In this document: one piece after another, positions 1 through 64,000 of the stretch
How positions within the stretch are numbered: position 1 is the first letter of the stretch
Layout of the letters: each line of letters starts with the position of its first letter
Source: Gammaproteobacteria bacterium HGW-Gammaproteobacteria-1
GTDB taxonomy: Bacteria; Pseudomonadota; Gammaproteobacteria; Thiohalomonadales; Thiohalomonadaceae
NCBI GenBank assembly: GCA_002840095.1
Contig: PGZL01000010.1
Location: 62,001-126,000, forward strand
Direction: 5' to 3'
Length of the DNA stretch: 64,000 bases
Program-made: the position numbers and the translations under genes
Notes under the pieces: model-generated
What the model was told of the DNA's origin: nothing
Seen by the model: only the letters and a program-made list of their open reading frames with translations
The model's database searches: none

Positions 1-21
1 GTCGGCTCCATGAGCAGTTAG
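1..21 (+). CDS. 3' end of an upstream phage gene (possibly portal)
   Basis: Reading from base 1, six sense codons are followed by TAG at 19-21. A 44-base gap with a good ribosome-binding site leads to the scaffold gene. In short-tailed phages the gene before scaffold is usually the portal, so this may be its last codons. Too little sequence is present to identify it. Confidence 0.3.
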   Translation, partial: VGSMSS

Positions 22-65
22 GCGAACTTGCATTTTTCATCCAATCGTGTAAAAGGAGTGGAACT

Positions 66-1199
66 ATGAGCGATACACTAAACAGCGCCGCCGTCACGGA
101 TACCACCGCCACCGCCGCCGGAACCGCCGGCGTGGACGCGGGTGCGGCCCCGCCGACTGAGGGGCAGGGCGAGAAGGATATCGGCCGCGCCGCCGAGAAG
201 GCCGTGCAGCGCGCCGAGGCGCGCGCCAGCAAGAAGAACACCGGCGACGCCGGGGAACAAGCCGCCGGGGGCGATAAGCCCACCGGTGCGAGCACTCCCG
301 AAGTCGCCGCCCCCGAGGCCACCACGAAGGAAGGAGCGAAAAGCGCGGAGGAGGGCGATAAGCCCACTCTGGACAGCACCGCCGCCGCCCCCGAGAATTG
401 GCCGAAAGACCGGCGCGAGGCCTACGCCGCGCTGCCGGACGACACTTCCCGCGCTCTGGTCATGGCCTTCTACAAGGACATACAGGCCGGGTTCACCAAG
501 GCTACCCAGCAGGTGGCCGAGATCGTCAAGCAGAACGATGAGCTGTTCGGGGCGCTGAAGGAGCACGGCGCAGATGTTCCGCGGGTAAAGCAGTTGTTGA
601 ACATCGGCAAGATGTTCGAGGCCGACCCGCGCAACGTCATCACCGAACTCGCAAAGGAGAAGGGTATCGAAGTGTTCTTCGAGCGTCCTCTCCCGGAAGG
701 CGAGATGCCTGAGTTCAAGGACACGGCGGAAATGGCCGAGTGGATGCGCAATCAGGCGAAGAGCGAGGCCGAACGCACGCTCAAGGCCGCGAGTGACGCG
801 GAGGAAAAGCGCCAGGCGGAGCGCGAGCAGGAAACTGCCCGCAATTCCGCCAAGGAGGCGCTCCAGAAGGAACTGGACGAAGCCGGCAAAGAACACGCCG
901 ACTTCGGCGAGCACAAGGCCGCCGTGTTCGACACCCTGGCACGCGCGCCGGGGCTTTCAGTGAAGGAGGCCTACCACCTGGTCCGCCTGCCCGCCCTGCT
1001 CAAGCTGGCGGAGGAGGGGACCCAGGCCAAGGCAGAGCTGACCAAGCTGAAGGCCCAACAGGAGCGTGCCGCCAAGGACACCACCCGCCCGCCCAGCAGC
1101 CGCCGCGCCGAGCTGGCGCCGGAAGACAAGAACCTCTCTCCGGCGGAGCGTGCCCACAAGCGCGCCCAGGCCCGCATGGCACAGCAACAGAACGCTTGA
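66..1199 (+). CDS. Putative capsid scaffolding protein
   Basis: A 377-residue, highly charged protein rich in Ala, Glu and Lys, directly before the major capsid gene, the classic place of a phage head scaffold. The first ~115 residues are low-complexity Ala/Thr/Gly/Glu. The middle looks folded and the C-terminal half is predicted long helix (many Glu, Lys, Ala, Gln), ending in a basic tail as scaffolds often do to contact the shell. The start at 66 is preceded by AAGGAG at good spacing. Scaffolds diverge quickly, so the call rests on composition and position rather than a motif. It would guide procapsid assembly and then leave or be cleaved. Confidence 0.7.
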   Translation: MSDTLNSAAVTDTTATAAGTAGVDAGAAPPTEGQGEKDIGRAAEKAVQRAEARASKKNTGDAGEQAAGGDKPTGASTPEVAAPEATTKEGAKSAEEGDKPTLDSTAAAPENWPKDRREAYAALPDDTSRALVMAFYKDIQAGFTKATQQVAEIVKQNDELFGALKEHGADVPRVKQLLNIGKMFEADPRNVITELAKEKGIEVFFERPLPEGEMPEFKDTAEMAEWMRNQAKSEAERTLKAASDAEEKRQAEREQETARNSAKEALQKELDEAGKEHADFGEHKAAVFDTLARAPGLSVKEAYHLVRLPALLKLAEEGTQAKAELTKLKAQQERAAKDTTRPPSSRRAELAPEDKNLSPAERAHKRAQARMAQQQNA

Positions 1200-1238
1200 C
1201 CAAGGACGCCTGCACCCCACTTTCGAGGAATATAGGAA

Positions 1239-2240
1239 ATGAGCGTTAATTCCACTGGTGTACCGCTGTTTGCCGGCATCGAACCCCTGGACGACATGTT
1301 CATGGCGACGATGGAGGAGATGGACAAGGAAGTCGAGAACCTGATCGACATCAAGGACCCCGTCTACCAGTACCTGAAGAAGCACAACCTGATCGAGCTG
1401 CGCGACGAGATCAACACCCACGTCCCGGTCAAGCTGATGGACAAGCCCAACAGCACGGTCAAGGACTTCGCCCACTACGACGACGTGGACAACACCCCGC
1501 AGGACGTGCTGAGCGAGGCGAAGTTCGCCTACGGCCACATCGTCGGCACCCAGATGTACTCGCGCGAGGAGCTGGTGAAGAACTCCGGCAAGGCGCAGAT
1601 GATCGACCTGGTGGAAACCAAGACCGAGCAGCTGCAAACCTCGATGACCAACCACTTTAGCGAGCGCCTGAAGGGTACGCAGGACGCCGACGGCCGCAGC
1701 ATGATGGGCCTCGGCCGGATCATGACCTTCGACGCCGCCTGCGGCGGCATCGACCCGACCGCCGCAGGCTTCGGCTACTGGAACCCGCAGCGCGGACTCA
1801 AGGCGGGCGGCGGCCAGTTCGCCCTTGCCACCGAGATGCGCGCCGGACTGCGCCGCCTCACCCGCCTGTGCACGCAGCGTAATGATGCGCCGGACGTGCT
1901 CATCGCCGGCGAGGACGTGTACGACGCCATGCAGGCATGGGCGGAGGACAAGCTGCGCCTGAACCTGGGCGAACTGAAGCAGTCCTCCGGCTGGGGCGAC
2001 TTCGAGATGTTCGACTTCAACGGCCGCACCATCATCTACGACCCGGATATGGACGCCAAGACGGCCGAGCTGATCAACTTCAAGAAGTACGTCAAGGTCC
2101 GCATCCACCGCGGCACCAACTTCGTGTTGGAGCCGTGGCAGATGATGGAAAGCAAGGTGGCGAAGAAGCGCAACTGCCTGCTGTACGCCAGCGTGTACGT
2201 CAAGCGCCGCAACGCCAACGGCATCATCACCTTCTCCTAA
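1239..2240 (+). CDS. Phage major capsid protein
   Basis: A 333-residue protein of the size and style of HK97-fold major capsid proteins of short-tailed phages. It begins with a short extended arm, contains helix-rich segments such as TEQLQTSMTNHFSERLKGTQ near residue 130, a central Gly-rich loop (GLKAGGGQFA, about 188-197) and a C-terminal segment with many basic and aromatic residues. It follows the scaffold gene by 39 bp and precedes the head-tail joining genes, which is the conserved order. A ribosome-binding site (CGAGGAA) lies just upstream. It would form the icosahedral shell. The family call is from overall pattern and context. Confidence 0.8.
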   Translation: MSVNSTGVPLFAGIEPLDDMFMATMEEMDKEVENLIDIKDPVYQYLKKHNLIELRDEINTHVPVKLMDKPNSTVKDFAHYDDVDNTPQDVLSEAKFAYGHIVGTQMYSREELVKNSGKAQMIDLVETKTEQLQTSMTNHFSERLKGTQDADGRSMMGLGRIMTFDAACGGIDPTAAGFGYWNPQRGLKAGGGQFALATEMRAGLRRLTRLCTQRNDAPDVLIAGEDVYDAMQAWAEDKLRLNLGELKQSSGWGDFEMFDFNGRTIIYDPDMDAKTAELINFKKYVKVRIHRGTNFVLEPWQMMESKVAKKRNCLLYASVYVKRRNANGIITFS

Positions 2241-2297
2241 CGCCATGGGAGCTTGGAGGGGCGGGAAACCGCCCCTCGTTTCTTGGGAAGCGAAATC

Positions 2298-2702
2298 ATG
2301 AGCGGATTTTCCGACTACTGCGCCGGCGCACTTCTGGACCACCTGTTCGGCATCGCCGCGCTGGCACAGCCGACGCTGTACATTGCCCTGTCTCACACCG
2401 ACCCCGGCGCCGACGGCAGCGGCCTGACCGAACCCACCGCGCCGACCTATGCCCGAGTCGCCCACGCCGACTGGGCGCGCAGCGCCCGCCAGGTGGTGAA
2501 CAACAGCGATATCGCGTTCCCGCAAGCCGCTACGGACTGGGGTGCCACCAACATCACCCACTTCGCCATCCTGGACGCCGACGTGCTCGGCAACGTCATC
2601 GCCTCAGGCCCGCTGCCCATCCCGCAGAAGGTCGCCGCCGGCGAGACGCCCAAGTTCCTGGCGGGCTATCTCAAGGCCGAATTGCCGTGGACCGCGTCCT
2701 AA
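2298..2702 (+). CDS. Small phage structural protein (Gp80-like family)
   Basis: A 134-residue protein starting at ATG 2298 (MSGFSDYC); an in-frame ATG at 2253 is less likely because conservation should begin at the SDY motif. The pattern of SDYxxxALLDHLF at the start, then a segment typical of xLYIALSHTDPG, then ITHFAILDA, is that of a widespread phage protein often annotated as tail or fibre structural protein. It is probably a beta-sandwich virion component. It sits between the major capsid and tail-adaptor genes and overlaps the next gene by 16 bp. The exact role is not known. Confidence 0.65.
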   Translation: MSGFSDYCAGALLDHLFGIAALAQPTLYIALSHTDPGADGSGLTEPTAPTYARVAHADWARSARQVVNNSDIAFPQAATDWGATNITHFAILDADVLGNVIASGPLPIPQKVAAGETPKFLAGYLKAELPWTAS

Positions 2703-3583
2703 GCGGCCGCATCAGCCAGGGCAGCAGCGCCCTGGGACAGATCGCCAACGCCGGCCGCATGGCCGGCTCTGCCATTCAGGCTGGTCTGCTCGCCGCACAG
2801 CTACACATCGAGAAACCGGCAACCAAGCCGTTCCCTGCGCAGGACGGGGACCGCGAGACGCGCATCGTCCAAGACATCAACGACATGTTGTTCCAAACCA
2901 CCTACGACTCCGGATTCGAGCGCAAGGTGAAGCGTTGGATCAGCCAGGTGCTTGCGCATGCCGCCACGCGTCGCCGATGGAAGTTCCTTGATGCCGTCGC
3001 CCGTGCCCAGCTCGGCGCCGGCGCCGACATCATCGACCTGCGCGGCCACATCGACCAGGTGATCGCCGCGTTCGCGCCGCGACGGCTCCACAAGGCCTCA
3101 CTGCAACAGATCCTCGACGCGCGCCAAGCCGCCGCCGCCGGCAACCAGCCAAACGCCGGCGCGCCGACGCACTACGCCATCGAGGGCGGCCGCCGCCTGC
3201 ACCTGTGGCCCGCGCCTCACCAGGCTACCGCATTCGCCGTGCTCTACAGCCGCCCGTTGCGGCTGGAGATCGTTCCCGAACAGTGGGAGCAGATCATCGT
3301 CAACGGCGTGCTGGGCCGCTACGGACGCCACTTCGACCGCGATGCCCTGAGCCAGGACCCGGAGTGGTTTGAGAAACGCTACGAGACCGACCTGCGCCGC
3401 GCCGATATCGACGGCTGGGACATCGAATCAGCCCCGCGCTACGAGGACCTGCCCGCCGGGCACACCCTCACCGCAGAATCTTCCTTCAACACCGCCCGCG
3501 ACGTGCTCGTGCCGGCCAGCCTGACCGGCATCGGCTACGTCAGCATCGAAACGGGCGACTATCTATTGCAAGTGAACCAATGA
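2687..3583 (+). CDS. Head-tail adaptor / tail accessory protein (P22 gp4-like)
   Basis: About 298 residues from a GTG at 2687, inside the end of the previous gene. A longer open frame extends upstream but runs over the capsid gene and is not credible. The N-terminus has a Gly/Ala-rich helical stretch (SALGQIANAGRMAGSA). The middle (RVLHA-like segments, PLRLEIVPEQWEQIIVNG near residues 190-208, then RYGRHF) resembles the helical tail adaptor proteins that sit below the portal in P22-like and T7-like phages. The gene ends in an ATGA overlap with the fibre gene. The function is inferred from position and this weak pattern. Confidence 0.55.
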   Translation: MDRVLSGRISQGSSALGQIANAGRMAGSAIQAGLLAAQLHIEKPATKPFPAQDGDRETRIVQDINDMLFQTTYDSGFERKVKRWISQVLAHAATRRRWKFLDAVARAQLGAGADIIDLRGHIDQVIAAFAPRRLHKASLQQILDARQAAAAGNQPNAGAPTHYAIEGGRRLHLWPAPHQATAFAVLYSRPLRLEIVPEQWEQIIVNGVLGRYGRHFDRDALSQDPEWFEKRYETDLRRADIDGWDIESAPRYEDLPAGHTLTAESSFNTARDVLVPASLTGIGYVSIETGDYLLQVNQ

Positions 3584-5427
3584 CCACTCTCGCCGAGCTG
3601 AAAAAAAGATTCGAGCGGGGCGACACCCCGACAGGCCAGGACTTCGCTGATCTCATAGACGCCTTCCTTGCAGCCGACCACAGCAACTGGCCGGAGGTCT
3701 TGCCTGCATCGAGCGCAAAGAATCTTACCGATGTCACCCTGCCTGATCCGCTGCCCCCCGTAGACGGCTCTCGCCTGTTGAACATCACTCCTTCACTCTA
3801 CTACAGGCCGGAGGAGCAGCCTGGATACGCCAGCCCGACTGCCCTGGTTGCGATGGGCGATCAGCGCGACACCTACCTGCCATACATGCGCCTGCGCCTC
3901 ACACTTGAATCCGGCGATGTATTCCCAACCGTACTCTCCACCAGCTACGACGAGGAGAACGACGCAACCATCATCAACCTGGCCGATGGAGTGGCGGACA
4001 ACACGCTGAACGAAGTCGCCTACAGCGTAATACGCCCTGCGTCTGCCGGCGGCGCTGTATCGCTGCCTCTGTTAGGCTCTGTTGGGGAGATCAAAGATGC
4101 TCTGCGACTGACATCCACCACGATACACAACTTCACGTCCAACGCAAATTACGCACTGACTCCCGAGCAAGAAGAATACGCACGGATTGTTTTTACCGAT
4201 ACAGGCGCGCTCCTGACAGCCTCCCGCAATGTCACCATCTCAAATACGCCGCGGTGGTTCTGGTGCCAGAACAATACCGGACAGACCATTGTCGTTAAAA
4301 CGGACGGAGGCAATGGCATCGGCGTCGCAGCAGGTACGTCTCGCCCCCTGGCGAGCGACGGCACGAGTGTTGTTGATCCTGCAACTCAGATCACGCCGAA
4401 AAACATCAACGTACCACTCAACAGCAACGGGAACGTTTCTAGGCTGGTCAGCGATATACCAGGGAATGGCACAAGCAATGGTTACTGGTTTAAGTTCGCC
4501 ACGATCAAACTGAATAATCAACAGTACAGGGATGTGTCGCTGTCTCTGCGCGTCATTGGGGAGGTTAATTTCGGCGGTGCAGTTGATGTCGACATCCATG
4601 TGAGACAGGATGTTGCGACGCTGTCTGCCCAGCGCAGCAGGATTGTGGTCAGGAACATGACTTCCTCAGTAACACCGTGGGCTCCTATGTTCAAGGCGGT
4701 CGCAGCGGCCAACGCGCTAGGGCAGGACATCGATATATGGATCAGGGCAATTGGTTTATATCAGCAGTACAACATTATCGAGATCGCTAAGGGGTTCGTT
4801 GATACTGAGACCGTAAACTATTACTCATCAGGAGCCTGGACGATAACAGAGCCATCTGGCGCGTTCGAGGTTAAAAGTTATTCCGGCTCATTTGGTGGGC
4901 GCAGTCTCGCCAATGTCATCGATACCTCTGATCTGTTGACGGACACACTGCTGCAACCCGGCGAGAAAGCTATATGTTCGTGGAAGGGCCAGGTATCTAA
5001 GGCGCTCCGAATAGATTCGACAACTGGCGGTGTTTTTGAATTGACTGTCACGACGAACCTGTCCAGCGACAGCACCATCTATTTGAATCCGAACAACACA
5101 TCGTATGGTGGGCAAATTCTCAGGAGTACGATTGATCTGCTTGGAACAGCACTTGGCGGAATATCTAATGATCTGGCTGCATTTCTTATCCAGCACGGTT
5201 CATCGGATGGAAAAAGCAATTATTCGCGCGCCACATTCCATGTGGGCTCAGGCAGGCATGGGGAGAAAGGGGGGAGCGTAGTATCACGAGCAACCATGGC
5301 CGGTGTTCGTAACACGCGGGTGACCACCTTTACATGGAACAATGATGTAACACCATGGACCTCTCTCGGTACGCTAGTATTCGGAGACTCTTGCTCTGGT
5401 TCTGCCACCATTCATAGGGTCTCGTGA
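3580..5427 (+). CDS. Tail fibre / tail spike-like protein
   Basis: A 615-residue protein. The first 60 residues (TLAELKKRFERGDTPTGQDF, about residues 3-22) match the short virion-anchoring head common in phage fibres, which often reads as a small domain followed by a polar linker. The rest is rich in Ser, Thr, Asn, Val and Ile with alternating hydrophobic residues, as expected for a beta-helical or trimeric receptor-binding region. There are no catalytic motifs I recognise. Base use from about 3.7 to 5.4 kb is clearly more AT-rich than the neighbouring genes, a usual sign of a host-range module exchanged between phages. It starts at an ATGA overlap. Confidence 0.65.
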   Translation: MTTLAELKKRFERGDTPTGQDFADLIDAFLAADHSNWPEVLPASSAKNLTDVTLPDPLPPVDGSRLLNITPSLYYRPEEQPGYASPTALVAMGDQRDTYLPYMRLRLTLESGDVFPTVLSTSYDEENDATIINLADGVADNTLNEVAYSVIRPASAGGAVSLPLLGSVGEIKDALRLTSTTIHNFTSNANYALTPEQEEYARIVFTDTGALLTASRNVTISNTPRWFWCQNNTGQTIVVKTDGGNGIGVAAGTSRPLASDGTSVVDPATQITPKNINVPLNSNGNVSRLVSDIPGNGTSNGYWFKFATIKLNNQQYRDVSLSLRVIGEVNFGGAVDVDIHVRQDVATLSAQRSRIVVRNMTSSVTPWAPMFKAVAAANALGQDIDIWIRAIGLYQQYNIIEIAKGFVDTETVNYYSSGAWTITEPSGAFEVKSYSGSFGGRSLANVIDTSDLLTDTLLQPGEKAICSWKGQVSKALRIDSTTGGVFELTVTTNLSSDSTIYLNPNNTSYGGQILRSTIDLLGTALGGISNDLAAFLIQHGSSDGKSNYSRATFHVGSGRHGEKGGSVVSRATMAGVRNTRVTTFTWNNDVTPWTSLGTLVFGDSCSGSATIHRVS

Positions 5428-6006
5428 ATGATCTACGCAAAAATTGAGAATAGCGAGGTAGTAACCCGCAGCCCCGCCGATGCCGGATTCGATCTGGCCG
5501 CCACGCTGGCGGCTGGATTTTCGCCGTTCGAGCGGGGTCAGGATGGCTCTTGGACCATTGATGGCGTGGCGGTTGTTGTGGCGCCCATTTACGCAACCAT
5601 GGTCGAGGGCGCCATTGCTTCCCGCAATGCTAGTTGGGACGGTTTCGACCTGCCATCCACGTTGCACGCCGGATTCGGCCCGTTCGCCGTGCCGGACGCA
5701 TCGTGGTTGTCAGTGGTCGACGACGTTATCGTCGCCGGAACTGGGCCGGCTCCGGAGCCTGTAGCCGTACCGCCCGTGGTGACCATGCGCCAGGCTCGTA
5801 TCGCGCTGAGCCGCACCGGACTCCTCAGCCAGGTGGACGCGGCGCTTGCGTCGCTGGCTGGACAGGAAGGGGAAGAGGCGCGCATCGAGTGGGAGTTCTC
5901 GATGGTAGTTGAGCGACACCGCCCCTTGGTGCAGCTGCTTGCCCCCGCCCTGGGCCTGACAGACCAGCAGCTCGACGAGCTGTTTATTTTGGCCGATACG
6001 TTGTGA
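5428..6006 (+). CDS. Fibre-associated protein with an internal duplication
   Basis: A 192-residue protein right after the fibre gene (stop codon then ATG with no gap). Residues about 19-53 and 71-105 are two copies of one unit: GFDLAATLAAGFSPF is echoed by GFDLPSTLHAGFGPF, each followed by a Ser-Trp pair and a Val-rich strand. The C-terminal ~70 residues are helical (MRQARIALSRTGLLSQVDAA) and resemble the end of fibre-assembly or fibre-tip proteins. It may be a fibre chaperone or a distal tip; the sequence does not settle this. It ends in a GTGA overlap with the next gene. Confidence 0.5.
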   Translation: MIYAKIENSEVVTRSPADAGFDLAATLAAGFSPFERGQDGSWTIDGVAVVVAPIYATMVEGAIASRNASWDGFDLPSTLHAGFGPFAVPDASWLSVVDDVIVAGTGPAPEPVAVPPVVTMRQARIALSRTGLLSQVDAALASLAGQEGEEARIEWEFSMVVERHRPLVQLLAPALGLTDQQLDELFILADTL

Positions 6007-6428
6007 TCACCCTTCAGTTCAGCAGCACGTCGCACCCTGCGTCCAGGCTTATCTGCTGGGGGACGTGGAGCAGGCATTCGCATGTGGATTTCGTTCTGCC
6101 CGACGGACGCCTCCTCGGCGCAGTTCCCGGCGGCGTCAGAGTTCGCCCCTACGATCCCTCCGCCCTGCGTATCGAGCGCTACCATGTCGACGCCTCCGAC
6201 ACCGTCCTGAGCGTCGCCCTCGCCCAGCTAGGAAAGCACTACGACTGGCCGGGCGCCTTGGGTCTGGCTCTCCGCCGAAACTGGCAGGAGGATGACGCCT
6301 GGTTCTGCTCCGAACTGGTGGCATGGTCGTTCGAGCAGGCAGGACGCCCTTTGCTGAACGCCCCGCAGGCCTGGCGCCTGACCCCGCGCGATATCCTTCT
6401 GTCACCTCTATTGAGGCAGCTGAAGTGA
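6003..6428 (+). CDS. Permuted papain-like (NlpC/P60-like) hydrolase
   Basis: A 141-residue protein from a GTG start that overlaps the previous stop by four bases. It has SHVDF at about residues 26-30, GKHYDW at about 77-82 and WFCSELVAWSF at about 98-108. A His motif before a late Cys in a CSE(L/V) context is the arrangement of circularly permuted papain-fold amidases (YiiX/YaeF-like). These act on peptide, amide or lipid-amide bonds. In a phage virion such a domain may open the cell wall during entry or process a virion protein. It ends in a GTGA overlap with the hub gene. Confidence 0.65.
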   Translation: MITLQFSSTSHPASRLICWGTWSRHSHVDFVLPDGRLLGAVPGGVRVRPYDPSALRIERYHVDASDTVLSVALAQLGKHYDWPGALGLALRRNWQEDDAWFCSELVAWSFEQAGRPLLNAPQAWRLTPRDILLSPLLRQLK

Positions 6429-7780
6429 TTTCCCTGACCCCGCGCCCAGACCGCCTGGCCGCCGCCACCAACCTGATGCCGCGCCATGACGGACGCCTGG
6501 CCACGCGCCCTGGCGCGGTGCAGGTAATAACCGGACCGGTGAGCGCGGCGCAGCCGTGGGGAAATCGCATCCTGGCGTCCCGGCGGGGCCGCCTGGCGTT
6601 GTGGGATGGCGACGAGCACGACATCGCGCCCGCAGGCGTCACGCTCCAGGCCACCGCATTCCAGACGCTGAACGCCGACGCGCAGCGCGAGGACCGCCTC
6701 TATGTCGCCGACGGACTCCGCCCGCTATGGTTTCTCAGGAAGCAGGGCGGCGCCTACCAAGCGGTGGACGTAGTCAACACCATCACTGATGCGGGCGGCG
6801 CGCCCTACCCGCTACCGGTCCCATCCGTCATTGCCAACTGGCGCAATCGCCTATGGATCGGCGACCTCGGCAACCGCCTGCACCACTGCCAGAACGAGGC
6901 ACCGGACGAGTGGGACCCGCTGTGGACGGTGGAGTTTCAGGGCAAGACGCCGGACCGCATCATCACGGCACGGCCCGCCGGCGACATGCTCGCGGTTGGC
7001 CTGGGTCGCAGCATCTGGAACGTGATGGGCGACTCGCAATACAACTGGGTAACCAACCCGCTGCGCAGCCGCGGCGTGGCCGGTCCTGACGCCCTGGCGA
7101 GCGACGACGATGGAGCCTGGTGGGTGTCCGGCTTCGGCGTATTCTCCCTGGGTGAGCGCGGCCCGCTCACCGACGATCTCGCGCCGCTGTTCGATGGCCG
7201 TCTGTTCGGCGCCTCCGCCGTTATCGATAAGCAGCGCCGCTTGCTGCTTGTGCTTGTGCACGGCCGCGTCTTCGCAATGCATCTGGCGCACCCTGGGCGA
7301 TGGACGGACTGGGCCATCTCCGCCGCCGGACTCATCGCCACCGATGACTATGTAGGCTGGTATGGCTCCAATGGCGTCTGGTTGCTCGGGCGCGAGGACG
7401 AGCCGGATGTGTCACTGGCCGGGGAGCACACCGACGTGGTCAGCGTGTACGAGACATGGGACCACCAGCCCAACGAATACGGGCGCGCCCACCTCCCCCG
7501 CGCAGTGATCAGAGCGCATGGCTCAACGCGCGGCAGCGCCAGCTACACCGCCTACGCCGACAACACCACTTTCAGCACAACCTTCAGCCTGAGCGATGAG
7601 AGCATCCCCACCTGGCAGGGCGACGTGACAGGCGTCATTGGCCAGACACGTCCGCTACGCCCAGTGCGCAGAGAGTTCTCTCCCCGCCTGGCAGGGCAGA
7701 GCTTCCGGCATCGAATTACCGCGCCGTGCCACATTGAGATCATCGACTTCGAACCGCAGTACCGCGGAGGAAACCCATGA
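6425..7780 (+). CDS. Tail hub / DNA stabilisation protein (P22 gp10-like)
   Basis: About 451 residues from GTG at 6425, which overlaps the previous stop; upstream in-frame codons lie inside the hydrolase gene. The start (TPRPDRLAAATNLMPRHDGR) and the repeated WxxR/LWxGD-like blades, for example IANWRNRLWIGDLGNRLHHC, suggest a beta-propeller-like body as in phage tail hub or packaged-DNA stabilisation proteins. Later segments (WWVSGFGVFSLG, WYGSNGVWLLG) repeat the same rhythm. It would close the tail tube or anchor fibres. Assignment is by pattern and by location after the adaptor. Confidence 0.5.
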   Translation: MISLTPRPDRLAAATNLMPRHDGRLATRPGAVQVITGPVSAAQPWGNRILASRRGRLALWDGDEHDIAPAGVTLQATAFQTLNADAQREDRLYVADGLRPLWFLRKQGGAYQAVDVVNTITDAGGAPYPLPVPSVIANWRNRLWIGDLGNRLHHCQNEAPDEWDPLWTVEFQGKTPDRIITARPAGDMLAVGLGRSIWNVMGDSQYNWVTNPLRSRGVAGPDALASDDDGAWWVSGFGVFSLGERGPLTDDLAPLFDGRLFGASAVIDKQRRLLLVLVHGRVFAMHLAHPGRWTDWAISAAGLIATDDYVGWYGSNGVWLLGREDEPDVSLAGEHTDVVSVYETWDHQPNEYGRAHLPRAVIRAHGSTRGSASYTAYADNTTFSTTFSLSDESIPTWQGDVTGVIGQTRPLRPVRREFSPRLAGQSFRHRITAPCHIEIIDFEPQYRGGNP

Positions 7781-8205
7781 CCACACCCGTCATCATCCCG
7801 GAGTTCGGCGAGAACTATCCACTCGACTATCAGAAGGTAAACGCCGCACTGCGCCAACTCGCAGGCACCATCAATGCCCTTGCCGGTGCCCAACTATTGC
7901 AGATAGGTAACGCAGGCTCCGAGGGCACGGGTTACGTCCCTGTATCGGGCGGAGCCTTCCTGGGCCAGATCAAGGCACCGAGTGTTCTCGTCGGACCTTT
8001 CGAAGGCCCGCAACATCCGGTAGTAACAACCAATGACTTTGCCACGGGCTCCACCGGCGGCGCGGTACTGCTTGCCGCAGCGGTTCCCGCGCTGGACCAG
8101 ATCATCAGCAGCCCTCCAACACAGGCGCAAGTAATAGCGATACAGGAAACGGTCAATGGGATGCTTATCGCATCCAAGGCTGCAAAACAGATGGCGAACG
8201 CATGA
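7777..8205 (+). CDS. Small phage virion protein, function unknown
   Basis: A 142-residue protein starting in an ATGA overlap. The N-terminal part (EFGENYPLDYQKVNAALRQL) is a short helical anchor-like segment, followed by a Gly/Val-rich middle and an Ala-rich C-terminal helix. This layout resembles small fibre-anchor or tail-needle accessory proteins, but I recognise no family. It is co-translated with its neighbours by overlapping stop and start codons. Confidence 0.5.
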   Translation: MTTPVIIPEFGENYPLDYQKVNAALRQLAGTINALAGAQLLQIGNAGSEGTGYVPVSGGAFLGQIKAPSVLVGPFEGPQHPVVTTNDFATGSTGGAVLLAAAVPALDQIISSPPTQAQVIAIQETVNGMLIASKAAKQMANA

Positions 8206-8423
8206 AGACCGAAATCAGTACCCATCTCATTGAAGTGGATGCGCAAAACGGCATCCCGATCGAGGTGCGTCATGGCATGGGGCGCCAGGTTGGCGGCTGG
8301 TTGGTGGTTTGGCAGGACGCGCCAGGCGCGTTTTATGCCACCAATCCCGACGCGGACAGTAGCCGGGCGTTGATGTTGACGCCCACAGGGTCTTTCCGTG
8401 CGCGCATAGTGTTACTATCATAG
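8202..8423 (+). CDS. Small phage protein, function unknown
   Basis: A 73-residue protein starting in an ATGA overlap. It is predicted mostly beta, with a Gly-Arg-Gln-Val-Gly-Gly turn (about residues 27-32) and a Trp-rich strand (WLVVWQ). No family is recognised. It ends 46 bp before the next gene, the first real gap in this run of genes. Confidence 0.5.
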   Translation: MKTEISTHLIEVDAQNGIPIEVRHGMGRQVGGWLVVWQDAPGAFYATNPDADSSRALMLTPTGSFRARIVLLS

Positions 8424-8469
8424 TTCCAATCACGGCGGCGGATGCCGCATAACAGCAGAGGTAAATATC

Positions 8470-8973
8470 ATGGCAGCAGCTGATCACAACATCCGCGCCC
8501 TCGTCGGACGCAACCGCGGGCAGAGCCCGCGCAGCTATCCGCTGGTGAAGACCATCGACTTTGGCGAGTACACCGTTGGCGCCAACGAAGAAGCCGCATT
8601 CCTCACCATCCCCGGCGGCACCCTGGTCCGCGGCATGACCTCCATCATCAAGACCGCCGAGGGCGGCGCAGTCACCGCCACGGTCGGTACCGAGGCCGAC
8701 GTCACCCTGTTCGGCAGCATCAATCTCAATGCCGTCGCCGGAACTGTGGCGCCGTCCGTCGCCAAGTTGGCCATGGACGCCAGCGCCGCGTATGTCGAGG
8801 CCGAGGCCCAGGCGATTGCCGACAAGGTGGACGCCGTGATCGGCGCCGCCGGCAGCGCAGCCCTCAAGGGCTGGTACTTCGCCGCCGACACCGAGATCCG
8901 CATCAAGCCCAGCGCGGAGGTTGATACCGCCAAGGTGGCGATCGTGTTCGATTGCGTTTCCTTCGACGCCTGA
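8470..8973 (+). CDS. Phage structural (decoration-like) protein
   Basis: A 167-residue, Ala/Val/Thr-rich protein with the rhythm of a common phage virion family: an N-terminal strand (LVKTIDFGEY), a GTLVRGM segment, a stretch of TAEGGAVTATVGTEADV and a late GWYFAADTEIRI. These proteins are usually beta-rich head decoration or fibre components. A clear ribosome-binding site (AGAGG) stands 10 bp upstream. It is one of the few genes here not started by an overlap, which may mean strong independent expression, as for an abundant structural protein. Confidence 0.55.
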   Translation: MAAADHNIRALVGRNRGQSPRSYPLVKTIDFGEYTVGANEEAAFLTIPGGTLVRGMTSIIKTAEGGAVTATVGTEADVTLFGSINLNAVAGTVAPSVAKLAMDASAAYVEAEAQAIADKVDAVIGAAGSAALKGWYFAADTEIRIKPSAEVDTAKVAIVFDCVSFDA

Positions 8974-9419
8974 TGCCAGAATCGGCGCATCCGATAGTGG
9001 AAACCCTCATGGCCATGATGTGCCGTGAGGGTTCGCCCTTTGTGGGGCAGGAAGAGGCTATCCGCGTGCGCCTGGACTGGGAATGGCAGTCAGGACGATG
9101 GGTCATGGTGGCCGATCAGAAAGACCGCCTGCTGGCCTGGGCGAGCTGGTATCGCGTCAATGCCGCCGCCCTGGCCATGCTGCGCGATGTGCCGCATGAC
9201 GAGATCGTGCGCGAGCTGAAAGTATTTGACCCGGCTCATGGCGAGCATGTGTATATCGCTACGGCCATCGTCGCGCCTTGGGCGCCCAAGAACACATATC
9301 TCCGGCTCTACCCGCTGATCACCGCCGCCAATCCCGACGCGATCTCCATTGCGTCCCACTTGGTGAAGCGCGATGGACGGGTGAGCTGGCATCAACGATT
9401 CACGAGGGACGTGTCATGA
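8973..9419 (+). CDS. Phage protein with ToxC/GNAT-like pattern
   Basis: A 148-residue protein; ATG 8973 overlaps the previous stop (TGATG), while an in-frame ATG at 8952 would add 7 residues inside the preceding gene. The run LLAWASWYRVNAAALAML (about residues 50-67) followed some 30 residues later by IATAIVAPWAPKNTYLRL recalls the W-A-S-W core and the IAP motif of RTX toxin-activating lysine acyltransferases, a branch of the GNAT fold. This is a by-eye resemblance only. The catalytic His of HlyC is not clearly placed. A structural role is equally possible. Confidence 0.4.
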   Translation: MPESAHPIVETLMAMMCREGSPFVGQEEAIRVRLDWEWQSGRWVMVADQKDRLLAWASWYRVNAAALAMLRDVPHDEIVRELKVFDPAHGEHVYIATAIVAPWAPKNTYLRLYPLITAANPDAISIASHLVKRDGRVSWHQRFTRDVS

Positions 9420-9949
9420 GCTTCGGCATGGGCGGCGGCGAGAGTAGCAGCCATAACAGCAGCACGAGTCAAAGCAGCTCAAACATGCTCACTCCGGAGC
9501 AGTTACGCAGCTACTTCACCGAGATGGACGCTTTATCGGGAGGGCGTATTGGCACCTTTGCGCAAGGAGGGGGCGAGTATCGGCCAACCAGCGACGCAGA
9601 GCTGCGCAGCCTGGGCGGAGCCGGGGCCAGTCGTGAGGCCGCTGCGGTCAAGGCGCGTGCCGAAGCGGTTGGCGAGATCACCTCCGACCCGTCGATGAGC
9701 GTATTCCAGCGCCAGCGCGCCAGGCAGATCACCGACAACGATTACTCCGCGCGCATGGATGCCATCAAGAAGGAAACCGAAGCGTTGCAGTCCGCCGGAG
9801 CCAGCCAGCGGCATGATGCCTACCTGAAGGAACTTGAGCTGCTGTCCAGCATTTTCTACGGCGGCAAGGGGAGCAACGCGCAGTCCACGTCCAGCTCAAG
9901 CAGCGGTAGCAGCAGCTGGGACGCACACATGTCCGGCGGCTGGAAATAA
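9416..9949 (+). CDS. Phage virion protein with Ser-rich ends
   Basis: A 177-residue protein from ATG 9416, overlapping the previous stop by four bases. Both ends are low-complexity and Ser-rich (SSSHNSSTSQSSSN near residue 10; SSSSSGSSS near residue 160), while the middle is a charged helix-forming region (residues about 60-150). It precedes two further presumed internal virion proteins. Flexible Ser-rich ends suit a protein threaded through the tail, as in ejection proteins, but this is inference. Confidence 0.5.
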   Translation: MSFGMGGGESSSHNSSTSQSSSNMLTPEQLRSYFTEMDALSGGRIGTFAQGGGEYRPTSDAELRSLGGAGASREAAAVKARAEAVGEITSDPSMSVFQRQRARQITDNDYSARMDAIKKETEALQSAGASQRHDAYLKELELLSSIFYGGKGSNAQSTSSSSSGSSSWDAHMSGGWK

Positions 9950-9957
9950 CGCGCGTC

Positions 9958-11106
9958 ATGGCTACCCCAACGTTCATGGACTACCTGGCCTACGGCCCGA
10001 AGGCCCGCGACAAAGTGCGCGCCCGCGACGAGGCCGCCGCCGCCCTGGAGCGCGCCAGGCTTCTGGAGGAGCTGCGCCTGACCAGCTCTCCCACCAGGCC
10101 GCAACAGACCGAGGACGGCTACAACATCGCCTTACCATCCACTGAGTTCAGCCCCGCAATGCAGGCTGAGCGCAACATCACCATGCAGCAGGCCGGACTG
10201 GATGCCGAGAAGATCGGCGAAGGCGAGATCGCCGCTACGCGCGCCGATGCTCTGCGCCGCGGCGTGGCCGGCATCGAGCAGAACAGCGGCGGGCTGGGCC
10301 AGGCGGTGGCGCTCGGCAACCTCGGCAACGACAAGGCGCTCACTGCGCCGGTCGCCTTGTCCGGCGGCGTGGCCTACAACCCCTATGATCCGGGGAACCC
10401 CATCGTCGGAGAAGCAAGCGCGGTGGATGCGCTTGCCAGGCTTCGCACCAGCCAGGCCGATACCGAGGACCTGCGCTATCAGGCACTGGCCGACGTGCTC
10501 CAGAGCGAGCAAACCAACCCCTTGTTGCGCGCCGATATCGCCAACAAGAAAACCACGCCCCGCCCCACGCGCGTCAAGGTGCGGCGCCAGGATGGCCAGG
10601 AGGTTTATATGGACGCCCGCCCCAATCTCCAGGGCGGGTGGGACTACAGCGAGGCCAAGGACACCGCAGGCACCGCCCTGCGCGTCCCGCCCAGCGCCAG
10701 CGGCGACGGGCGCACCGCTCTGCAGAAGGACACCGCCTTTATTTCCGACACGCTCGGCGTGCAGCCGGAGGAGGCGATCCTCTGGAAACTGCAGAGCAAG
10801 GCGAAGTCAGACGAGGCGCTGTGGAACGACATCGTGCTGCGCACCCGCTCCAGCCGCAAATATGCCGGCGCCGACGAGGTGCAAAATGAGTCGGCCGCCC
10901 TTTGGTCGATCATGCGCCCCGGCAAGGAGCCGCCGCCGCTCCAGCAGCAGATAACAGAAAGCCCGCCGCAGCAAGCCGCTACCAACTCACAAGACGACGC
11001 CCGCCGCCGCGCCGGCGCCGAGGGCTACACCAACCTGGGTCAGTGGGTCGAAGGCCGCGGCTTCGAGGTGCGCGAGGGCGGCAAGCTGATCGGGTATTAC
11101 TACTGA
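9958..11106 (+). CDS. Putative internal virion / ejection protein
   Basis: A 382-residue protein, starting 8 bp after the previous stop. The first 60 residues are a charged helix (ARDEAAAALERARLLEELRL), then Gly/Ala-rich helical stretches and a Lys/Arg patch near residue 200 (RPTRVKVRRQDGQEVYM). The last 90 residues are Gln/Pro-rich with a closing WVEGRGFEVREGGKLIGYYY motif. Its stop overlaps the start of the giant protein. Its position and helical, soluble nature fit the second of the ejected internal proteins of short-tailed phages. Confidence 0.45.
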   Translation: MATPTFMDYLAYGPKARDKVRARDEAAAALERARLLEELRLTSSPTRPQQTEDGYNIALPSTEFSPAMQAERNITMQQAGLDAEKIGEGEIAATRADALRRGVAGIEQNSGGLGQAVALGNLGNDKALTAPVALSGGVAYNPYDPGNPIVGEASAVDALARLRTSQADTEDLRYQALADVLQSEQTNPLLRADIANKKTTPRPTRVKVRRQDGQEVYMDARPNLQGGWDYSEAKDTAGTALRVPPSASGDGRTALQKDTAFISDTLGVQPEEAILWKLQSKAKSDEALWNDIVLRTRSSRKYAGADEVQNESAALWSIMRPGKEPPPLQQQITESPPQQAATNSQDDARRRAGAEGYTNLGQWVEGRGFEVREGGKLIGYYY

Positions 11107-14100
11107 TGCCCTTCGTCCCCGTTTCCGAGGGCGAGGAGCCGCGCCGCGGCTTCCGTCCTCTCACTGAATTTGAAGCCCCCAAGCGGGGCTTTACCCCTGT
11201 TCAGGCCGCTCCCGCACAACCCACGCCCGCACCGCCCGGCACCCCAAAAAACCTAGCCGAAAGTGCCATGCCAGGGGTGGAGCGGCCTGACATTGTTCCG
11301 CAGCCGCGCATCATGGTGGCGCCGGGGACGCGCCTCACCCCCCCCGAATCGGCGCTTCCCGAGAATCAGCCAAGTCTGCTGCCCTCATGGGCGCCCGAGG
11401 TCACGCCGAGCAATCCGGCACTGGCAGAGGCGCTATCTCCGCGCACCCCGCAGCGTTTGCCGGGGAAACTGCTGGAGGATATGCGCGCAGGCCGCCGCGA
11501 CATGAGCGACGAGGAGTACGGCGGATTGCTGCGCCAGGTGGAGAAAGGCACGATGTCTCTGTCACCGGAAGACCGCGCCCTGCTTCAGCTCCATCTTCCT
11601 GAAGCGTCGGCGGCAATCGAGCAGGCAGCACGCGTCAGCGCCATTCGCGGCACCGAGGCGATGCAGATACTGCCGGAAGGGGCGCTGCGCACCGGAATCG
11701 AGGGGCTTGTACGCGGCATGACGCTGAACAATGCCGACGCGTCTTTTCCGGTCACCAGCGGGGATGCGCAAGCCGACCAGCTATTCAGCGCCGCCAATCG
11801 TGCCGCCAATCTCGACGAGCAGGCCCGCCTGGCTGAGCACCCCATTGCCGGCTATGGCGGCGAGATGGCGGGCAGCCTGCTGCCGTTCGTCAAGGGCGTG
11901 CAGCTGTTGCGCGGTGTGCGCGCGGCGCGCGGACTGGCGCCAGTGGTGGAAACCCCGGGCGGATTCGTCGCCGAGGGCGCTACTGTCGGCACTCCCCTGG
12001 AGTTCCTGCGCAAGCCGGAGGGCGCGGAGCAGATGACCCGCGCCGAGGAAGCCGAGGCGCGCCTGTTGCAGGCCGGCGTCGGACTCACAGTTGGCGCTCT
12101 GGCCGACTTCACCACAGCCAGTGCCGCGCAGTATTTCGGCCGCTACATGGCGCGCCTGCGCGATGAGCGCGCAGGCGCGCTGCTCGAAGAGGAGGCGCTC
12201 TCCAAGGGCTTCGCTTCCACCGATGAATATGCCGCATCCCTGGTCGATATCGTCGAGACACAGGACGGCCTGATGGTTCGTCCGCGCATCGAGCCGGCGA
12301 GCGCCTTGCCGACAATAGAGCCTAAGCGCGGCTTCACCCCCATCGACGAAGCGCCGCCAGCAGTCGCCCAGGCCACCCCCATCGGGGAGTCCGTCGGCGT
12401 CATCCCTCCCTTCCGAAGGGAGCACGATCTGCGCTTAGATGCCTACGAGAGCAAGGCGCGGGAGCACGGCCTCACGCCGGAGCAGACGGAGGCCTTCCGC
12501 CCGGAGGAGACCAGCGATCACCTTACCGGATTACAGAGCCGCGCCGACCGGGAATCCACCCTCAACCGCGCCCTGGACTACGTCAACGAACACCCCGACG
12601 TGGACGGCCACTATGTCGCCCTCGACCTGGTCAATCTCGGCGGACTGAATGCCCACCTCGGCGAGCCTGGTGCGGACAAGGTGTTCCGCGCATTCGCCGA
12701 CATCATCCGCGAGGAGATGGAGCCGTTGCCTGGCCACGTCAATCTGTTCCGCCACGGCGGCGACGAGATGAGCGCGGTAGCCCTCGGCGTCGACCGCGGT
12801 GCACTCGCGCAGGCCCTGGAGCGCATCAACACCCGAGCCGCTGAGTACGCGCGTGCGCAGGGCCTCGATACTCTCCCGCACACCAAGGCGGGCAAGGAGG
12901 CCGGCACTGGTATAAACTTCGGGGTATCCCGGATTCGTTCTGGCGAGACGATCAGCCAGGCTCTCGAAAGAGCCCACGTCAATCTGGAGCTGATGAAGAA
13001 AGGAGCACGCGATGTCGACCTACACCTACCTGAAGGAGCGCGGCCGGCTGGATCTACTGGACCAGCCGGAGGAGTACGAGAAATTCCTGCGGGAACGACT
13101 GGCCGAGGTGAAGCGCCAGCAGGACGAGGCCCACGAGAAGGCGAAAGCGGGGCGTCTGGAGAAACACTAGGAGCAGGCTTTGAAATACGCTCGCCGGATC
13201 GAGGTTCTGCATATCGGCCGGGCGAGCCCGCCGCCGATCTCTTCCTTCCCCGTAACGCCGCCGACGCCGACCACGGCGCAGCTCTGCGCACTCTTGGCCG
13301 CACGGTTAAGCACGTTCAGACAGGCACCTTCCCCAGCGGCCTTTCTCGCGTTTCATCTGCTGCGGATGTCGCTCATGTTGTGGCGCCGATTCGGCGCGAT
13401 GCGCAGGAGTCCTTCCTCGCTGTCGTGACCAATGATGCCGGCGATGTTCTGCGCATCGCTCGGCTGCATCGTGGCGCGCAGGGCGCGGCCGCTGTGGACC
13501 CTGCCCTGGTCGCCGGCGCCATCACCAACACGCCGGGCGGCGCCCGCGCCTGGATTGCGCACAACCACCCGAGCGGTGCCGTGGCGCAGTCCGACGCAGA
13601 CCGCGCGCTCACCCTCCAGCTCGCCGGGCTGCTCGACGGCACCGGCACCCGCTTGGAGGGCGGGGTGGTGATCGGCCCCGGTGGTCGCGTGCATTCCGCC
13701 TTCGCACCCGACGGGCGGGAGATGACCGGCCCCACCCGCGCAGCACCGCGCAAGGAGGCCCTGCCCGTCACCGAACGCCGCCTTACCGGCGGCGAGCCCA
13801 CCAGCAAGCCCCTGGAGTCGCCGGAGGCCGCCCACGCCGCCCTGAAGCAACACGGCAAGGACAAGGAGGGCGCGCTGCTCCTGGACGATGACAACCGCCC
13901 TGTGGGCTTTGTGGAACTGAGCGCCGCCGAGATGCGCGAGCTGCGCAGCGGCAAGGGAGGCGGTTCTGACCGTTTGCTCTCCGCCCTGGACCAGACCAAC
14001 GCCAGCGGATTCATCGTGCGCGCCAATTCTCCGGCCGCCGCAGGCAACATGCACGCCTTTGCCGAAGCCACAGGCCGCACCTTGGTGGACGTGATCGACA

Positions 14101-17100
14101 GCGCCGGCAACAGCCTGCGCACCAAGGGGGATCTGCCCACGCAGTCCACCTTCTACGCCAATCCGTTCTGGGTGGCCGGGCGTGAGTTTGCCAAGGACAT
14201 CGGCGCCCATCCCGGCCGCGCTGCCGCCGAGGCCTTCAGTGGAGCCGTGGCCGGCGCCACGCTCTCCGACGAGGAGCCGGGCAGCGCCCGCTGGTGGCTG
14301 GACGTGGCCGCAGGCGCGGCTGGCAGCGCCATTCTGTTCAACGCCGCCCGCGGCACCCGTCTGCTGGGACCGGGCAGCATCGCCGACAATGCGCGTCTGC
14401 GCCTGGGGCAGTGGGTCGAAGGCTTGCCGCTTATCGGCCGCGGCCCGGCCGAGTTGCGCGAACTGAAGACCAAGCAGCGCCTGATGCGGCAGATCATCGA
14501 CCGCCAGACCGAACAGGTGGGCAAGCACCTGGCCGAGAAGTTCACGCCGGCCGAGCGCGCCATGATGGCCGACCTCATCGAGCGCCGCGGCATCGTCAAG
14601 GACCTGAACATCATCCACCGCCAGGCGCAGGCGCTGGACGACTACCTGACCCAGATCACCCGCCGCATGAAGGAGCTGAAGATGTTGCCGGCGGAGATGG
14701 AGGAGGGCGGCTACCTGCACCGCTACTACGCCAAGCACCTGGGCTTGGACAAGGCGTTCATGAAGGCCAAGGGGCAGAGCCTGGCCGGCTCCTACACTAT
14801 TGCACGCGGCACCGACGACGTGTTCCAGCGCGAGTTCCTGAGCCCCGGCGCGGCCCGCCTGGTGGACGAGTTCGACCGCCTGAAGGCAGAGGTCGACAAG
14901 ATCGAGCGCAAGGCCGCGGACAAGCTGGACGCCACCGGCCTCGAAGGCCTGGTCGGCATGAAGGCCAGGCTGCGCCAGATCGGCAAGGTGGAGTTGCACG
15001 AGTACGTCGGCGAGCAGAACGGGCAGGTGCGCTCGTTCATCTTCGCCGGCGACGAGGTTCCTCGCTCGCCCGTCGAAATCCCCGGAACCAGGTTGGCAAA
15101 ACCAGACGGAGTTCCGCGGGCCGGCGAGCGTCCATCACACCTGGATAACAATACCGGTTTGAGCATTCCAGGGACGCAACACCTGTCCCCGACCGCACGC
15201 CGCTGGGGTGTGCGCGGCAGCAACAAGGATGGCGTACTACTGCACCGCGACTGGACCAAGGCCGAGCGCCAAAGCTGGGGCGAGATCGACGACGCAGGTT
15301 ACCGCTACGTGCGCGGCATGGCCGAGGCCTCGCACGACATGAGCCTGGCCACGCTGTTTGACACCGTCGCCCGACATGGCGAATGGGTCAGCGATGCACC
15401 GCGCAGCAGCAAGGGTAAAGACTGGGTTGAGGTCCCCAAGTCCAGGGTGAACAAGAACAGCCCGCTCCAGAAGTACGGCGCCCTGGCCGGCAAGTATGTG
15501 CGCCCCGACGTGTGGAACGGCATCAGTAACTACGGCCGCGCGCCGTTCGCCTCCGGCCCCATCGGCAACGTGTACCGCGACCTGCTCGCCCGCTGGAAGC
15601 TGTACAAGACCGTCTACAACCCGGTAACCCACTTCAACAACACCTGGTCGAACGTCGAGATGCTGCATATGGCCGGCTATTCGGCGCGCGACCTGGGCGA
15701 CGGCATCAGGCACCTGATCCAGGGAGAGAAGAGCGCCGTATGGCGCGAGGCGCGCGATTCCGGCCTGTTCGGGACCGACTGGGGCAGCTCCCTGCTGAAG
15801 AGCAGCGAGGGCGGCCATAACCGCGCCCTGGAAGAGCTGGCGGAGCAGCTGCGCACGCAGCCTGACATCCCGGATGCCGCCGTGTCCGCCTCGGCCGTGA
15901 TGCGCCTCAAGGAGTGGTGGATCAACAGCCGCAATGCCGTCGCAGGCGCGCCCACCCGGATGGGCAGCGGCGCCGAGCTGGCCAAAGCCATGGGGCGCCC
16001 CGCCATCGCAGGCCTGCGGTTTCTCAAGAAGCCGGTGGACGTGGCCGCGCATAGCGCGCAGAAGCTGTACCGCATGGAAGACGAGGTGTTCAAACTGTCC
16101 GTGTTCAGCGCCCAGCGCCGGCGCGGCGCGGCTCCAGACGTGGCCGCGCGCGAGGCGCAGGCATTCTTCTTCGACTACAATGACCTGCCTGAAGGCGTTA
16201 AGATCATCCGCGATTTCCCCGTCGGCGTGCCCTTCATCAGCTACACCTACTTTGCCATACCAGCTATTGCGCGCAACGCCGTGCAACACCCCGAGCGCAT
16301 GCTGGCCATCGCCGCAGCGTACGAGGCGATGAATTACGCCGCTCTGGTGCACGACGGCATGGGACCGGGTGAATACTGGGCGACGGCAGAGGCTGAGGAT
16401 ACGGTATCTCCACCCTGGGAGCGCGGACGCGCTCTGTGGGGCGCCCGCAACACCATCCACCTGCCCAGTCCGGAGGGCTACCGTCTCTCCCTCGGCCGCG
16501 CCCACGCCCTGGGAAACCCATTCATGGATGAAGCCGGCGGCCGCGAGAAGCTGCCCACCGTGCCCTACGTCGCCAACTTCTGGGGCTCGTCGGTGTTCGG
16601 CGGCAACCCGCTGCACTCCATCCTGGACGTGATGGCAAACGAGGACTGGAAGGGCAAGGAAATCTACGCGCCCGGCGCCCCGCAGGAAGAGAAGATCCGC
16701 GCCGCCGCCGCCTACCTGTACCAAGCATGGACCCCCAGCAACCCGGCGGTGCCAGGCAGCTACCACCAGCAGCGCGTCGTCGAGGGGCTGGCCAACGACA
16801 AGCGCCAGGCAGAGGCCGCCGGCGAAAAGCCTGGCCTGGCCGGCGCCGTGGTCGACGCCGCCAACGACACCGCCGCACTGCTCGGCCTGCAGGGCTTCAC
16901 CGGCCTCGATCGCATGGGCAACGAGGTACTGACCCGCGACGCGCTGGCGGCCAGCTTCGGCGTCAAGTTGCGGCCGATACGCTGGGCAATGGGGCAGGAG
17001 TTCGAGAGCGCCCGTATGGACCGGGAGATACAGGACAAGGAACGGTTCCTGGATGCCGAGGCCCGCAAAAAGTCGGAGCAGCGCATCACACCGGAGCGGT

Positions 17101-17210
17101 TCGAGGAGATGCGCCAGGCCACCTTGGAAGGGATAAACGAGGCCCTGGCCGAGCAGCGCAAGCGCGACCAGGCCAAGACCAAACTGGAACAGCAGGGCCG
17201 GTGGCGCTAG
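11106..17210 (+). CDS. Giant polyvalent virion protein with GGDEF-like and JAB domains
   Basis: A 2034-residue protein; ATG 11106 overlaps the preceding TGA, and the frame open further upstream runs over the previous gene. The N-terminal ~460 residues are a Pro-rich linker and helical stretches with repeated PKRGFTP motifs (residues 25-31 and 406-412; PRRGFRP at 12-18). Residues about 470-636 form a GGDEF-type domain: DHLTGL at 471, Asp507, Asn515, Asp524, GGDEM at 551-555. A Gly-rich linker follows. A RadC-like JAB domain (about 740-850) holds Glu768, HNHPSG at 819-824 and SDAD at 829-832. A second, degenerate JAB-like unit spans about 900-1010. The remaining ~1000 residues are helical with hydrophobic stretches, typical of large ejection proteins. 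It is probably packaged and injected; that is inference. Confidence 0.75.
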   Translation: MPFVPVSEGEEPRRGFRPLTEFEAPKRGFTPVQAAPAQPTPAPPGTPKNLAESAMPGVERPDIVPQPRIMVAPGTRLTPPESALPENQPSLLPSWAPEVTPSNPALAEALSPRTPQRLPGKLLEDMRAGRRDMSDEEYGGLLRQVEKGTMSLSPEDRALLQLHLPEASAAIEQAARVSAIRGTEAMQILPEGALRTGIEGLVRGMTLNNADASFPVTSGDAQADQLFSAANRAANLDEQARLAEHPIAGYGGEMAGSLLPFVKGVQLLRGVRAARGLAPVVETPGGFVAEGATVGTPLEFLRKPEGAEQMTRAEEAEARLLQAGVGLTVGALADFTTASAAQYFGRYMARLRDERAGALLEEEALSKGFASTDEYAASLVDIVETQDGLMVRPRIEPASALPTIEPKRGFTPIDEAPPAVAQATPIGESVGVIPPFRREHDLRLDAYESKAREHGLTPEQTEAFRPEETSDHLTGLQSRADRESTLNRALDYVNEHPDVDGHYVALDLVNLGGLNAHLGEPGADKVFRAFADIIREEMEPLPGHVNLFRHGGDEMSAVALGVDRGALAQALERINTRAAEYARAQGLDTLPHTKAGKEAGTGINFGVSRIRSGETISQALERAHVNLELMKKGARDVDLHLPEGARPAGSTGPAGGVREIPAGTTGRGEAPAGRGPREGESGASGETLGAGFEIRSPDRGSAYRPGEPAADLFLPRNAADADHGAALRTLGRTVKHVQTGTFPSGLSRVSSAADVAHVVAPIRRDAQESFLAVVTNDAGDVLRIARLHRGAQGAAAVDPALVAGAITNTPGGARAWIAHNHPSGAVAQSDADRALTLQLAGLLDGTGTRLEGGVVIGPGGRVHSAFAPDGREMTGPTRAAPRKEALPVTERRLTGGEPTSKPLESPEAAHAALKQHGKDKEGALLLDDDNRPVGFVELSAAEMRELRSGKGGGSDRLLSALDQTNASGFIVRANSPAAAGNMHAFAEATGRTLVDVIDSAGNSLRTKGDLPTQSTFYANPFWVAGREFAKDIGAHPGRAAAEAFSGAVAGATLSDEEPGSARWWLDVAAGAAGSAILFNAARGTRLLGPGSIADNARLRLGQWVEGLPLIGRGPAELRELKTKQRLMRQIIDRQTEQVGKHLAEKFTPAERAMMADLIERRGIVKDLNIIHRQAQALDDYLTQITRRMKELKMLPAEMEEGGYLHRYYAKHLGLDKAFMKAKGQSLAGSYTIARGTDDVFQREFLSPGAARLVDEFDRLKAEVDKIERKAADKLDATGLEGLVGMKARLRQIGKVELHEYVGEQNGQVRSFIFAGDEVPRSPVEIPGTRLAKPDGVPRAGERPSHLDNNTGLSIPGTQHLSPTARRWGVRGSNKDGVLLHRDWTKAERQSWGEIDDAGYRYVRGMAEASHDMSLATLFDTVARHGEWVSDAPRSSKGKDWVEVPKSRVNKNSPLQKYGALAGKYVRPDVWNGISNYGRAPFASGPIGNVYRDLLARWKLYKTVYNPVTHFNNTWSNVEMLHMAGYSARDLGDGIRHLIQGEKSAVWREARDSGLFGTDWGSSLLKSSEGGHNRALEELAEQLRTQPDIPDAAVSASAVMRLKEWWINSRNAVAGAPTRMGSGAELAKAMGRPAIAGLRFLKKPVDVAAHSAQKLYRMEDEVFKLSVFSAQRRRGAAPDVAAREAQAFFFDYNDLPEGVKIIRDFPVGVPFISYTYFAIPAIARNAVQHPERMLAIAAAYEAMNYAALVHDGMGPGEYWATAEAEDTVSPPWERGRALWGARNTIHLPSPEGYRLSLGRAHALGNPFMDEAGGREKLPTVPYVANFWGSSVFGGNPLHSILDVMANEDWKGKEIYAPGAPQEEKIRAAAAYLYQAWTPSNPAVPGSYHQQRVVEGLANDKRQAEAAGEKPGLAGAVVDAANDTAALLGLQGFTGLDRMGNEVLTRDALAASFGVKLRPIRWAMGQEFESARMDREIQDKERFLDAEARKKSEQRITPERFEEMRQATLEGINEALAEQRKRDQAKTKLEQQGRWR
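13012..13170 (+). CDS. Nested small ORF overlapping the giant gene
   Basis: A 52-codon ORF in the +1 frame relative to the giant gene. It starts at ATG 13012 with AAGGAG centred about 9 bases upstream and ends at TAG 13168-13170. The product begins MSTYTYLKERGRLDLL and continues as a highly charged helix (EEYEKFLRERLAEVKRQQDE). It looks like a genuine small helical protein. The giant protein's own product over the same bases is a low-complexity Gly/Pro/Ala/Arg linker, as expected when one frame is constrained and the other is tolerated. It may be a real overlapping gene. Confidence 0.5.
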   Translation: MSTYTYLKERGRLDLLDQPEEYEKFLRERLAEVKRQQDEAHEKAKAGRLEKH

Positions 17211-17386
17211 GTCACCGTCCTGAAAAGGCGCCGCACCTGTTCGTGCAGCCTGGCCATGTCGCCAGACCTGATGCGCTTCCGCAATAGCCGCATATCACGC
17301 CCCCCAAGAGATGCCAAGACATCGACCAAGGCGGCCACGTCGCCTGCGATAACAGCCCGCTGCTTTTTTGTTGTTTGGTATTCCAT
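17207..17386 (-). CDS. Small basic protein at the prophage end, unknown
   Basis: A 59-residue minus-strand ORF whose stop overlaps the stop of the giant gene. ATG at 17386 has GAGGG about 8 bases upstream. The product is basic and helical (VAALVDVLASLGGRDMRLL and RLHEQVRRLF). It is the only minus-strand gene in the prophage part of the window and is divergent from the lipoprotein gene, with a 73-bp gap that could hold both promoters. No family is recognised; a small regulator or cargo gene is possible. Confidence 0.5.
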   Translation of the reverse strand: MEYQTTKKQRAVIAGDVAALVDVLASLGGRDMRLLRKRIRSGDMARLHEQVRRLFRTVT

Positions 17387-17459
17387 TGACAAACCCTCAT
17401 AATTGCGTTCGCCGCTCCTTGCGGCATGTCAGGTATCGACAGATCAGGAGGTCGACCAC

Positions 17460-18068
17460 ATGGATACACTCCCTTGTCCCTTAATACGGGCCTTGTTTTT
17501 GGCGCTCCTGGCGCTGGCCGTCGGGTGCAGTTCCACCCCAGCGAAGGTCTATCAATCTGTTCCCAGCGCAAAGGTCTCCCGCGTCGTGCTGGCGATCGAT
17601 AACCGCGATGCCACGGGCGACCTTTCGCAAAACCCGATCTTGTTTGAGATGGTGCGAACAGACGCCGTAGCCCGCCTCAAGACAGCGGGGTATGCGGTGA
17701 CAGAGATAGGCGACATGGTGGTAAACGACGACTGGCTGAACGCCGTCAGTGGCGACGGCTACACCCACATTCTCTATGCCCACTTCTCGCCGAGCAGCGA
17801 AACAACGAAGGTCGCAACGGATGCCTCCGGCAGGGTATACAGCTACCAGGCTGTTGATGTTCCGCTTCGCTGCAGCCTGCTCACGGTGCCGGAGAAGAAG
17901 ATGCTTGCTCAGACGACGGTGAACGCCATCACGAGAGGGAAAAGCCAGTTCGATCTAGCCATGGAGAGAGTGAATCCCGTGCCGCCTGAAGTCGTGTACG
18001 CAGAGGCCATCGAATACGCATGCAAGAGCGTTCTCGATGCGATGCACGGGGACCGCTCCGGGACGTAA
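17460..18068 (+). CDS. Predicted lipoprotein, prophage cargo
   Basis: A 202-residue protein with a strong AGGAGG site 8 bases before ATG 17460. Residues 1-23 form a signal peptide ending in the lipobox LAVGC, so it should be lipidated at Cys23. The mature part is a compact alpha/beta domain with no family I can name. It lies alone between the virion genes and the attachment site, where phages often keep lysogenic-conversion genes such as superinfection-exclusion lipoproteins. That role is inferred from position only. Confidence 0.7.
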   Translation: MDTLPCPLIRALFLALLALAVGCSSTPAKVYQSVPSAKVSRVVLAIDNRDATGDLSQNPILFEMVRTDAVARLKTAGYAVTEIGDMVVNDDWLNAVSGDGYTHILYAHFSPSSETTKVATDASGRVYSYQAVDVPLRCSLLTVPEKKMLAQTTVNAITRGKSQFDLAMERVNPVPPEVVYAEAIEYACKSVLDAMHGDRSGT

Positions 18069-18168
18069 TGTAAAGCGCCTGGAACACTCAATGCACCACA
18101 TGAACAAAAAACACTAGGCACGGAATGTAAGGTGTTGATCTGATAGTTCCAAAACAGGCGCGCGCAGA

Positions 18169-18214
18169 GTTCGTAATCAGTAGGTCGGAGGTTCGACTCC
18201 TCTCAACGGCACCA
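18169..18214 (+). other. attR: 3' half of a tRNA-Thr(CGU) gene
   Basis: The bases read as the second half of a tRNA. The anticodon loop TTCGTAA is at 18170-18176 (anticodon CGT, Thr) and the 3' anticodon-stem strand TCAGT follows at 18177-18181. The T-arm stem is at 18187-18191 and 18199-18203 around the loop TTCGACT. The acceptor strand is 18204-18210, then A and an encoded CCA at 18212-18214. No matching 5' half precedes it: the anticodon stem lacks its partner. This is the usual product of phage integration into a tRNA 3' end, so it marks attR, and the intact tRNA should lie at attL left of the window. E. coli thrW, also tRNA-Thr(CGU), is a known integration site. Confidence 0.85.
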
Positions 18215-18369
18215 ATTTTCGCGGCCATCGCGCCGCTGCCCGTGTTAATCTTGTGCGGCCCCGAACGCAGTGGTTCGCGGCATCGGGTTCAGGGACGGCC
18301 CCTTGTTACCCTCCGTGTGTCGACCTTGTGGAACTGCGGTATGACCTCGGTAATGAGGCTGCAATTCCT

Positions 18370-20910
18370 ATGGCAAAACCCGGTGAACTGCGGGCGCCCC
18401 TGGCAGGGGAGCCGAGCCTGAATTCTCTGCTGTCCTCCGACGTGTCCATCGGACAGATCGTCAAACCCTTCATACTCGAGTGTCCCCCCGAATTACCGCT
18501 GTTCGAGGCCGCGCGCCGCATGAGCGAGGCTCGGGTCAGCTCCATCCTGGTGATGGACGGCGATGTGGTGCTGGGGATCTGGACCGAGCGCGACGCCCTG
18601 CTGGTTGATTTCGACGATCCCGCAGCATTTACCCGCCCGGTGCGCGAGGTGATGAGCGCACCGGTGCGTACGGTGGATGTCGCGCTCGGCCTGCAGGAAC
18701 TGGCCGTCAAGTTCCGTGAAGAGCATGTGCGCCACTATCTGGTAACGGACGCCGCCGGCGCTCGTCGCGGCATCGTGTCGCAGACCGATGTCGTGCTCAA
18801 CCAGGGTATCGAGCACTACCTGCGCTTGCGCAGTGTCGATTCGGTGGTGCGCAGCGGGCTGCAGTCCCTGCCCGAGACGGCGACCCTGGCGCAGGTGGCC
18901 GCCCTGATGCGGCAGGCGGTGACCGATGCGGTGGTGGTGAGTTACGCCGACGGCAGTTGGGGCATTCTGACTGAACGCGATGTCGTGCGCCTGGTTGCGC
19001 AGAAGTGCGGCAACGAATTTGCGGGCGGGCTGGCCAGCCGACCGTTGCTCACCGTGGGGCAGCGCACCAGCCTGTATCGCGTCCGCGCCATGCTGAGTGA
19101 AAGCAAACTGCGACACATCGGTGTATTGGGCGATGACGGCGCTCTCGCCGGTGTGGTGAGCTTCAGCGACATCCTGAGCGGGATGGAGCTGGTTTATGTG
19201 CAGGAACTGCAACATGCCCTGCGGGATCGCGATGAAGCGCTCAACGTCTCGCAGCGCAATCTCCATCTGGCGGAAAGAGTCATCGAGAGTTCGCTTGAGG
19301 GCATCATGGTGACCGACGAGCACTCGGTCATCATTTCGGTCAACCCGGCCTTCACCCGTCTCACCGGCTACGGCGCGGGCGAGGTGGTGGGCAATACGCC
19401 GGCGATGCTCAGTTCCGGCCGGCACGACAAGGCCTTTTACGATGCCATGTGGGACTCGTTGCGACAGACCGGGTATTGGCAGGGCGAGGTATGGAACAGA
19501 CGCAAGAGCGGCGAGATATTCCCCGAGTTGCTGACCATCGCCGCCATAAGGAACCGCGAGGGCAGATTGACCCACTACGCGGCGCTGTTCAGCGACATCA
19601 CGGAAATGAAGGAAAACGAGGAGCGCATCCGCCACCTGGCCTACTACGATGTGCTCACCGGCCTGCCCAATCGCCGCCTGCTGGAGGACCGGCTGCGTGT
19701 GGCGCTGGCCCATGCCCATCGCAACCGGCGACAACTGGCGGTACTGTTCATCGATCTCGACCGCTTCAAACGCATCAACGACAGTCTCGGTCATGAGGTG
19801 GGTGACCGCCTGCTGGTGGCCGTCGCCCATCGCCTGCGCAATGTGCTGCGCGAGGATGACACCGTGGCGCGCATGGGGGGCGATGAATTCGTCGCCGTGC
19901 TGAGCGACATCGAAAGTCCGGATCATGCAGTACAAATCGCGCTCCGCCTGATCGGGGCGCTGATGTGCCCGGTGCGGGTCGACGAGCATGAGCTGGTGGT
20001 CACCACCAGTGTCGGCATCAGCATCTATCCAGATGACAGCGATTCGGCCCTGGCATTGGTGAAAAATGCGGATATCGCCATGTATCGCGCCAAGGACAGC
20101 GGCCGCAACAGCTTCCAACTCTACGCCCCGGCGATGAATGCCCGTTCACTGGAACACCTGGCGCTGGAGAGTGCCCTGCATCGTGCGCTGGAGCGGGGCG
20201 AATTCGAACTGTATTACCAGCCGCTGCTCGATGCCGGTCACTGCCGCATCGTGGCGGCCGAGGCCCTGCTGCGCTGGCACCACCCCGAGCTGGGCCTGGT
20301 CGCTCCGGCCGACTTCATTCCCCTGGCGGAGGAAACCGGGCTGATCATTCCCATCGGCGCATGGGTGCTGCGCAGCGCCTGCCTGCAGCTGGCGCAGTGG
20401 CACGCCCAGGGACACCGCGACCTGCGCGTTGCAGTCAATATTTCCGCGCGCCAGTTCCATGACCCGGATTTCATTACGCTGGCCGGGCGTATCGTTGGGG
20501 AGGCCGGAATCGACCCGCGCCACATCACTCTGGAGCTGACCGAAAGCATGCTGATGGACGATGCGCTGGATACCATCCGTATGCTGGCGCAGCTGCACAA
20601 CATGGGCTTTGCCATCGCCATGGACGACTTTGGTACCGGCTACTCGTCGTTGAGCTATCTAAAACGGTTCCCCATCAACGAGTTGAAGGTCGATCGCGTA
20701 TTCATTCGTGATATCGAACGCAGTGCGGAAGATGCCGCCATCGTTTCCGCCATTATCGGCCTGGCTCACAGCCTGGGCCTGCGCGTGGTGGCCGAGGGCG
20801 TGGAAACGGCGTCGCAGCTCACTTTCCTGCAACAGCAGGGCTGTGACTTTCTGCAGGGGTTTCACTTCAGTCCGCCGGTGGCGGTGGGGGAGTTTGATAG
20901 ATTGCTGTAA
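18370..20910 (+). CDS. CBS-CBS-PAS-GGDEF-EAL cyclic-di-GMP enzyme
   Basis: About 846 residues from ATG 18370 (GAGG upstream); a longer in-frame start at 18253 is possible. Order: four CBS motifs forming two Bateman modules (residues about 25-285), a short coiled segment, a PAS domain (about 305-430), GGDEF with an intact MGGDEF (GGDEF at 503-507) and EAL with AEALLRWH (EAL at 631-633). The EAL part also keeps DDFGTGYSS and the VxxxGVE region, so both activities look competent. It makes or degrades c-di-GMP in response to a ligand bound by the CBS pair, probably a nucleotide. It has no transmembrane helix. Its stop is followed at once by a heptamer repeat. Confidence 0.9.
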   Translation: MAKPGELRAPLAGEPSLNSLLSSDVSIGQIVKPFILECPPELPLFEAARRMSEARVSSILVMDGDVVLGIWTERDALLVDFDDPAAFTRPVREVMSAPVRTVDVALGLQELAVKFREEHVRHYLVTDAAGARRGIVSQTDVVLNQGIEHYLRLRSVDSVVRSGLQSLPETATLAQVAALMRQAVTDAVVVSYADGSWGILTERDVVRLVAQKCGNEFAGGLASRPLLTVGQRTSLYRVRAMLSESKLRHIGVLGDDGALAGVVSFSDILSGMELVYVQELQHALRDRDEALNVSQRNLHLAERVIESSLEGIMVTDEHSVIISVNPAFTRLTGYGAGEVVGNTPAMLSSGRHDKAFYDAMWDSLRQTGYWQGEVWNRRKSGEIFPELLTIAAIRNREGRLTHYAALFSDITEMKENEERIRHLAYYDVLTGLPNRRLLEDRLRVALAHAHRNRRQLAVLFIDLDRFKRINDSLGHEVGDRLLVAVAHRLRNVLREDDTVARMGGDEFVAVLSDIESPDHAVQIALRLIGALMCPVRVDEHELVVTTSVGISIYPDDSDSALALVKNADIAMYRAKDSGRNSFQLYAPAMNARSLEHLALESALHRALERGEFELYYQPLLDAGHCRIVAAEALLRWHHPELGLVAPADFIPLAEETGLIIPIGAWVLRSACLQLAQWHAQGHRDLRVAVNISARQFHDPDFITLAGRIVGEAGIDPRHITLELTESMLMDDALDTIRMLAQLHNMGFAIAMDDFGTGYSSLSYLKRFPINELKVDRVFIRDIERSAEDAAIVSAIIGLAHSLGLRVVAEGVETASQLTFLQQQGCDFLQGFHFSPPVAVGEFDRLL

Positions 20911-21060
20911 GAAAGTTTCGAGTTTGGAGTTTCGAAAAACCACGACACAATTTTGCCGAAACTCGAAACTCGAAACTCGAAACTCGAAACTCGAAACTCG
21001 AAACTCGAAACTCGAAACTCGAAACTCGAAACTCGAAACTCGAAACTCGAACTCGAAACT
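20911..21060. repeat. GAAACTC-type repeat element between convergent genes
   Basis: From 20957 to 21060 the 7-bp unit CGAAACT is repeated about 15 times: 13 perfect copies, one 6-bp copy and a final one. At 20914-20935 an imperfect inverse arm (AGTTTCGAGTTTGGAGTTTCG) faces it, so the element can fold into a long hairpin. It begins right after the stop of the GGDEF-EAL gene and runs into the TAG stop of nadC. It may act as a two-way transcription barrier. The perfect tandem run should be length-variable between strains. Confidence 0.85.
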
Positions 21061-21904
21061 ACATAACAATCCGCATCGACAGGTCCACTGCCCGCACATT
21101 CTTGGTGATGGCGCCGATGGAGATGTAGTCGACGCCGGTATCGGCGATGTTGCGGATATTGTCCAGGGTGATGCCGCCGGAGGCCTCCAGCCTGGCCTGG
21201 CCGCGGGTGATCTCCACCGCCTGGCGCAGGGTGGCGGGGTCCATGTTGTCCAGCAATACGATGTCGGCGCCGGCCGCCAGTGCCTCGTGCAACTGTTGCA
21301 GGTCCTCCACTTCCACCTCGACCGGAATATCGTGCGGCGCATGGTGCCTTGCCTGGGCGACGGCGTGGGCGATGGAGCCCGCGGCGGCGATATGGTTTTC
21401 CTTGATCAATACGCCGTCATACAGCCCCATGCGGTGGTTGCGGCCGCCGCCGCAGCGCACGGCGTATTTCTGGGCCTGGCGCAGTCCCGGCAGGGTTTTG
21501 CGCGTATCGAGCAACTCGACGCCGCTGCCGTCGAGGGCGGCGACGTAGCGCCGCACCTCGGTGGCGGTGCCGGACAGGGTTTGCAGGAAGTTGAGCGCGC
21601 TGCGTTCGCCGCTGAGCAGGGTGCGGGCCGGACCGTAAACGACGCAGAGGATCTGATTGGCGCTGACGGTGTCGCCGTCCTGTACCCGCCAGTCGATGCG
21701 TACGGCGGCGTCCAGCAACTGGAATGCCTGCTCGAACCAGGGGCGGCCGCAGATTACGGCGTGCTCGCGGCATATCACCGTGGCCTCGGCCTGCTTGTCC
21801 TCGTCGATCAACATCGCCGTGATGTCGCCGCTGCCCACATCTTCGTGCAGGGCGCGGCGCACATCCTCGCGCACGTCGTAAACGGAAACGTCGTCCGGCG
21901 CCAT
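21059..21904 (-). CDS. nadC: Nicotinate-nucleotide pyrophosphorylase (quinolinate PRTase)
   Basis: A 281-residue cytoplasmic enzyme that makes nicotinate mononucleotide from quinolinate and PRPP in de novo NAD synthesis. Family signatures are present: [12 protein letters not shown] near residue 18, [16 protein letters not shown] (about 99-114), [12 protein letters not shown] (about 130-141), [20 protein letters not shown] (about 148-167) and the C-terminal LEASGGI. The length is normal. It starts at 21904 and is four bases upstream of the FKBP gene stop, on the same strand, so the two may be co-transcribed. Its TAG stop is formed at the edge of the heptamer repeat. Confidence 0.96.
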
Positions 21905-21908
21905 GGCG

Positions 21909-22253
21909 TCAGCTGACCGCCAGCAATTCCACGTCGAAGATCAGCGTTGCATTGGGCGGGATGACGCCGCCGGCGCCGCGGGAGCCGTAGCCCAGGTTGG
22001 CGGGGATCGTCAGCTTGCGGGTGCCGCCCACTTTCATGCCGGCCACGCCTTCGTCCCAGCCGCGGATGACCTGGCCCGCACCCAGCTTGAAGCGGAAAGG
22101 ATCGTTGCGGTCCTTGCTGGAGTCGAACTTGTTGCCGTTTTCCAGCCAGCCGGTGTAGTGCACGGTGACCATCTGGCCGGACTTGGCCTCATCGCCCTCG
22201 CCGCTGACGAGGTCTTCGTACTTCAATCCGGAATCGGTGATCTTGGCAGTCAT
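21909..22253 (-). CDS. FKBP-type peptidyl-prolyl isomerase
   Basis: A 114-residue single-domain FKBP from ATG 22253 (AGGAG upstream). It has the family core [18 protein letters not shown] near residue 29 and the [13 protein letters not shown] and [15 protein letters not shown] motifs. There is no signal peptide, so it is a small cytoplasmic proline isomerase and folding helper. It lies just upstream of nadC on the same strand. Confidence 0.93.
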
Positions 22254-22329
22254 CGGAAAGTCTCCTGGTTGGGAAGGGAATGGCGTGATTGTACCTGTAA
22301 CCACGGTTGGTAGGGTGGATAAGCGCCCA

Positions 22330-22470
22330 AAACCAGATAAAAGAGCAAAGAGGAAAGATGCAAGGGAAGGTGTGCGCTGCGCGCACGGTGGTTTGAATTC
22401 AACACTGCACGAGCGCAGCGAGTTCATCCACTTGTATCTTGTTACTTGTATCTTGTATCTCCGCTCTTCC
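22330..22470. repeat. ACAAGTGACAAG-type inverted element (copy 1)
   Basis: An element about 135 bp long between the symporter and FKBP genes. Degenerate GATACAAG/TTGTATC units form the 3' arm (22432-22463) and weaker units the 5' arm (22330-22365). A conserved core, GTGCGCTGCGCGCACGG, lies at about 22372-22388. The symporter stop falls inside the right arm, giving the protein a GDTRYK tail. The same core recurs in a copy near 61.9 kb. Confidence 0.75.
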
Positions 22471-23824
22471 CTGGCCCCTTGAAGTATTCGTCCTTCAGTT
22501 TCTTCACCAACCCGGCCAGCAGGACCAGGGCCAGCAGGTTGGGCAGGGCCATCAGCAGGTTGGTGATGTCGGCGATATTCCACACCAGCTCCAGCGGCAC
22601 TGCGGCGCCCACCACCACCAGCAGGGTGAACACCACGCGATAGGGCATGACCGCCTTTTCGCCGAACAGGAAGTAGGCGGAGCGATCGCCGTAATAGGAC
22701 CAGGCGATGATGGTGGAGAAGGCGAACAGGGCCAGGCCCAGGCCCACCACGATGGCGCCGCCGGTGCCGAGGGATTCGCTGAAGGCGAAGGCGGTGAAGG
22801 CCGCGCCTTTCATTTCCTCCGGCCGCACTTCCCAGGCGCCGCTGACCACGATCACCAGACCGGTCATGGTGCAGATCACCAGGGTGTCGATGAAGGGCTC
22901 GAGCATGGCCACCAGGCCCTCGCGCACCGGCTCGTTGGTCTTTGCCGCGGCATGGGCCATGGGGGAGGAGCCGAGGCCGGCCTCGTTGGAGAACAGGCCA
23001 CGCGCCACACCCCAACGGATGGCTTCGCCCACCGCGGCGCCGCCCGCGGCCCAGGGATTGAGCGCGTAATTGAATATGGTGGCGAAGGCCCCCGGGATGG
23101 CCTCGATGTGGTTGAACAGCACGATCAGTGCGGCGGAGATGTAGAGGATGGCCATGAAGGGGACCAGGGTGGCGGCGACGCGGGCGATGCGCTTGACGCC
23201 GCCGAGGATCACCAGGCCGACCAGGATGGCCATGACCACGCCCACCAGCCAGGCATCCTGACGCAGCTCGGGCCAGATGAAGGCGATGCCGTCCACCACC
23301 GAGTTGGCCTGCACCATGTTGCCGATGCCGAAGGAGGCGACGAGGGCGAAGGCGGCGAACAGCACGGCCATGCGCTTCATCCTGAGGCCGTGCAGCAGGG
23401 TGTACATGGGACCGCCGGCCACGCTGCCGTCCGGGGCCACTTCACGGAACTTCAGCGCCAGGGTGCATTCGGTGAATTTGGTGGCCATGCCGAAGAAGGC
23501 GGTCATCCACATCCAGAACAGGGCACCGGGGCCGCCCAGGGTGATGGCGGTGGCGACGCCGGCGATGTTGCCGGTGCCGACGGTGGCGGAGAGGGCGGTG
23601 GCCAGGGCCTGGAAATGCGATACCTCGCCCTGGTGGCTCGGGTCGCTGTAACGGCCGCCGAGGATGTGGGTGGCGTGGCGGAAGCCGCGCAACTGCACCA
23701 GTCCCATGCGCAGGGTGAGGTAGAGGCCGATGCCGAGCAGCAGCAGCAGGGTGATGGGATTGCCCCACAGCAGGCCGGCGAGCGAGCCGGTGAGTTCGGT
23801 GAGGCGCGCGAGCAGCGGTTCCAT
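22442..23824 (-). CDS. AGCS-family sodium/amino-acid symporter
   Basis: A 460-residue inner-membrane protein from ATG 23824 (GGGAG upstream). It has about ten hydrophobic helices and the AGCS (DAACS-type alanine/glycine:cation) signatures: ATALSATVGTGNIAGVATA near residue 75, GPGALFWMW, and VARGLFSNEAGLGSSPMAHA near residue 275. It should couple Na+ or H+ entry to uptake of alanine or glycine. A longer frame from 23887 is unlikely because the MEPLLARLTE start matches the family. The last residues come from the repeat element at its 3' end. Confidence 0.93.
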   Translation of the reverse strand: MEPLLARLTELTGSLAGLLWGNPITLLLLLGIGLYLTLRMGLVQLRGFRHATHILGGRYSDPSHQGEVSHFQALATALSATVGTGNIAGVATAITLGGPGALFWMWMTAFFGMATKFTECTLALKFREVAPDGSVAGGPMYTLLHGLRMKRMAVLFAAFALVASFGIGNMVQANSVVDGIAFIWPELRQDAWLVGVVMAILVGLVILGGVKRIARVAATLVPFMAILYISAALIVLFNHIEAIPGAFATIFNYALNPWAAGGAAVGEAIRWGVARGLFSNEAGLGSSPMAHAAAKTNEPVREGLVAMLEPFIDTLVICTMTGLVIVVSGAWEVRPEEMKGAAFTAFAFSESLGTGGAIVVGLGLALFAFSTIIAWSYYGDRSAYFLFGEKAVMPYRVVFTLLVVVGAAVPLELVWNIADITNLLMALPNLLALVLLAGLVKKLKDEYFKGPGKSGDTRYK

Positions 23825-23963
23825 GTTTCTCTCCCGGAGGTTTTCCGCCGGATTATACACGGCCCGCAGCGGCCGTCGGCGCAACATCCTGTTAACAGCC
23901 GGCGCGTATTCGTGTAACGTTGGGACTCAATCCTAACGACATCTTTCACGACGCAACGCCGCC

Positions 23964-24686
23964 ATGCAGCCGTTCCTGCGCCCCCTGTGGGACAGCATCC
24001 GTGATTTGTTGCCGATCATCCTGGTCATCGGCTTCTTCCAACTGGTAGTCCTGCAACAGCCGATCCCTGAGTTCGGCCGTATCCTGATCGGCGTGCTGTT
24101 CGTGGTGCTGGGCCTGGCGCTGTTCGTGCGCGGCCTGCAGATGGGGCTGTTTCCCATCGGCGAGAACATGGCCCATGCCTTTGCCCGCAAGGGCAGCGTA
24201 CTCTGGTTGCTGGCGTTCGCCTTTGCCCTGGGATTCGGCACCACCATCGCCGAGCCGGCCCTGATCGCCGTCGGCAACGAGGCGGCGCGGGTTGCCGCGG
24301 CGGGCGGCATGATCGCGGACACCGATGAGTCGCGCCAGAGCTACGCCTCGGGCCTGCGCCTGACGGTGGCGCTGTCAGTCGGTTGTGCCATCGTCATCGG
24401 CGTGTTGCGCATACTCAAGGGCTGGCCGATCCAGTACCTGATCATCGGCGGTTATCTCGGCGTGGTGATCATGACGATGTTTGCACCGCCGGAGATCATC
24501 GGCATCGCTTACGATTCGGGCGGCGTCACCACCTCCACCATCACCGTGCCGCTGGTCACCGCCCTCGGCGTGGGGTTGGCTTCCTCCATCAAGGGACGCA
24601 ATCCGATGACCGACGGCTTCGGACTCATCGCCTTCGCCTCGCTGACGCCGATGATCTTCGTCATGGGCTACGGGATGGCCATATGA
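23964..24686 (+). CDS. DUF1538 membrane protein, first of a pair
   Basis: A 240-residue integral membrane protein with about six helices and the DUF1538 hallmarks: [14 protein letters not shown] near residue 93 and [20 protein letters not shown] near residue 185. The function is unknown; a channel or transporter for a small solute has been proposed for such paired proteins, which is not proved here. Its stop overlaps the start of the second copy. A 139-bp divergent gap to the symporter gene should hold its promoter. Confidence 0.85.
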
Positions 24687-25462
24687 ACGGTCACCTGCAG
24701 CTGATCCTCGACACCCTCGGCGGCACCCTGCGTGACGTGCTGCCCATCGCGGTGGTTATCTTCGGTTTCCAGCTGTTCGTGTTGCGCCAGCGCATTCCGC
24801 ACCTGAAGCAGGTGCTGACGGGATTTGTCTATGTGCTGATCGGGCTGTCGCTGTTCCTCATTGGACTGCAGGAGGCCCTGTTTCCCCTCGGTAGCCTGAT
24901 GGCGCAGCAGCTCACCGACCCCGCCTTCATCTTCGGTGCCGGGAAGGCGACCGCAACGCCGCAGTGGCACGATTATCTGTGGGTCTACGCCTTCGGCGCG
25001 GCCGTCGGTTTCGCGGCGGCCATCGCCGAACCGGCCCTGATGGCCGTGTCGCTCAAGGCGCATGCCGTGTCCGGCGGCGCCATCGGCGTCCTGGGCTTGC
25101 GCGTCGCCGTGGCGCTGGGTGCCGCCTTCGGCATCGTGTTGGGTACGTTCCGCCTGGTTACCGGCACGCCGCTGCACTATTACATTATCGCGGCCTACGT
25201 CATCGTCATCATCCAGACCCTGTTCGCGCCGCGCGCCATCGTGCCGTTGGCCTATGATTCCGGAGGGGTGACCACGTCGACCGTGACCGTGCCCCTGGTC
25301 ACTGCCCTCGGCCTGGGACTGGCGACGCAGGTGCCGGGACGCGATCCCCTGCTGGACGGTTTCGGGCTCATCGCCACCACCTGCCTGTTTCCGATCATCT
25401 CTGTAATGGGCTATGCCCAGATAAGCGAATGGCGCGCGCGCCGTGCCCGGCACCTGCCATGA
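24683..25462 (+). CDS. DUF1538 membrane protein, second of a pair
   Basis: A 259-residue membrane protein from ATG 24683 (ATGA overlap with the first copy). It shows the same hallmarks as its neighbour, [12 protein letters not shown] and [20 protein letters not shown], in the same order, so the pair arose by duplication and probably forms a heterodimer. It is followed 42 bp later by a P-II-like gene with a strong AAGGAGG site, which suggests that nucleotide signalling governs the pair. Confidence 0.85.
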
Positions 25463-25504
25463 CATTGCGGCACTGAGCTCCGCTGACCTACCAAGGAGGC
25501 TGTT

Positions 25505-25855
25505 ATGCATTTCAAGCTGTTGATAGCGTTGTTGGAGGACGACAAGACCGACGCCGTGCTGAAGGCGGCGCGGGACGCCGGCGCCACCGGCGCCACGGTG
25601 CTGAACCAGGCGCGCGGCGAGGGGCTGAAGCAGGCCAAGACCTTTTTCGGCCTGACGCTGGAGACGCAGCGCGACATGGTGCTGTTTCTGGTCGAGGAGC
25701 ACCTGAGCCGCAAGATACTGGAAAAGGTGGCCGAGGTCGGGCAGTTCGACGCCAAGCCCGGTACCGGCATCGCCTTCCAGATCGACGTGGAGGATGCGAT
25801 GGGCGTGGCACAGCAGGTGCAGAAGCTGACGGCGGTGGTGGAGGAAGAACTATGA
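25505..25855 (+). CDS. P-II-like signalling protein
   Basis: A 116-residue protein with a ferredoxin-like P-II core (LLIALLEDDKTDAVLKAARD at the start, GATGATVLNQARGEG as the loop region, and a late LFLVEEHLSRKILEKV). It lacks the canonical uridylylation T-loop Tyr of GlnB. It follows two DUF1538 genes and overlaps a CBS gene. P-II proteins next to transporters usually bind adenine nucleotides and gate the transporter, so it likely controls the DUF1538 pair. Confidence 0.82.
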   Translation: MHFKLLIALLEDDKTDAVLKAARDAGATGATVLNQARGEGLKQAKTFFGLTLETQRDMVLFLVEEHLSRKILEKVAEVGQFDAKPGTGIAFQIDVEDAMGVAQQVQKLTAVVEEEL

Positions 25856-26253
25856 GCGACAAAGCGATAGTCCGGGTGCGCGAGGCGATGAACGGGCGCT
25901 TCGACGTGATCGACGGCATGGCCACGGTCAGCCAGGCCCTGCGCCTGATGCGCGATACCACTGCGGAATGCCTGATGGTGGACAAGCGTCATGCGGACGA
26001 CGAATACGGCATGCTGCTGATTTCCGACATCGCGCGCCACGTCCTGGGCCAGGATCGTTCGCCGGAACGGGTCAATGTCTATGAGGTGATGGCCAAGCCG
26101 GTGATCGCCGTCGATCCGGAGATGGATATCCGTTATTGCGCCCGGTTGTTCACCCGTTTCGACCTGACCCGCGCGCCGGTGATCGAGAACGGCAAGGTGG
26201 TGGGGATCGTCAGCTTTGCCGACCTGGTCATGCGCGGCCTGTGCAAATTCTGA
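25852..26253 (+). CDS. CBS-domain pair protein
   Basis: A 133-residue protein made of two CBS domains: first about residues 10-65 (FDVIDGMATVSQALRLMRDT), second about 75-132 (YEVMAKPVIAVDPEMDIRYC), ending IVSFADLVMRGL. The pair forms a Bateman module that binds adenine nucleotides. It overlaps the P-II-like gene by four bases, so the two sensors are co-translated and may report energy state to the DUF1538 proteins. Confidence 0.88.
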   Translation: MSDKAIVRVREAMNGRFDVIDGMATVSQALRLMRDTTAECLMVDKRHADDEYGMLLISDIARHVLGQDRSPERVNVYEVMAKPVIAVDPEMDIRYCARLFTRFDLTRAPVIENGKVVGIVSFADLVMRGLCKF

Positions 26254-26257
26254 CGCG

Positions 26258-26599
26258 ATGCCCCTCGCCCCGCTGGAACAATTCGAGTTTCATCACGTGC
26301 TGGATGCCACGCCCGGCGCCAGCCTGGTCATCTTCACCGGGCCGGGTTGCGGCGCCTGCCGGCGGTTGAAGGCGGTGCTGGCGGCGGAGGAGAGGCTGTT
26401 TGCCGATCTGCATCTGTTCGAAGTGGATGCGCAGCGCGATATGGCGCTGACGCGGGAATTCGGCGTGTTCCACCTGCCGGCGATGTTTCTTTTTCGCGCC
26501 GGCGAGTTCCATTGCGAGGTGCACAGCGAGGCGGAAGCCGTGCGCCTGCGCGCCGCCGTCGATGCGGCACTGACCGCGCCGGCGCAGGAGGCGCCCTGA
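26258..26599 (+). CDS. Thioredoxin-like protein with CGAC motif
   Basis: A 113-residue thioredoxin-fold protein from ATG 26258. CGAC at residues 31-34 replaces the usual CGPC, and the cis-Pro loop (FHLPAMFLF, about residues 69-77) is present. There is no signal peptide, so it acts in the cytoplasm. It starts 4 bases after the CBS stop and ends 2 bases before ampD, so it belongs to the same transcription run. A role in reducing or delivering thiols to neighbours is not demonstrated. Confidence 0.85.
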   Translation: MPLAPLEQFEFHHVLDATPGASLVIFTGPGCGACRRLKAVLAAEERLFADLHLFEVDAQRDMALTREFGVFHLPAMFLFRAGEFHCEVHSEAEAVRLRAAVDAALTAPAQEAP

Positions 26600-26601
26600 G
26601 C

Positions 26602-27171
26602 ATGCGTGTGGACCCGGTATCAGGTCTGTTCGACGCCGCGCGCCAGCAGCCGTCCCCCAATTGTGACGAACGCCCGGCCGGGGTGAGCCCCGAACTCATC
26701 GTCATCCACGGCATCAGCCTGCCGCCGGGCCAATACGGCGGCCCCTGGATCGATGCATTGTTCACCAACACCCTGGACCCGGCGGTCCACCCCTATTTTC
26801 AGGACATCCACCAGTTGCGCGTGTCGTCGCACCTGCTGATCCGCCGCGACGGCGAACTGGTGCAGTATGTGCCGCTGCACCTGCGCGCCTGGCACGCAGG
26901 TGCATCCTGTTACTGCGGCCGCGAGCGCTGCAACGATTTCTCCATCGGCATCGAACTGGAGGGCAGTGACGATACGCCCTATGACGCGGCGCAATATGAG
27001 GTGCTGAACGAGGTCATACGGGCGCTGCGCACCGCCTATCCAGCGCTGGCGGCGGGGCAGATCGCCGGCCACAGCGACATCGCGCCGGGACGCAAGACCG
27101 ACCCCGGTCCCTGTTTCGACTGGCCGCGGCTGCATGCCCTGCTGGCGGCGGACGGCGACGCCGTAGCGTGA
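26602..27171 (+). CDS. ampD: 1,6-anhydro-N-acetylmuramyl-L-alanine amidase
   Basis: A 189-residue cytoplasmic zinc amidase that releases peptide from anhydro-muropeptides in cell-wall recycling. The amidase-2 hallmarks are visible: LIVIHGISLPPGQYG with the first Zn ligand His36, WHAGASCYCGRERCNDFSIG with SIGIELEG, and GHSDIAPGRKTDPGPCFDW carrying the late His and Asp ligands. The length is normal for AmpD. The following gene is ampE, the usual partner. Loss of AmpD raises AmpC beta-lactamase in other gammaproteobacteria. Confidence 0.96.
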   Translation: MRVDPVSGLFDAARQQPSPNCDERPAGVSPELIVIHGISLPPGQYGGPWIDALFTNTLDPAVHPYFQDIHQLRVSSHLLIRRDGELVQYVPLHLRAWHAGASCYCGRERCNDFSIGIELEGSDDTPYDAAQYEVLNEVIRALRTAYPALAAGQIAGHSDIAPGRKTDPGPCFDWPRLHALLAADGDAVA

Positions 27172-27309
27172 ACGGCAGCATGTTTTCCGGCACTGGTTCC
27201 CCGCGTGCCCCGGCGCGAAGTCTATACTGCTCCGGGTCGGAACCGGCGGTGTTTCCCGCCAACCCCGTAACGGCTTGCAACTCCGGGCCTGAAACTTGAA
27301 ACTAGCGCC

Positions 27310-28173
27310 ATGACCTTAATCGCCATCCTGCTCGGTATTCTTCTCGAACGCTTCCTCGGCTCGCTGGAGGAGATGCGCCGCTTCAACTGGTTCGATGCCC
27401 TGGTGACCCAGGTGCGCCACCAGCCCTGGAGCGACGGCCCCGTCGGCGTGGCAGCGGCCATCCTGGCGCCGGTGCTGGGAGTGCTGCTGCTCGGCGCGTT
27501 GTTCAGCGCCGTCGGCTGGCCGCTGTTCTTCCTGTTTGCCGTGCTGGTGCTGCTCTACAGCTTCGGGCCGCGCGATCTGGAGGCGGAAGTGGAGGCCTTT
27601 CTCGACGCGCGCGAACGCGGCGACGAGGAGTCGGCCTTTCTCCATGCCGGCGACCTGCTGGGCGGCGCTTCAGTGGACAGCTCGCGCAAACTGACCCGGG
27701 CCATGCTGGAGACCATGCTGGTGGAGGCCAACGAACGCTTCATGGGCGTTATCTTCTGGTTCATCCTGCTGGGCCCCGTGGGGGCGCTGCTGTACCGCCT
27801 GAGCTGTCACCTGCGCCGCAGCATCGACAGCGAGCAGGGCGATTTCGCCGCCGCGGCGCGGCGCATGCACCACATCCTGGCCTGGCTGCCGGCCCGTCTC
27901 ACCGCCCTGGGCTATGCCCTCAGCGGCAGCTTCGTCGACGCCATGCATTACTGGCGCGAGGAGGCCCCCAAGTGGCTGGAGGACAGCCGCTTCATCCTCA
28001 TCGCCAGCGGCTTCGGTGCCTTGCGCTACCAGCCCGTGGACGACGACGAGACGCCGCTGGACCTGGCCGAGGAAGACAGCTATATCCGCGAAACTCTGGC
28101 GCTCATCCGTCGCGCGGCGCTGGTATGGCTGGCGTTGCTGGCCATCTTCACCCTCGCCGGCTGGGCCGCCTGA
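27310..28173 (+). CDS. ampE: AmpE inner-membrane protein
   Basis: A 287-residue membrane protein with four hydrophobic segments and the AmpE/CbiB family features: ERFLGSLEEMRRFNWFDAL at the start, FWFILLGPVGALLYRL near residue 151, and ILAWLPARLTALGYALSGSF near residue 190. It is encoded 138 bp after ampD. A possible -10 hexamer TATACT lies at about 27222-27227. The family is homologous to cobalamin synthase CbiB, a copy of which also lies in this window. Its exact enzymatic role is unknown. Confidence 0.88.
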   Translation: MTLIAILLGILLERFLGSLEEMRRFNWFDALVTQVRHQPWSDGPVGVAAAILAPVLGVLLLGALFSAVGWPLFFLFAVLVLLYSFGPRDLEAEVEAFLDARERGDEESAFLHAGDLLGGASVDSSRKLTRAMLETMLVEANERFMGVIFWFILLGPVGALLYRLSCHLRRSIDSEQGDFAAAARRMHHILAWLPARLTALGYALSGSFVDAMHYWREEAPKWLEDSRFILIASGFGALRYQPVDDDETPLDLAEEDSYIRETLALIRRAALVWLALLAIFTLAGWAA

Positions 28174-28240
28174 TCCGGCGGAGCCCCCCGCACGATGATC
28201 GCCGTCCCGCCGCCTGTTCCCATCCGCTCCCGGCCCTGAC

Positions 28241-28747
28241 ATGAAGTCCCTCATCCTCGGCGGCGCCCGCTCGGGCAAGAGCCGCCATGCCGAGCAACTG
28301 GCTGCGGCGTCCGGCCGGGACGTGGTCTATCTCGCCACCGCGGAAGCGGCCGATGCCGAGATGACCGCGCGCATCGCCCATCACCGCGCGCAGCGCCCTG
28401 CCGGCTGGGCGCTGGTGGAGGAGCCGCTGGCACTGGCCCGGGTGCTGGGGCAGCAGGCGGCGGCGGAGCGCTGCCTGCTGGTCGACTGCCTCACCCTCTG
28501 GCTCAGCAACCTGCTGGCCGTCGAACCGTCGCGCATGCAGCAGGAGCTGGATGCCCTCTACGAAACCCTGCCCGGCTTGCCCGGGGATGTCCTGCTGGTG
28601 AGCAATGAAGTGGGCTGGGGCATCGTGCCCGACAACGCCCTGGCGCGCCGTTTCCGCGACGAGGCGGGCCGCCTGCACCAGCGGCTGGCCGGGCTGTGCG
28701 ATCACGTCACCCTGGTGGCGGCCGGCCTGCCGCTGGCGCTCAAGTAA
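28241..28747 (+). CDS. cobU: Adenosylcobinamide kinase / guanylyltransferase
   Basis: A 168-residue cytoplasmic enzyme that phosphorylates adenosylcobinamide and then adds GMP. It has the P-loop GGARSGKS (residues 7-14), the VVYLATAEA strand, HHRAQRP near residue 48 and LLVDCLTLWLSNLL near residue 84, all CobU hallmarks. VSNEVGWGIVPDNALARRF is the conserved C-terminal motif. It starts the visible cobalamin nucleotide-loop genes and is followed by a repeat element, then cobT. Confidence 0.96.
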   Translation: MKSLILGGARSGKSRHAEQLAAASGRDVVYLATAEAADAEMTARIAHHRAQRPAGWALVEEPLALARVLGQQAAAERCLLVDCLTLWLSNLLAVEPSRMQQELDALYETLPGLPGDVLLVSNEVGWGIVPDNALARRFRDEAGRLHQRLAGLCDHVTLVAAGLPLALK

Positions 28748-28761
28748 GAAGACACCCCCTT

Positions 28762-28900
28762 CAACGCAAAGACGCAAAGGGCGCAAAGATCCGCAAAGGT
28801 TTATGTGACAAGCGCCGTCTTGCCACCAACACCTGCTTTGCGCAAACACCGAGCAGGGCATAACCCTCATTCCCTTTGCGCCCTTTGCGTCTTTGCGTTG
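28762..28900. repeat. GCAAAGACGC-type inverted element (copy 1)
   Basis: A perfect 27-bp inverted repeat at 28762-28788 and 28874-28900, built from CGCAAAG-like units, around an 85-bp loop. It lies between cobU and cobT and starts 14 bp after the cobU stop. Two other copies lie elsewhere in the cob region. The loop shows no clear ORF. Confidence 0.88.
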
Positions 28901-29002
28901 AAAGCTTTGTGAAGTTGCTTTTCTTGATCCAAATCTTTTGCATTGGCGCCCGTTTGGGTGAAAATGCGTCCCTGCCCAGATTCCCACACAAGGATTACGT
29001 TT

Positions 29003-30052
29003 ATGCCCGCCGCCTGGCTGCAACAGCCTGTTCCCGCCCCCGATGCGTCCGCCATTGCCGCCGCCCAGGCCCGCCAGGGCGTACTGACCAAGCCGCCGGG
29101 CGCCCTGGGCCGGCTGGAGGAACTGGCCATTGAGCTGGCCGGGTTGCAGCGGCGCGAACGGCCGCAGCTGGATCGGGTGCGCATCGTGGTGTTCGCCGCC
29201 GATCACGGCGTCGCCGAGGAGGGCGTTTCGGCCTTTCCGCAGGCGGTGACGGTGGAGATGATTCGCAACTTCGCCCGCGGCGGCGCGGCCATCAGCGTGC
29301 TGGCGCGGGCGCTGGGCGCGACCCTGGAGGTGGTGGACGTGGGCGCGGCGGCGGAGGTGGAGCCGCTGCCGGGCGTGGTGAGCCGGCGCGCCGGCGCCGG
29401 CAGCGCCAATTTCTGCCGCTGTCCGGCGATGAGCGAGGCGCAGCTGCACCAGGCGCTGGCGGCGGGGCGCGAGGCAGTTGAACGTGCCGCTGCCGCCGGC
29501 GCGGACCTGTTCATCGGCGGCGAAATGGGCATCGCGAATACGGCGGTGGCGACGGCGGTGGCCTGCGCCGCCCTGCAGCTGGATCCGGCCCTGGTGGCGG
29601 GGGCCGGTACCGGGCTGGATGCCGCCGGCATCGGCCACAAGGCGGAAGTGGTGCGGCGCGCCCTGGCCCTGCATCGCGACGAGCTGGAACAGCCGCTGGA
29701 CATCCTGCGCTGCGTCGGCGGCTTCGAGATCGCCGCGCTTACCGCCGCCTATATCGCCGCCGCCCAGGCCGGGGTGCCGGTGCTGGTGGACGGTTTCATC
29801 ACCACCACTGCCGCCCTGATGGCGGTGCAGATCAATCCGGACGTACGCCCCTGGCTGCTGTTTTCCCACGCCTCCGCCGAGCGTGGCCACGGCCGCCTGC
29901 TGGCAGCGCTGGAGGCCCATCCGCTGCTGAGTCTCGGCCTGCGTCTGGGTGAGGGCAGCGGTGCCGCGGCGGCCCTGCCCCTGCTGCAGCTGGCCTGCCG
30001 GCTGCACGGTGAGATGGCGACCTTTACCGAGGCCGGGGTAAGTGACAAGTGA
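29003..30052 (+). CDS. cobT: Nicotinate-nucleotide-DMB phosphoribosyltransferase
   Basis: A 349-residue cytoplasmic enzyme that makes alpha-ribazole phosphate from dimethylbenzimidazole and nicotinate mononucleotide. ATG 29003 has AAGGA upstream; an in-frame ATG at 28943 lies in the repeat area. Family features are [19 protein letters not shown] near residue 24, [19 protein letters not shown] near residue 62, [16 protein letters not shown] near residue 173, [13 protein letters not shown] near residue 263 and the catalytic [14 protein letters not shown] near the end. Its last residues, SDK, come from the repeat that follows. NadC, encoded in this window, makes its second substrate. Confidence 0.95.
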
Positions 30053-30141
30053 CAAGTGGCAAGAATAAATATTAGAAATTATTGATATGTGCGCGCAGCG
30101 CACGCGACCCACTTGCAACTTGTCACTTGTAACTTGTATCT
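30041..30141. repeat. ACAAGTGACAAG-type inverted element (copy 2)
   Basis: TGACAAG/TGGCAAG units at 30041-30064 face CTTGCAACTTGTCACTTG-like units at about 30112-30140, with a short GTGCGCGCAGCGCAC palindrome between them (about 30088-30102). The cobT stop codon lies in the left arm. The region from there to the next gene at 30290 holds AT-rich sequence but no convincing promoter or riboswitch. Confidence 0.75.
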
Positions 30142-30289
30142 GCTTTTAACGACTATCCTTAGTGATAAGGAATATCCCAATACCTCGTAGGTGAATGGGT
30201 GTGTGATAGTTACCACCCGTGGCGTGCCTGTTTGTGAGGTGTCATCTGGCCGTCGCGGTCGTCCCATAAAAAAAATAAAGGCCATCCTT

Positions 30290-32842
30290 ATGTGGCATCA
30301 GTTCCGTACCATTAAAGGTTTCATGCTCCTTGCCGCCCTGGCCGGTTCCCTGCTGCTGTTCGCCGGCGCCTATGCCGTGGTGGCCTCACTCTACGATCGC
30401 ACCGTGCGCGAGGATGCGCGCGAGGTGTCCGGGGTGCTGGCGGGGCAGACCTTCGACGCCATGTTCCAGGTGATGCGCAAGGGCTGGACCCGGGCCGAGC
30501 TGGAGGAGTTCCTGGCCGCCATGCGCGGCCGTTTCGCCGATACCCCCTACAGTCTGGAAATCTACCGCGGTGAAATCGTGGAAGCGCGGTTCGGTCCCAT
30601 CGAGCAACCGGTTCCCGACGCCGCCATCGCCCAGGCCTTCCGCGACGGCAACAATGTGGTGCGCGAAGACGGCAACGGCCTGCGTCATGTCTACCCGCTG
30701 CGCGCGCGCGAGGAGTGCCTCGGCTGCCATACCAATGCCGTCGTGGGCGACACGCTGGGCGTGATCGATCTGCGCCAGGACCTGCGTCCGGTGCTGGAAC
30801 GGGCCCGCGCCGGGTTCATGTCGGCCCTGTGGCTGATCGTGCCGGTGATGCTGGTGGGCGCCTTCCTGGTGGCGATGTTCATCCACGGCCGCATCGATCA
30901 CTCGGTGCGCCTGCTGCGCGGCCGGGTGGGGCTGGTCAACAAGGTGTCCGACCTGGCCAACTTCGCCATGGACGAGTCCCAGGTGGGATTCCGCGAGCTG
31001 GACGACATCCTGGCCGAAGTGCGCGCCCTGGTGACGCGCCTGCGCGAATTCGCCGTGGACAAGGATCTGCTGGAATTCGAGATCCGCCTGCTGGAGCGCT
31101 TCATCATCACCTCCGAGGTGGTGCGCGACTGGCGCGAATACGTCAATCACCTGCTGCTGGAAATCAACAAGGTGATGGAGGCCTACGTCCTGTTCTCGGT
31201 GTTCAAGGTGGAGGAGGAACTGTTCGACCTGGAAATCTTCTGGCGCAACAAGCCCTCGCCGCACATGACCCAGGTGCTGGAGCGCAGCGTGCGCGCAGTG
31301 CTGCAGCGCCATCCCTACTTCAAGGGCATGACCACGGTGGAGGTCAATCACAACGTGGCGGATTCCAGCTGCGACATGCCCTCGCTGTCGGAGGCGGACA
31401 TCGAGCTGCAGAGCAAGAGCCTGTTCGTCGAGACACCGAAGATCGGCGGCATCGTCGGCATCGGCGTGCAGGCCGGGTTGGGGCGTGACCCCATGCGGCT
31501 GCTGGTGATGGAGAGCATACTTTCCACCCTGCTCAACGTGGTCGGCTCGGTCAAGGCCATCTACAAGTACACCAAGGAACTGGAGTACTACGCCACGCGC
31601 GATCCGCTCACCCACCTGTACAACCAGCGCGCCTTCTGGGAGCTGATGGAGTATGAGATGGAGCGGTCGCAGCGCAAGGACGAGCGCCTCGGCCTGCTGA
31701 TGATCGACCTGGACAACTTCAAGGGCGTCAACGACACCTATGGCCATGCCTTCGGCGACGCCTTCCTGCAATCTTTCGCCGAACTGCTCAAGCAGGTATT
31801 CCGCCAGGGTGACGTGGTGGCCCGCTACGGCGGCGACGAATTCGTGGTGCTGCTCACCGACACGCCGGAAAACCAGGCCTGGACCGCGGCGCAGCGGCTG
31901 GTGGAGCAGAGCTCGCAGCTGACCCTGACGGCGCCCGACGGCAAGCCGGTGCGCGTCACCGTGTCGGTCGGCATCGCGCTGTGCCCGGAGCACGCCACCG
32001 CCGCCCGCGACCTGTTCCTGGTTGCCGACAACCTGATGTACCGTGCCAAGAGCGAGGGCAAGAACCGCGCCCTGCTGGCGGGCAGCAACGATATCGCCGA
32101 AATCTACCGCGGCATCGGCGCGCAGAGCTTCGTCATCCTCGCCGCGCTGGAGGAAAAGCGTTTCATCCCCTATTTCCAGCCCATCATCACCACGGAGGAC
32201 GGCACGCCCTTCGCCTACGAAATGCTGAGCCGCATGCAGGACGATACCGGCGCGGTGACCGTGGCCGCCGACTATATCGACGTGGCGGAACGCATGGGCG
32301 TGGTGCACAAGCTGGATTACCAGGTGATGGAGCACAGCTTCGAAGCGGTGCGCCGCACCGGCTACAGCGGCAAGCTGTTCGTCAACCTGTCGCCGCGGGC
32401 GCTGATCCTGGCGGAGTTCGTGCCGACGGTGGAGAAGCTGGTCAGCCGCTGCGGCATCAACCCGGCGCAAATCGTGTTCGAGTTGACCGAGCGCGAAACC
32501 GTACGCAACCTGGCCCTGCTGCAAAGCTTCGTCAGCGAATTGAAGCTGCGCGGTTTCCAGTTCGCCATCGACGACTTCGGCTCCGGCTTTTCCTCCTTCC
32601 ACTACCTCAAGCACTTCCCCATCGACTACGTGAAGATCGACGGCGACTTCATCATCAACCTGATGCACGACGAGCGCGACCAGGTCTTTGTGCGCCACAT
32701 GGCGGCGATGGCGCACGATCTGGGGATCCGTACCATTGCCGAATTCGTGGAGGACGCCGAGGTGCTGCAGCATGTGCGCGACGCCGGCATCGATTATGTG
32801 CAGGGGTTTTATATCGGCCGCCCCAAGGCCAGCCTCGGCTAG
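30290..32842 (+). CDS. Haem-binding sensor GGDEF-EAL protein
   Basis: About 850 residues from ATG 30290 (weak AAAGG upstream; an in-frame ATG at 30191 would add a polar leader before the membrane helix). The first helix (residues 10-35) is followed by a periplasmic sensor domain with a c-type haem motif, Cys143-x-x-Cys-His147, then a second helix near residue 180-205. A long helical linker leads to GGDEF with YGGDEF (GGDEF at 514-518) and an EAL domain with EML at 644-646, VNLSPR, FELTER and DDFGSGFSS. It is probably a membrane c-di-GMP regulator reading redox state or a haem-bound gas. The next gene starts 24 bp later. Confidence 0.85.
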   Translation: MWHQFRTIKGFMLLAALAGSLLLFAGAYAVVASLYDRTVREDAREVSGVLAGQTFDAMFQVMRKGWTRAELEEFLAAMRGRFADTPYSLEIYRGEIVEARFGPIEQPVPDAAIAQAFRDGNNVVREDGNGLRHVYPLRAREECLGCHTNAVVGDTLGVIDLRQDLRPVLERARAGFMSALWLIVPVMLVGAFLVAMFIHGRIDHSVRLLRGRVGLVNKVSDLANFAMDESQVGFRELDDILAEVRALVTRLREFAVDKDLLEFEIRLLERFIITSEVVRDWREYVNHLLLEINKVMEAYVLFSVFKVEEELFDLEIFWRNKPSPHMTQVLERSVRAVLQRHPYFKGMTTVEVNHNVADSSCDMPSLSEADIELQSKSLFVETPKIGGIVGIGVQAGLGRDPMRLLVMESILSTLLNVVGSVKAIYKYTKELEYYATRDPLTHLYNQRAFWELMEYEMERSQRKDERLGLLMIDLDNFKGVNDTYGHAFGDAFLQSFAELLKQVFRQGDVVARYGGDEFVVLLTDTPENQAWTAAQRLVEQSSQLTLTAPDGKPVRVTVSVGIALCPEHATAARDLFLVADNLMYRAKSEGKNRALLAGSNDIAEIYRGIGAQSFVILAALEEKRFIPYFQPIITTEDGTPFAYEMLSRMQDDTGAVTVAADYIDVAERMGVVHKLDYQVMEHSFEAVRRTGYSGKLFVNLSPRALILAEFVPTVEKLVSRCGINPAQIVFELTERETVRNLALLQSFVSELKLRGFQFAIDDFGSGFSSFHYLKHFPIDYVKIDGDFIINLMHDERDQVFVRHMAAMAHDLGIRTIAEFVEDAEVLQHVRDAGIDYVQGFYIGRPKASLG

Positions 32843-32866
32843 CGCCTCCCGACCGGAGGATGGACC

Positions 32867-34195
32867 ATGCAACCGGTAACCGAGCGGATACCCGCGGAAA
32901 ATGCGCGCTGGCCGGCGCTGGCGGCGCTGGCTGCGGCCGCCGTCCTGGGCGGCGTGTCCGGTATCTGGCTGGGCAGCGGGGCTGCGCTGGACCTGCCGGT
33001 ATTGCTGGCGGTGGGGGCCGGACTGTTGGCGGGCGGCGCGTTGCTGGCGTGGGGCATGGGACACCTGCGCGCCGAGCGCGGGCGGGCCGCCGCGGCGCTG
33101 AGCCACAAAGCCGAACTGCTGGCACATAGCCGGGCTGCGGAGCAGGCGCTGCAACTGCGCGAGCAGTTCTATCACACCATCCTGGAGGATATCCCGGAGA
33201 TGATTTGCCGCTGGTACCCCGACGGCCGCATCAGCTACGTCAACGAGGCCTATTGCCGCTATTTCCAGGTGTCGCGCGAGGAGCTGATGCAGCAGGGCGG
33301 TTTTCCCCTGTTCCATCACGGCGCCGGCCGTTTCGATGCGGCGCTGTACCGCGCCCAGCCGGTGGTGGTGATGGAGTTTCCGGTGCAGCAGGCCGACGGC
33401 ACGCAGCGCTGGCAGCGCTGGATGGACCGGGCGCTGTTCGATGACGACGGCACCATACGCGAGTTCCAGTCCATCGGCGAGGACATCACCGATCGCAAGC
33501 GGGCGGAGCAGGAGACCGCCCACCTGCTGGAGGAAAACCGGCGCCTGACGCGCATGGCCCTGGCCATCCAGGAGGAGGAGCGGGCCAACCTGGCGCGCGA
33601 GCTGCACGACGAGCTGGGCCAGTCGCTCACCGCCATACGCGCCGAGGCCGAGTGTGTGCTACAGATTAATCGTGATCGCAGTCCCACCATCAGCGAGTGC
33701 GCCGGCGCCATCAACACCGTCGCCGGGCAGGTCTACGGGGTGGTGCGCGACATGATGCACCGCCTGCGCCCGGCACTGCTGGACGATCTCGGCCTGGTGG
33801 AGGCACTGAATGAACTGCTGCGCCAGTGGCGCAGCCATCGGCCCGACGTCGTGCTCGAAGCCTTGCTGGAGCCGCTGCCGCCCTTGCCGCATTCGGTGGA
33901 GCTGGTTGCCTACCGCATCGCCCAGGAGGCGCTGAACAACATCGCCAAGCACGCCGAGGCGAACCGGGTGGAGCTGGTGCTGCGTCCGCTGGACGGCATG
34001 CTCGAACTGCGCGTACGCGACGACGGCCGCGGCATCACCGCCGACGCGGACGGCCATGGTTACGGCCTGATCGGCATGCGCGAGCGCGCCCTGGCGGTGG
34101 GCGGGGAATTTCACGTCACCACCGGACCGGGAATGGGGACAACCATACGTACAACATTGCCGTTAAGCCACCGGGAGGTGAAAGATGGAGACTAA
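32867..34195 (+). CDS. Membrane PAS sensor histidine kinase (NarL-partner type)
   Basis: A 442-residue protein with two close transmembrane helices (residues about 14-65), a PAS domain (about 95-215), a HisKA_3 region with ARELHDELGQ (His247 phospho-acceptor) and a HATPase domain with NIAKHAEANRV and DDGRGI. Kinases of this class pair with NarL/LuxR regulators. Its stop lies 11 bases inside the next gene, a response regulator, so the two form a two-component system. Confidence 0.92.
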   Translation: MQPVTERIPAENARWPALAALAAAAVLGGVSGIWLGSGAALDLPVLLAVGAGLLAGGALLAWGMGHLRAERGRAAAALSHKAELLAHSRAAEQALQLREQFYHTILEDIPEMICRWYPDGRISYVNEAYCRYFQVSREELMQQGGFPLFHHGAGRFDAALYRAQPVVVMEFPVQQADGTQRWQRWMDRALFDDDGTIREFQSIGEDITDRKRAEQETAHLLEENRRLTRMALAIQEEERANLARELHDELGQSLTAIRAEAECVLQINRDRSPTISECAGAINTVAGQVYGVVRDMMHRLRPALLDDLGLVEALNELLRQWRSHRPDVVLEALLEPLPPLPHSVELVAYRIAQEALNNIAKHAEANRVELVLRPLDGMLELRVRDDGRGITADADGHGYGLIGMRERALAVGGEFHVTTGPGMGTTIRTTLPLSHREVKDGD

Positions 34196-34817
34196 GACGA
34201 TCAGGGTGTTGCTGGTGGACGATCACCCGGTGGTGCGCACCGGATTTCGCCGCCTGCTGGAGGTCAATACCGGCGTCGTGGTGGCGGAGGCCGACAGCGG
34301 CGAGGAGGCCGTCCAGTTGTACGAGAAGACGGCGCCCGACGTGGTCGTGCTCGATCTCTCCATGCCGGGCATGGGCGGGCTGGAAACGGCGCGACGCATC
34401 CTGGCGCGGGACGGCGACGCCCGCCTGCTGGTGTTCAGCGTGCACGACAACGAGGCCATGCTGTCGCGGGCCCTGCAGGCCGGCGTGCTGGGTTACCTCA
34501 CCAAGCAATCGGCGCCGGCGACGCTGCTGGAGGCGGTGCACGCGGTGGCGGAGGGCAAGATGTACATCGACCCCGATCTGGTCGGCCGCGCCCTTGGCGG
34601 CGGTCGCGGCGGACTGCTGGAGCGCCTGACGCCACGCGAGTTCGAGGTGTTCCGCCTGCTGGCCGAAGGCCATTCGGTGAACGACATCGCCGGCATACTC
34701 AACATCAGCCCCAAGACCGCCGGTGTGCACCACACCCGCATAATGCATAAGCTGGAAGTGACCACTTCGGTGCAGCTGGTGCGGTTGGCGCTGCGTCACG
34801 GCGTCATCACGCCATAA
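34185..34817 (+). CDS. NarL/LuxR-type response regulator, copy 1
   Basis: A 210-residue protein with a receiver domain (VDDHPVVRTG at 11-20, phospho-acceptor Asp57) and a C-terminal LuxR-type helix-turn-helix (LTPREFEVFRLLAEG, then IAGILNISPKTAGVHHTRI). A good ribosome-binding site (GGGAGGTG) stands upstream inside the kinase gene. It is the direct partner of the kinase and is followed by a strong terminator. A second regulator with a nearly identical DNA-binding domain lies 250 bp away. Confidence 0.94.
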   Translation: METKTIRVLLVDDHPVVRTGFRRLLEVNTGVVVAEADSGEEAVQLYEKTAPDVVVLDLSMPGMGGLETARRILARDGDARLLVFSVHDNEAMLSRALQAGVLGYLTKQSAPATLLEAVHAVAEGKMYIDPDLVGRALGGGRGGLLERLTPREFEVFRLLAEGHSVNDIAGILNISPKTAGVHHTRIMHKLEVTTSVQLVRLALRHGVITP

Positions 34818-34826
34818 GAAGAAGTG

Positions 34827-34864
34827 GGCACAGGCGTGGCCGGGCGCCTGTGCCGTCATTTTTA
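34827..34864 (+). terminator. Rho-independent terminator
   Basis: A 10-bp perfect stem GGCACAGGCG / CGCCTGTGCC (34827-34836 and 34845-34854) with an 8-base loop, followed by a T-rich run (TCATTTTTA). It lies 9 bases after the first response regulator stop and closes the kinase-regulator transcription unit. Confidence 0.85.
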
Positions 34865-35066
34865 TTCCACAGACCGGTTCAGCACCGCACCGTTTCCTCA
34901 TCTGCAATGCGATTCACCTCGACTTGTTCCAAGTCTAATGCCCACTAGGCAAACTCCATAATAGAAAATACGCGTTTTACCTATTTCACTACTTTCCGTC
35001 AGAAGGCATCTTGCTTACATTGCGGGCGGCACGCGCCGCCGCGTCCTTCATAGACAACGGAACGTA

Positions 35067-35711
35067 ATGAGCAGCGAGCATATTTCCGCCCTGGTGGCGG
35101 ATGATCATCCGGTGGTGCGCATAGGCATGCGCCGTCTGCTGGAAAGCAACGGTATTGGAGTAGTGGCCGAGGCGGCCACCGGCGAAGAGGCCTACCGCCT
35201 GTACGATCTCCATCGTCCCGACATGGTGTTGATGGACATGCGCATGCCCGGCATCGGCGGCCTGGAGGCCGTGCGCCGCATCCGGCGCCGGGATGCGGAT
35301 GCGAAAATCATGATGCTCAGCATCTCCGACAGCGATGCCCTGTTCAGCCAGGCGGTGCACATGGGCGTTGCGGGTTATCTCACCAAGAGCGCGGCGCCGG
35401 CGGAGATCGTCACCGCCGTGCGCCGGGTCGCGGCGGGCGAGAAGCATTTCGATACGACCCTGGCCGGGCGCCTGTTCAGCGCGGGCGGCGAGTCGGCGCC
35501 CCGTCCCCTGCTGTCGGCGCTGACGCCGCGGGAGTTCGAAGTGTTCCGTCTCCTGGCCGAGGGCCACTCGGTCAACGACATCGCCGCCATCCTCTCCATC
35601 AGCCCCAAGACTGCCGGGGTGCATCACACCCGCATCATGCACAAGCTGGACATCCGCTCCCCGGCGCAGCTGGTGCGGCTGGCGTTCCAGCAGGGGCTGA
35701 TCGCCATCTAG
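35067..35711 (+). CDS. NarL/LuxR-type response regulator, copy 2
   Basis: A 214-residue paralogue of the previous regulator. ATG 35067 lies in a 249-bp gap after the terminator, so it has its own promoter. The receiver keeps ADDHPVVRIG and Asp57; the C-terminal DNA-binding domain matches copy 1 over long stretches (TPREFEVFRLLAEGHSVNDI and SPKTAGVHHTRIMHKL). It has no adjacent kinase of its own, so it may share the kinase upstream or answer another one. Confidence 0.93.
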   Translation: MSSEHISALVADDHPVVRIGMRRLLESNGIGVVAEAATGEEAYRLYDLHRPDMVLMDMRMPGIGGLEAVRRIRRRDADAKIMMLSISDSDALFSQAVHMGVAGYLTKSAAPAEIVTAVRRVAAGEKHFDTTLAGRLFSAGGESAPRPLLSALTPREFEVFRLLAEGHSVNDIAAILSISPKTAGVHHTRIMHKLDIRSPAQLVRLAFQQGLIAI

Positions 35712-35815
35712 GCGTCAGTGACACGAGTATTGCTTGCCGGAATCGGCGGACAAGCGACCGCAGTTGCATAAAACGGCGGCGACATAACTACAAATCATCA
35801 GTTGCGGGGGCACCT

Positions 35816-36289
35816 GTGGGCATATTGTCGTGGTTGAAGGGCGTGACGCAGGGCGGCGGCGAGATAAGCGAGGTCATTGCGCTCCGGCCGGTGGAGTTCG
35901 CCGCCGGTGAGGAAGAGTTCAGCGGCCTGAACATGAAGGAGGCGCTCGACGCGCATATTGCCTGGACACGGCGGCTGGAAGATCAGCTGAAGGGGAGTGA
36001 TGCCGCCCACTACCCGGCGGACGCCGCCGCCGCCGATCACCTGTGCACGCTGGGAAAATGGATTCACGGCGCAGCGCGGCGTGAATTCGGCACCCTGCCG
36101 GAATACGGTGAATTGCACCGGGTACACGCCGAATTCCATGCGGTGGTGGGCGCCGTGCTGAGCGAGGTGCAGCACCGGGAGCAGGTCGACGCCGGACAGG
36201 CGCTCAAGGCCGTGCGCCAGAAATCGGGCGATGTGCAACTGGCCCTGATCCGTCTCTATGCCTCGGTACAGGGCCATGGTACCCACTGA
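35816..36289 (+). CDS. Stand-alone CZB (zinc-binding chemoreceptor) domain protein
   Basis: A 157-residue protein from GTG 35816 after GGGGG. It holds a CZB domain (about residues 40-110): AHIAW gives His47, HLCTLGKW gives Cys77, and HAEFH gives His104 and His108, the usual four Zn ligands. The N-terminus is short and polar with no membrane segment. CZB proteins sense zinc or oxidants such as HOCl. It starts 28 bases before the next gene, a GGDEF-EAL protein, so it may regulate c-di-GMP through that protein. Confidence 0.85.
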   Translation: MGILSWLKGVTQGGGEISEVIALRPVEFAAGEEEFSGLNMKEALDAHIAWTRRLEDQLKGSDAAHYPADAAAADHLCTLGKWIHGAARREFGTLPEYGELHRVHAEFHAVVGAVLSEVQHREQVDAGQALKAVRQKSGDVQLALIRLYASVQGHGTH

Positions 36290-36317
36290 GGCGGCCACCG
36301 CGCCGTAGCGCGCATCC

Positions 36318-39300
36318 ATGCGATTGTTCAGACATTATTTCCTCTTCGCGCTAATCGTTGCCGCGCTGCTCTCCGTGCCCGCGGGCCTGGTGCTGCTGGA
36401 CGCGGCTGGGCGCCTGCGCGAGGTCCAAGCGGCCGGGACGGTGGTGGCGCACCTGCGCCACACTTCGGACCTGCTGCGTGCCCTGCGCGAAGAGCAGGCC
36501 GCCAGCGTGCGCCTGCATGCCGCGGGGCGTGCCGGGCAAACCGAACTGGCGACCCTGCGCGGGCAGACCGATGCGGCGCTGGCGGCCGCGCCGTTGCCGG
36601 GCTCAGGCGCCGTCCGCTCCGTCGCAGACGACGGTGAAATGAACTTGGTGCGCCTGCGGCGCGCGGTCGACGACGGAACGACGGATGGCATTGAGCTGCT
36701 GCTGGGCTACCGCTCACTGGCGGAACGGACACAGGCCGTGCGGGCGCCCGACTTACCGGCATCTCTGGTCGGCCCCGTGGCGGCATGGCTCACCCTGTGG
36801 CGCAGCATGGATTATGTGGCGCAGAAGCGGGATGCCGCCTGGCTGGGTGCCACCGGCCATGGCGCCGCGGGCGGCGCGGTCGTCTTTGAACTGTGCACCC
36901 TGGCGACACGACTGGACGAGCAGGTGCGGCGTCGGGTCGAATGGGGCTTGCCGCCGGCCTTGGCCGCTGCGGTGGCTGCCGCGGCGCAGGGAGTGAGCGA
37001 GCCGGCGCTGCAACGTTGTGCCGGCCCGGCCGCCTCAGCCTTGTCGCGCGGCGACGTGGCGGCGCAGCTGGATGCTTTGGCCGCGGCCGAAAGCCAGGTG
37101 GTGCAGTGGATTGCCGCCGCGGCGCAGCAGCAGTTGCTGGCCGCCTGGGGGCGCGGCTTCGTTACCGTGGTGACCGGCGGCGCCCTGCTGCTGTTGCTGG
37201 CCCTGTACGGTTTTTATCTGTTGCGTGCCTATGGCCGACCGCTGGCCGGACTGGCGCGCACGGTGCGGATCCTGCGCCAGGATCCCGCCGCCGTCGCGCG
37301 CGCCGACGCGGTGGGCGACGGCGAGATGGCGCTGCTGGCCGCCGCCTTCAATGAGCTGGTGGACCTGCGGCAGGAGTACGAGCAGCACCAGCGCCTGTCG
37401 GACAGCGTGTTCGAGCACGCCCTGGACGGCATCCTGGTCACCGACGCCGGCGGCACCATACAGGCGGTGAACGCCGCGCTGGGCGCCATGCTGGGTTACC
37501 CGGGGCGCACGCTGATGTACCGCAACGTGCGCCTGTTCAAGTCGGGCACGCATGACGCCGCCTTTTACCGCGCCATGTGGCAGGCGATCGATGAACAGGG
37601 AGCCTGGTGCGGCGAGATATGGAACCGGCGCAGCGACGGCGCCCTGGTGCTGATGCGCCTGTCCATCGCGGCGGTGCGCGATGGCGCCGGGACGGTGCTG
37701 CGCTACATCGGCATTTACAGCGACGTGACCGAACAGCGGCGCGCCGCGGACGAACTGAGCCGCGTCCATGCCTATCACCGCACGGTCATCGCGGCGCTGG
37801 GCGAGGGCCTGTATTGCGTCGACGGCGACGGTGTCCTGCGCTTTCTCAATCCGGCGGCGGAACGCATGCTGGGCTGGCGCGAGGAGGAGCTGCTCGGCCG
37901 CAACGCCCACGACGCCTTCCACGACCGGCGCAGCGACGGCACTCCCCTGCCGCGGGGCGACTGCATGCTGCTGGGCGTATTCCGCGACGGCATCGTCTAT
38001 CAGGGCGAGGAGGTGTTCACCCGGCGCGACGGCAGCCGTTTCCCGGTGGAATGCCATTCCACGCCGTTGTACGAAAACGACGTCCTCACCGGGGCGGTGG
38101 TGGCCTTCACCGATATCAGCCGGCGCAAGGAGGATGCACAGCGCATCCGTCACCTGGCCTATCACGACGGTCTCACCGGGCTGGCCAACCGCAGCTTCCT
38201 GCTGCAGCACCTGCGCCTGCTCATCGCCCAGGGGCAGCGCCGGCCGCAGCCCCTGGCCGTGCTGTTTCTCGATCTCGATCGCTTCAAGCAGGTCAACGAT
38301 TCGCTGGGACATCACATCGGCGATGCGCTGCTGACGGCGGTGGCGGGGCGCCTGCGCGGGATATTGCGTGACGGCGACCTGCTGGCACGGCAGGGCGGCG
38401 ATGAATTCATCGTGGTGTGCACCGCCGCCGCCGCTGCCGCGGACGACGATGACGGCGCCTGCCGTTCGGCCATGGAAGTGGCGGCCAAGATGCACACGGT
38501 GCTGTCGCAGCCCTTCCTGATCGAGGGACAGGAGCTGTACATCGGCGCCAGCATCGGCATCAGCTGCCTGCCCAAGCATGGCGACGACGCCGACACCCTG
38601 CTGCGCCGCGCCGACCAGGCCATGTACCAGGCCAAGAACGCCGGTCTGGACACCGCCGTCTATACCCGGGGCGACGATCGCTACCTGCAGGACAAGCTCG
38701 TGCTGGAGACGCGCCTGCGCGGCGCGCTGGCGCGCAACGATCTGCTGCTGCTGGTCCAGCCGGTGGTGGACCTGGCCAGCGGTCGCATCGTCGGCGGCGA
38801 GGCGCTGCTGCGCTGGTACGACGGCGGGCGCATCGTGGCGCCGGATGTGTTCGTGCCGGTGGCCGAGGATACCGGACAGATCGTCGGCATCGGCGCCTGG
38901 GTCTATACCGAGGCCTGCCGCATGGCGGCGCGGTGGCGGCGGCAGGAGGCGGGCTTCGTGCTGGCCGTCAATCTGTCGCCGCGACAGATGGTGGACCGCA
39001 GCCTGCTGCGCGGCTTGTGCGATGCCATGGCGACGCACGGCCTGGAGCGCGACTCACTGGAACTGGAGATCACCGAAAGCGTCGCCATGTCGCTGCCGCG
39101 CCGTGCGCGACGCAGCATCTGCTGGCTGCGCCAACACGGTGTGCGCATTTCCATCGACGACTTCGGTACCGGCCATTCCAGCCTGGCGCGGCTGCAGGAA
39201 ATCACCGCCGACCGCCTCAAGATCGATCGCTCCTTCGTCAAGGGGCTTCCCGACACGGCCCACAGCGTCACCATCGTGCGCAACACCATCGCCCTGGCCC

Positions 39301-39476
39301 ACGACCTCGGCATGAGCGTGGTGGCGGAAGGGGTGGAAACCGAGGCGCAGCGCAGGCTGTTGCTGGAGATGGGCTGTGATCATGCGCAGGGCTTTCTGTT
39401 CAGCCGCCCGGTCGACGCGGACGAATTCACCCGCATGCTGGAGGGGGGCGTACTCAAGCCGGCGGCAGAGAGCTGA
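36318..39476 (+). CDS. NIT-like membrane sensor PAS-PAS-GGDEF-EAL protein
   Basis: A 1052-residue membrane protein. A first helix (residues 8-30) is followed by a helical periplasmic domain whose LLRALREEQAASVRLHAAG segment resembles the NIT nitrate/nitrite-sensing family, and a second helix near residue 280-300. After a HAMP-like segment come two PAS domains (about 355-480 and 485-615), GGDEF (QGGDEF; GGDEF at 693-697) and EAL (GEALLRWY; EAL at 828-830), with DDFGTGHSS and VAEGVETEAQ also present. Both output domains look active. It would set local c-di-GMP in response to an external ligand; nitrate or nitrite is a guess. Confidence 0.8.
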   Translation: MRLFRHYFLFALIVAALLSVPAGLVLLDAAGRLREVQAAGTVVAHLRHTSDLLRALREEQAASVRLHAAGRAGQTELATLRGQTDAALAAAPLPGSGAVRSVADDGEMNLVRLRRAVDDGTTDGIELLLGYRSLAERTQAVRAPDLPASLVGPVAAWLTLWRSMDYVAQKRDAAWLGATGHGAAGGAVVFELCTLATRLDEQVRRRVEWGLPPALAAAVAAAAQGVSEPALQRCAGPAASALSRGDVAAQLDALAAAESQVVQWIAAAAQQQLLAAWGRGFVTVVTGGALLLLLALYGFYLLRAYGRPLAGLARTVRILRQDPAAVARADAVGDGEMALLAAAFNELVDLRQEYEQHQRLSDSVFEHALDGILVTDAGGTIQAVNAALGAMLGYPGRTLMYRNVRLFKSGTHDAAFYRAMWQAIDEQGAWCGEIWNRRSDGALVLMRLSIAAVRDGAGTVLRYIGIYSDVTEQRRAADELSRVHAYHRTVIAALGEGLYCVDGDGVLRFLNPAAERMLGWREEELLGRNAHDAFHDRRSDGTPLPRGDCMLLGVFRDGIVYQGEEVFTRRDGSRFPVECHSTPLYENDVLTGAVVAFTDISRRKEDAQRIRHLAYHDGLTGLANRSFLLQHLRLLIAQGQRRPQPLAVLFLDLDRFKQVNDSLGHHIGDALLTAVAGRLRGILRDGDLLARQGGDEFIVVCTAAAAAADDDDGACRSAMEVAAKMHTVLSQPFLIEGQELYIGASIGISCLPKHGDDADTLLRRADQAMYQAKNAGLDTAVYTRGDDRYLQDKLVLETRLRGALARNDLLLLVQPVVDLASGRIVGGEALLRWYDGGRIVAPDVFVPVAEDTGQIVGIGAWVYTEACRMAARWRRQEAGFVLAVNLSPRQMVDRSLLRGLCDAMATHGLERDSLELEITESVAMSLPRRARRSICWLRQHGVRISIDDFGTGHSSLARLQEITADRLKIDRSFVKGLPDTAHSVTIVRNTIALAHDLGMSVVAEGVETEAQRRLLLEMGCDHAQGFLFSRPVDADEFTRMLEGGVLKPAAES

Positions 39477-39537
39477 TTTGCCCATATTGGGCAGGCACCG
39501 GGTAACGGTGCGTACTGAAGCAAAGAGGAGTTTTGCT

Positions 39538-41474
39538 ATGAGACAGTTGATCGCGCATCTGATCCAACAGGCGCTGCATACCTTAGGTATCCGCACCCTG
39601 GACCGCCAGTACCTGTTTTCCTACGCCCTGATATTCATCTCCGCGGCCATCGTCGCCGCTTCGCTGTTCTACGGTTTCGGGACCGACGCCACCAGCATCA
39701 ACGTCGCCGGCGCACAGCGCATGCTGAGCCAGAAGGTGGCCAAGGAGGCGCTGCTCGCCGGGCAGGGGGGCGAAAGCAGGGAAACGGTGTATGCCACCCT
39801 CGCGCAGTTCGAAAGCGTGCATCAAGCCCTGTTGCAGGGTGACGCACAGCGCGATATTGCCGTGGTGACGGACACGGCGGTACGCGCCCAGCTGCAAAAG
39901 GTGGGGCAGGTATGGAAGGAGTACCGGCAGGAGATCGTGGCCTATGTGGAGCAGCCGGCGGCGGAGCGCGTGCACGCCATCCAGCAGCGCTCGCTGGAGG
40001 TGCTGAAGGAAATGAACGCCGGCGTCACGATGATGGAAGCCATCGCCACGCACGCGGTGGAGAAGCAGCGCCAGCTGGCCCTGGTGATGACCGGCGCCAT
40101 CCTGCTGCTGGTGACCTTCGGCCGCATGTTCGGCATGACGGTGCTGATGCAGCAGATAACCCACCTGCGCGAACATCTCGACTCGGTGAAGCAGGGCGAT
40201 TTCTCCCATTCGTTGGAGGTGAAGAACCGCGATAACGAAATCGGCCAGATGTTCGTCGCCTATAACGACATGGTGGCGCACATGGGCCAGATCGTCGGCG
40301 GCGTGACCCAGGGTACGGTGCATGTCAGCGGCACCATCGACGACGTGGCGCAGCGCCTGGAGGAGACCTTGCGCGGCGTGCAGCGCCAACACTCGGAAAT
40401 CGACCAAGTCGCCACCGCCATGAACGAAATGGCCGCCACCGTACAGGAAGTGGCGCGCAACACCTCGCGTACCGCCGAGGCGGCGGGGCAGGCCAAGGAT
40501 GAGGCGGAAGCCGGCCGCCGCGTGGTGGCACAGACCATCGGCAGCATCGACAGCCTGGCGCAGCAGGTGGAACAGGGCGCCGGGGTGATGGCGCAGCTGG
40601 AAGAGGACAGCCGCGAGGTGGGGCAGGTGCTGGAGGTGATCAACGGCATCGCCTGAACGCCGCCATCGAGGCGGCGCGCGCCGGCGAGCAGGGCCGCGGC
40701 TTCGCGGTGGTGGCCGACGAGGTGCGCGTCCTGGCGCAGCGGACGCAGAAATCCACCGAGGAGATCCGCGCCATCATCGAACGGTTGCAGACCCAGTCAC
40801 GCAAGGCCGCGGAGATGATGGGACAGAGCCGCGAACAGGCGCAGGCCACGGTCTCCGCTACCTCCGAGGCGGGCAGTGTGCTGGAGCGCATCGTCCGGTC
40901 GGTGGCCACCATCACCGACATGAGCAGCCAGATCGCCACCGCCGCCGAGGAACAGAGCCAGGTGGCCGGGGAGATGGACCGCTCCATCACCAACATCGCC
41001 GGTGTGGCGGAGGAAACCACCCGCACCGCCGCCGAGACGATGACGGCGACGGAAGAGATCCACGAGCACATGGACCGGCTGCGCGCCCTGGTGGCCCGCT
41101 TCCGCACCAACGTCAAGGGCGTGGAGCTGACCGCCGCCAAAACCGCGCACCTGGCCTGGAAAGGCAAGCTGCGTGCATACCTCGACGGCAAGGGCAGCCT
41201 GACCCGGGAGCAGGCCGTCTCGCACAAGGACTGCATACTCGGCAAGTGGTATTACGGCGAAGGCATGCAGCAATACGGCAGCATGGCGGAGATGCGCCAG
41301 CTGGAGTTGCCGCATGCGGAGCTGCATAGCCTGATCCGCAACATCATCAGCCTGCGCGAGTCCGGCAATGCCGCCGATGCGGAACAGCAGTACCTCAAGA
41401 TCGAGCCGCTGTCGCGCCAGATCGTGCAGATGCTCGGCGCCATCGAGCAGAAGAGCAGCGCCGCTACCGCCTGA
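39538..41474 (+). pseudogene. Frameshifted chemoreceptor (PilJ/NarX-type N-term, MCP, CZB)
   Basis: Two ORFs in different frames (39538-40656 and from about 40650 to 41474) form one chemoreceptor. The first has a membrane helix, a NVAGAQRMLSQKVAKEALL motif as in PilJ/NarX-type sensors, HAMP and half the signalling hairpin, ending VINGIA then TGA. The next frame resumes at [20 protein letters not shown] and ends with a CZB domain ([23 protein letters not shown]). The universal hairpin tip EQTNLLA is missing; the gap corresponds to a 22-bp deletion if the rest is canonical. The gene starts with GAGGAG upstream. It probably cannot signal to CheA. Confidence 0.88.
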
Positions 41475-41553
41475 GCCCCGGCCGCGGCTGTCGGGCGCGG
41501 TGACGCCCGGCAGCCGCTTGTATTTCCCCCGCGCTGTTTGTAGGGTGTGCCGC

Positions 41554-42165
41554 ATGCCTGCGCACACCACCACCACTGTCGATCTGATCCGTCACGGCGA
41601 GCCGGTGGGCGGTCGCCGCTACCGCGGCCAGCTGGACGATCCCCTGAGCGAGAAGGGCTGGCGGCAGATGCGCGAGGCGGTGGGCGATCACAGCCCGTGG
41701 AACGCCATCGTCAGTTCGCCGCTCCAGCGCTGCGCCGCCTTCGCCGAGGAACTGGCCGCGCGTCACGGCCTGCCGCTGCATTTCGACGCGCGCCTGATGG
41801 AAATCGGCTTCGGTGCCTGGGAGGGGCGGACGGCGGAGGAACTGCTGGCGGAAGACCCGCAGCGCCTGGCGGATTTCTGGCGCGACCCCCTGCATCACAC
41901 CCCGCCCGGGGCAGAAACCCTGCCCGCATTCCGGGATCGCGTCACCGCCGGCTGGAACGAACTGCTTGAGCGCCATACCGGACAGCATGTGCTGGTGGTG
42001 GGCCACGCCGGCATGATGCGCATGATCATCCGCGAGGTGCTGGCGATGCCGCTGGACAAGATGTTCCGTCTTCAGGTGGGCAACGCCGCCATCACCCGTA
42101 TCCGCGTCGACGGCTGCGGCGCGGAGGCCCTGCCGCAGCTGGTTTTTCACGACGGCAGGCTTTAG
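41554..42165 (+). CDS. cobC: Alpha-ribazole phosphatase, histidine phosphatase family
   Basis: A 203-residue cytoplasmic enzyme with the phosphoglycerate-mutase-like active site: LIRHGEPVGGRRYRGQLD near residue 11 (catalytic His14), SSPLQRCAAFAEELA near residue 54, EIGFGAWEGRTAEEL near residue 81 and VLVVGHAGMMRMIIR near residue 147. In the cob context it is the phosphatase that removes the phosphate from alpha-ribazole phosphate. The name follows Salmonella usage. It begins 79 bp after the chemoreceptor remnant and is followed by a repeat and cobS. Confidence 0.88.
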   Translation: MPAHTTTTVDLIRHGEPVGGRRYRGQLDDPLSEKGWRQMREAVGDHSPWNAIVSSPLQRCAAFAEELAARHGLPLHFDARLMEIGFGAWEGRTAEELLAEDPQRLADFWRDPLHHTPPGAETLPAFRDRVTAGWNELLERHTGQHVLVVGHAGMMRMIIREVLAMPLDKMFRLQVGNAAITRIRVDGCGAEALPQLVFHDGRL

Positions 42166-42188
42166 GGGGCAATCACCACACTGTTGGA

Positions 42189-42326
42189 CTCTCGCAAAGA
42201 CGCCAAGCGCGCCAAGAATGCCTTTCCGTCGGCCGGGTTGGGCTCCGCCCGACACCGCCTAAAGCGGACAGGCGAAGGCGATTGGCGCCGTGTCTTTCCT
42301 GGCGTTCTTGGCGTCTTGGCGAGAGT
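42189..42326. repeat. GCAAAGACGC-type inverted element (copy 2)
   Basis: CTCTCGCAAAGACGCCAAGC-type units at 42189-42218 face TTCTTGGCGTCTTGGCGAGA-type units at about 42305-42326. The loop is about 85 bp and holds GC-rich short palindromes. It sits between cobC and cobS, 23 bp after the cobC stop. Confidence 0.82.
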
Positions 42327-42381
42327 AAATGAAGTTTTCAGGTTTATAATTCCGCCCCCGAGTCCCAGTTCCTCTGCCCCC

Positions 42382-43110
42382 ATGCAAAGCTTTCTCATCG
42401 CCCTGCAGTTCCTGACCCGCTTTCCGGTGCGCCTGGCGGAGGTGCCGACGCCGGAGGCGCGCGGCCGTTCGCTGCTGGCCTATCCGCTGGTGGGTGCCGT
42501 CATCGGCCTGCTGCTGGCGGGGCTGGATTATGTGCTGGGGACGCCCGATCCCTGGCTGGAGGCGGCGTTGCTGCTCACCGCCTGGGTCATCGTCACCGGC
42601 GCGCTGCACCTGGACGGCCTGGCCGACAGCGCCGACGCCTGGCTCGGGGGGCGCGGTGAGCCCGAACGCACCCTGGAGATCATGAAGGACCCGCGTAGCG
42701 GTCCGGCGGGCGTGGCGGCGGTAGTGATGCTGCTGCTGGTGAAATTCGCCGCCCTCACCGCGCTGCTGCGCGCCGAGCTGTGGCTGGTGCTCTTGATCAC
42801 CCCGATCCTCGGCCGCACCTTGTTGATATGGCTGTTTCTCACCACGCCCTACGTGCGGGAGAACGGGCTCGGCGCCGATCTGGCGCGCCACCTGCCGCGC
42901 GATGCCGGCTGGCTGGTGCTCGTACTCGTGGCGCTGGCCATGCCCCTGCTGTTCGGCTGGTCCGGCCTGCGCCTGCTGCTGATCCTGGCCGTGGTCGCCT
43001 GGTTGCTGCGCCGCCTGATGCTCAAACACATCCACGGCACCACCGGCGACACCGCCGGCGCGCTGCTCGAAGTCATTGAAGTCAGCTGCCTGGTGGCGTT
43101 GGCTTTATAA
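42382..43110 (+). CDS. cobS: Adenosylcobinamide-GDP ribazoletransferase
   Basis: A 242-residue inner-membrane enzyme that joins adenosylcobinamide-GDP and alpha-ribazole in the last assembly step. From ATG 42382 it has about six hydrophobic helices and CobS hallmarks: FLIALQFLTRFPV at the start, GALHLDGLADSADAWLGGRG near residue 73 and EIMKDPRSGPAGVAA near residue 97. Its stop is followed within a few bases by a repeat element. Confidence 0.95.
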   Translation: MQSFLIALQFLTRFPVRLAEVPTPEARGRSLLAYPLVGAVIGLLLAGLDYVLGTPDPWLEAALLLTAWVIVTGALHLDGLADSADAWLGGRGEPERTLEIMKDPRSGPAGVAAVVMLLLVKFAALTALLRAELWLVLLITPILGRTLLIWLFLTTPYVRENGLGADLARHLPRDAGWLVLVLVALAMPLLFGWSGLRLLLILAVVAWLLRRLMLKHIHGTTGDTAGALLEVIEVSCLVALAL

Positions 43111-43112
43111 GG

Positions 43113-43200
43113 CAGATACAAGTTACAAGTTGCAAGTGACAAGTTAAAAGCAACACCATTCATTCTCGTCACTTGTAACTTGCAACTTGCGACTTGGAAC
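43113..43200. repeat. ACAAGTGACAAG-type inverted element (copy 3)
   Basis: ATACAAGTTACAAGTTGCAA-type units at 43115-43143 face CACTTGTAACTTGCAACTTG-type units at about 43171-43200, with a 26-bp A/T-rich loop. The left arm begins 4 bases after the cobS stop and the right arm ends 8 bases before the pepN start. Confidence 0.8.
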
Positions 43201-43207
43201 TTTTTCG

Positions 43208-45826
43208 ATGCCCAACACCATTTACCTGAAAGACTACGCGCCTTATCCCTTCCATATCGAGAGCATCGATTTGCGTTTCGAGCTGGAGGAATTGCGTACC
43301 CGCGTCACGGCGCGCTCGCGGTGGCAGCGCCGGGCCGCCGGGCCCTTGCGTCTGGACGGCCAGGAGTTGCAACTGAATGCGGTGCGGCTGGACGGCAAGC
43401 CCCTCACGGCCGGGGATTACCAGGTGGACGCCGACACGTTGGTGATCGCCCAGGTGCCCGACGCGTTCACCCTGGAGATCGAGACGATCATCAATCCTGC
43501 GGGAAACACGGCGCTGGAAGGCCTGTATGTATCCGGCGGCAACTTCTGCACCCAGTGCGAGGCGGAAGGCTTCCGCAAGATCACCTATTTTCCCGATCGG
43601 CCCGACGTGATGACGGTGTATACCACCACCCTGATCGCCGAGCAGTCGAAGTTCCCGGTGCTGCTGGCCAACGGCAACCTGGTGGCCGAGGGCGAGCGCG
43701 ACGACGGCCGTCACTACGCCACCTGGCATGACCCCTTTCCCAAGCCCTGCTATCTGTTTGCCCTGGTGGCGGGCGATCTCGATTGCGTGACGGACAGCTA
43801 CACCACCCGCAGCGGGCGCACGGTGGCGCTCCGGCTGTACGTGCGCAGCCACGACCTGGACAAGACCAGTCATGCCATGGCCTCGCTCAAGCACGCCATG
43901 GCCTGGGATGAGGAGACTTACGGCCGCGAATACGATCTCGACATCTACATGATCGTTGCCGTGTCCGACTTCAACATGGGGGCGATGGAGAACAAGGGCC
44001 TCAACATCTTCAACTCGCGCTACGTGCTGGCCAGCCAGGACACCGCTACCGATGCGGACTACGTGGCCATCGAAGGCGTCATCGGCCACGAATATTTTCA
44101 CAACTGGTCGGGCAACCGCGTCACCTGCCGCGATTGGTTCCAGTTGTCGCTGAAGGAAGGCTTCACCGTGCTGCGCGACCAGCAGTTCACCGCCGCCATG
44201 ACCGGTAGCGCGGTGCCGCGCATCGACGACGTGCGCCTGCTGCGTTCCCACCAGTTCCAGGAGGATGCCGGTCCGCTGGCCCATCCGGTGCGTCCCGCCA
44301 GCTACCAGGAGATCAACAACTTCTACACCCTCACGGTGTACGAAAAGGGCGCCGAGGTGGTGCGCATGCTGCACACCCTGCTCGGCCCCGAGCTGTTCCG
44401 CCAGGGCACCGATCTGTATTTCTCCCGCCACGACGGCCAGGCGGTCACCACCGACGATTTCGTGCAGGCGATGATGGACGTGTCCGGCCGCGACCTGGCG
44501 CAGTTCAAACGCTGGTACGACCAGGCCGGCACGCCGCGCATCGCCGTCGAGCGGCGCTACGATGCGGCGCAGCAGAGCTATACGCTGACGCTGCGCCAGT
44601 CCTGTCCGCCCTCGCCGGGACAGGAGCACAAGCTGCCGTTTCACATTCCGTTGCGCACCGCCCTGCTCGACGGCAGCGGCGCACCGTTGCCGCTGCGGCT
44701 GGTGGGCGAAACGGCCGCGACCGGGACGGAGCGGGTGCTGGAACTGACGGAGGAGGTGCAGAGCTTTACCTTCAGCGGCGTGGCGGCCGAGCCGGTGCCC
44801 TCGCTGCTGCGCGGCTTTTCCGCCCCGGTGAAACTGGCGCTGGAGCTGGACGACGGCGAGCTGGCCTTTCTCATGGGCCACGACAACGACAGCTTCAACC
44901 GCTGGGAGGCCGGCCAGCAGCTGGCGCTGCGCGTGTTGCTGCGCCTCATCGACGTGCTGCACAGCGACGGCCGCCCGGCACTGGACGGGAATTTCTCCGC
45001 CGCCTTCGCCCGTACCCTGGCCGACGGCACCCTCGACCCGGCGCTCGTCGCCGAGGCGCTGACCCTGCCGGCGGAGGAATACGTGGCGGAGTCCATGACG
45101 GTGGTAGACCCGCAGGCGATCCACGTGGCGCGCCAGTACCTGCGCCGCAATCTCGGCTTCACCCATCGCGAAGCCCTGCTCGACACCTGGCAGCGGCTGA
45201 CCGACGAGGGACCCTACCACATCGATGCCGCCGCCATGGGCCGGCGCCGCCTGCGCAACCTGTGCCTGGGCTATCTGGTGGAGATGGGCAACGATGAAGT
45301 GCGCAGTCTGGCCATGAGCCAGCTGCGCGCCGGCGCCAACATGACCGACGTGATGGCGGCACTGACCGCCCTGGTGCACAGCGGCGCGCCGGAACGCAGC
45401 GAGGCGCTGGCGGCCTTTTATGCGCGCTGGCGCGACGACGCCCTGGTGCTGGACAAGTGGTTCGCCATCCAGGCCACGGCGCCGGTGCCGGGCACCCTGG
45501 ATCAAGTGAAGCGCCTGGCGGCCTCGCCCGACTTCAACCTGAAGAATCCCAACCGCGTGCGCAGCCTTGTCGGTGCCTTCTGCGCGCGCAACCCGGTGCG
45601 CTTCCACGAGGCGGACGGTTCCGGCTATGCCTTCCTCGCCGACTACGTCTGCGAACTGAACGCGCTCAATCCGCAGATCGCCTCCCGCCTGCTGACGCCG
45701 TTGACGCAGTGGCGGCGTTACGATACCGCGCGGCAGGCACTGATGCGCGCCCAGCTCGAACGCATCGGCGCGCTGCCGGCGCTGTCACGGGATTTGGCCG
45801 AGGTGGTGGGGAAAAGCCTGAAATAA
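43208..45826 (+). CDS. pepN: Aminopeptidase N (M1 family)
   Basis: An 872-residue cytoplasmic zinc peptidase that removes N-terminal residues from peptides. GAMEN (258-262), HEYFH (294-298) and the third zinc ligand Glu317 are all present with the family spacing. The length is normal for PepN. ATG 43208 has no strong ribosome-binding site and lies just after a repeat element. The gene ends at a convergent terminator shared with a minus-strand GGDEF gene. Confidence 0.97.
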   Translation: MPNTIYLKDYAPYPFHIESIDLRFELEELRTRVTARSRWQRRAAGPLRLDGQELQLNAVRLDGKPLTAGDYQVDADTLVIAQVPDAFTLEIETIINPAGNTALEGLYVSGGNFCTQCEAEGFRKITYFPDRPDVMTVYTTTLIAEQSKFPVLLANGNLVAEGERDDGRHYATWHDPFPKPCYLFALVAGDLDCVTDSYTTRSGRTVALRLYVRSHDLDKTSHAMASLKHAMAWDEETYGREYDLDIYMIVAVSDFNMGAMENKGLNIFNSRYVLASQDTATDADYVAIEGVIGHEYFHNWSGNRVTCRDWFQLSLKEGFTVLRDQQFTAAMTGSAVPRIDDVRLLRSHQFQEDAGPLAHPVRPASYQEINNFYTLTVYEKGAEVVRMLHTLLGPELFRQGTDLYFSRHDGQAVTTDDFVQAMMDVSGRDLAQFKRWYDQAGTPRIAVERRYDAAQQSYTLTLRQSCPPSPGQEHKLPFHIPLRTALLDGSGAPLPLRLVGETAATGTERVLELTEEVQSFTFSGVAAEPVPSLLRGFSAPVKLALELDDGELAFLMGHDNDSFNRWEAGQQLALRVLLRLIDVLHSDGRPALDGNFSAAFARTLADGTLDPALVAEALTLPAEEYVAESMTVVDPQAIHVARQYLRRNLGFTHREALLDTWQRLTDEGPYHIDAAAMGRRRLRNLCLGYLVEMGNDEVRSLAMSQLRAGANMTDVMAALTALVHSGAPERSEALAAFYARWRDDALVLDKWFAIQATAPVPGTLDQVKRLAASPDFNLKNPNRVRSLVGAFCARNPVRFHEADGSGYAFLADYVCELNALNPQIASRLLTPLTQWRRYDTARQALMRAQLERIGALPALSRDLAEVVGKSLK

Positions 45827-45828
45827 CA

Positions 45829-45911
45829 GTTTCGAGTTTCGGGTTTGAAGTTTCGAAAAAAACCGGCGCCCGCAAGGGCGCCGGTTTTTTTATGACTCGA
45901 AACTCGAAACT
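45829..45911. repeat. GAAACTC-type repeat with a terminator in its loop
   Basis: AGTTTCGAGTTTCGGG-type units at 45829-45855 face ACTCGAAACTCGAAACTA at about 45895-45912. The loop holds a strong two-way terminator, stem ACCGGCGCCC / GGGCGCCGGT at about 45862-45871 and 45876-45885 with A and T runs outside. It begins just after the pepN stop and ends in the TAG stop of the opposing gene, matching the arrangement at nadC. Confidence 0.88.
45856..45891. terminator. Bidirectional Rho-independent terminator
   Basis: A perfect 10-bp GC stem with a GCAA loop, flanked by AAAAAAA on the left and TTTTTTT on the right, between convergent pepN and the CZB-PAS-GGDEF gene. It should stop transcription from both sides. 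Confidence 0.93.
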
Positions 45912-47196
45912 ACGCTTCAAAGAAGCGGAAATTGTTCTTGCCGCCCTTCTTGGTTTCGTACATCGCCATGTCGGCGTGGGTGATGAGGGCGTCCGGTTCC
46001 TCGCCGTGATCGGGGAACAGACTGATGCCTATGCTGGTGGTGACCTGGGCACGATGACTGCCGAGATAGTAGGGCTTGGCCACTGCCTCGATGATTTTCT
46101 GCGCCACGCGGCTGACGTCGTCACCGGGGGCGAGATCGGGAATGGCGACGGTGAATTCGTCGCCGCCGAAACGTGACACGGTGTCCGAGGCGCGCAGCAC
46201 GCCGGTGAGGCGCCGCGCCACCTGGCGCAGCAGCTCGTCGCCGGCGGGGTGGCCCAGCTCGTCGTTCACCTGCTTGAAGCCGTCCAGGTCGAGAAACATG
46301 ATCGCCACCCGGCGTCGGCTGCGCCGCGCCCGCAGCAGGCCCTGGCGCAGACGGTCATAGAACAGCATGCGGTTGGGAAGTTCGGTGAGCAGGTCGTAGT
46401 GGGCCAGGCGGTAGAGCCGTTCCTCGTTTTCCTTTTCCGTGGTGATGTCGGAGAACACCGCCACGTAATGGGTGATGGTGCCGCCTTCGTCGCGTACGCC
46501 GGAGATGGTGAGCCATTCCAGGTAGTGCTTGCCGTCCTTGCGCCGGTTCCAGATTTCGCCCTCCCACTGCCCCTCATTCTGCAGCGTCAGCCACATGTGG
46601 CGGTAGAAGGCGTCGCTCTGGCGGCCGGAGCGCAACAGGGCCGGTGTCTTGCCGATGGCTTCCTCGGCGCTGTAGCCGGTGAATTCGCTGAAGGCGTGGT
46701 TGACGCTGAGGATGATGCCTGCGGGATCGGTGATGAGCACGCCCTCGGCGGCGTTCTCGAACACCTTGCCCATCAGCAGCGAGATCAGGTTCATGTTGTG
46801 CTTGAAGCCGCTGCGCAGGCTGCCGATGCGCTCGCGCAGCTGATCGCCGAGATGAATCAGGCGGTCGTACAGCGCGGGGTCGAAGGCTGCATTGCCTTGT
46901 TGCGCCAGCAGCAGTTGCTGCGCCACCTTGTGCATTTCTTCGTGCACCGGGCTGATGGCCTCGAACTCCGGCAGTTGCAGCAGGGCGGGATTGTCGATGC
47001 CGTGATACCAGCGGCCGAAGTGGCAGTGCAGGTGGGGCTCGGGCGCCAGGTCGCCGTTGTCTGGCGGGGTGCCGCAGAGCAGGGCGCGGCTGATGCCGTT
47101 GAGCCAGCGCACGTGATGCTCCACGGCATGATCGAGCTCGCCGGCATAGCTGTCGAGCTCGCTGCTGGTGAGGCGCTGGAACAGGGTTCGATCCAT
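45910..47196 (-). CDS. CZB-PAS-GGDEF diguanylate cyclase
   Basis: A 428-residue cytoplasmic protein. The N-terminal ~100 residues are a CZB domain with His28, Cys58 (HCHFGRW), His85 and His89 (HEEMH). A PAS domain follows (about residues 145-265), then GGDEF with an intact FGGDEF (GGDEF at 344-348). It resembles E. coli DgcZ, a zinc-controlled diguanylate cyclase, with a PAS domain added. No EAL domain is present, so it should only make c-di-GMP, under zinc or oxidant control. It is read towards pepN. Confidence 0.9.
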   Translation of the reverse strand: MDRTLFQRLTSSELDSYAGELDHAVEHHVRWLNGISRALLCGTPPDNGDLAPEPHLHCHFGRWYHGIDNPALLQLPEFEAISPVHEEMHKVAQQLLLAQQGNAAFDPALYDRLIHLGDQLRERIGSLRSGFKHNMNLISLLMGKVFENAAEGVLITDPAGIILSVNHAFSEFTGYSAEEAIGKTPALLRSGRQSDAFYRHMWLTLQNEGQWEGEIWNRRKDGKHYLEWLTISGVRDEGGTITHYVAVFSDITTEKENEERLYRLAHYDLLTELPNRMLFYDRLRQGLLRARRSRRRVAIMFLDLDGFKQVNDELGHPAGDELLRQVARRLTGVLRASDTVSRFGGDEFTVAIPDLAPGDDVSRVAQKIIEAVAKPYYLGSHRAQVTTSIGISLFPDHGEEPDALITHADMAMYETKKGGKNNFRFFEA

Positions 47197-47240
47197 GGCG
47201 TCGTTACGGGCTGGGGGTAACTATCCGTGCGGCAGGAAAA

Positions 47241-47507
47241 TCACTTTCCGGCAATGGCGGCGTCCATCTGTGCCATTGCCTCGGTCCAGGCCGCCTGGGC
47301 CGGGCCTCCCTGCACCATCAGCTCCATCAGATCATAGGCGAGGCGACGGGTGTCCGGGTTCATTTCCCTGAGCTTGGTCAGCAGATAGGCATGACCGCCC
47401 AGGGGTATGGACAGGGTCTTGAGCAGCGCGTACAGCAACAGCGATTGGCCGGAACGGGGATCGGCCTGGATCCGGTCGCGGGCGGCGTGCAGTGCGGTGA
47501 TGTCCAT
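47241..47507 (-). CDS. Small helical protein, function unknown
   Basis: An 88-residue minus-strand protein from ATG 47507; the frame is open further upstream, but that part lies over the CZB gene's promoter region. It is helical and ends in a mixed Ala/Met tail. The stretch LLLYALLKTLSIPLGGHAYL is the most conserved-looking part. It shares the strand with the CZB-PAS-GGDEF gene, 44 bp before its start, so the two may be co-transcribed. I recognise no family. Confidence 0.5.
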   Translation of the reverse strand: MDITALHAARDRIQADPRSGQSLLLYALLKTLSIPLGGHAYLLTKLREMNPDTRRLAYDLMELMVQGGPAQAAWTEAMAQMDAAIAGK

Positions 47508-47613
47508 GGCATCGGATACTCTGCTGTGGGATGGTGCCAGTTTACTCCAATTGCGCCGTCGTCGTGCCGTATAATCGCGGGGCGGCAGGCCGCCGCCGGA
47601 GCGCGGGCAGGAA

Positions 47614-47973
47614 ATGAATTTCTTCGACGCCATCAACATCCACGTGGCCTGGAAGGTGCACCTGCAGAAATATCTGCTGGGTGTGGCCGTCGCCGATGTC
47701 GACCTGCACACCGTGGCGCAGGACAACCGCTGCGAACTGGGCCGCTGGCTCTACGACAACCTCGCCCAGTGGCAGGACCAGCCCCTGTACTGGACGCTGA
47801 TTGAGCAGCACACCGCCTTCCACCGCCATGCCGGCGAGGTCGTCCATCTGCACGACGCGGGCCGCAGCGCCGAGGCGGAGCGTGTGCTGCACCAGGAGTA
47901 TGCGGCGGCATCCCACGCGCTGGTACAGACCCTGCGCGAACTGAGCCGCCTCGTCGACGACCGCCGGACCTGA
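47614..47973 (+). CDS. Stand-alone CZB domain protein
   Basis: A 119-residue protein that is almost only a CZB domain: IHVAWK gives His10, NRCELGRW gives Cys40, and HTAFH gives His66 and His70. It is divergent from the small minus-strand gene and CZB-PAS-GGDEF gene, with a 106-bp gap for promoters. It may be a zinc or oxidant sensor acting on a partner by protein contact. It is followed by cbiB. Confidence 0.85.
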   Translation: MNFFDAINIHVAWKVHLQKYLLGVAVADVDLHTVAQDNRCELGRWLYDNLAQWQDQPLYWTLIEQHTAFHRHAGEVVHLHDAGRSAEAERVLHQEYAAASHALVQTLRELSRLVDDRRT

Positions 47974-48015
47974 ACCACGCAGACACGGCACACGCTGCCG
48001 ACCCAAGACGGAATC

Positions 48016-48912
48016 ATGACCACTGCCCTGATCTGCTTATGCGCGATACTGCTCGACCTGTGGCTGGGTGAGCCGCGCCGTTATCATCCCCTGGCGGGAT
48101 TCGGCCGCCTGGCCACCGCGCTGGAGCTCAGGCTCAACCGGCGCCGCCGCATGGCGGGCGTGCTGGCGTTGATCGTGCTGGTGCTGCCGCCGGTGCTGCT
48201 TGCCGCGGCCCTGGCCGCCGTGCCGCAGGCAGGCGTGCTGGCGGAAACGTTGCTGCTGTATCTCGCCATCGGCGCCACCAGCCTGGCGCAGCACGGCCGC
48301 ACCGTGGCCACGGCACTGGCTGGCGGCGACCTGGCCCTGGCGCGGCAGCGGGTGGGCTGGATGGTGAGCCGCGACACCGCCGTGCTCGACGCCACCGGCG
48401 TGGCCAGGGCGGCGACGGAGTCGGTACTGGAAAACGGCAACGATGCGGTGTTCGGTGCGCTGTTCTGGTTTCTGCTGCTCGGCGCCCCCGGTGCCGTGCT
48501 GTACCGCCTGGTCAACACCCTCGACGCCATGTGGGGTTACCGCAGCGAGCGCTATCTTGCCTTCGGCTGGGCAGCCGCCCGGCTCGACGACGTGCTCAAC
48601 TGGATCCCCGCCCGCCTGACCGCCCTCGTTTATGCGCTGCTCGGCGACGGCCGCCGTGCGCTACGCTGCTGGCGCGAACAGGGCCACCTTACCGACAGCC
48701 CCAACGCCGGCGTGGTGATGGCGGCGGGTGCCGGTGCGCTGGGCGTGCAGCTGGGCGGGCCGGCCGTGTATCACGGCGTGATGGAGGAGCGCCCGCTGCT
48801 GGGCGAGGGAACGGCGCCGACGGCGACGGATATAGCGCGCGCTATCCGGCTGGTGAAGCACAGCCTGTGGTTGTGGTTGGCGGCGATCCTGCCGGCGGCG
48901 CTGTTCCTGTGA
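48016..48912 (+). CDS. cbiB: Adenosylcobinamide-phosphate synthase
   Basis: A 298-residue inner-membrane enzyme that attaches aminopropanol phosphate to adenosylcobyric acid. Hallmarks are [20 protein letters not shown] near residue 12, [20 protein letters not shown] near residue 118, [20 protein letters not shown] near residue 139 and [20 protein letters not shown] near residue 169. Called cobD in Pseudomonas usage. It belongs to the same superfamily as AmpE in this window. It precedes the threonine-phosphate decarboxylase, which makes its substrate. Confidence 0.95.
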
Positions 48913-48923
48913 ATGCACCACCT

Positions 48924-49179
48924 GTCGCGGAGGCGCAGAGACGCGGAGAACTTTTGCAGCGGAGTCACTGCGCCCCGTGCGCGCCGGGTTACTTGGCTCT
49001 GTGACATGCAGGATGGGTAGAGCGACGTGCATGGATGCACCAAATCCGCGGGCGCATGGATGCGCGGGAGTGGTGCTGCGAAACCCATCGTCTTTCGCGG
49101 TAGCCCACATGATGGGTTTCGCGTTGCTCTACCCATCCTACGTATACTCGCCACTCTGCGCCTCTGTGTCGCTGCGTTG
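48924..49179. repeat. GCAAAGACGC-type element with a nested palindrome (copy 3)
   Basis: TCGCGGAGGCGCAGAGACGC-type units at 48925-48948 face ACTCTGCGCCTCTGTGTCGC-type units at about 49152-49174. In the loop lies a second inverted repeat: GGATGGGTAGAGCGACG at about 49012-49028 faces CGTTGCTCTACCCATCC at about 49124-49140. The whole gap between cbiB and cobD (296 bp) is repeat; no gene is seen. Confidence 0.8.
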
Positions 49180-49208
49180 GGTTCTCAGTACTTGAAAGGC
49201 ATCGCTGG

Positions 49209-50243
49209 ATGAACGGTAACTGCACTGCATTGCACCACGGCGGCCGCCTGCGCCAGGCGGCGCATGACCATGGCATTGCGCTGGAACACTGGCTGGATCT
49301 TTCCACCGGCATCAACCCGCAGGGCTGGCCGGTGCCGCCGCTGCCGGCCCAGGTGTGGCAGCGGCTGCCCGAGGATGACGACGGCCTGCACGAGGCCGCG
49401 GCCGCCTATTACGGTACGGCGCACCTGCGGCCCTGTGCCGGATCACAGCAGGCGATCCAGGCGTTGCCGCAATTGCGCGCGCCCGGCTGGGTCGGCATGC
49501 TGCAACCCAGCTATGCCGAACATGCCCACGCCTGGCGTCGTGCCGGCCACACGGTAATACCGTTGCAAGCGGACACGATCGAGGCACAGATTGATGCGCT
49601 CGACGTATTGCTGCTGGTCCATCCCAACAACCCCACCGGCACGCGCTTTGCGCCGGCGCAGCTGCTGGACTGGCATACGCGGCTCGCAGCCCGCGGCGGC
49701 TGGCTGGTGGTGGACGAGGCCTTCATGGATGCCACGCCGCAACACAGCATCGCGATGGAGTCCGGTGTGGCGGGATTGATCGTGTTGCGCTCCCTGGGCA
49801 AGTTCTTCGGCCTGGCGGGCGTGCGGGTGGGCTTCGTGCTGGCCTGGCCGCAACTGTTGCAACGTCTGGCGGCCATGTTCGGGCCGTGGGCGGTGAGCCA
49901 CCCGGCGCGCGAGGTGGCGCGCCTGGCATTGCTGGACACGGCCTGGCAGGAGGCGATGCGCGCGCAATTGTTGCGGCACGGTGCGCGTTTGCAGACCTTG
50001 CTGACGCAGGCGAGGTTTGCGCCCCATGGCGGCAGCGCCCTGTTCCAGTACCTGCGTCATGCCGACGCGGCACGCATCCACCATGCACTGGCGCAACAGG
50101 GCATACTGGTGCGCCGCTTCGAGCAGCCGGATGCGCTGCGCTTCGGCCTCCCAGGCGCCGAGGCCGAGTGGCAGCGGCTGGAGGCCGCACTATTTTCCGT
50201 AGGTGCCCACTCCGTGGGCGAACGCGCCACCGCAAGCCCGTAG
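49209..50243 (+). CDS. cobD: L-threonine-O-3-phosphate decarboxylase
   Basis: A 344-residue PLP enzyme that makes aminopropanol phosphate for CbiB. It has the class I aminotransferase fold with LDLSTGINPQGWPVP near residue 29, VHPNNPTGTRF near residue 137 and the PLP lysine in LRSLGKFFGLAGVRVG near residue 196. The name follows Salmonella; Pseudomonas calls it cobC. It ends in a GC-rich palindrome. The order cbiB-cobD is usual in cob operons. Confidence 0.93.
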   Translation: MNGNCTALHHGGRLRQAAHDHGIALEHWLDLSTGINPQGWPVPPLPAQVWQRLPEDDDGLHEAAAAYYGTAHLRPCAGSQQAIQALPQLRAPGWVGMLQPSYAEHAHAWRRAGHTVIPLQADTIEAQIDALDVLLLVHPNNPTGTRFAPAQLLDWHTRLAARGGWLVVDEAFMDATPQHSIAMESGVAGLIVLRSLGKFFGLAGVRVGFVLAWPQLLQRLAAMFGPWAVSHPAREVARLALLDTAWQEAMRAQLLRHGARLQTLLTQARFAPHGGSALFQYLRHADAARIHHALAQQGILVRRFEQPDALRFGLPGAEAEWQRLEAALFSVGAHSVGERATASP

Positions 50244-50302
50244 GGTGCGCACCGCGCACCGAACGCGCGGCGGCCGCCATGGTGCACAATGCGCACCCTG
50301 CG
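50241..50302. repeat. TAGGGTGCGC palindrome (copy 1)
   Basis: TAGGGTGCGCACCGCGCACC at 50241-50260 faces GGTGCACAATGCGCACCCTG at 50281-50300 as an inverted repeat. It starts at the cobD TAG stop. Two related elements lie near 53.1 and 56.3 kb. Confidence 0.8.
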
Positions 50303-50378
50303 AAGACGTTAATGAACGGCACTGCTCGCCGAGAGGACTCGGCTCCTACTTCGGCACGACCCTGGAGCATGTACGCAA

Positions 50379-50975
50379 ATGATTCGTGACTTCGCCTATC
50401 GCCGTCCCTACCTCTTCATCGCCCTGCTGGCGCTGCTGGGCCTCGCCGCGTACTACATCGCCCAGGCCCTCGATACCGAGCAGCGCGACGGGCACGGCCG
50501 GACCCTGTTGATCCGCGCCGCGGAAGACGGCGACCTGGCCGGAGTGCAGCGCCTGCTGGCGCGCGGCGCGGTGGTGGACGCCTGCGACGACTGCCGCTGG
50601 ACCGCGATGATGAAGGCGGCGGGCAACGGCCACACGCCGGTGGTGCGCGTGCTGCTGGAGCACGGGGCCGACGTGAACGCCCTGGACAAGGGCGGCTATA
50701 CCGCGCTGATGGTGGCGGGCGCCAACGGTTACGTGGACACCGTGCAGCTGCTGCTGGCGCGCGGTGCCGCCGTCGACGTGCAGGATCGCGGCATGGGCTG
50801 GACTGCGCTGATCTGGGCCGCCAAGGAAGGCGAGATCGACGTGGTGCGCCAGTTGCTCGCCGCCGGTGCGCAGCGCGACCTGCGCGACGGCGAGGGCATG
50901 AGTGCGCTGGACTGGGCACTGCGCGAGCAGCGAGCGGCGGTGGCGGCCTTGCTGCGCGACGGAGTTGCGCCGTGA
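50379..50975 (+). CDS. Membrane-anchored ankyrin-repeat protein
   Basis: A 198-residue protein with an N-terminal hydrophobic helix (residues 10-27) and about four ankyrin repeats after it, seen as DGHGRTLLIRAAEDGDLAGV, WTAMMKAAGNGHTPVV, YTALMVAGANGYVDTV and WTALIWAAKEGEIDVV. It is likely a periplasm-facing or envelope protein mediating protein contacts. Its stop overlaps the GTG start of the btuF gene, so it is co-translated with a cobalamin-binding protein. Its role there is unknown. Confidence 0.88.
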   Translation: MIRDFAYRRPYLFIALLALLGLAAYYIAQALDTEQRDGHGRTLLIRAAEDGDLAGVQRLLARGAVVDACDDCRWTAMMKAAGNGHTPVVRVLLEHGADVNALDKGGYTALMVAGANGYVDTVQLLLARGAAVDVQDRGMGWTALIWAAKEGEIDVVRQLLAAGAQRDLRDGEGMSALDWALREQRAAVAALLRDGVAP

Positions 50976-51838
50976 AGTGCTGGTTGCTGACCTTGTTGTG
51001 CCTGCCGCTGCTGGCGCAGGCGGAGTTGAGCGTGGTCGACAGCAGCGGCCGTCGCGTGACGCTGGAACACCCCGCGCAGCGCATCGTCAGCCTGGCGCCC
51101 CATCTCACTGAACTGCTGTTCGCCGCCGGCGCCGGTGCGCGCGTGGTGGGCGTGGTCAGCTACAGCGACTGGCCGCCGCCGGCGCGGCAGATTGCGCAGG
51201 TGGGCGGTTACAGCGCGCTGGACCTGGAGCGCATCCTGGCATTGCAGCCCGATTTGATTGTCGCCTGGGAGAGCGGCAACAACCCCGCGCAACTGGAGCG
51301 GCTGGAGCAGCTGGGCCTGACCGTCTTTCGCCATGCGCCGCGCACGCCGGATGATATTCCCCGCATGCTGGAACAGCTGGGGCTGCTCGCCGCCACCGAT
51401 GCGGCGGCGCAGATTGCGGCGCAGGATTTTCGCGCCCGCCTGCAAGGCCTGCGCGAGCGCAACGCACAGGCCGCGCCGCTGACGGTGTTCTACCAGGTGT
51501 GGCACCAGCCCCTGATGACGGTGAACGGCGCGCACCTGATCTCCGCCGCCATCGAACTGTGCGGCGGCCGCAACGTCTTCGCCGCACTGCCTGCACTGGC
51601 GCCGCAGATCTCCGTTGAAGCCGTACTCGCCGCCGATCCGCAGGTGATCGTCGCCAGCGGCATGGCCGAACAGCGGCCCGACTGGCTCGACGACTGGAAA
51701 CGCTGGCCGCAGCTGGCCGCCGTGCGGCACGACAACCTGTATTTTGTTCCCCCCGATCTGCTGCAGCGCGCCGGCCCGCGCTTCATCGATGGTGCCGAGC
51801 GCCTGTGTGCGGCGCTGGCTGAGGCGCGTCGTCGCTGA
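50972..51838 (+). CDS. btuF: Periplasmic cobalamin-binding protein
   Basis: A 288-residue protein from GTG 50972 (GTGA overlap). A signal peptide (residues 1-17, ending AQA) is followed by a class III substrate-binding fold: RIVSLAPHLTELLFAAGAG near residue 37, GVVSYSDWPPPARQIAQVGG near residue 60, ALQPDLIVAWESG near residue 90. These match BtuF. No btuC or btuD is found nearby, so the permease is elsewhere. The cob context supports cobalamin or cobinamide as ligand. Confidence 0.88.
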   Translation: MKCWLLTLLCLPLLAQAELSVVDSSGRRVTLEHPAQRIVSLAPHLTELLFAAGAGARVVGVVSYSDWPPPARQIAQVGGYSALDLERILALQPDLIVAWESGNNPAQLERLEQLGLTVFRHAPRTPDDIPRMLEQLGLLAATDAAAQIAAQDFRARLQGLRERNAQAAPLTVFYQVWHQPLMTVNGAHLISAAIELCGGRNVFAALPALAPQISVEAVLAADPQVIVASGMAEQRPDWLDDWKRWPQLAAVRHDNLYFVPPDLLQRAGPRFIDGAERLCAALAEARRR

Positions 51839-51841
51839 GAA

Positions 51842-52609
51842 CTAGCCTGCGGCGATGGCGCGCAGGCGCGGCACGGCGAGGCCGAACTGATCGGCATGTT
51901 CGAGGGCGCGGGCCAGGCGCGCCGGGGCGGAGCGGCCCATGCACTTGTGTTGCAGGTCGCCATCAATGCCGGCCACCATGCCGGCGATCAATTGTTCGCG
52001 CGGCAATTGCGCATCGATCAGCTTGAACTGGATGTCCATCACCTCGCCGGCCACCTCGCGCGCCAGCGCCTGATGCCGGTTCCACAGCGCGTCCACATCG
52101 GTGCCGGCGGGCAGGGCGAGGCCGGCGATGTTGGTGGTGAGGATGTAGACGTTCTTGCGCACCAGTTCGAAGGTGAGTTCCTCCGCGCTGTTCAACTCCC
52201 ACGCCGGAATGTCCAGTGCCTCCAGCGCGCTCGTGATGACGGGTGCGGCCGGGCCGTACACCGGCGAGGGCACCAGCACCCTGTAGTCCTGCCCCTTCTT
52301 CTTCTCGAACCAGACCGCGATCACCGTCGGTGCGGCGATGCCGTGCACCTGCCAGTCGCGCGGCAGCAGTTCGTTCTGCAACAGGCCCAGGCGATCACGC
52401 CAGGGGGCGGGAATGCGCGCCAGCACCGGCTGCAGATCGTTTTCGCCCACGGTGACCAGCACCAGCCGCGGCTGCGGCACGGTGGCAGCGACCTGGTCCA
52501 TGTCCATCCGGCGCGTAACCGGCACGATGGGATGGCCCAGCTTAAGCAGGCCGCGGCTGAACACGCCGGCCATTTCGCCGGTGCCGATGATGACGATGGG
52601 TTGAACCAT
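51842..52609 (-). CDS. NAD(P)-binding reductase-like protein
   Basis: A 255-residue protein from ATG 52609 with GAGGA upstream. The N-terminus is a Rossmann fold (IVIIGTGEMAGVFSRGL at about 5-21), followed by a helical C-terminal half. The layout is like 2-dehydropantoate or other beta-hydroxyacid-type reductases, but the conserved catalytic Lys of PanE is not obvious, so the substrate is unknown. It is convergent with btuF, separated by three bases. Confidence 0.7.
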   Translation of the reverse strand: MVQPIVIIGTGEMAGVFSRGLLKLGHPIVPVTRRMDMDQVAATVPQPRLVLVTVGENDLQPVLARIPAPWRDRLGLLQNELLPRDWQVHGIAAPTVIAVWFEKKKGQDYRVLVPSPVYGPAAPVITSALEALDIPAWELNSAEELTFELVRKNVYILTTNIAGLALPAGTDVDALWNRHQALAREVAGEVMDIQFKLIDAQLPREQLIAGMVAGIDGDLQHKCMGRSAPARLARALEHADQFGLAVPRLRAIAAG

Positions 52610-52645
52610 GGTGTTGTCCTCGTCGCGGTCGGGCCGCGTATCGTT

Positions 52646-52714
52646 GTGGGAGCGGCTATGCCGCGAAGCGATGTTCATGGCGCCAAAAAGCTTTCGCGGC
52701 GGAGCCGCTCCCAC
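52646..52714. repeat. GTGGGAGCGGCT palindromic repeat
   Basis: GTGGGAGCGGCTATGCCGCG at 52646-52665 faces CGCGGCGGAGCCGCTCCCAC at 52695-52714 as an imperfect inverted repeat between two minus-strand genes. The sequence type is widespread in gammaproteobacterial intergenic regions (REP-like). Confidence 0.8.
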
Positions 52715-52722
52715 GGCTGGAT

Positions 52723-53040
52723 TTAGTTGACGATACGTAGGTCGTAGCTCAGACCCTGCGCGACGATGTCCAGCAGGCGATCGATGTTGGGGTGCTTGCC
52801 GGGATGGGCGCGGGCGTCCGCGCTGTGTTCGGCATAGAGCGCGATGCCTTCCTGCGCGGCGGCGGCGTCGATGCGGCCGTGCTTTTGCCACAGGGCGTGA
52901 TACACGCGCAGCGAGCCGGCCTGGCCGGGCTTGTTCTCGATGAGGGCAGCAATGTCGCTGTTGCCGTGCAGCGTCAATTCGATGCGCGCGATGCCGTCGA
53001 CCGCAGGCAGGGTGGGCAGGATTTCCGCAAATGTGGTCAT
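52723..53040 (-). CDS. DUF2322 family protein
   Basis: A 105-residue cytoplasmic protein. FAEILPTLPAVDGIARIELT at the start, LIENKPGQAGSLRVYHALW in the middle and LYAEHSADARAHPGKHPNID near the end match the DUF2322 family. The function is unknown. It is on the same strand as the upstream cobQ and downstream reductase-like gene. Confidence 0.82.
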   Translation of the reverse strand: MTTFAEILPTLPAVDGIARIELTLHGNSDIAALIENKPGQAGSLRVYHALWQKHGRIDAAAAQEGIALYAEHSADARAHPGKHPNIDRLLDIVAQGLSYDLRIVN

Positions 53041-53142
53041 GTTTTTCTCTCCTGATGTGTGCCGCGTATTGTACGGGAATGTGTTGCGGCTGCGGCATAT
53101 CCACCGGGCCTGTCGCCCGATGAATCGGGCTCCCGCAGGATT

Positions 53143-53213
53143 GTAGGGTGCGCAATGCGCACCAGCAGCGGGAGCGACGGAGGTCTCTTTCGGTGCGCAA
53201 TTCGCACCCTACA
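53143..53213. repeat. TAGGGTGCGC palindrome (copy 2)
   Basis: TGTAGGGTGCGCAATGCGCA at 53143-53162 faces TGCGCAATTCGCACCCTACA at 53194-53213. The cobQ TAG stop is read from the right end. Between it and the DUF2322 gene lies another short palindrome (about 53108-53139). No ORF is seen. Confidence 0.8.
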
Positions 53214-54657
53214 TCGAGAGGAGGGCGGCGAGGTCGAGGTGTTGTTCCATCGCATCAGCGAGGCGATCGAGCTGGCTTTCACGCAGGGTGGGGTAGTCAG
53301 GGCTGCACACGTTGTGCAGCCCGGCCCAGCGCAGCAGAGCGTCGCAGGCGGCGGGCTGGTCGAACAGGCCGTGCAGATAGGTGCCGATGATCTGCCCGTC
53401 GGCGGAAACCGCGCCGTCATCGCCGCCGGCGAGATGCACGGCCGGGCGTTGCAGTGCCGGGCCCGTGCTCAGGCCGCAGTGGATCTCGTAACCGGTAACC
53501 TTCGCGTCGTCGAGGGCGAGCCGTCCCTGTACGCGTTGCAACTGCTTGTCCGCGAACAGTTCGGTGTGCATGTCCAGCAGGCCGAGTCCGGCGCTGCTGC
53601 CGGGGGCGCTTTCGATGCCGCGCGGATCGCGGATTTCGCTGCCCAGCATCTGGAAGCCGCCGCAGATGCCGAGCACCTTGCCGCCGTAGCGCAGGTGGCG
53701 CAGCAGCTGCGCGTCCCACTGCTGTCGGCGCAGGAAGGCGAGGTCGTCGCGCACGCTCTTGCTGCCGGGGAGGATGATCAGATCGCTGGGCGGCAGCGTC
53801 TCGCCGGGCGCGACGAAGTGCAGTTCCACCTGGGGATGCAGGCGCAGGGCATCGAAGTCGGTATGGTTGCTGATGCGCGGCAGCAGCGGTACGGAGACGG
53901 TGATCCTGTCGGCTGCATCGGCCTGCCAATGCAGCCGCCCACCGAGGCCGTCCTCCGCTTCCAGGTGCAGATCGTGCAGATAGGGCAGGACGCCGAACAC
54001 CTGCTTGCCGGTGCGTTGCTCCAGCCAGTCCAGGCCCGGTTGCAGCAGGGCGAGGTCGCCGCGAAAGCGGTTGATGACGAAGCCGCGTACGCGCGCGCGC
54101 TCGCTGTCGCTCAACAACTCCAGGGTGCCGACGATTTGGGCGAACACGCCGCCCTTGTCGATGTCGGCCACCAGCACCACCGGGCAGTCCACTTCTTCGG
54201 CGAAGCCCATGTTGGCGATGTCGCGATCGCGCAGGTTGATTTCGGCAGGGCTGCCGGCGCCTTCCACCATGATGACGCCGTACTGCGTGCGCAGGCGGGC
54301 GTAGGATTCCAGCACCGCGGCCATGGCGCGCGGCTTGTACCGGTGATAGGCGACTGCATCGAGATCGGTTAGGGCGCGGCCGTGGATGATCACCTGCGCG
54401 CCGGTGTCGCTGCTGGGTTTGAGCAGCACCGGGTTCATGTCGGTGTGCGGTTCCAGGCCGCAGGCCTGAGCCTGCACCGCCTGGGCCCGGCCGATCTCGC
54501 CGCCGTCCACGGTGACGGCGCTGTTCAGCGCCATGTTCTGCGGCTTGAACGGCACCACGGCCACGCCGCGCCGGTGCAGCACGCGGCACAGCCCCGCCAC
54601 CAGCGTGGACTTGCCGGCATCGGAACCGGTGCCCTGGATCATCAATGTGTCGTTCAT
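53209..54657 (-). CDS. cobQ: Cobyric acid synthase
   Basis: A 482-residue cytoplasmic ATP-dependent amidotransferase that amidates adenosylcobyrinic a,c-diamide at four positions. ATG 54657 gives [20 protein letters not shown], the CobQ start with its P-loop. [31 protein letters not shown] and the C-terminal glutamine amidotransferase with ICGGFQMLG (catalytic Cys) follow, with the late His in GTYLHGLFD. Its presence means the strain needs more than simple cobinamide salvage, although no other corrin genes are in the window. Confidence 0.96.
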
Positions 54658-54717
54658 GTCTCCCGCTTCAGTTCTGTAGGATTGATATAGGATGCAGCGC
54701 ATCCAGCGAGATGGAGA

Positions 54718-54851
54718 GATACAAGATACAAGTGACAAGATACAAGTGAATGAACTCGCTGCGCTCGTGTTGTTTCTGAATTCAAATCACGGTTCACTCA
54801 GTGCGTTCCTTTCCTTGTATCTTTCATCTTTGCTCTTGTATCTGATTTTCC
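54718..54851. repeat. ACAAGTGACAAG-type inverted element (copy 4)
   Basis: ATACAAGATACAAGTGACAAG-type units at 54720-54747 face CTTGTATCTTTCATCTTTGC and TTGTATC at about 54814-54841, with a loop holding GAATGAACTCGCTGCGCTCG (54748-54767), the conserved core in reverse orientation. The bluB stop lies inside the right arm. Confidence 0.78.
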
Positions 54852-55507
54852 GGCCAGCCGGGCATGTCCCAGCTGTTTTCATAGACCAGCCCGCGGATAT
54901 CGCCGCCGCGGGTCCAGCCTTCCTGTTCCAGCATTGGGCGCGAATAGAATTCCTGCACCTCGCCGATGCACAGCACCGCCAGCGGCCGGCTGCCCTCGGG
55001 CATGGCGAGCAGGCGCGCCAGCGCGTCGGGATCGAACAACGACACCCAGCCCAGGCCGAGTCCCTCGGCGCGCGCCGCCAGCCACATGTTCTGGATGGCG
55101 CAGGCGAGGGAGGCGGTGTCCATCTCGGGCAGGGTGCGGCGGCCGAAGACGTGGCGTTCGCGTCCGTCCATCAGCGCCGCCACCAGCAGCTCGCCGCAGT
55201 CGAGGATACCCTCCACCTTGAGGCGCATGAATTCGTCACGGCGCTCGCCCAGGGCATCGGCGGTGCGTAGCCGTTCCTCTTCCACCAGTGCATGAATGCT
55301 TAGCCGCAGGTTGGTGTCGGTGATGCGCACAAAGCGCCACGGCTGCATCATGCCGACGCTGGGCGCCTGGTGCGCGGCGCTGAGCAGACGTTGCAGGGCT
55401 GTGGCGGCGACGGGCGTGGAAAGGAAATGGCGCATGTCGCGCCGCTCGGCGATGGCGCGGTAGACGGCGGCGCGATCGGCATCGTCGTAGCGATGTTTGG
55501 TGGTCAT
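54824..55507 (-). CDS. bluB: 5,6-Dimethylbenzimidazole synthase
   Basis: A 227-residue flavoprotein of the nitroreductase fold that makes dimethylbenzimidazole from reduced FMN and oxygen. Hallmarks are YRAIAERRDMRHF near residue 15, APSVGMMQPWRFVRI near residue 47, VFGRRTLPEMDTASLACAIQ near residue 119 and GLGLGWVSLFD near residue 150. ATG 55507 overlaps the upstream gene by four bases. It supplies the CobT substrate. Its last residues (IQEQR) come from the repeat element. Confidence 0.93.
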   Translation of the reverse strand: MTTKHRYDDADRAAVYRAIAERRDMRHFLSTPVAATALQRLLSAAHQAPSVGMMQPWRFVRITDTNLRLSIHALVEEERLRTADALGERRDEFMRLKVEGILDCGELLVAALMDGRERHVFGRRTLPEMDTASLACAIQNMWLAARAEGLGLGWVSLFDPDALARLLAMPEGSRPLAVLCIGEVQEFYSRPMLEQEGWTRGGDIRGLVYENSWDMPGWPENQIQEQR

Positions 55508-56301
55508 GGGACGCTCCATTGCGCCCGCTTGGCCTGCAACTCCGCCAGGCCTTCGAGCAGCGACGGCGCCGGGTGCAGGAAATTTTCGCCGTCGAGGCTG
55601 ACGATGGGCAGCGGCCGCTGCGGGCGGATCAGTGCACATTGTTGCGCCGCCTTGCGCTCGAACACGAACAGTACCTCGGCCTGCTGCCTGTCGGCGAGCG
55701 TACCGATGTCGGTGATTGTCTCGCCGGGACGCAGATGGCGCAGCCGCTCGGCATCCTCCGCCACGGTGAAGCCGGCGGCGGTGAACAGATCGTGCAGCCA
55801 GGTGTTGCGGCCAAAGGAGTAGGGCGTGCCGCTGCACGCCGAGAGCAGCAGCACGCGGCGGCCGTTGCCCTGCACCTGTGCCGCGGCGGCCCGCCATGCC
55901 TGCGCAAAGCTTGCCGCGCGCGCCTCGGCGTCGTCCAGTTGCGCCGCGCGGCCGACGATGCGCAGGTTTTCTTCCACCTCGGCCATGGACAAAAATCCGT
56001 GCAGGGTGACAGCGCGCGCGGTGGGCGGTGCCAGCGCCTGCCAGCGTGCCTCCTCCAGCCAGTCGGCGTTGAACATCAGCTGCGGCTGCAGCAGCGCAAT
56101 GGTGTCGGCATCGGGATCGAGCACGCCGCCGGTGTGCGGCAGGTCCAGTGTGTCGTAGTTGCCGACACCGACGATGCACGGCTCCAGGCCGAGCCATTGC
56201 AGGGTGCGGGTGATGTAGGGCGCCTGGCTGACGATGCGCGGGCAGGCGGCGGCCGGCGCGCTCAGGCAGAGCAGCATGGCGAGGGTGAGCAGTCTATTCA
56301 T
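55504..56301 (-). CDS. Second periplasmic cobalamin-type binding protein
   Basis: A 265-residue secreted protein with a signal peptide (residues 1-19, ending AAA) and a class III binding-protein fold, seen as RIVSQAPYITRTLQWLG near residue 22 and LDPDADTIALLQPQLMFNAD near residue 61. It is more divergent than the btuF-like protein at 51 kb. Its stop overlaps bluB, so it belongs to the riboswitch-controlled minus-strand run. The ligand is probably a corrinoid by context. Confidence 0.75.
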   Translation of the reverse strand: MNRLLTLAMLLCLSAPAAACPRIVSQAPYITRTLQWLGLEPCIVGVGNYDTLDLPHTGGVLDPDADTIALLQPQLMFNADWLEEARWQALAPPTARAVTLHGFLSMAEVEENLRIVGRAAQLDDAEARAASFAQAWRAAAAQVQGNGRRVLLLSACSGTPYSFGRNTWLHDLFTAAGFTVAEDAERLRHLRPGETITDIGTLADRQQAEVLFVFERKAAQQCALIRPQRPLPIVSLDGENFLHPAPSLLEGLAELQAKRAQWSVP

Positions 56302-56318
56302 GGGCGGAGCGGGGATTG

Positions 56319-56379
56319 GTGCGCGGTGCGCACCCTACGTGTGGGTGTAATTGATTTCGTAGGGTGTGCACTGCGCACC
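56319..56379. repeat. TAGGGTGCGC palindrome (copy 3)
   Basis: TGCGCGGTGCGCACCCTACG at 56320-56339 faces CGTAGGGTGTGCACTGCGCA at 56358-56377, between the adenosyltransferase and binding-protein genes. It is the third copy of this family in the window. Confidence 0.8.
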
Positions 56380-56387
56380 GGGAGTCG

Positions 56388-56942
56388 TCACGCATCGCGG
56401 TTCTTGCCCGGCTGCCACAGCACCTCGCCCCGGTCGGCGCGGGCCAGCACGCGGGCGAGGACGAACAGCAGGTCGGACAGGCGGTTGAGATAGCGCAGCC
56501 CTTCGTTGTTGATCGCCTCGCTCCTGCCCAGGGTCACCACGCGCCGTTCGGCGCGGCGGCACACGGTGCGCGCCAGGTGGCAGTGGGCCGCAGCCATGCC
56601 GCCGCCGGGGAGGATGAATTCCTTCAACGGCGGCAGGTCGGCGTTGAAACCGTCGAGCACCTGCTCCAGGCGGTCGACGTAGGCGGCGGGGATCAGGTTG
56701 CGTCCCGGTTGCGCCAGTTCGCTGCCGACGTCGAACAGGTCGTGCTGCACGTCGTCTAGTACGGCACGGACGGCGTCGGGCAGCGCGCAGGCCAGCACCA
56801 TGCCGATGACGCTGTTCAGCTCGTCCACGGTGCCGAAGGCCTCGACGCGGACGTGATCCTTGTCGACGCGCACGCCGCCGCCGAGGCCGGTGCTGCCCTT
56901 GTCGCCGGTGCGGGTGTAGATCTTCGAAAGACGGTGTCCCAT
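56388..56942 (-). CDS. pduO: PduO-type ATP:cob(I)alamin adenosyltransferase
   Basis: A 184-residue cytoplasmic enzyme that adds the adenosyl ligand to cob(I)alamin or cobinamide. Hallmarks are KIYTRTGDKGSTGLGGGVRV at the start, VEAFGTVDELNSVIGM near residue 33, ILPGGGMAAAHCHLARTVCR near residue 109 and YLNRLSDLLFVLAR near residue 150. The start lies one base after the tonB stop, so it is in the same operon as tonB and btuB. Confidence 0.95.
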   Translation of the reverse strand: MGHRLSKIYTRTGDKGSTGLGGGVRVDKDHVRVEAFGTVDELNSVIGMVLACALPDAVRAVLDDVQHDLFDVGSELAQPGRNLIPAAYVDRLEQVLDGFNADLPPLKEFILPGGGMAAAHCHLARTVCRRAERRVVTLGRSEAINNEGLRYLNRLSDLLFVLARVLARADRGEVLWQPGKNRDA

Positions 56943-56943
56943 G

Positions 56944-57714
56944 TCAGCTTTCCTCCAGCCGGTAGATCACCGGCAGTTGCAGATCGAGAGCCGCGCGCAG
57001 CGGGCCGTGGTCCAGGGCCACCCGTTGTATCTTGCCCAGCGCGCCGAGGGCGGCGCGGTCCAGTAGCGCGTAGCCGGAACTGCGCGCGATGTGGACCGCT
57101 TCGATGTCGCCGTTGATGCCGATGCGGAAGCCGAGCAGGACGATGCCCTGCCAGTTGCGGCGCACGGCGATCGACGGGTAGTGGAAATGGCGCGTCAGTT
57201 CCAGGTCGACGCGGGCACTGATGTTTTCCGCCTCGCTGCCTGCATCCCGCTCCACTGCTGCCGCGACATTCAAATTGGGGTCAGAGTCGATTTCCATCCT
57301 TCGCCGAGAGGACTCGGCTCCTTCCGGGGACGGCTCCATTGAATTCATAGAATCGGTGCGCCGGCCTGCATCCGCCGGCGCGGCGGGCGGCGCCGGCTCG
57401 GCGCGGGCGACGGCCGCTGTTGCAGGTTGTGCGCGCAGCCGTTGGCTGCGTTCGGTATGGACGCGGCGCGGCTGATTTTTACTACCGGTTTCCTGCGCAG
57501 TCGGTATCGTCCGCTCTGCCGGCGGCGCGGCCATGACCACGGCGAGGGTCGTGGCAGCGGCGGACGATGCGGTGCCGGCACGCGGCGTTGCCGCGGTCCA
57601 CGTCACCAGCAGCGCCGCATGCGCGGTCGCGGAAAACAGGATGAACAGCGGCAGCGCATGACGGCGCCAGCCGTCGTGTGATTCCGTGCCGTGCATGCGC
57701 GCTGCGCCGCTCAT
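56944..57714 (-). CDS. tonB: TonB-family energy transducer
   Basis: A 256-residue protein with one N-terminal membrane helix (about residues 20-41), a long Ala/Pro/Arg-rich periplasmic spacer and a C-terminal TonB domain (YPSIAVRRNWQGIVLLGF near residue 179, then IARSSGYALLDRAALGALGK). It lies between btuB and pduO with one-base gaps, so it is a dedicated transducer for cobalamin uptake through BtuB. ExbB and ExbD are not seen here and must be supplied elsewhere. Confidence 0.9.
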   Translation of the reverse strand: MSGAARMHGTESHDGWRRHALPLFILFSATAHAALLVTWTAATPRAGTASSAAATTLAVVMAAPPAERTIPTAQETGSKNQPRRVHTERSQRLRAQPATAAVARAEPAPPAAPADAGRRTDSMNSMEPSPEGAESSRRRMEIDSDPNLNVAAAVERDAGSEAENISARVDLELTRHFHYPSIAVRRNWQGIVLLGFRIGINGDIEAVHIARSSGYALLDRAALGALGKIQRVALDHGPLRAALDLQLPVIYRLEES

Positions 57715-57715
57715 C

Positions 57716-59629
57716 CTACAGCTCCGCCCGTATCCCCACGCGCCAGGTGCGCGTGAAGTTGACCGGATAGATGTTGTCGTCGCTGATCCACAGGCCGTTG
57801 GCGTGATCGAACAGGTTGTCGATGCGCACGAACAGTTCCATGCGCTCCAGCCTGTGGCTGTAGCCGAGGCCGGTGCTGTGGTAGGCCGCCTGCTTCTGGC
57901 TGAAGCTGTTGGCGAAATCCTCGGCGGCCCAGGTTTCGCTGCGCCAGCTGTGACTGAGGGTCAGCAGCGATTGCGGGGTGAGCGCGTAACCCAGGCCGAG
58001 CACCACGCTGTGTTCGGAGACGCCCGGCAGTTCCTTGCCGTCATAGGCGCCGCCGCCGGCGTCCTCGCTGTCGATGTAGGCGCGGGTCCAGGCGTAGTTG
58101 AACGAACCGTTGAGCCGCTCGTTGAAGCGGTAGCTGTCCTGCACTTCCAGGCCGTACTTGTGCGACTTGTCGATGTTGGTGTTGTAGCTGGTGAGCCAGT
58201 CGCCGGTGCTGTAGTAGTAGATCTCGTTGTCCAGGCTGATGTGGAACGCGGTCAGCTTCAGCTTGTTGCCGGCGCCGACGTGGTTGAGGCCGAGGTTCAG
58301 GGTACGGCTGCGCGCCGGGACGATGAAGGCGTTGAAGCTGCCGCCGCTGAAGAAGCGATCGATGTCCGGCGCCTGAAACGCGCTGTTGTAGCTGGCGAAC
58401 AGGGTGAGCTGTTCATCGAGGCGGTGGTTGACGCCCACGTCCCAGGCATCGAGGGTGTGATCGTCCGCGAGTACGCTGCCTGCCGTCGGGCGGTAGCTGT
58501 AGCGCACCGTTTCCCGCCGCACGCCGGCGGCGACGGTGGTGGCGCCGAGGCGATAGTGGCCCTGCGCGTAGTGGCCGGTATTTTCCTTGCCGGTGGTGTC
58601 GTAGCTGCCCTTGCGGCTGCCGTCGAAATTTTGCAGGCCGGCGCCGACGAAGAGATCGCCCGCGCTGTAATGCAGGGCGAGATCGGTGGAGCGGTAATCG
58701 TAGTCGGAGCGCCAGCCGCTGGAATATTCCGAGCGCTTGTCCTCGCGGTGGTGATCGAGGCTGAGGCGCAAGGCGCTGCCAAGATCGGCGCTCAGGCCGA
58801 TGCTGGAGTTGTCGGCGCGGAAGGTCTGGCCGGTATAGGTCTTGCCGCCGTTCTGCGCCGGATCGGCCTCGAACTGCGCCTGGGTCAGGCCCTTGCCGTA
58901 CACGGTGTCGATCCAGCTCAGCGCCTTGCCCAGGCGCAGTTCCACGCTGTCGCTGGGATAGACGCGCAGCAGGGCCTGCAGGTTGTCGCTGTCGGCGGCG
59001 TCGCGTGTGCCGGCGGTGTCCGGATCGCGGAAACCGTCCTGGCGGTAGTTTTCCGCGGTGACCGTGAGGCCTGCGTAGTCACCGTTGATGCCGGCGGCGA
59101 CGCTGCTGGCGGCAATGCCGTGGCTGCCGCTGCTGGCCATGACGGCGGCGCCGTCGATGTCGCGGGTGATGATGTGGATGGCGCCGGCGGTGGCGCCGTC
59201 ACCGTACAGCACCGAGCCGCTGCCCTTGGTGATCTCGATGCGCTCGATGCTGGCCAGCGGGATGGCGCTCAGCAGTTGCGGCACCATGTCGATGTTGTTG
59301 AGGCGGCGGCCGTTGAGCGTGACCACGATGTTCTGGTGGCCGTCGCCGATGCCGTAGCCGCGCATGTCGATTTTCTGCACGAAGGGGTTGCCGAAACCGG
59401 GCGTGACGTTGAGCGAGCTGTGCCGGTCCAGGTAGTCGTACAGGCTGACCGCGGCGGAGCGTTCGATGTCGCGGCGGCCGTGTACTTCGGAGGCGTAGGG
59501 CGCCTCGGTATCGCGGAATTCGCTGCGGGTGGCGGTGACCAGCACCGGTTCGACGGATTCCTGGGCGTGCAGTATGGAAGACAGGGTGCCGAGCAGCAGC
59601 CCGGCGGCAATGCGGTTGTGACGGTGCAT
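57716..59629 (-). CDS. btuB: TonB-dependent cobalamin receptor
   Basis: A 637-residue outer-membrane protein from ATG 59629 (AGAGGA upstream). A signal peptide (residues 1-22, ending HAQ) is followed by a TonB-box-like EPVLVTATR, a plug domain (MRGYGIGDGHQNIVVTLNGR near residue 89, ERIEITKGSGSVLYGDGATA near residue 128) and a beta-barrel ending with a terminal Leu after RTWRVGIRAE. It follows a cobalamin riboswitch, which is the strongest evidence for cobalamin or cobinamide as the ligand. Confidence 0.94.
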   Translation of the reverse strand: MHRHNRIAAGLLLGTLSSILHAQESVEPVLVTATRSEFRDTEAPYASEVHGRRDIERSAAVSLYDYLDRHSSLNVTPGFGNPFVQKIDMRGYGIGDGHQNIVVTLNGRRLNNIDMVPQLLSAIPLASIERIEITKGSGSVLYGDGATAGAIHIITRDIDGAAVMASSGSHGIAASSVAAGINGDYAGLTVTAENYRQDGFRDPDTAGTRDAADSDNLQALLRVYPSDSVELRLGKALSWIDTVYGKGLTQAQFEADPAQNGGKTYTGQTFRADNSSIGLSADLGSALRLSLDHHREDKRSEYSSGWRSDYDYRSTDLALHYSAGDLFVGAGLQNFDGSRKGSYDTTGKENTGHYAQGHYRLGATTVAAGVRRETVRYSYRPTAGSVLADDHTLDAWDVGVNHRLDEQLTLFASYNSAFQAPDIDRFFSGGSFNAFIVPARSRTLNLGLNHVGAGNKLKLTAFHISLDNEIYYYSTGDWLTSYNTNIDKSHKYGLEVQDSYRFNERLNGSFNYAWTRAYIDSEDAGGGAYDGKELPGVSEHSVVLGLGYALTPQSLLTLSHSWRSETWAAEDFANSFSQKQAAYHSTGLGYSHRLERMELFVRIDNLFDHANGLWISDDNIYPVNFTRTWRVGIRAEL

Positions 59630-59764
59630 GGTTTTCCTCTCGCGCTCACCCGCGCGTGATGAATGACGGTAAAACCAGTGCAGGAGGGGGAGTGAGGGAG
59701 TCGAGAGAGTCGGCTCGCCCTGCCGCCCGCCGCAGCACTGGAACGATGAGCCTCATAAGGCTCG

Positions 59765-59965
59765 TCGTTTCAGGCCGGTCTCCGGGCTCGCGGTCGGGGA
59801 TATCCCCTGGCGGGTCGCCTTCCCATGTCGTTGGACACAGTGGCTTCGTGACTCGCCTTAAACCGCCTACCGTTGCGGGGGCAGCGCCGGAATTGCGAAG
59901 GAGAACTTCGCGCACCGGCTTCCCGTTTCATTCCGCCGGACGGCTGTCCGTTGGAACACCTGAAA
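59765..59965 (-). promoter_or_regulatory. Cobalamin riboswitch upstream of btuB
   Basis: On the minus strand the conserved blocks run in order: a GGAAxxxGGTG-type start (about 59920-59910), the CCCCGCAACGG block (rc of 59871-59881), the B12 box GCCACTG at 59844-59838 and the closing GGAGACCGGCC (about 59783-59773). A stem AACGA(C/T)GAGCCT / AGGCTCAT follows at 59742-59770 as a candidate expression platform. No T-run follows, so control may be at translation. It should repress btuB-tonB-pduO and perhaps the genes after them when cobalamin is plentiful. Confidence 0.95.
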
Positions 59966-60017
59966 CGTGGGGCGCACTTTACGCGCCGCAGGGATGGAAG
60001 GTCAAGAAGACGGTTCC

Positions 60018-60086
60018 GTAGGCCCGATATAGCGCAGCGGTATCGGGCGGCGCCCGCCGGAAACCACTGCGCTATGTCCGGCCTAC
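60018..60086. repeat. GTAGGCCCGATATAGCG palindrome
   Basis: GTAGGCCCGATATAGCGCAG at 60018-60037 faces ACTGCGCTATGTCCGGCCTA at about 60066-60085 as an imperfect inverted repeat. The 479-bp gap between btuB and tamA thus holds the riboswitch, its hairpin and this element, and no gene. Confidence 0.78.
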
Positions 60087-60108
60087 ATACCAGCCTATGG
60101 GTTAGGAT

Positions 60109-61863
60109 ATGAGTATCTCCAACGCCGCTTACCTCATGAACCGTATCCGCCTCCCATTGTTCCTGCTGCTGCTCGTCCCCGTCGTGGCGTGGGGCGCGCT
60201 GGCGGTGGAGGTGCGCGTCGAGGGTATCGACGGCGTGCTGCACGACAACGTCATGCAGCGCCTGACCCTGGCGACCGAGCGCGAGCATCCGCTGCTGGAG
60301 GTGTACCGCCTGCGCCGCCTGCACCAGCGCGCCACGGGGGAAATCCGTGAGGCACTGCGTCCCTTCGGCTATTACAAGGCCGAAGTGCAGGCGGATCTGA
60401 CTGAACGCGACGGCGGCTGGTTGGCGCAGTACCGCGTCACGCCGGGACCGCCGGTGCGGGTGCGCGAACTGATCCTGGACGTGGAGGGGGCGGCGGCGGC
60501 CGACCCCGCCTTTGCCGCCTGGCGCGAGGCCTTCCCGCTGCGGGTGGGCGGCGTGCTGGAGCACGGTCCCTACGAACGGGCCAAGCGCGAACTGTTGCAG
60601 CTGGCGCGCGATCGCGGCTACTTCGGGGCGCAGCTGCTGCGCCAGGCGCTGGAGGTGACCCTGGCCGACGACAGCGCGCGGGTGGTGCTGCACCTGGCGA
60701 GCGGGCCGCGCCACGCCTTCGGGCCGATACATTTCGATGCGGTCGGCCTGAACGAGGAGCTGTTGCGGCGCTACCTCACCTTCGCCAGCGGCGAGCCCTA
60801 CGACGCCGAGCGGCTGTTCGATCTGCAGCGCGGGCTGGCCGACAGCGACTACTTCGAATTCATCGAGGTGCGTGCCGAGCCGGAAACCGCCGTGGCGGGA
60901 CAGGTGCCGGTGGAGGTGCGCCTGCGCCTCAAGCCGGACAACCGCTACACCTTCGGCCTGGGTTACGGCACCGACACCGGGCCGCGCATCAGCGTCGGCA
61001 TGGAGCGGCGCCGGGTCAACCGTGACGGCCACCGCTTCACCGTGGAAACCACCATCTCCGAGGTCCAGTCCGGCATACGGGGCGTCTACCGCATTCCGCT
61101 GTCTCACCCCACCACCGACTTTCTTTCCTTCACCAGCGGCTGGGAGCGCGAGGATCTCGACACCAGCACGCGCGAAACCATTACCGTCGGCGCCGGGTTC
61201 ACCCTGATGCTGGCGCGCTGGCAGCGCACCCTGGCGCTTACGGTGCACAACGAGAGTTACGCCGTGGCCGACCAGGAGGACACCACCACCCTGGTGCTGC
61301 CCAGCGCCAGCTGGCTGCGGGTGGAGGCGGACGACCGTCTGTTCCCTACCCGCGGCTGGCGCCTCGGTGCCGAACTGCGCGGCGCCAGCGAGACCCTGGG
61401 CTCCGACGCCAGCCTGTTGCAAGGCATACTGCGCGCCAAGGCCGTGGTCCCCCTGGCCGGCGGCCGCCTCATCACCCGTGTCGATCTGGGCGGTAGCCAG
61501 ACCCCGGACTTCGAGCGCATCCCGGCCTCGCTGCGCTTTTTCGCCGGCGGCGACAACTCCATCCGCGGCTACGCCTACAAATCCCTCGGCCCCACCAACG
61601 CCGCCGGCGAAGTGCTGGGCGGTCGCCACCTGCTGGTGATGTCCGCCGAGTACGAGTACTACTTCGGCCCGCGCTTCGGCAGCGCCGTGTTCTACGACGT
61701 GGGCAATGCCTTCGACGACGACGACTTCGTGCTGATGAGGGGCGCCGGCCTGGGCCTGCGCTGGCGTCTGCCTTTCGGCGCCCTGCGCCTCGACGTCGCC
61801 TCGCCGGTGCACGAGGCGCGGCCGGAATGGCGGCTGCACATCACCGTGGGGCCGGATCTGTGA
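60109..61863 (+). CDS. tamA: TamA, outer-membrane assembly factor of the Omp85 family
   Basis: A 584-residue protein. ATG 60109 is given; ATG 60136 would place the signal peptide (NRIRLPLFLLLLVPVVAWG) at the very start and is equally possible. It has about three POTRA domains (roughly residues 30-280), then a 16-strand surface-antigen barrel with the Omp85 motif FFAGGDNSIRGYAYKSLGP near residue 482 and a closing LHITVGPDL. It inserts outer-membrane proteins with TamB, encoded right after it. Confidence 0.94.
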   Translation: MSISNAAYLMNRIRLPLFLLLLVPVVAWGALAVEVRVEGIDGVLHDNVMQRLTLATEREHPLLEVYRLRRLHQRATGEIREALRPFGYYKAEVQADLTERDGGWLAQYRVTPGPPVRVRELILDVEGAAAADPAFAAWREAFPLRVGGVLEHGPYERAKRELLQLARDRGYFGAQLLRQALEVTLADDSARVVLHLASGPRHAFGPIHFDAVGLNEELLRRYLTFASGEPYDAERLFDLQRGLADSDYFEFIEVRAEPETAVAGQVPVEVRLRLKPDNRYTFGLGYGTDTGPRISVGMERRRVNRDGHRFTVETTISEVQSGIRGVYRIPLSHPTTDFLSFTSGWEREDLDTSTRETITVGAGFTLMLARWQRTLALTVHNESYAVADQEDTTTLVLPSASWLRVEADDRLFPTRGWRLGAELRGASETLGSDASLLQGILRAKAVVPLAGGRLITRVDLGGSQTPDFERIPASLRFFAGGDNSIRGYAYKSLGPTNAAGEVLGGRHLLVMSAEYEYYFGPRFGSAVFYDVGNAFDDDDFVLMRGAGLGLRWRLPFGALRLDVASPVHEARPEWRLHITVGPDL

Positions 61864-61867
61864 GGCG

Positions 61868-61982
61868 GCAAGTTGCAAGTCTCACAAGTAGTGCGCTGCG
61901 CGCACGGCTGTTTGTTTTCAATAACAGCACGAGCGTGGCGAGTTCATTCACTTGTATCTTGTCACTTGTATCTTGCATCTCT
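61868..61982. repeat. ACAAGTGACAAG-type inverted element (copy 5)
   Basis: GGCAAGTTGCAAGTCTCACA at 61866-61885 faces CACTTGTATCTTGTCACTTG and TATCTTGCATC at about 61950-61980. The conserved core GTGCGCTGCGCGCACGG lies at about 61892-61908, as in copy 1. It fills the gap between tamA and tamB. Confidence 0.78.
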
Positions 61983-62005
61983 GTTCCAGCCGCCAGGGGG
62001 GCGCC

Positions 62006-64000
62006 ATGAGGTTCAGGCGCCTGCTCCGGTTCATCCCCCTCCTGGTGCTGCTGGCCGCCGGTGCCGCCGCCTGGTGGCTGCTGGCCACCGAGGCCGGCCT
62101 GGCCTGGGCCTGGGGGCGGACCACGGCCGCCCTGGACGGGCGGCTGGCGGCGGGGAAGGTGAGCGGGCGGCTGCTGGGGCCGCTGCGGCTGGATGACCTG
62201 CGCCTGGAACAAAACGGGACACGGCTGACCGTGGACACCCTGGCGCTGGACTGGCGGCCGGGCTGGCTGTTGGGCGGGCGGCTGGCCCTGCGCGACGTGG
62301 TGGCCGAGGGCGTCAGGCTGGAGCTCGCGGCGGCGGAGGGCGTGGACGCCGCCCCGCCCACGGCGCTGATATTGCCCCTGGCCCTGGCGGTGGAGGACGG
62401 CGTCCTGCGCGACCTCACCCTGTTGCGGCCGGACGCCGCCCCCCTGGCCGTGGACGAGATCACCCTGGCCGCCCTGTGGCGCGACAGCCGCCTGCGCCTG
62501 GCGCCCCTGCGCGCCCGCGGCCCCTGGGGCAGCCTGAGCCTGGACGGCCAGCTAGCCACCGGCCCCGGCACGGCCTCGGACCTGGGGGCGCAGTGGGCGC
62601 TGACTTTCGACGCCGGGCTGATCGGGCTTCAATCCGGCTCGGCGCTGGAGGTGAGTGGCGATGGCCGCGTCACCGGCACCTACGCCGAGCCGCACTTCGA
62701 GGCGCATCTGGGCGCGCCTTTCGCCCTCGACGCCGCCGGCAGCGTGGCCTGGCAGGCGGCCCCCCTGCGCTGGCAGGCCACCCTGGACCTGCCGCCGCTT
62801 TCCCTGGCCGCGGTGCAGGCGCAGTGGCCGGCGCTGGAGCTGGGTGGGCGCGCCCGGCTGTCGGGCAGCGGCACGGACTTCATCCTGGAGGCGGAAGGTG
62901 AGGCGGACGAGTCAGGCACGGGACGCTGGGGCTACGCCGGGCGGCTGGTTTACGCCGCCGCCCGCTGGCAACTGGAACGGCTGGCCCTGACCCCGCGAGC
63001 GGGGAGCGGCGCCGTGGTGCTGTCGGGCCGGTGGGACGGCGGCGCGGCGGAGGCCGGGCTCGAGGCCAGTTGGAGTGGCTTCAGCCACCCGCTGCTGCCC
63101 GGCTGGCGCAGCGACGGCAGCCTCGAGGCCGGCGGCCTGCCGGGCAACTACCGTGGCCGGGCCACGCTGGAGGCCGCGCGGGAAGACCTGCCGCCGGTGC
63201 AGGCAAGCGCCGACTTCGCAGGCAATGCCGACGGCGTGGAATTCCCGGCCCTGACCGGGCAGTGGCTGGACGGCGCCTGGCAGGGCGGGGGCGCCGTGGG
63301 CTGGCGCGACGGCCTGCACTGGCGCGCGCAGCTGGATGGAACCCACGTCAATCCGGGGCAGCTGGACCCGCGCTGGGACGGTGCCCTGGACTTCAGCGCC
63401 GCGGCCGACGGCAGCCTGCGCGACGGCCGCCCGGCGCTGGAACTGACCCGGCTGCAACTGCGCGGCACCCTGGCCGGGCGCCCGCTGCGCCTGAACGGTA
63501 CTGCCCGCCTCGACGATGGACAGCTGGCGGTCTCGCGCCTGGAGCTGCGCAGCGGCAAGGCCCGCCTGTCGGCCCGGGGCGAGGTGGGCGAGGCCTGGGC
63601 CCTGGGCTGGCAGCTGGACGCGGCGGATCTGGCCGGGCTGTGGCCCGGCGCCGCAGGTAGCCTCGGCCTCAAGGGACGGGTCGACGGTCCGCTGCGGCAA
63701 CCGCGCCTGCGCCTGGAAGGCGAGGGCAGGGCCCTGGCCTATGCCGGAACCGCGCTGGCCCAGGGGCGGCTGCGGGCGGACGTCGATTTGGCGGGCGTCC
63801 TGCCCTGGGCCGTCGACCTGCAACTACAGGATGCGGCGCGGGGCGAACAGCGGCTGGAAACGGCACGCCTGCGCCTGGACGGCAGTGCGGCGCGGCACGA
63901 ACTTCGCCTGGACGCGGGCCTGGCCGGCGGCGGCACCCTGGCCGTCCGCGCCCACGGCGCCTGGACCGGAACACGCTGGGAGGGGGAATTGTCCAGCGGG
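62006..64000 (+). CDS. tamB: TamB translocation/assembly protein, 5' part
   Basis: An open frame from ATG 62006 to the right edge (665 codons, no stop). One N-terminal membrane anchor (FIPLLVLLAAGAAAWWLL) is followed by a long repetitive beta region rich in LRLDGxA-type strands, as in the AsmA/TamB beta-taco. The rest of the gene and its C-terminal DUF490 domain lie beyond the window. It spans the periplasm and works with TamA in outer-membrane protein and lipid traffic. Confidence 0.9.
   Translation, partial: MRFRRLLRFIPLLVLLAAGAAAWWLLATEAGLAWAWGRTTAALDGRLAAGKVSGRLLGPLRLDDLRLEQNGTRLTVDTLALDWRPGWLLGGRLALRDVVAEGVRLELAAAEGVDAAPPTALILPLALAVEDGVLRDLTLLRPDAAPLAVDEITLAALWRDSRLRLAPLRARGPWGSLSLDGQLATGPGTASDLGAQWALTFDAGLIGLQSGSALEVSGDGRVTGTYAEPHFEAHLGAPFALDAAGSVAWQAAPLRWQATLDLPPLSLAAVQAQWPALELGGRARLSGSGTDFILEAEGEADESGTGRWGYAGRLVYAAARWQLERLALTPRAGSGAVVLSGRWDGGAAEAGLEASWSGFSHPLLPGWRSDGSLEAGGLPGNYRGRATLEAAREDLPPVQASADFAGNADGVEFPALTGQWLDGAWQGGGAVGWRDGLHWRAQLDGTHVNPGQLDPRWDGALDFSAAADGSLRDGRPALELTRLQLRGTLAGRPLRLNGTARLDDGQLAVSRLELRSGKARLSARGEVGEAWALGWQLDAADLAGLWPGAAGSLGLKGRVDGPLRQPRLRLEGEGRALAYAGTALAQGRLRADVDLAGVLPWAVDLQLQDAARGEQRLETARLRLDGSAARHELRLDAGLAGGGTLAVRAHGAWTGTRWEGELSSG

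What the first reader, a model, noticed from the sequence alone, without database searches (positions are those of the whole stretch)
12516..13016. GGDEF-type nucleotide-cyclase domain inside a giant phage virion protein
Residues about 470-636 of the 2034-residue virion protein carry DHLTGL, Asp507, Asn515, Asp524 and GGDEM at 551-555. The 8- and 17-residue spacings of Asn and Asp from the first Asp equal those of the diguanylate cyclase PleD (metal Asp, then guanine contacts). The signature ends in Met instead of Phe, and the RxxD inhibition site is absent. A virion-borne cyclase that is ejected into a cell rich in c-di-GMP enzymes (at least four in this window) would be an unusual way to reprogramme the host. 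It could also make another cyclic nucleotide.
Basis: partly seen in the sequence, partly recalled or inferred. Interest (0 to 1): 0.88.

Follow-up and report, generated by a model that had tools for sequence, protein, structure and literature searches.

The report
Phage-injected GGDEF cyclase effector domain
A giant protein of a bacterial virus carries an enzyme-like domain built to make signalling nucleotides, and the same unusual version of that domain turns up as cargo of bacterial injection machines, so it is probably a shared injected effector rather than an ordinary signalling enzyme.

Summary
Residues 470-635 of the 2,034-aa ORF (11106-17207) score as a GGDEF domain (Pfam E 1.8e-12, twice the cut-off), and an AlphaFold model (pLDDT 95) superposes on solved diguanylate cyclases at Z 19-21. 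The ORF ends the late gene block of a prophage and also carries a RadC/JAB domain. That is the architecture of phage 'polyvalent proteins', for which Iyer et al. 2017 (PMC5512222) already reported GGDEF domains; a virion-borne cyclase is therefore not a new idea.

What seems new is the domain's kind. It belongs to a separate clade (split 100/99, with its two motifs left in or out) with NLGGLN where canonical enzymes have FKxxN. The canonical Lys is lost in 22 of 22 intact copies, a clade-specific HxK is gained, metal Asp and GGDE are kept. The clade occurs in 10 viral contigs, mostly in giant proteins, and in bacterial proteins, 2 of 11 fused to the eCIS_core domain of contractile injection systems, one inside an eCIS locus. 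Five pair it with a dead copy; three look like lipoproteins.

Best reading: an injected nucleotide-cyclase effector. Activity, product and presence in the virion are untested.

The parts
11106..17210 (+). Giant polyvalent-type phage protein, 2,034 aa plus stop
   Evidence: follows the late genes on the same strand
12411..12512 (+). N-terminal extension of the cassette (residues 436-469; F(R/K)...R..F/Y...A...GL-like pattern)
   Evidence: BLAST alignments with 7 relatives start at 434-437; the pattern is a visual judgement
12513..13010 (+). GGDEF domain of the NLGG clade (residues 470-635)
12624..12650 (+). DLVNLGGLN (507-515): metal Asp507, Gly512 in place of the canonical Lys, Asn515
12756..12770 (+). 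GGDEM signature (551-555)
12876..12887 (+). PHTK (591-594): clade-specific His592 and Lys594 in a segment where the 17 canonical rows have a gap
   Evidence: (rows there mislabelled H599/K601), numbering corrected
12996..12998 (+). Lys631, aligned with the conserved Lys (PleD K442, recalled numbering) of canonical enzymes
13353..13697 (+). RadC-like JAB domain (residues 750-864; HNHPSG at 819-824)
   Evidence: E 2.1e-11; related stretch in a conjugative plasmid, (E 3e-11)
15201..16274 (+). C-terminal region (residues 1366-1723) shared with a 2,044-aa giant protein of Helicobacter pullorum prophages
   Evidence: (21.9% identity, E 5e-9)
9958..11106 (+). Upstream 382-aa ORF whose stop overlaps the start of the giant ORF; no family match
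1239..2240 (+). Major head protein of the prophage
   Evidence: phrog_9953, E 4.6e-23

Best explanation
The giant protein is an ejected, polyvalent-type internal virion protein of a (probably short-tailed) prophage. Residues about 436-635 are a self-contained effector cassette: a short extension plus a GGDEF-fold nucleotide cyclase of a distinct 'NLGG' clade. Inferred mechanism: the protein enters the host with the DNA; the cassette binds GTP through Asn515, Asp524, Lys631 and metal held by Asp507 and GGDE, with Lys594 perhaps taking over from the lost Lys at position 512; dimers make c-di-GMP or a related cyclic (di)nucleotide, without RxxD product inhibition. The signal then either shifts the host's c-di-GMP programme or interferes with nucleotide-based defence early in infection. 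The same cassette is fused to an eCIS cargo domain in at least two bacterial proteins. Shown here by computation: domain identity, predicted fold, clade, conserved residues, gene context, domain architecture and eCIS fusions. Inferred: presence in the virion, ejection, catalysis, product and effect.
For: Pfam GGDEF and RadC. Model pLDDT 95.0; Z 19-21 to WspR, GcbC, DgcB and PleD. Clade split 100/99 from 19 other GGDEF rows, and again 100/99 with its two motif stretches removed and 20 host GGDEFs added. In 22 intact copies: metal Asp 22, GGDE 22, Asn 20, second guanine Asp 16 plus 4 Asn, Lys631 position 20, Lys594 position 22 (some motifs were used to collect the set). Ten distinct IMG/VR contigs, 8 of 10 in ORFs of at least 1,900 codons; LPD38, LPD22, LPD1, LPD5, InPase, Kinase-PolyVal or ART-PolyVal in 6 of the 8 of these proteins scanned whole or in part; tail or virion families among flanking genes of 3 of 5 loci examined. 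Prophage order primase, terminase, portal, head protein, giant ORF. eCIS_core fused in L043 and L044; L044 lies with Pvc16_N, AAA and sheath genes.
Against: No activity or virion data. The canonical Lys is lost in all 22 intact copies and the Arg446 position is not kept (kept as Arg in only 2 of 17 canonical rows in that alignment, so that column is unreliable), so triphosphate handling probably differs. Three relatives (L040, L041, L045) look like lipoproteins (own reading), where no GTP is expected. No HExxH peptidase motif that could release the domain was found in this ORF. The C-terminal part did not match LPD38. Phage and bacterial members do not form separate clades, and the place of the window copy inside the clade is unresolved. 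Only 2 of 11 bacterial members have eCIS_core in the same protein.
Confidence: 0.57

Rival explanations
1. The NLGG clade is a true cyclase but its product is not c-di-GMP (a cNMP, a hybrid or a linear/cyclic oligonucleotide), made by an asymmetric dimer.
For: Lys to Gly in 21 of 22 intact copies and to Asn in the other, against Lys in 17 of 17 canonical rows. Five bacterial proteins (L039, L042, L046, L048, L049) pair one intact and one degenerate copy, which a symmetric two-GTP reaction would not favour.
Against: The guanine-contact Asn and Asp are mostly kept; 9 of the 10 viral proteins gave one domain match and could form symmetric dimers (one search lists a second, weaker row number for L035 and L036 that did not pass the printed limit); L047 has two copies that both keep GGDEF; no product data.
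Confidence: 0.3
2. The domain binds a nucleotide (GTP, ppGpp or c-di-GMP) but does not catalyse: a sensor, sponge or structural module.
For: Canonical Lys lost; degenerate copies are common (6 of 28 rows); lipoprotein-like members; LapD and FimX GGDEF structures are also near structural matches.
Against: Metal Asp and GGDE are kept in intact copies from at least five phyla and from phages at 30-38% identity to the window copy, while the dead copies have lost GGDE. GGDE was in part a selection criterion, so this weighs less than it looks.
Confidence: 0.25
3. An ordinary host diguanylate cyclase domain picked up by the prophage as lysogenic cargo.
For: The host is rich in GGDEF domains (70 matches).
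Against: The domain lies outside 24 GGDEFs of its own genome in the tree (20 sampled plus 4 of the window). With the clade HMM the 20 sampled host GGDEFs score at most 39 bits, the window copy 191 (it is one of the HMM's seeds). It sits in a late-region giant protein.
Confidence: 0.04

Closest known systems
GGDEF-bearing polyvalent proteins (Iyer et al. 2017, PMC5512222; e.g. the Acetonema longum prophage-derived protein named there)
   Same: Giant multidomain protein, GGDEF linked to unrelated enzymatic domains; phage versions lie near late virion genes and are proposed to be delivered at infection (passages).
   Different: That protein combines GGDEF with SWI2/SNF2, methyltransferase, zincin and ART domains. 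Here GGDEF goes with RadC, which the paper lists only for conjugative-element polyvalent proteins, and no zincin was found. The paper's main text does not contain 'NLGG' or 'eCIS'; whether its GGDEFs belong to this clade was not tested.
Canonical diguanylate cyclases (PleD, WspR, DgcB)
   Same: Fold (Z 19-21), metal Asp, guanine Asn and Asp, GGDE, Lys442 position.
   Different: FKxxN replaced by NLGGLN, Lys332 position Gly, clade-specific HxK, no RxxD site, short extension in front.
Solo phage GGDEF proteins of Yuavirus and Vojvodinavirus phages (MP1412, CN2; PMC8471281, passages seen)
   Same: Phage-coded GGDEF; lysogens of one such phage (LK3) are reported as hyperbiofilm formers.
   Different: 152-156 aa separate genes upstream of the terminase; Pfam covers only the first 87-100 of 161 positions.
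eCIS-associated toxins with DUF4157/eCIS_core (PMC11297309, passages seen; PMC8213781, search listing only)
   Same: L043 and L044 carry the same NLGG cassette C-terminal to eCIS_core.
   Different: The window protein has no eCIS_core. The main text of PMC11297309 holds neither 'cyclase' nor 'diguanylate'.

Membership tests
GGDEF domain superfamily (PF00990) | Profile score above the curated cut-off | tested here: met
   47.7 bits against 23.8
GGDEF domain superfamily (PF00990) | GGDEF/palm fold | tested here: met
   First model: Foldseek E 1e-11 to 6ttr. Second model: the first 14 rows have Z 20-21, 152-160 residues, rmsd 1.8-2.7. Predicted, not solved
GGDEF domain superfamily (PF00990) | GG(D/E)E signature and metal Asp | tested here: met
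   GGDEM 551-555, Asp507; fifth position varies in the clade
Canonical diguanylate cyclase | Conserved Lys of the FK motif (PleD K332, recalled numbering) | tested here: not met
   Gly512; Gly in 21 and Asn in 1 of 22 intact clade copies, Lys in 17 of 17 canonical rows
Canonical diguanylate cyclase | Guanine-contact Asn and Asp | tested here: met
   Asn515, Asp524
Canonical diguanylate cyclase | Synthesis of c-di-GMP from GTP | not testable with these tools
   needs purified protein
Phage polyvalent protein | Very long polypeptide with unrelated enzymatic domains | tested here: met
   2,034 aa with GGDEF and RadC
Phage polyvalent protein | Gene near late virion genes | tested here: met
   terminase, portal, major head protein upstream on the same strand
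Phage polyvalent protein | Large-polyvalent-associated domain such as LPD38 | tested here: inconclusive
   No LPD in the Pfam scan; comparison of two-row profiles negative; two relatives have LPD38
Phage polyvalent protein | Presence in the virion and delivery into the cell | not testable with these tools
   needs particle proteomics
eCIS-associated effector (eCIS_core/DUF4157) | eCIS_core domain in the same protein or genome | tested here: not met
   none in the protein; no match in G000 (18 of 27 candidates scored)

The most novel reading that the evidence does not exclude
The NLGG clade is an undescribed family of injected nucleotide cyclases used as interchangeable cargo by two delivery routes, phage ejection proteins and extracellular contractile injection systems. 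It has a reworked triphosphate site (Lys lost, HxK gained) and pseudo-heterodimeric members, and makes a product other than c-di-GMP that acts on the recipient cell.
Probability: 0.3. Interest if true: 0.86.

Novelty: new variant of a known kind. Interest (0 to 1): 0.62.

Why it matters
It turns a brief remark in print (GGDEF in polyvalent proteins) into a defined, testable domain family with a diagnostic motif and a small cassette of about 200 residues. Phages are reported to counter nucleotide-based defence by depleting its messengers (abstract of PMC12657218, seen in the listing); a virion that brings in a signal-making enzyme would be a different strategy and could act before any phage gene is expressed. 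Its use beside an eCIS cargo domain suggests that a cyclase can serve as a delivered effector. Whether the altered active site makes c-di-GMP or something else can be settled with one purified domain.

Tried and rejected
Close relatives of the whole protein: single-protein scans of IMG/VR with the domain and with the C-terminal half found none; none of the 94 other related genomes sampled has the C-terminal half at E 1e-5. tblastn of the domain against 50,697 phage records gave one record below E 0.01, MT836213.1, whose other genes look bacterial (own reading), so it was not counted as phage evidence. An LPD38 match of the C-terminus was tested by profile comparison and not found. Attachment sites: no exact match of 12 or more bases between the first 3 kb of L002 and window 16501-18500 and no tRNA in L002, so the prophage ends are not fixed.

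Prevalence scans with the clade profile at E 1e-20: 1 of 398 genomes of the host's phylum (its own), 1 of 292 of the phylum of L044 (its own genome) and 2 of 295 of the genus of L046 (the two already known). These scored at most 8, 12 and 11 candidates per genome, so they are lower bounds; they also found no further eCIS fusion.

Mended step: I picked the reading frames of 20 added host GGDEFs by length, and several were wrong. One search repeats that tree with the frames. Its support for the clade is 100/99 (100% of 200 bootstrap trees) instead of 95/92; I use.

Rows left out: L056 (clade-like, with an insertion) from trees and residue counts. L015, L017 and L022 were not counted as clade; L015 and L022 entered the trees as 'other' and fall beside the clade (30 rows, 99/92) but beside the canonical rows. 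Loci L016, L018-L021, L023-L026, L037, L038, L061, L064 and L066-L070 were not used in the trees. L011-L014 duplicate L027, L029, L032 and L035.

Circularity: relatives were fetched with patterns containing NLGG or FR(H/K)GGDE, and the 21 HMM seeds were required to hold an NLGG-like motif and GGDE, so conservation of those letters is partly by selection. Positions not used in selection (second guanine Asp, HxK, Lys631, Gly519) and the tree without the motif columns are the independent evidence.

Full report
1. Observation. The ORF 11106-17207 (+) encodes 2,034 residues without a stop. Its ATG overlaps the stop of the preceding ORF (TGATG), so the start is well placed. At E up to 1, Pfam finds GGDEF at 470-635 (E 1.8e-12, 47.7 bits, cut-off 23.8) and a RadC-like JAB domain at 750-864 (E 2.1e-11); the one other match, DUF7739, is below its cut-off. 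Three PHROG families of unknown function match the GGDEF stretch. In the host genome this is the weakest of the near-full-length GGDEF matches among 70 (53.5 bits).

2. Context. The window is bases 62001-126000 of contig C29. Upstream and on the same strand lie a primase, a large terminase, a portal (PHROG E 1.6e-5; P22_portal in Pfam below cut-off) and a major head protein; an integrase and a ParB-like gene lie on the other strand at the left. Among the prophage proteins scanned (10, 10, some in both) no tail-tube, sheath or tape-measure family matched, which fits a short-tailed phage (inference). The giant ORF is the last large ORF before what looks like host sequence. Its C-terminal region resembles a 2,044-aa protein downstream of the terminase in Helicobacter pullorum prophages (21.9% identity, E 5e-9). 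The part around RadC (residues 762-1016) resembles an unannotated stretch of a conjugative plasmid just before a zincin-type gene (30.5%, E 3e-11).

3. Fold. A first model with four canonical window GGDEFs as alignment had pLDDT 83; a second with 20 clade relatives had pLDDT 95.0 and pTM 0.89. VIA-align with the second gives Z 21 for WspR, GcbC and DgcB and about 19 for PleD, far above the level of chance matches that the tool states. The clade profile matches 37 distinct PDB sequences at E 0.001, none above 41 bits, which suggests that no member of the clade is solved.

4. A separate clade. Pattern-based scans with small alignments found relatives in IMG/VR and in the species genomes. Ten of 12 loci (10 distinct contigs) and 12 of 32 loci (L039-L049, and L056, which has an insertion) hold the NLGG domain. 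A profile built from 21 intact copies scores the intact copies 77-215 bits, the degenerate ones 93-121, and every other GGDEF tested at most 54: 17 canonical, 2 of the second phage type and 20 of the host. The tree separates 28 clade rows from 19 others with support 100/99. With 20 further host GGDEFs added and the two motif stretches removed the split is again 100/99 (the earlier run, with some wrong frames, gave 95/92). Inside the clade the tree is largely unresolved; phage and bacterial copies are mixed.

5. Residues (22 intact, 6 degenerate, 17 canonical rows). Metal Asp507: 22/22. Asn515: 20/22. Asp524: 16 Asp and 4 Asn of 22. GGDE: 22/22, fifth position F 15, M 3, others 4. Position of PleD Lys332 (numbering and role recalled): Gly 21, Asn 1, against Lys 17/17 in canonical rows. 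Lys631: 20/22. His592 and Lys594 (mislabelled H599 and K601; corrected): 21/22 and 22/22, in a segment where the 17 canonical rows have a gap. A stretch of about 35-40 residues before the domain follows a loose shared pattern in phage, eCIS-fused and lipoprotein-like members; a simple pattern match caught only 11 of 28 rows, so this is a visual judgement, supported by BLAST alignments that start at residues 434-437 for seven relatives.

6. Where the clade occurs. (a) Viral giants: 8 of 10 contigs have the domain in ORFs of at least 1,900 codons (L031 has 868; L036 is cut by the locus end and its copy is degenerate). Of the 8 viral proteins scanned with Pfam (L027, L028, L030-L034, L036), LPD38 was found in L028 and L034, LPD22 in L032 and L036, InPase, LPD5, LPD1 and Kinase-PolyVal in L027, ART-PolyVal in L030; L031 and L033 showed GGDEF alone, and in L030 and L036 Pfam itself did not report GGDEF. 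Two flanking genes each of five loci were scanned: tail fibre, tail or virion structural families in L028, L032 and L033, a helicase loader in L034, nothing in L030. (b) eCIS: L043 (Duganella) and L044 (Nostoc) carry eCIS_core N-terminal to the domain; 9 other bacterial members do not. L044 lies with two Pvc16_N genes, an AAA ATPase and a sheath gene about 9 kb away. L043 has a transposase next to it, and no eCIS genes were shown beside it. eCIS_core occurs in 7 of the 11 genomes (one at the cut-off) and a sheath over the cut-off in 5 of 11, against eCIS_core in 26 of 299 genomes of the window host's phylum; the phyla differ, so this control is rough. L046, L048 and L049 have LQR/LQK-xxGNxAV-like stretches near the N-terminus that I associate with eCIS proteins from memory. 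(c) L040, L041 and L045 begin with an apparent lipobox signal (own reading). (d) L039, L042, L046, L048 and L049 pair an intact and a degenerate copy; L047 has two copies that both keep GGDEF.

7. Interpretation. The domain is not a host signalling enzyme that strayed into a phage; it is best read as a delivered-protein version of GGDEF. Keeping of the metal and GGDE residues in intact copies argues for catalysis; the lost Lys argues for an altered reaction or altered triphosphate binding. I put about 0.6 on catalytic activity and leave c-di-GMP against another product open. Intact-plus-dead pairs resemble the pseudo-heterodimers of class III cyclases (recalled analogy). The lipoprotein-like members do not fit any cytoplasmic role and stay unexplained.

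8. Literature. Iyer et al. 2017 (PMC5512222; passages seen) describe GGDEF in polyvalent proteins as 'not very widespread', name a prophage-derived example, and propose interference with host nucleotide responses or activation of a response against rivals; they list RadC for conjugative elements only. A GGDEF gene in Yuavirus-type phages and hyperbiofilm lysogens of LK3 are reported in PMC8471281 (passages). Searches: polyvalent protein with GGDEF (3 of 3 papers listed), phage or prophage diguanylate cyclases (25 of 142 listed), YuA-type GGDEF (15 of 1,814 listed), eCIS with GGDEF (12 of 50 listed, none of these with GGDEF in the text), DUF4157 with GGDEF (no paper), contractile injection with diguanylate cyclase (12 of 695 listed), GGDEF with ejection or injected proteins (12 of 187 listed) and polymorphic toxins with GGDEF (3 of 3 listed). 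In what was listed I saw no description of the eCIS link or of the NLGG clade; only openly licensed papers are held, and most listings were read as titles and abstract openings.

9. Verdict. Observation confirmed; the concept is in print since 2017; the domain is a new variant, with an unexpected link to contractile injection systems. The odds changed only slightly on checking (best explanation 0.57).

Noticed in passing
L015 4222-6642, L017 4225-6648, L022 2554-6537: A second phage GGDEF type (MDLNDLKxLN or MDGNNFKALN, keeping the Lys) in 807-1,328-codon stop-to-stop frames of IMG/VR contigs; L015 and L022 fall beside the NLGG clade (99/92) and beside canonical rows.
   Followed up: partly
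L040 9764-10507, L041 9746-10528, L045 9785-10513: Apparent lipoproteins of about 245-260 aa in which the only Pfam match is an NLGG GGDEF with intact signature; no GTP is expected outside the cytoplasm.
   Followed up: no
L039, L042, L046, L048, L049 (ORFs): Tandem NLGG domains, one with GGDE intact and one degenerate, in five proteins from at least three phyla.
   Followed up: partly
L007 7938-8408, L008 7950-8408: GGDEF genes of Yuavirus-type phages match only the first 87-100 of 161 Pfam positions, so they may be truncated or not classical cyclases.
   Followed up: no
window 13353-13697: RadC-like JAB domain in a phage-type giant protein, although Iyer et al. list RadC only for conjugative-element polyvalent proteins; its relative in plasmid NZ_CP100552.1 lies in an unannotated stretch just before a zincin gene.
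   Followed up: partly
window 20957-21060: Fifteen copies of a 7-base repeat (CGAAACT) just downstream of the GGDEF-EAL gene 18253-20910.
   Followed up: no
L004 (MT836213.1): A record labelled Bacteriophage sp. whose genes look like those of a bacterial chromosome (own reading); other GGDEF hits in the same record series may be similar.
   Followed up: no
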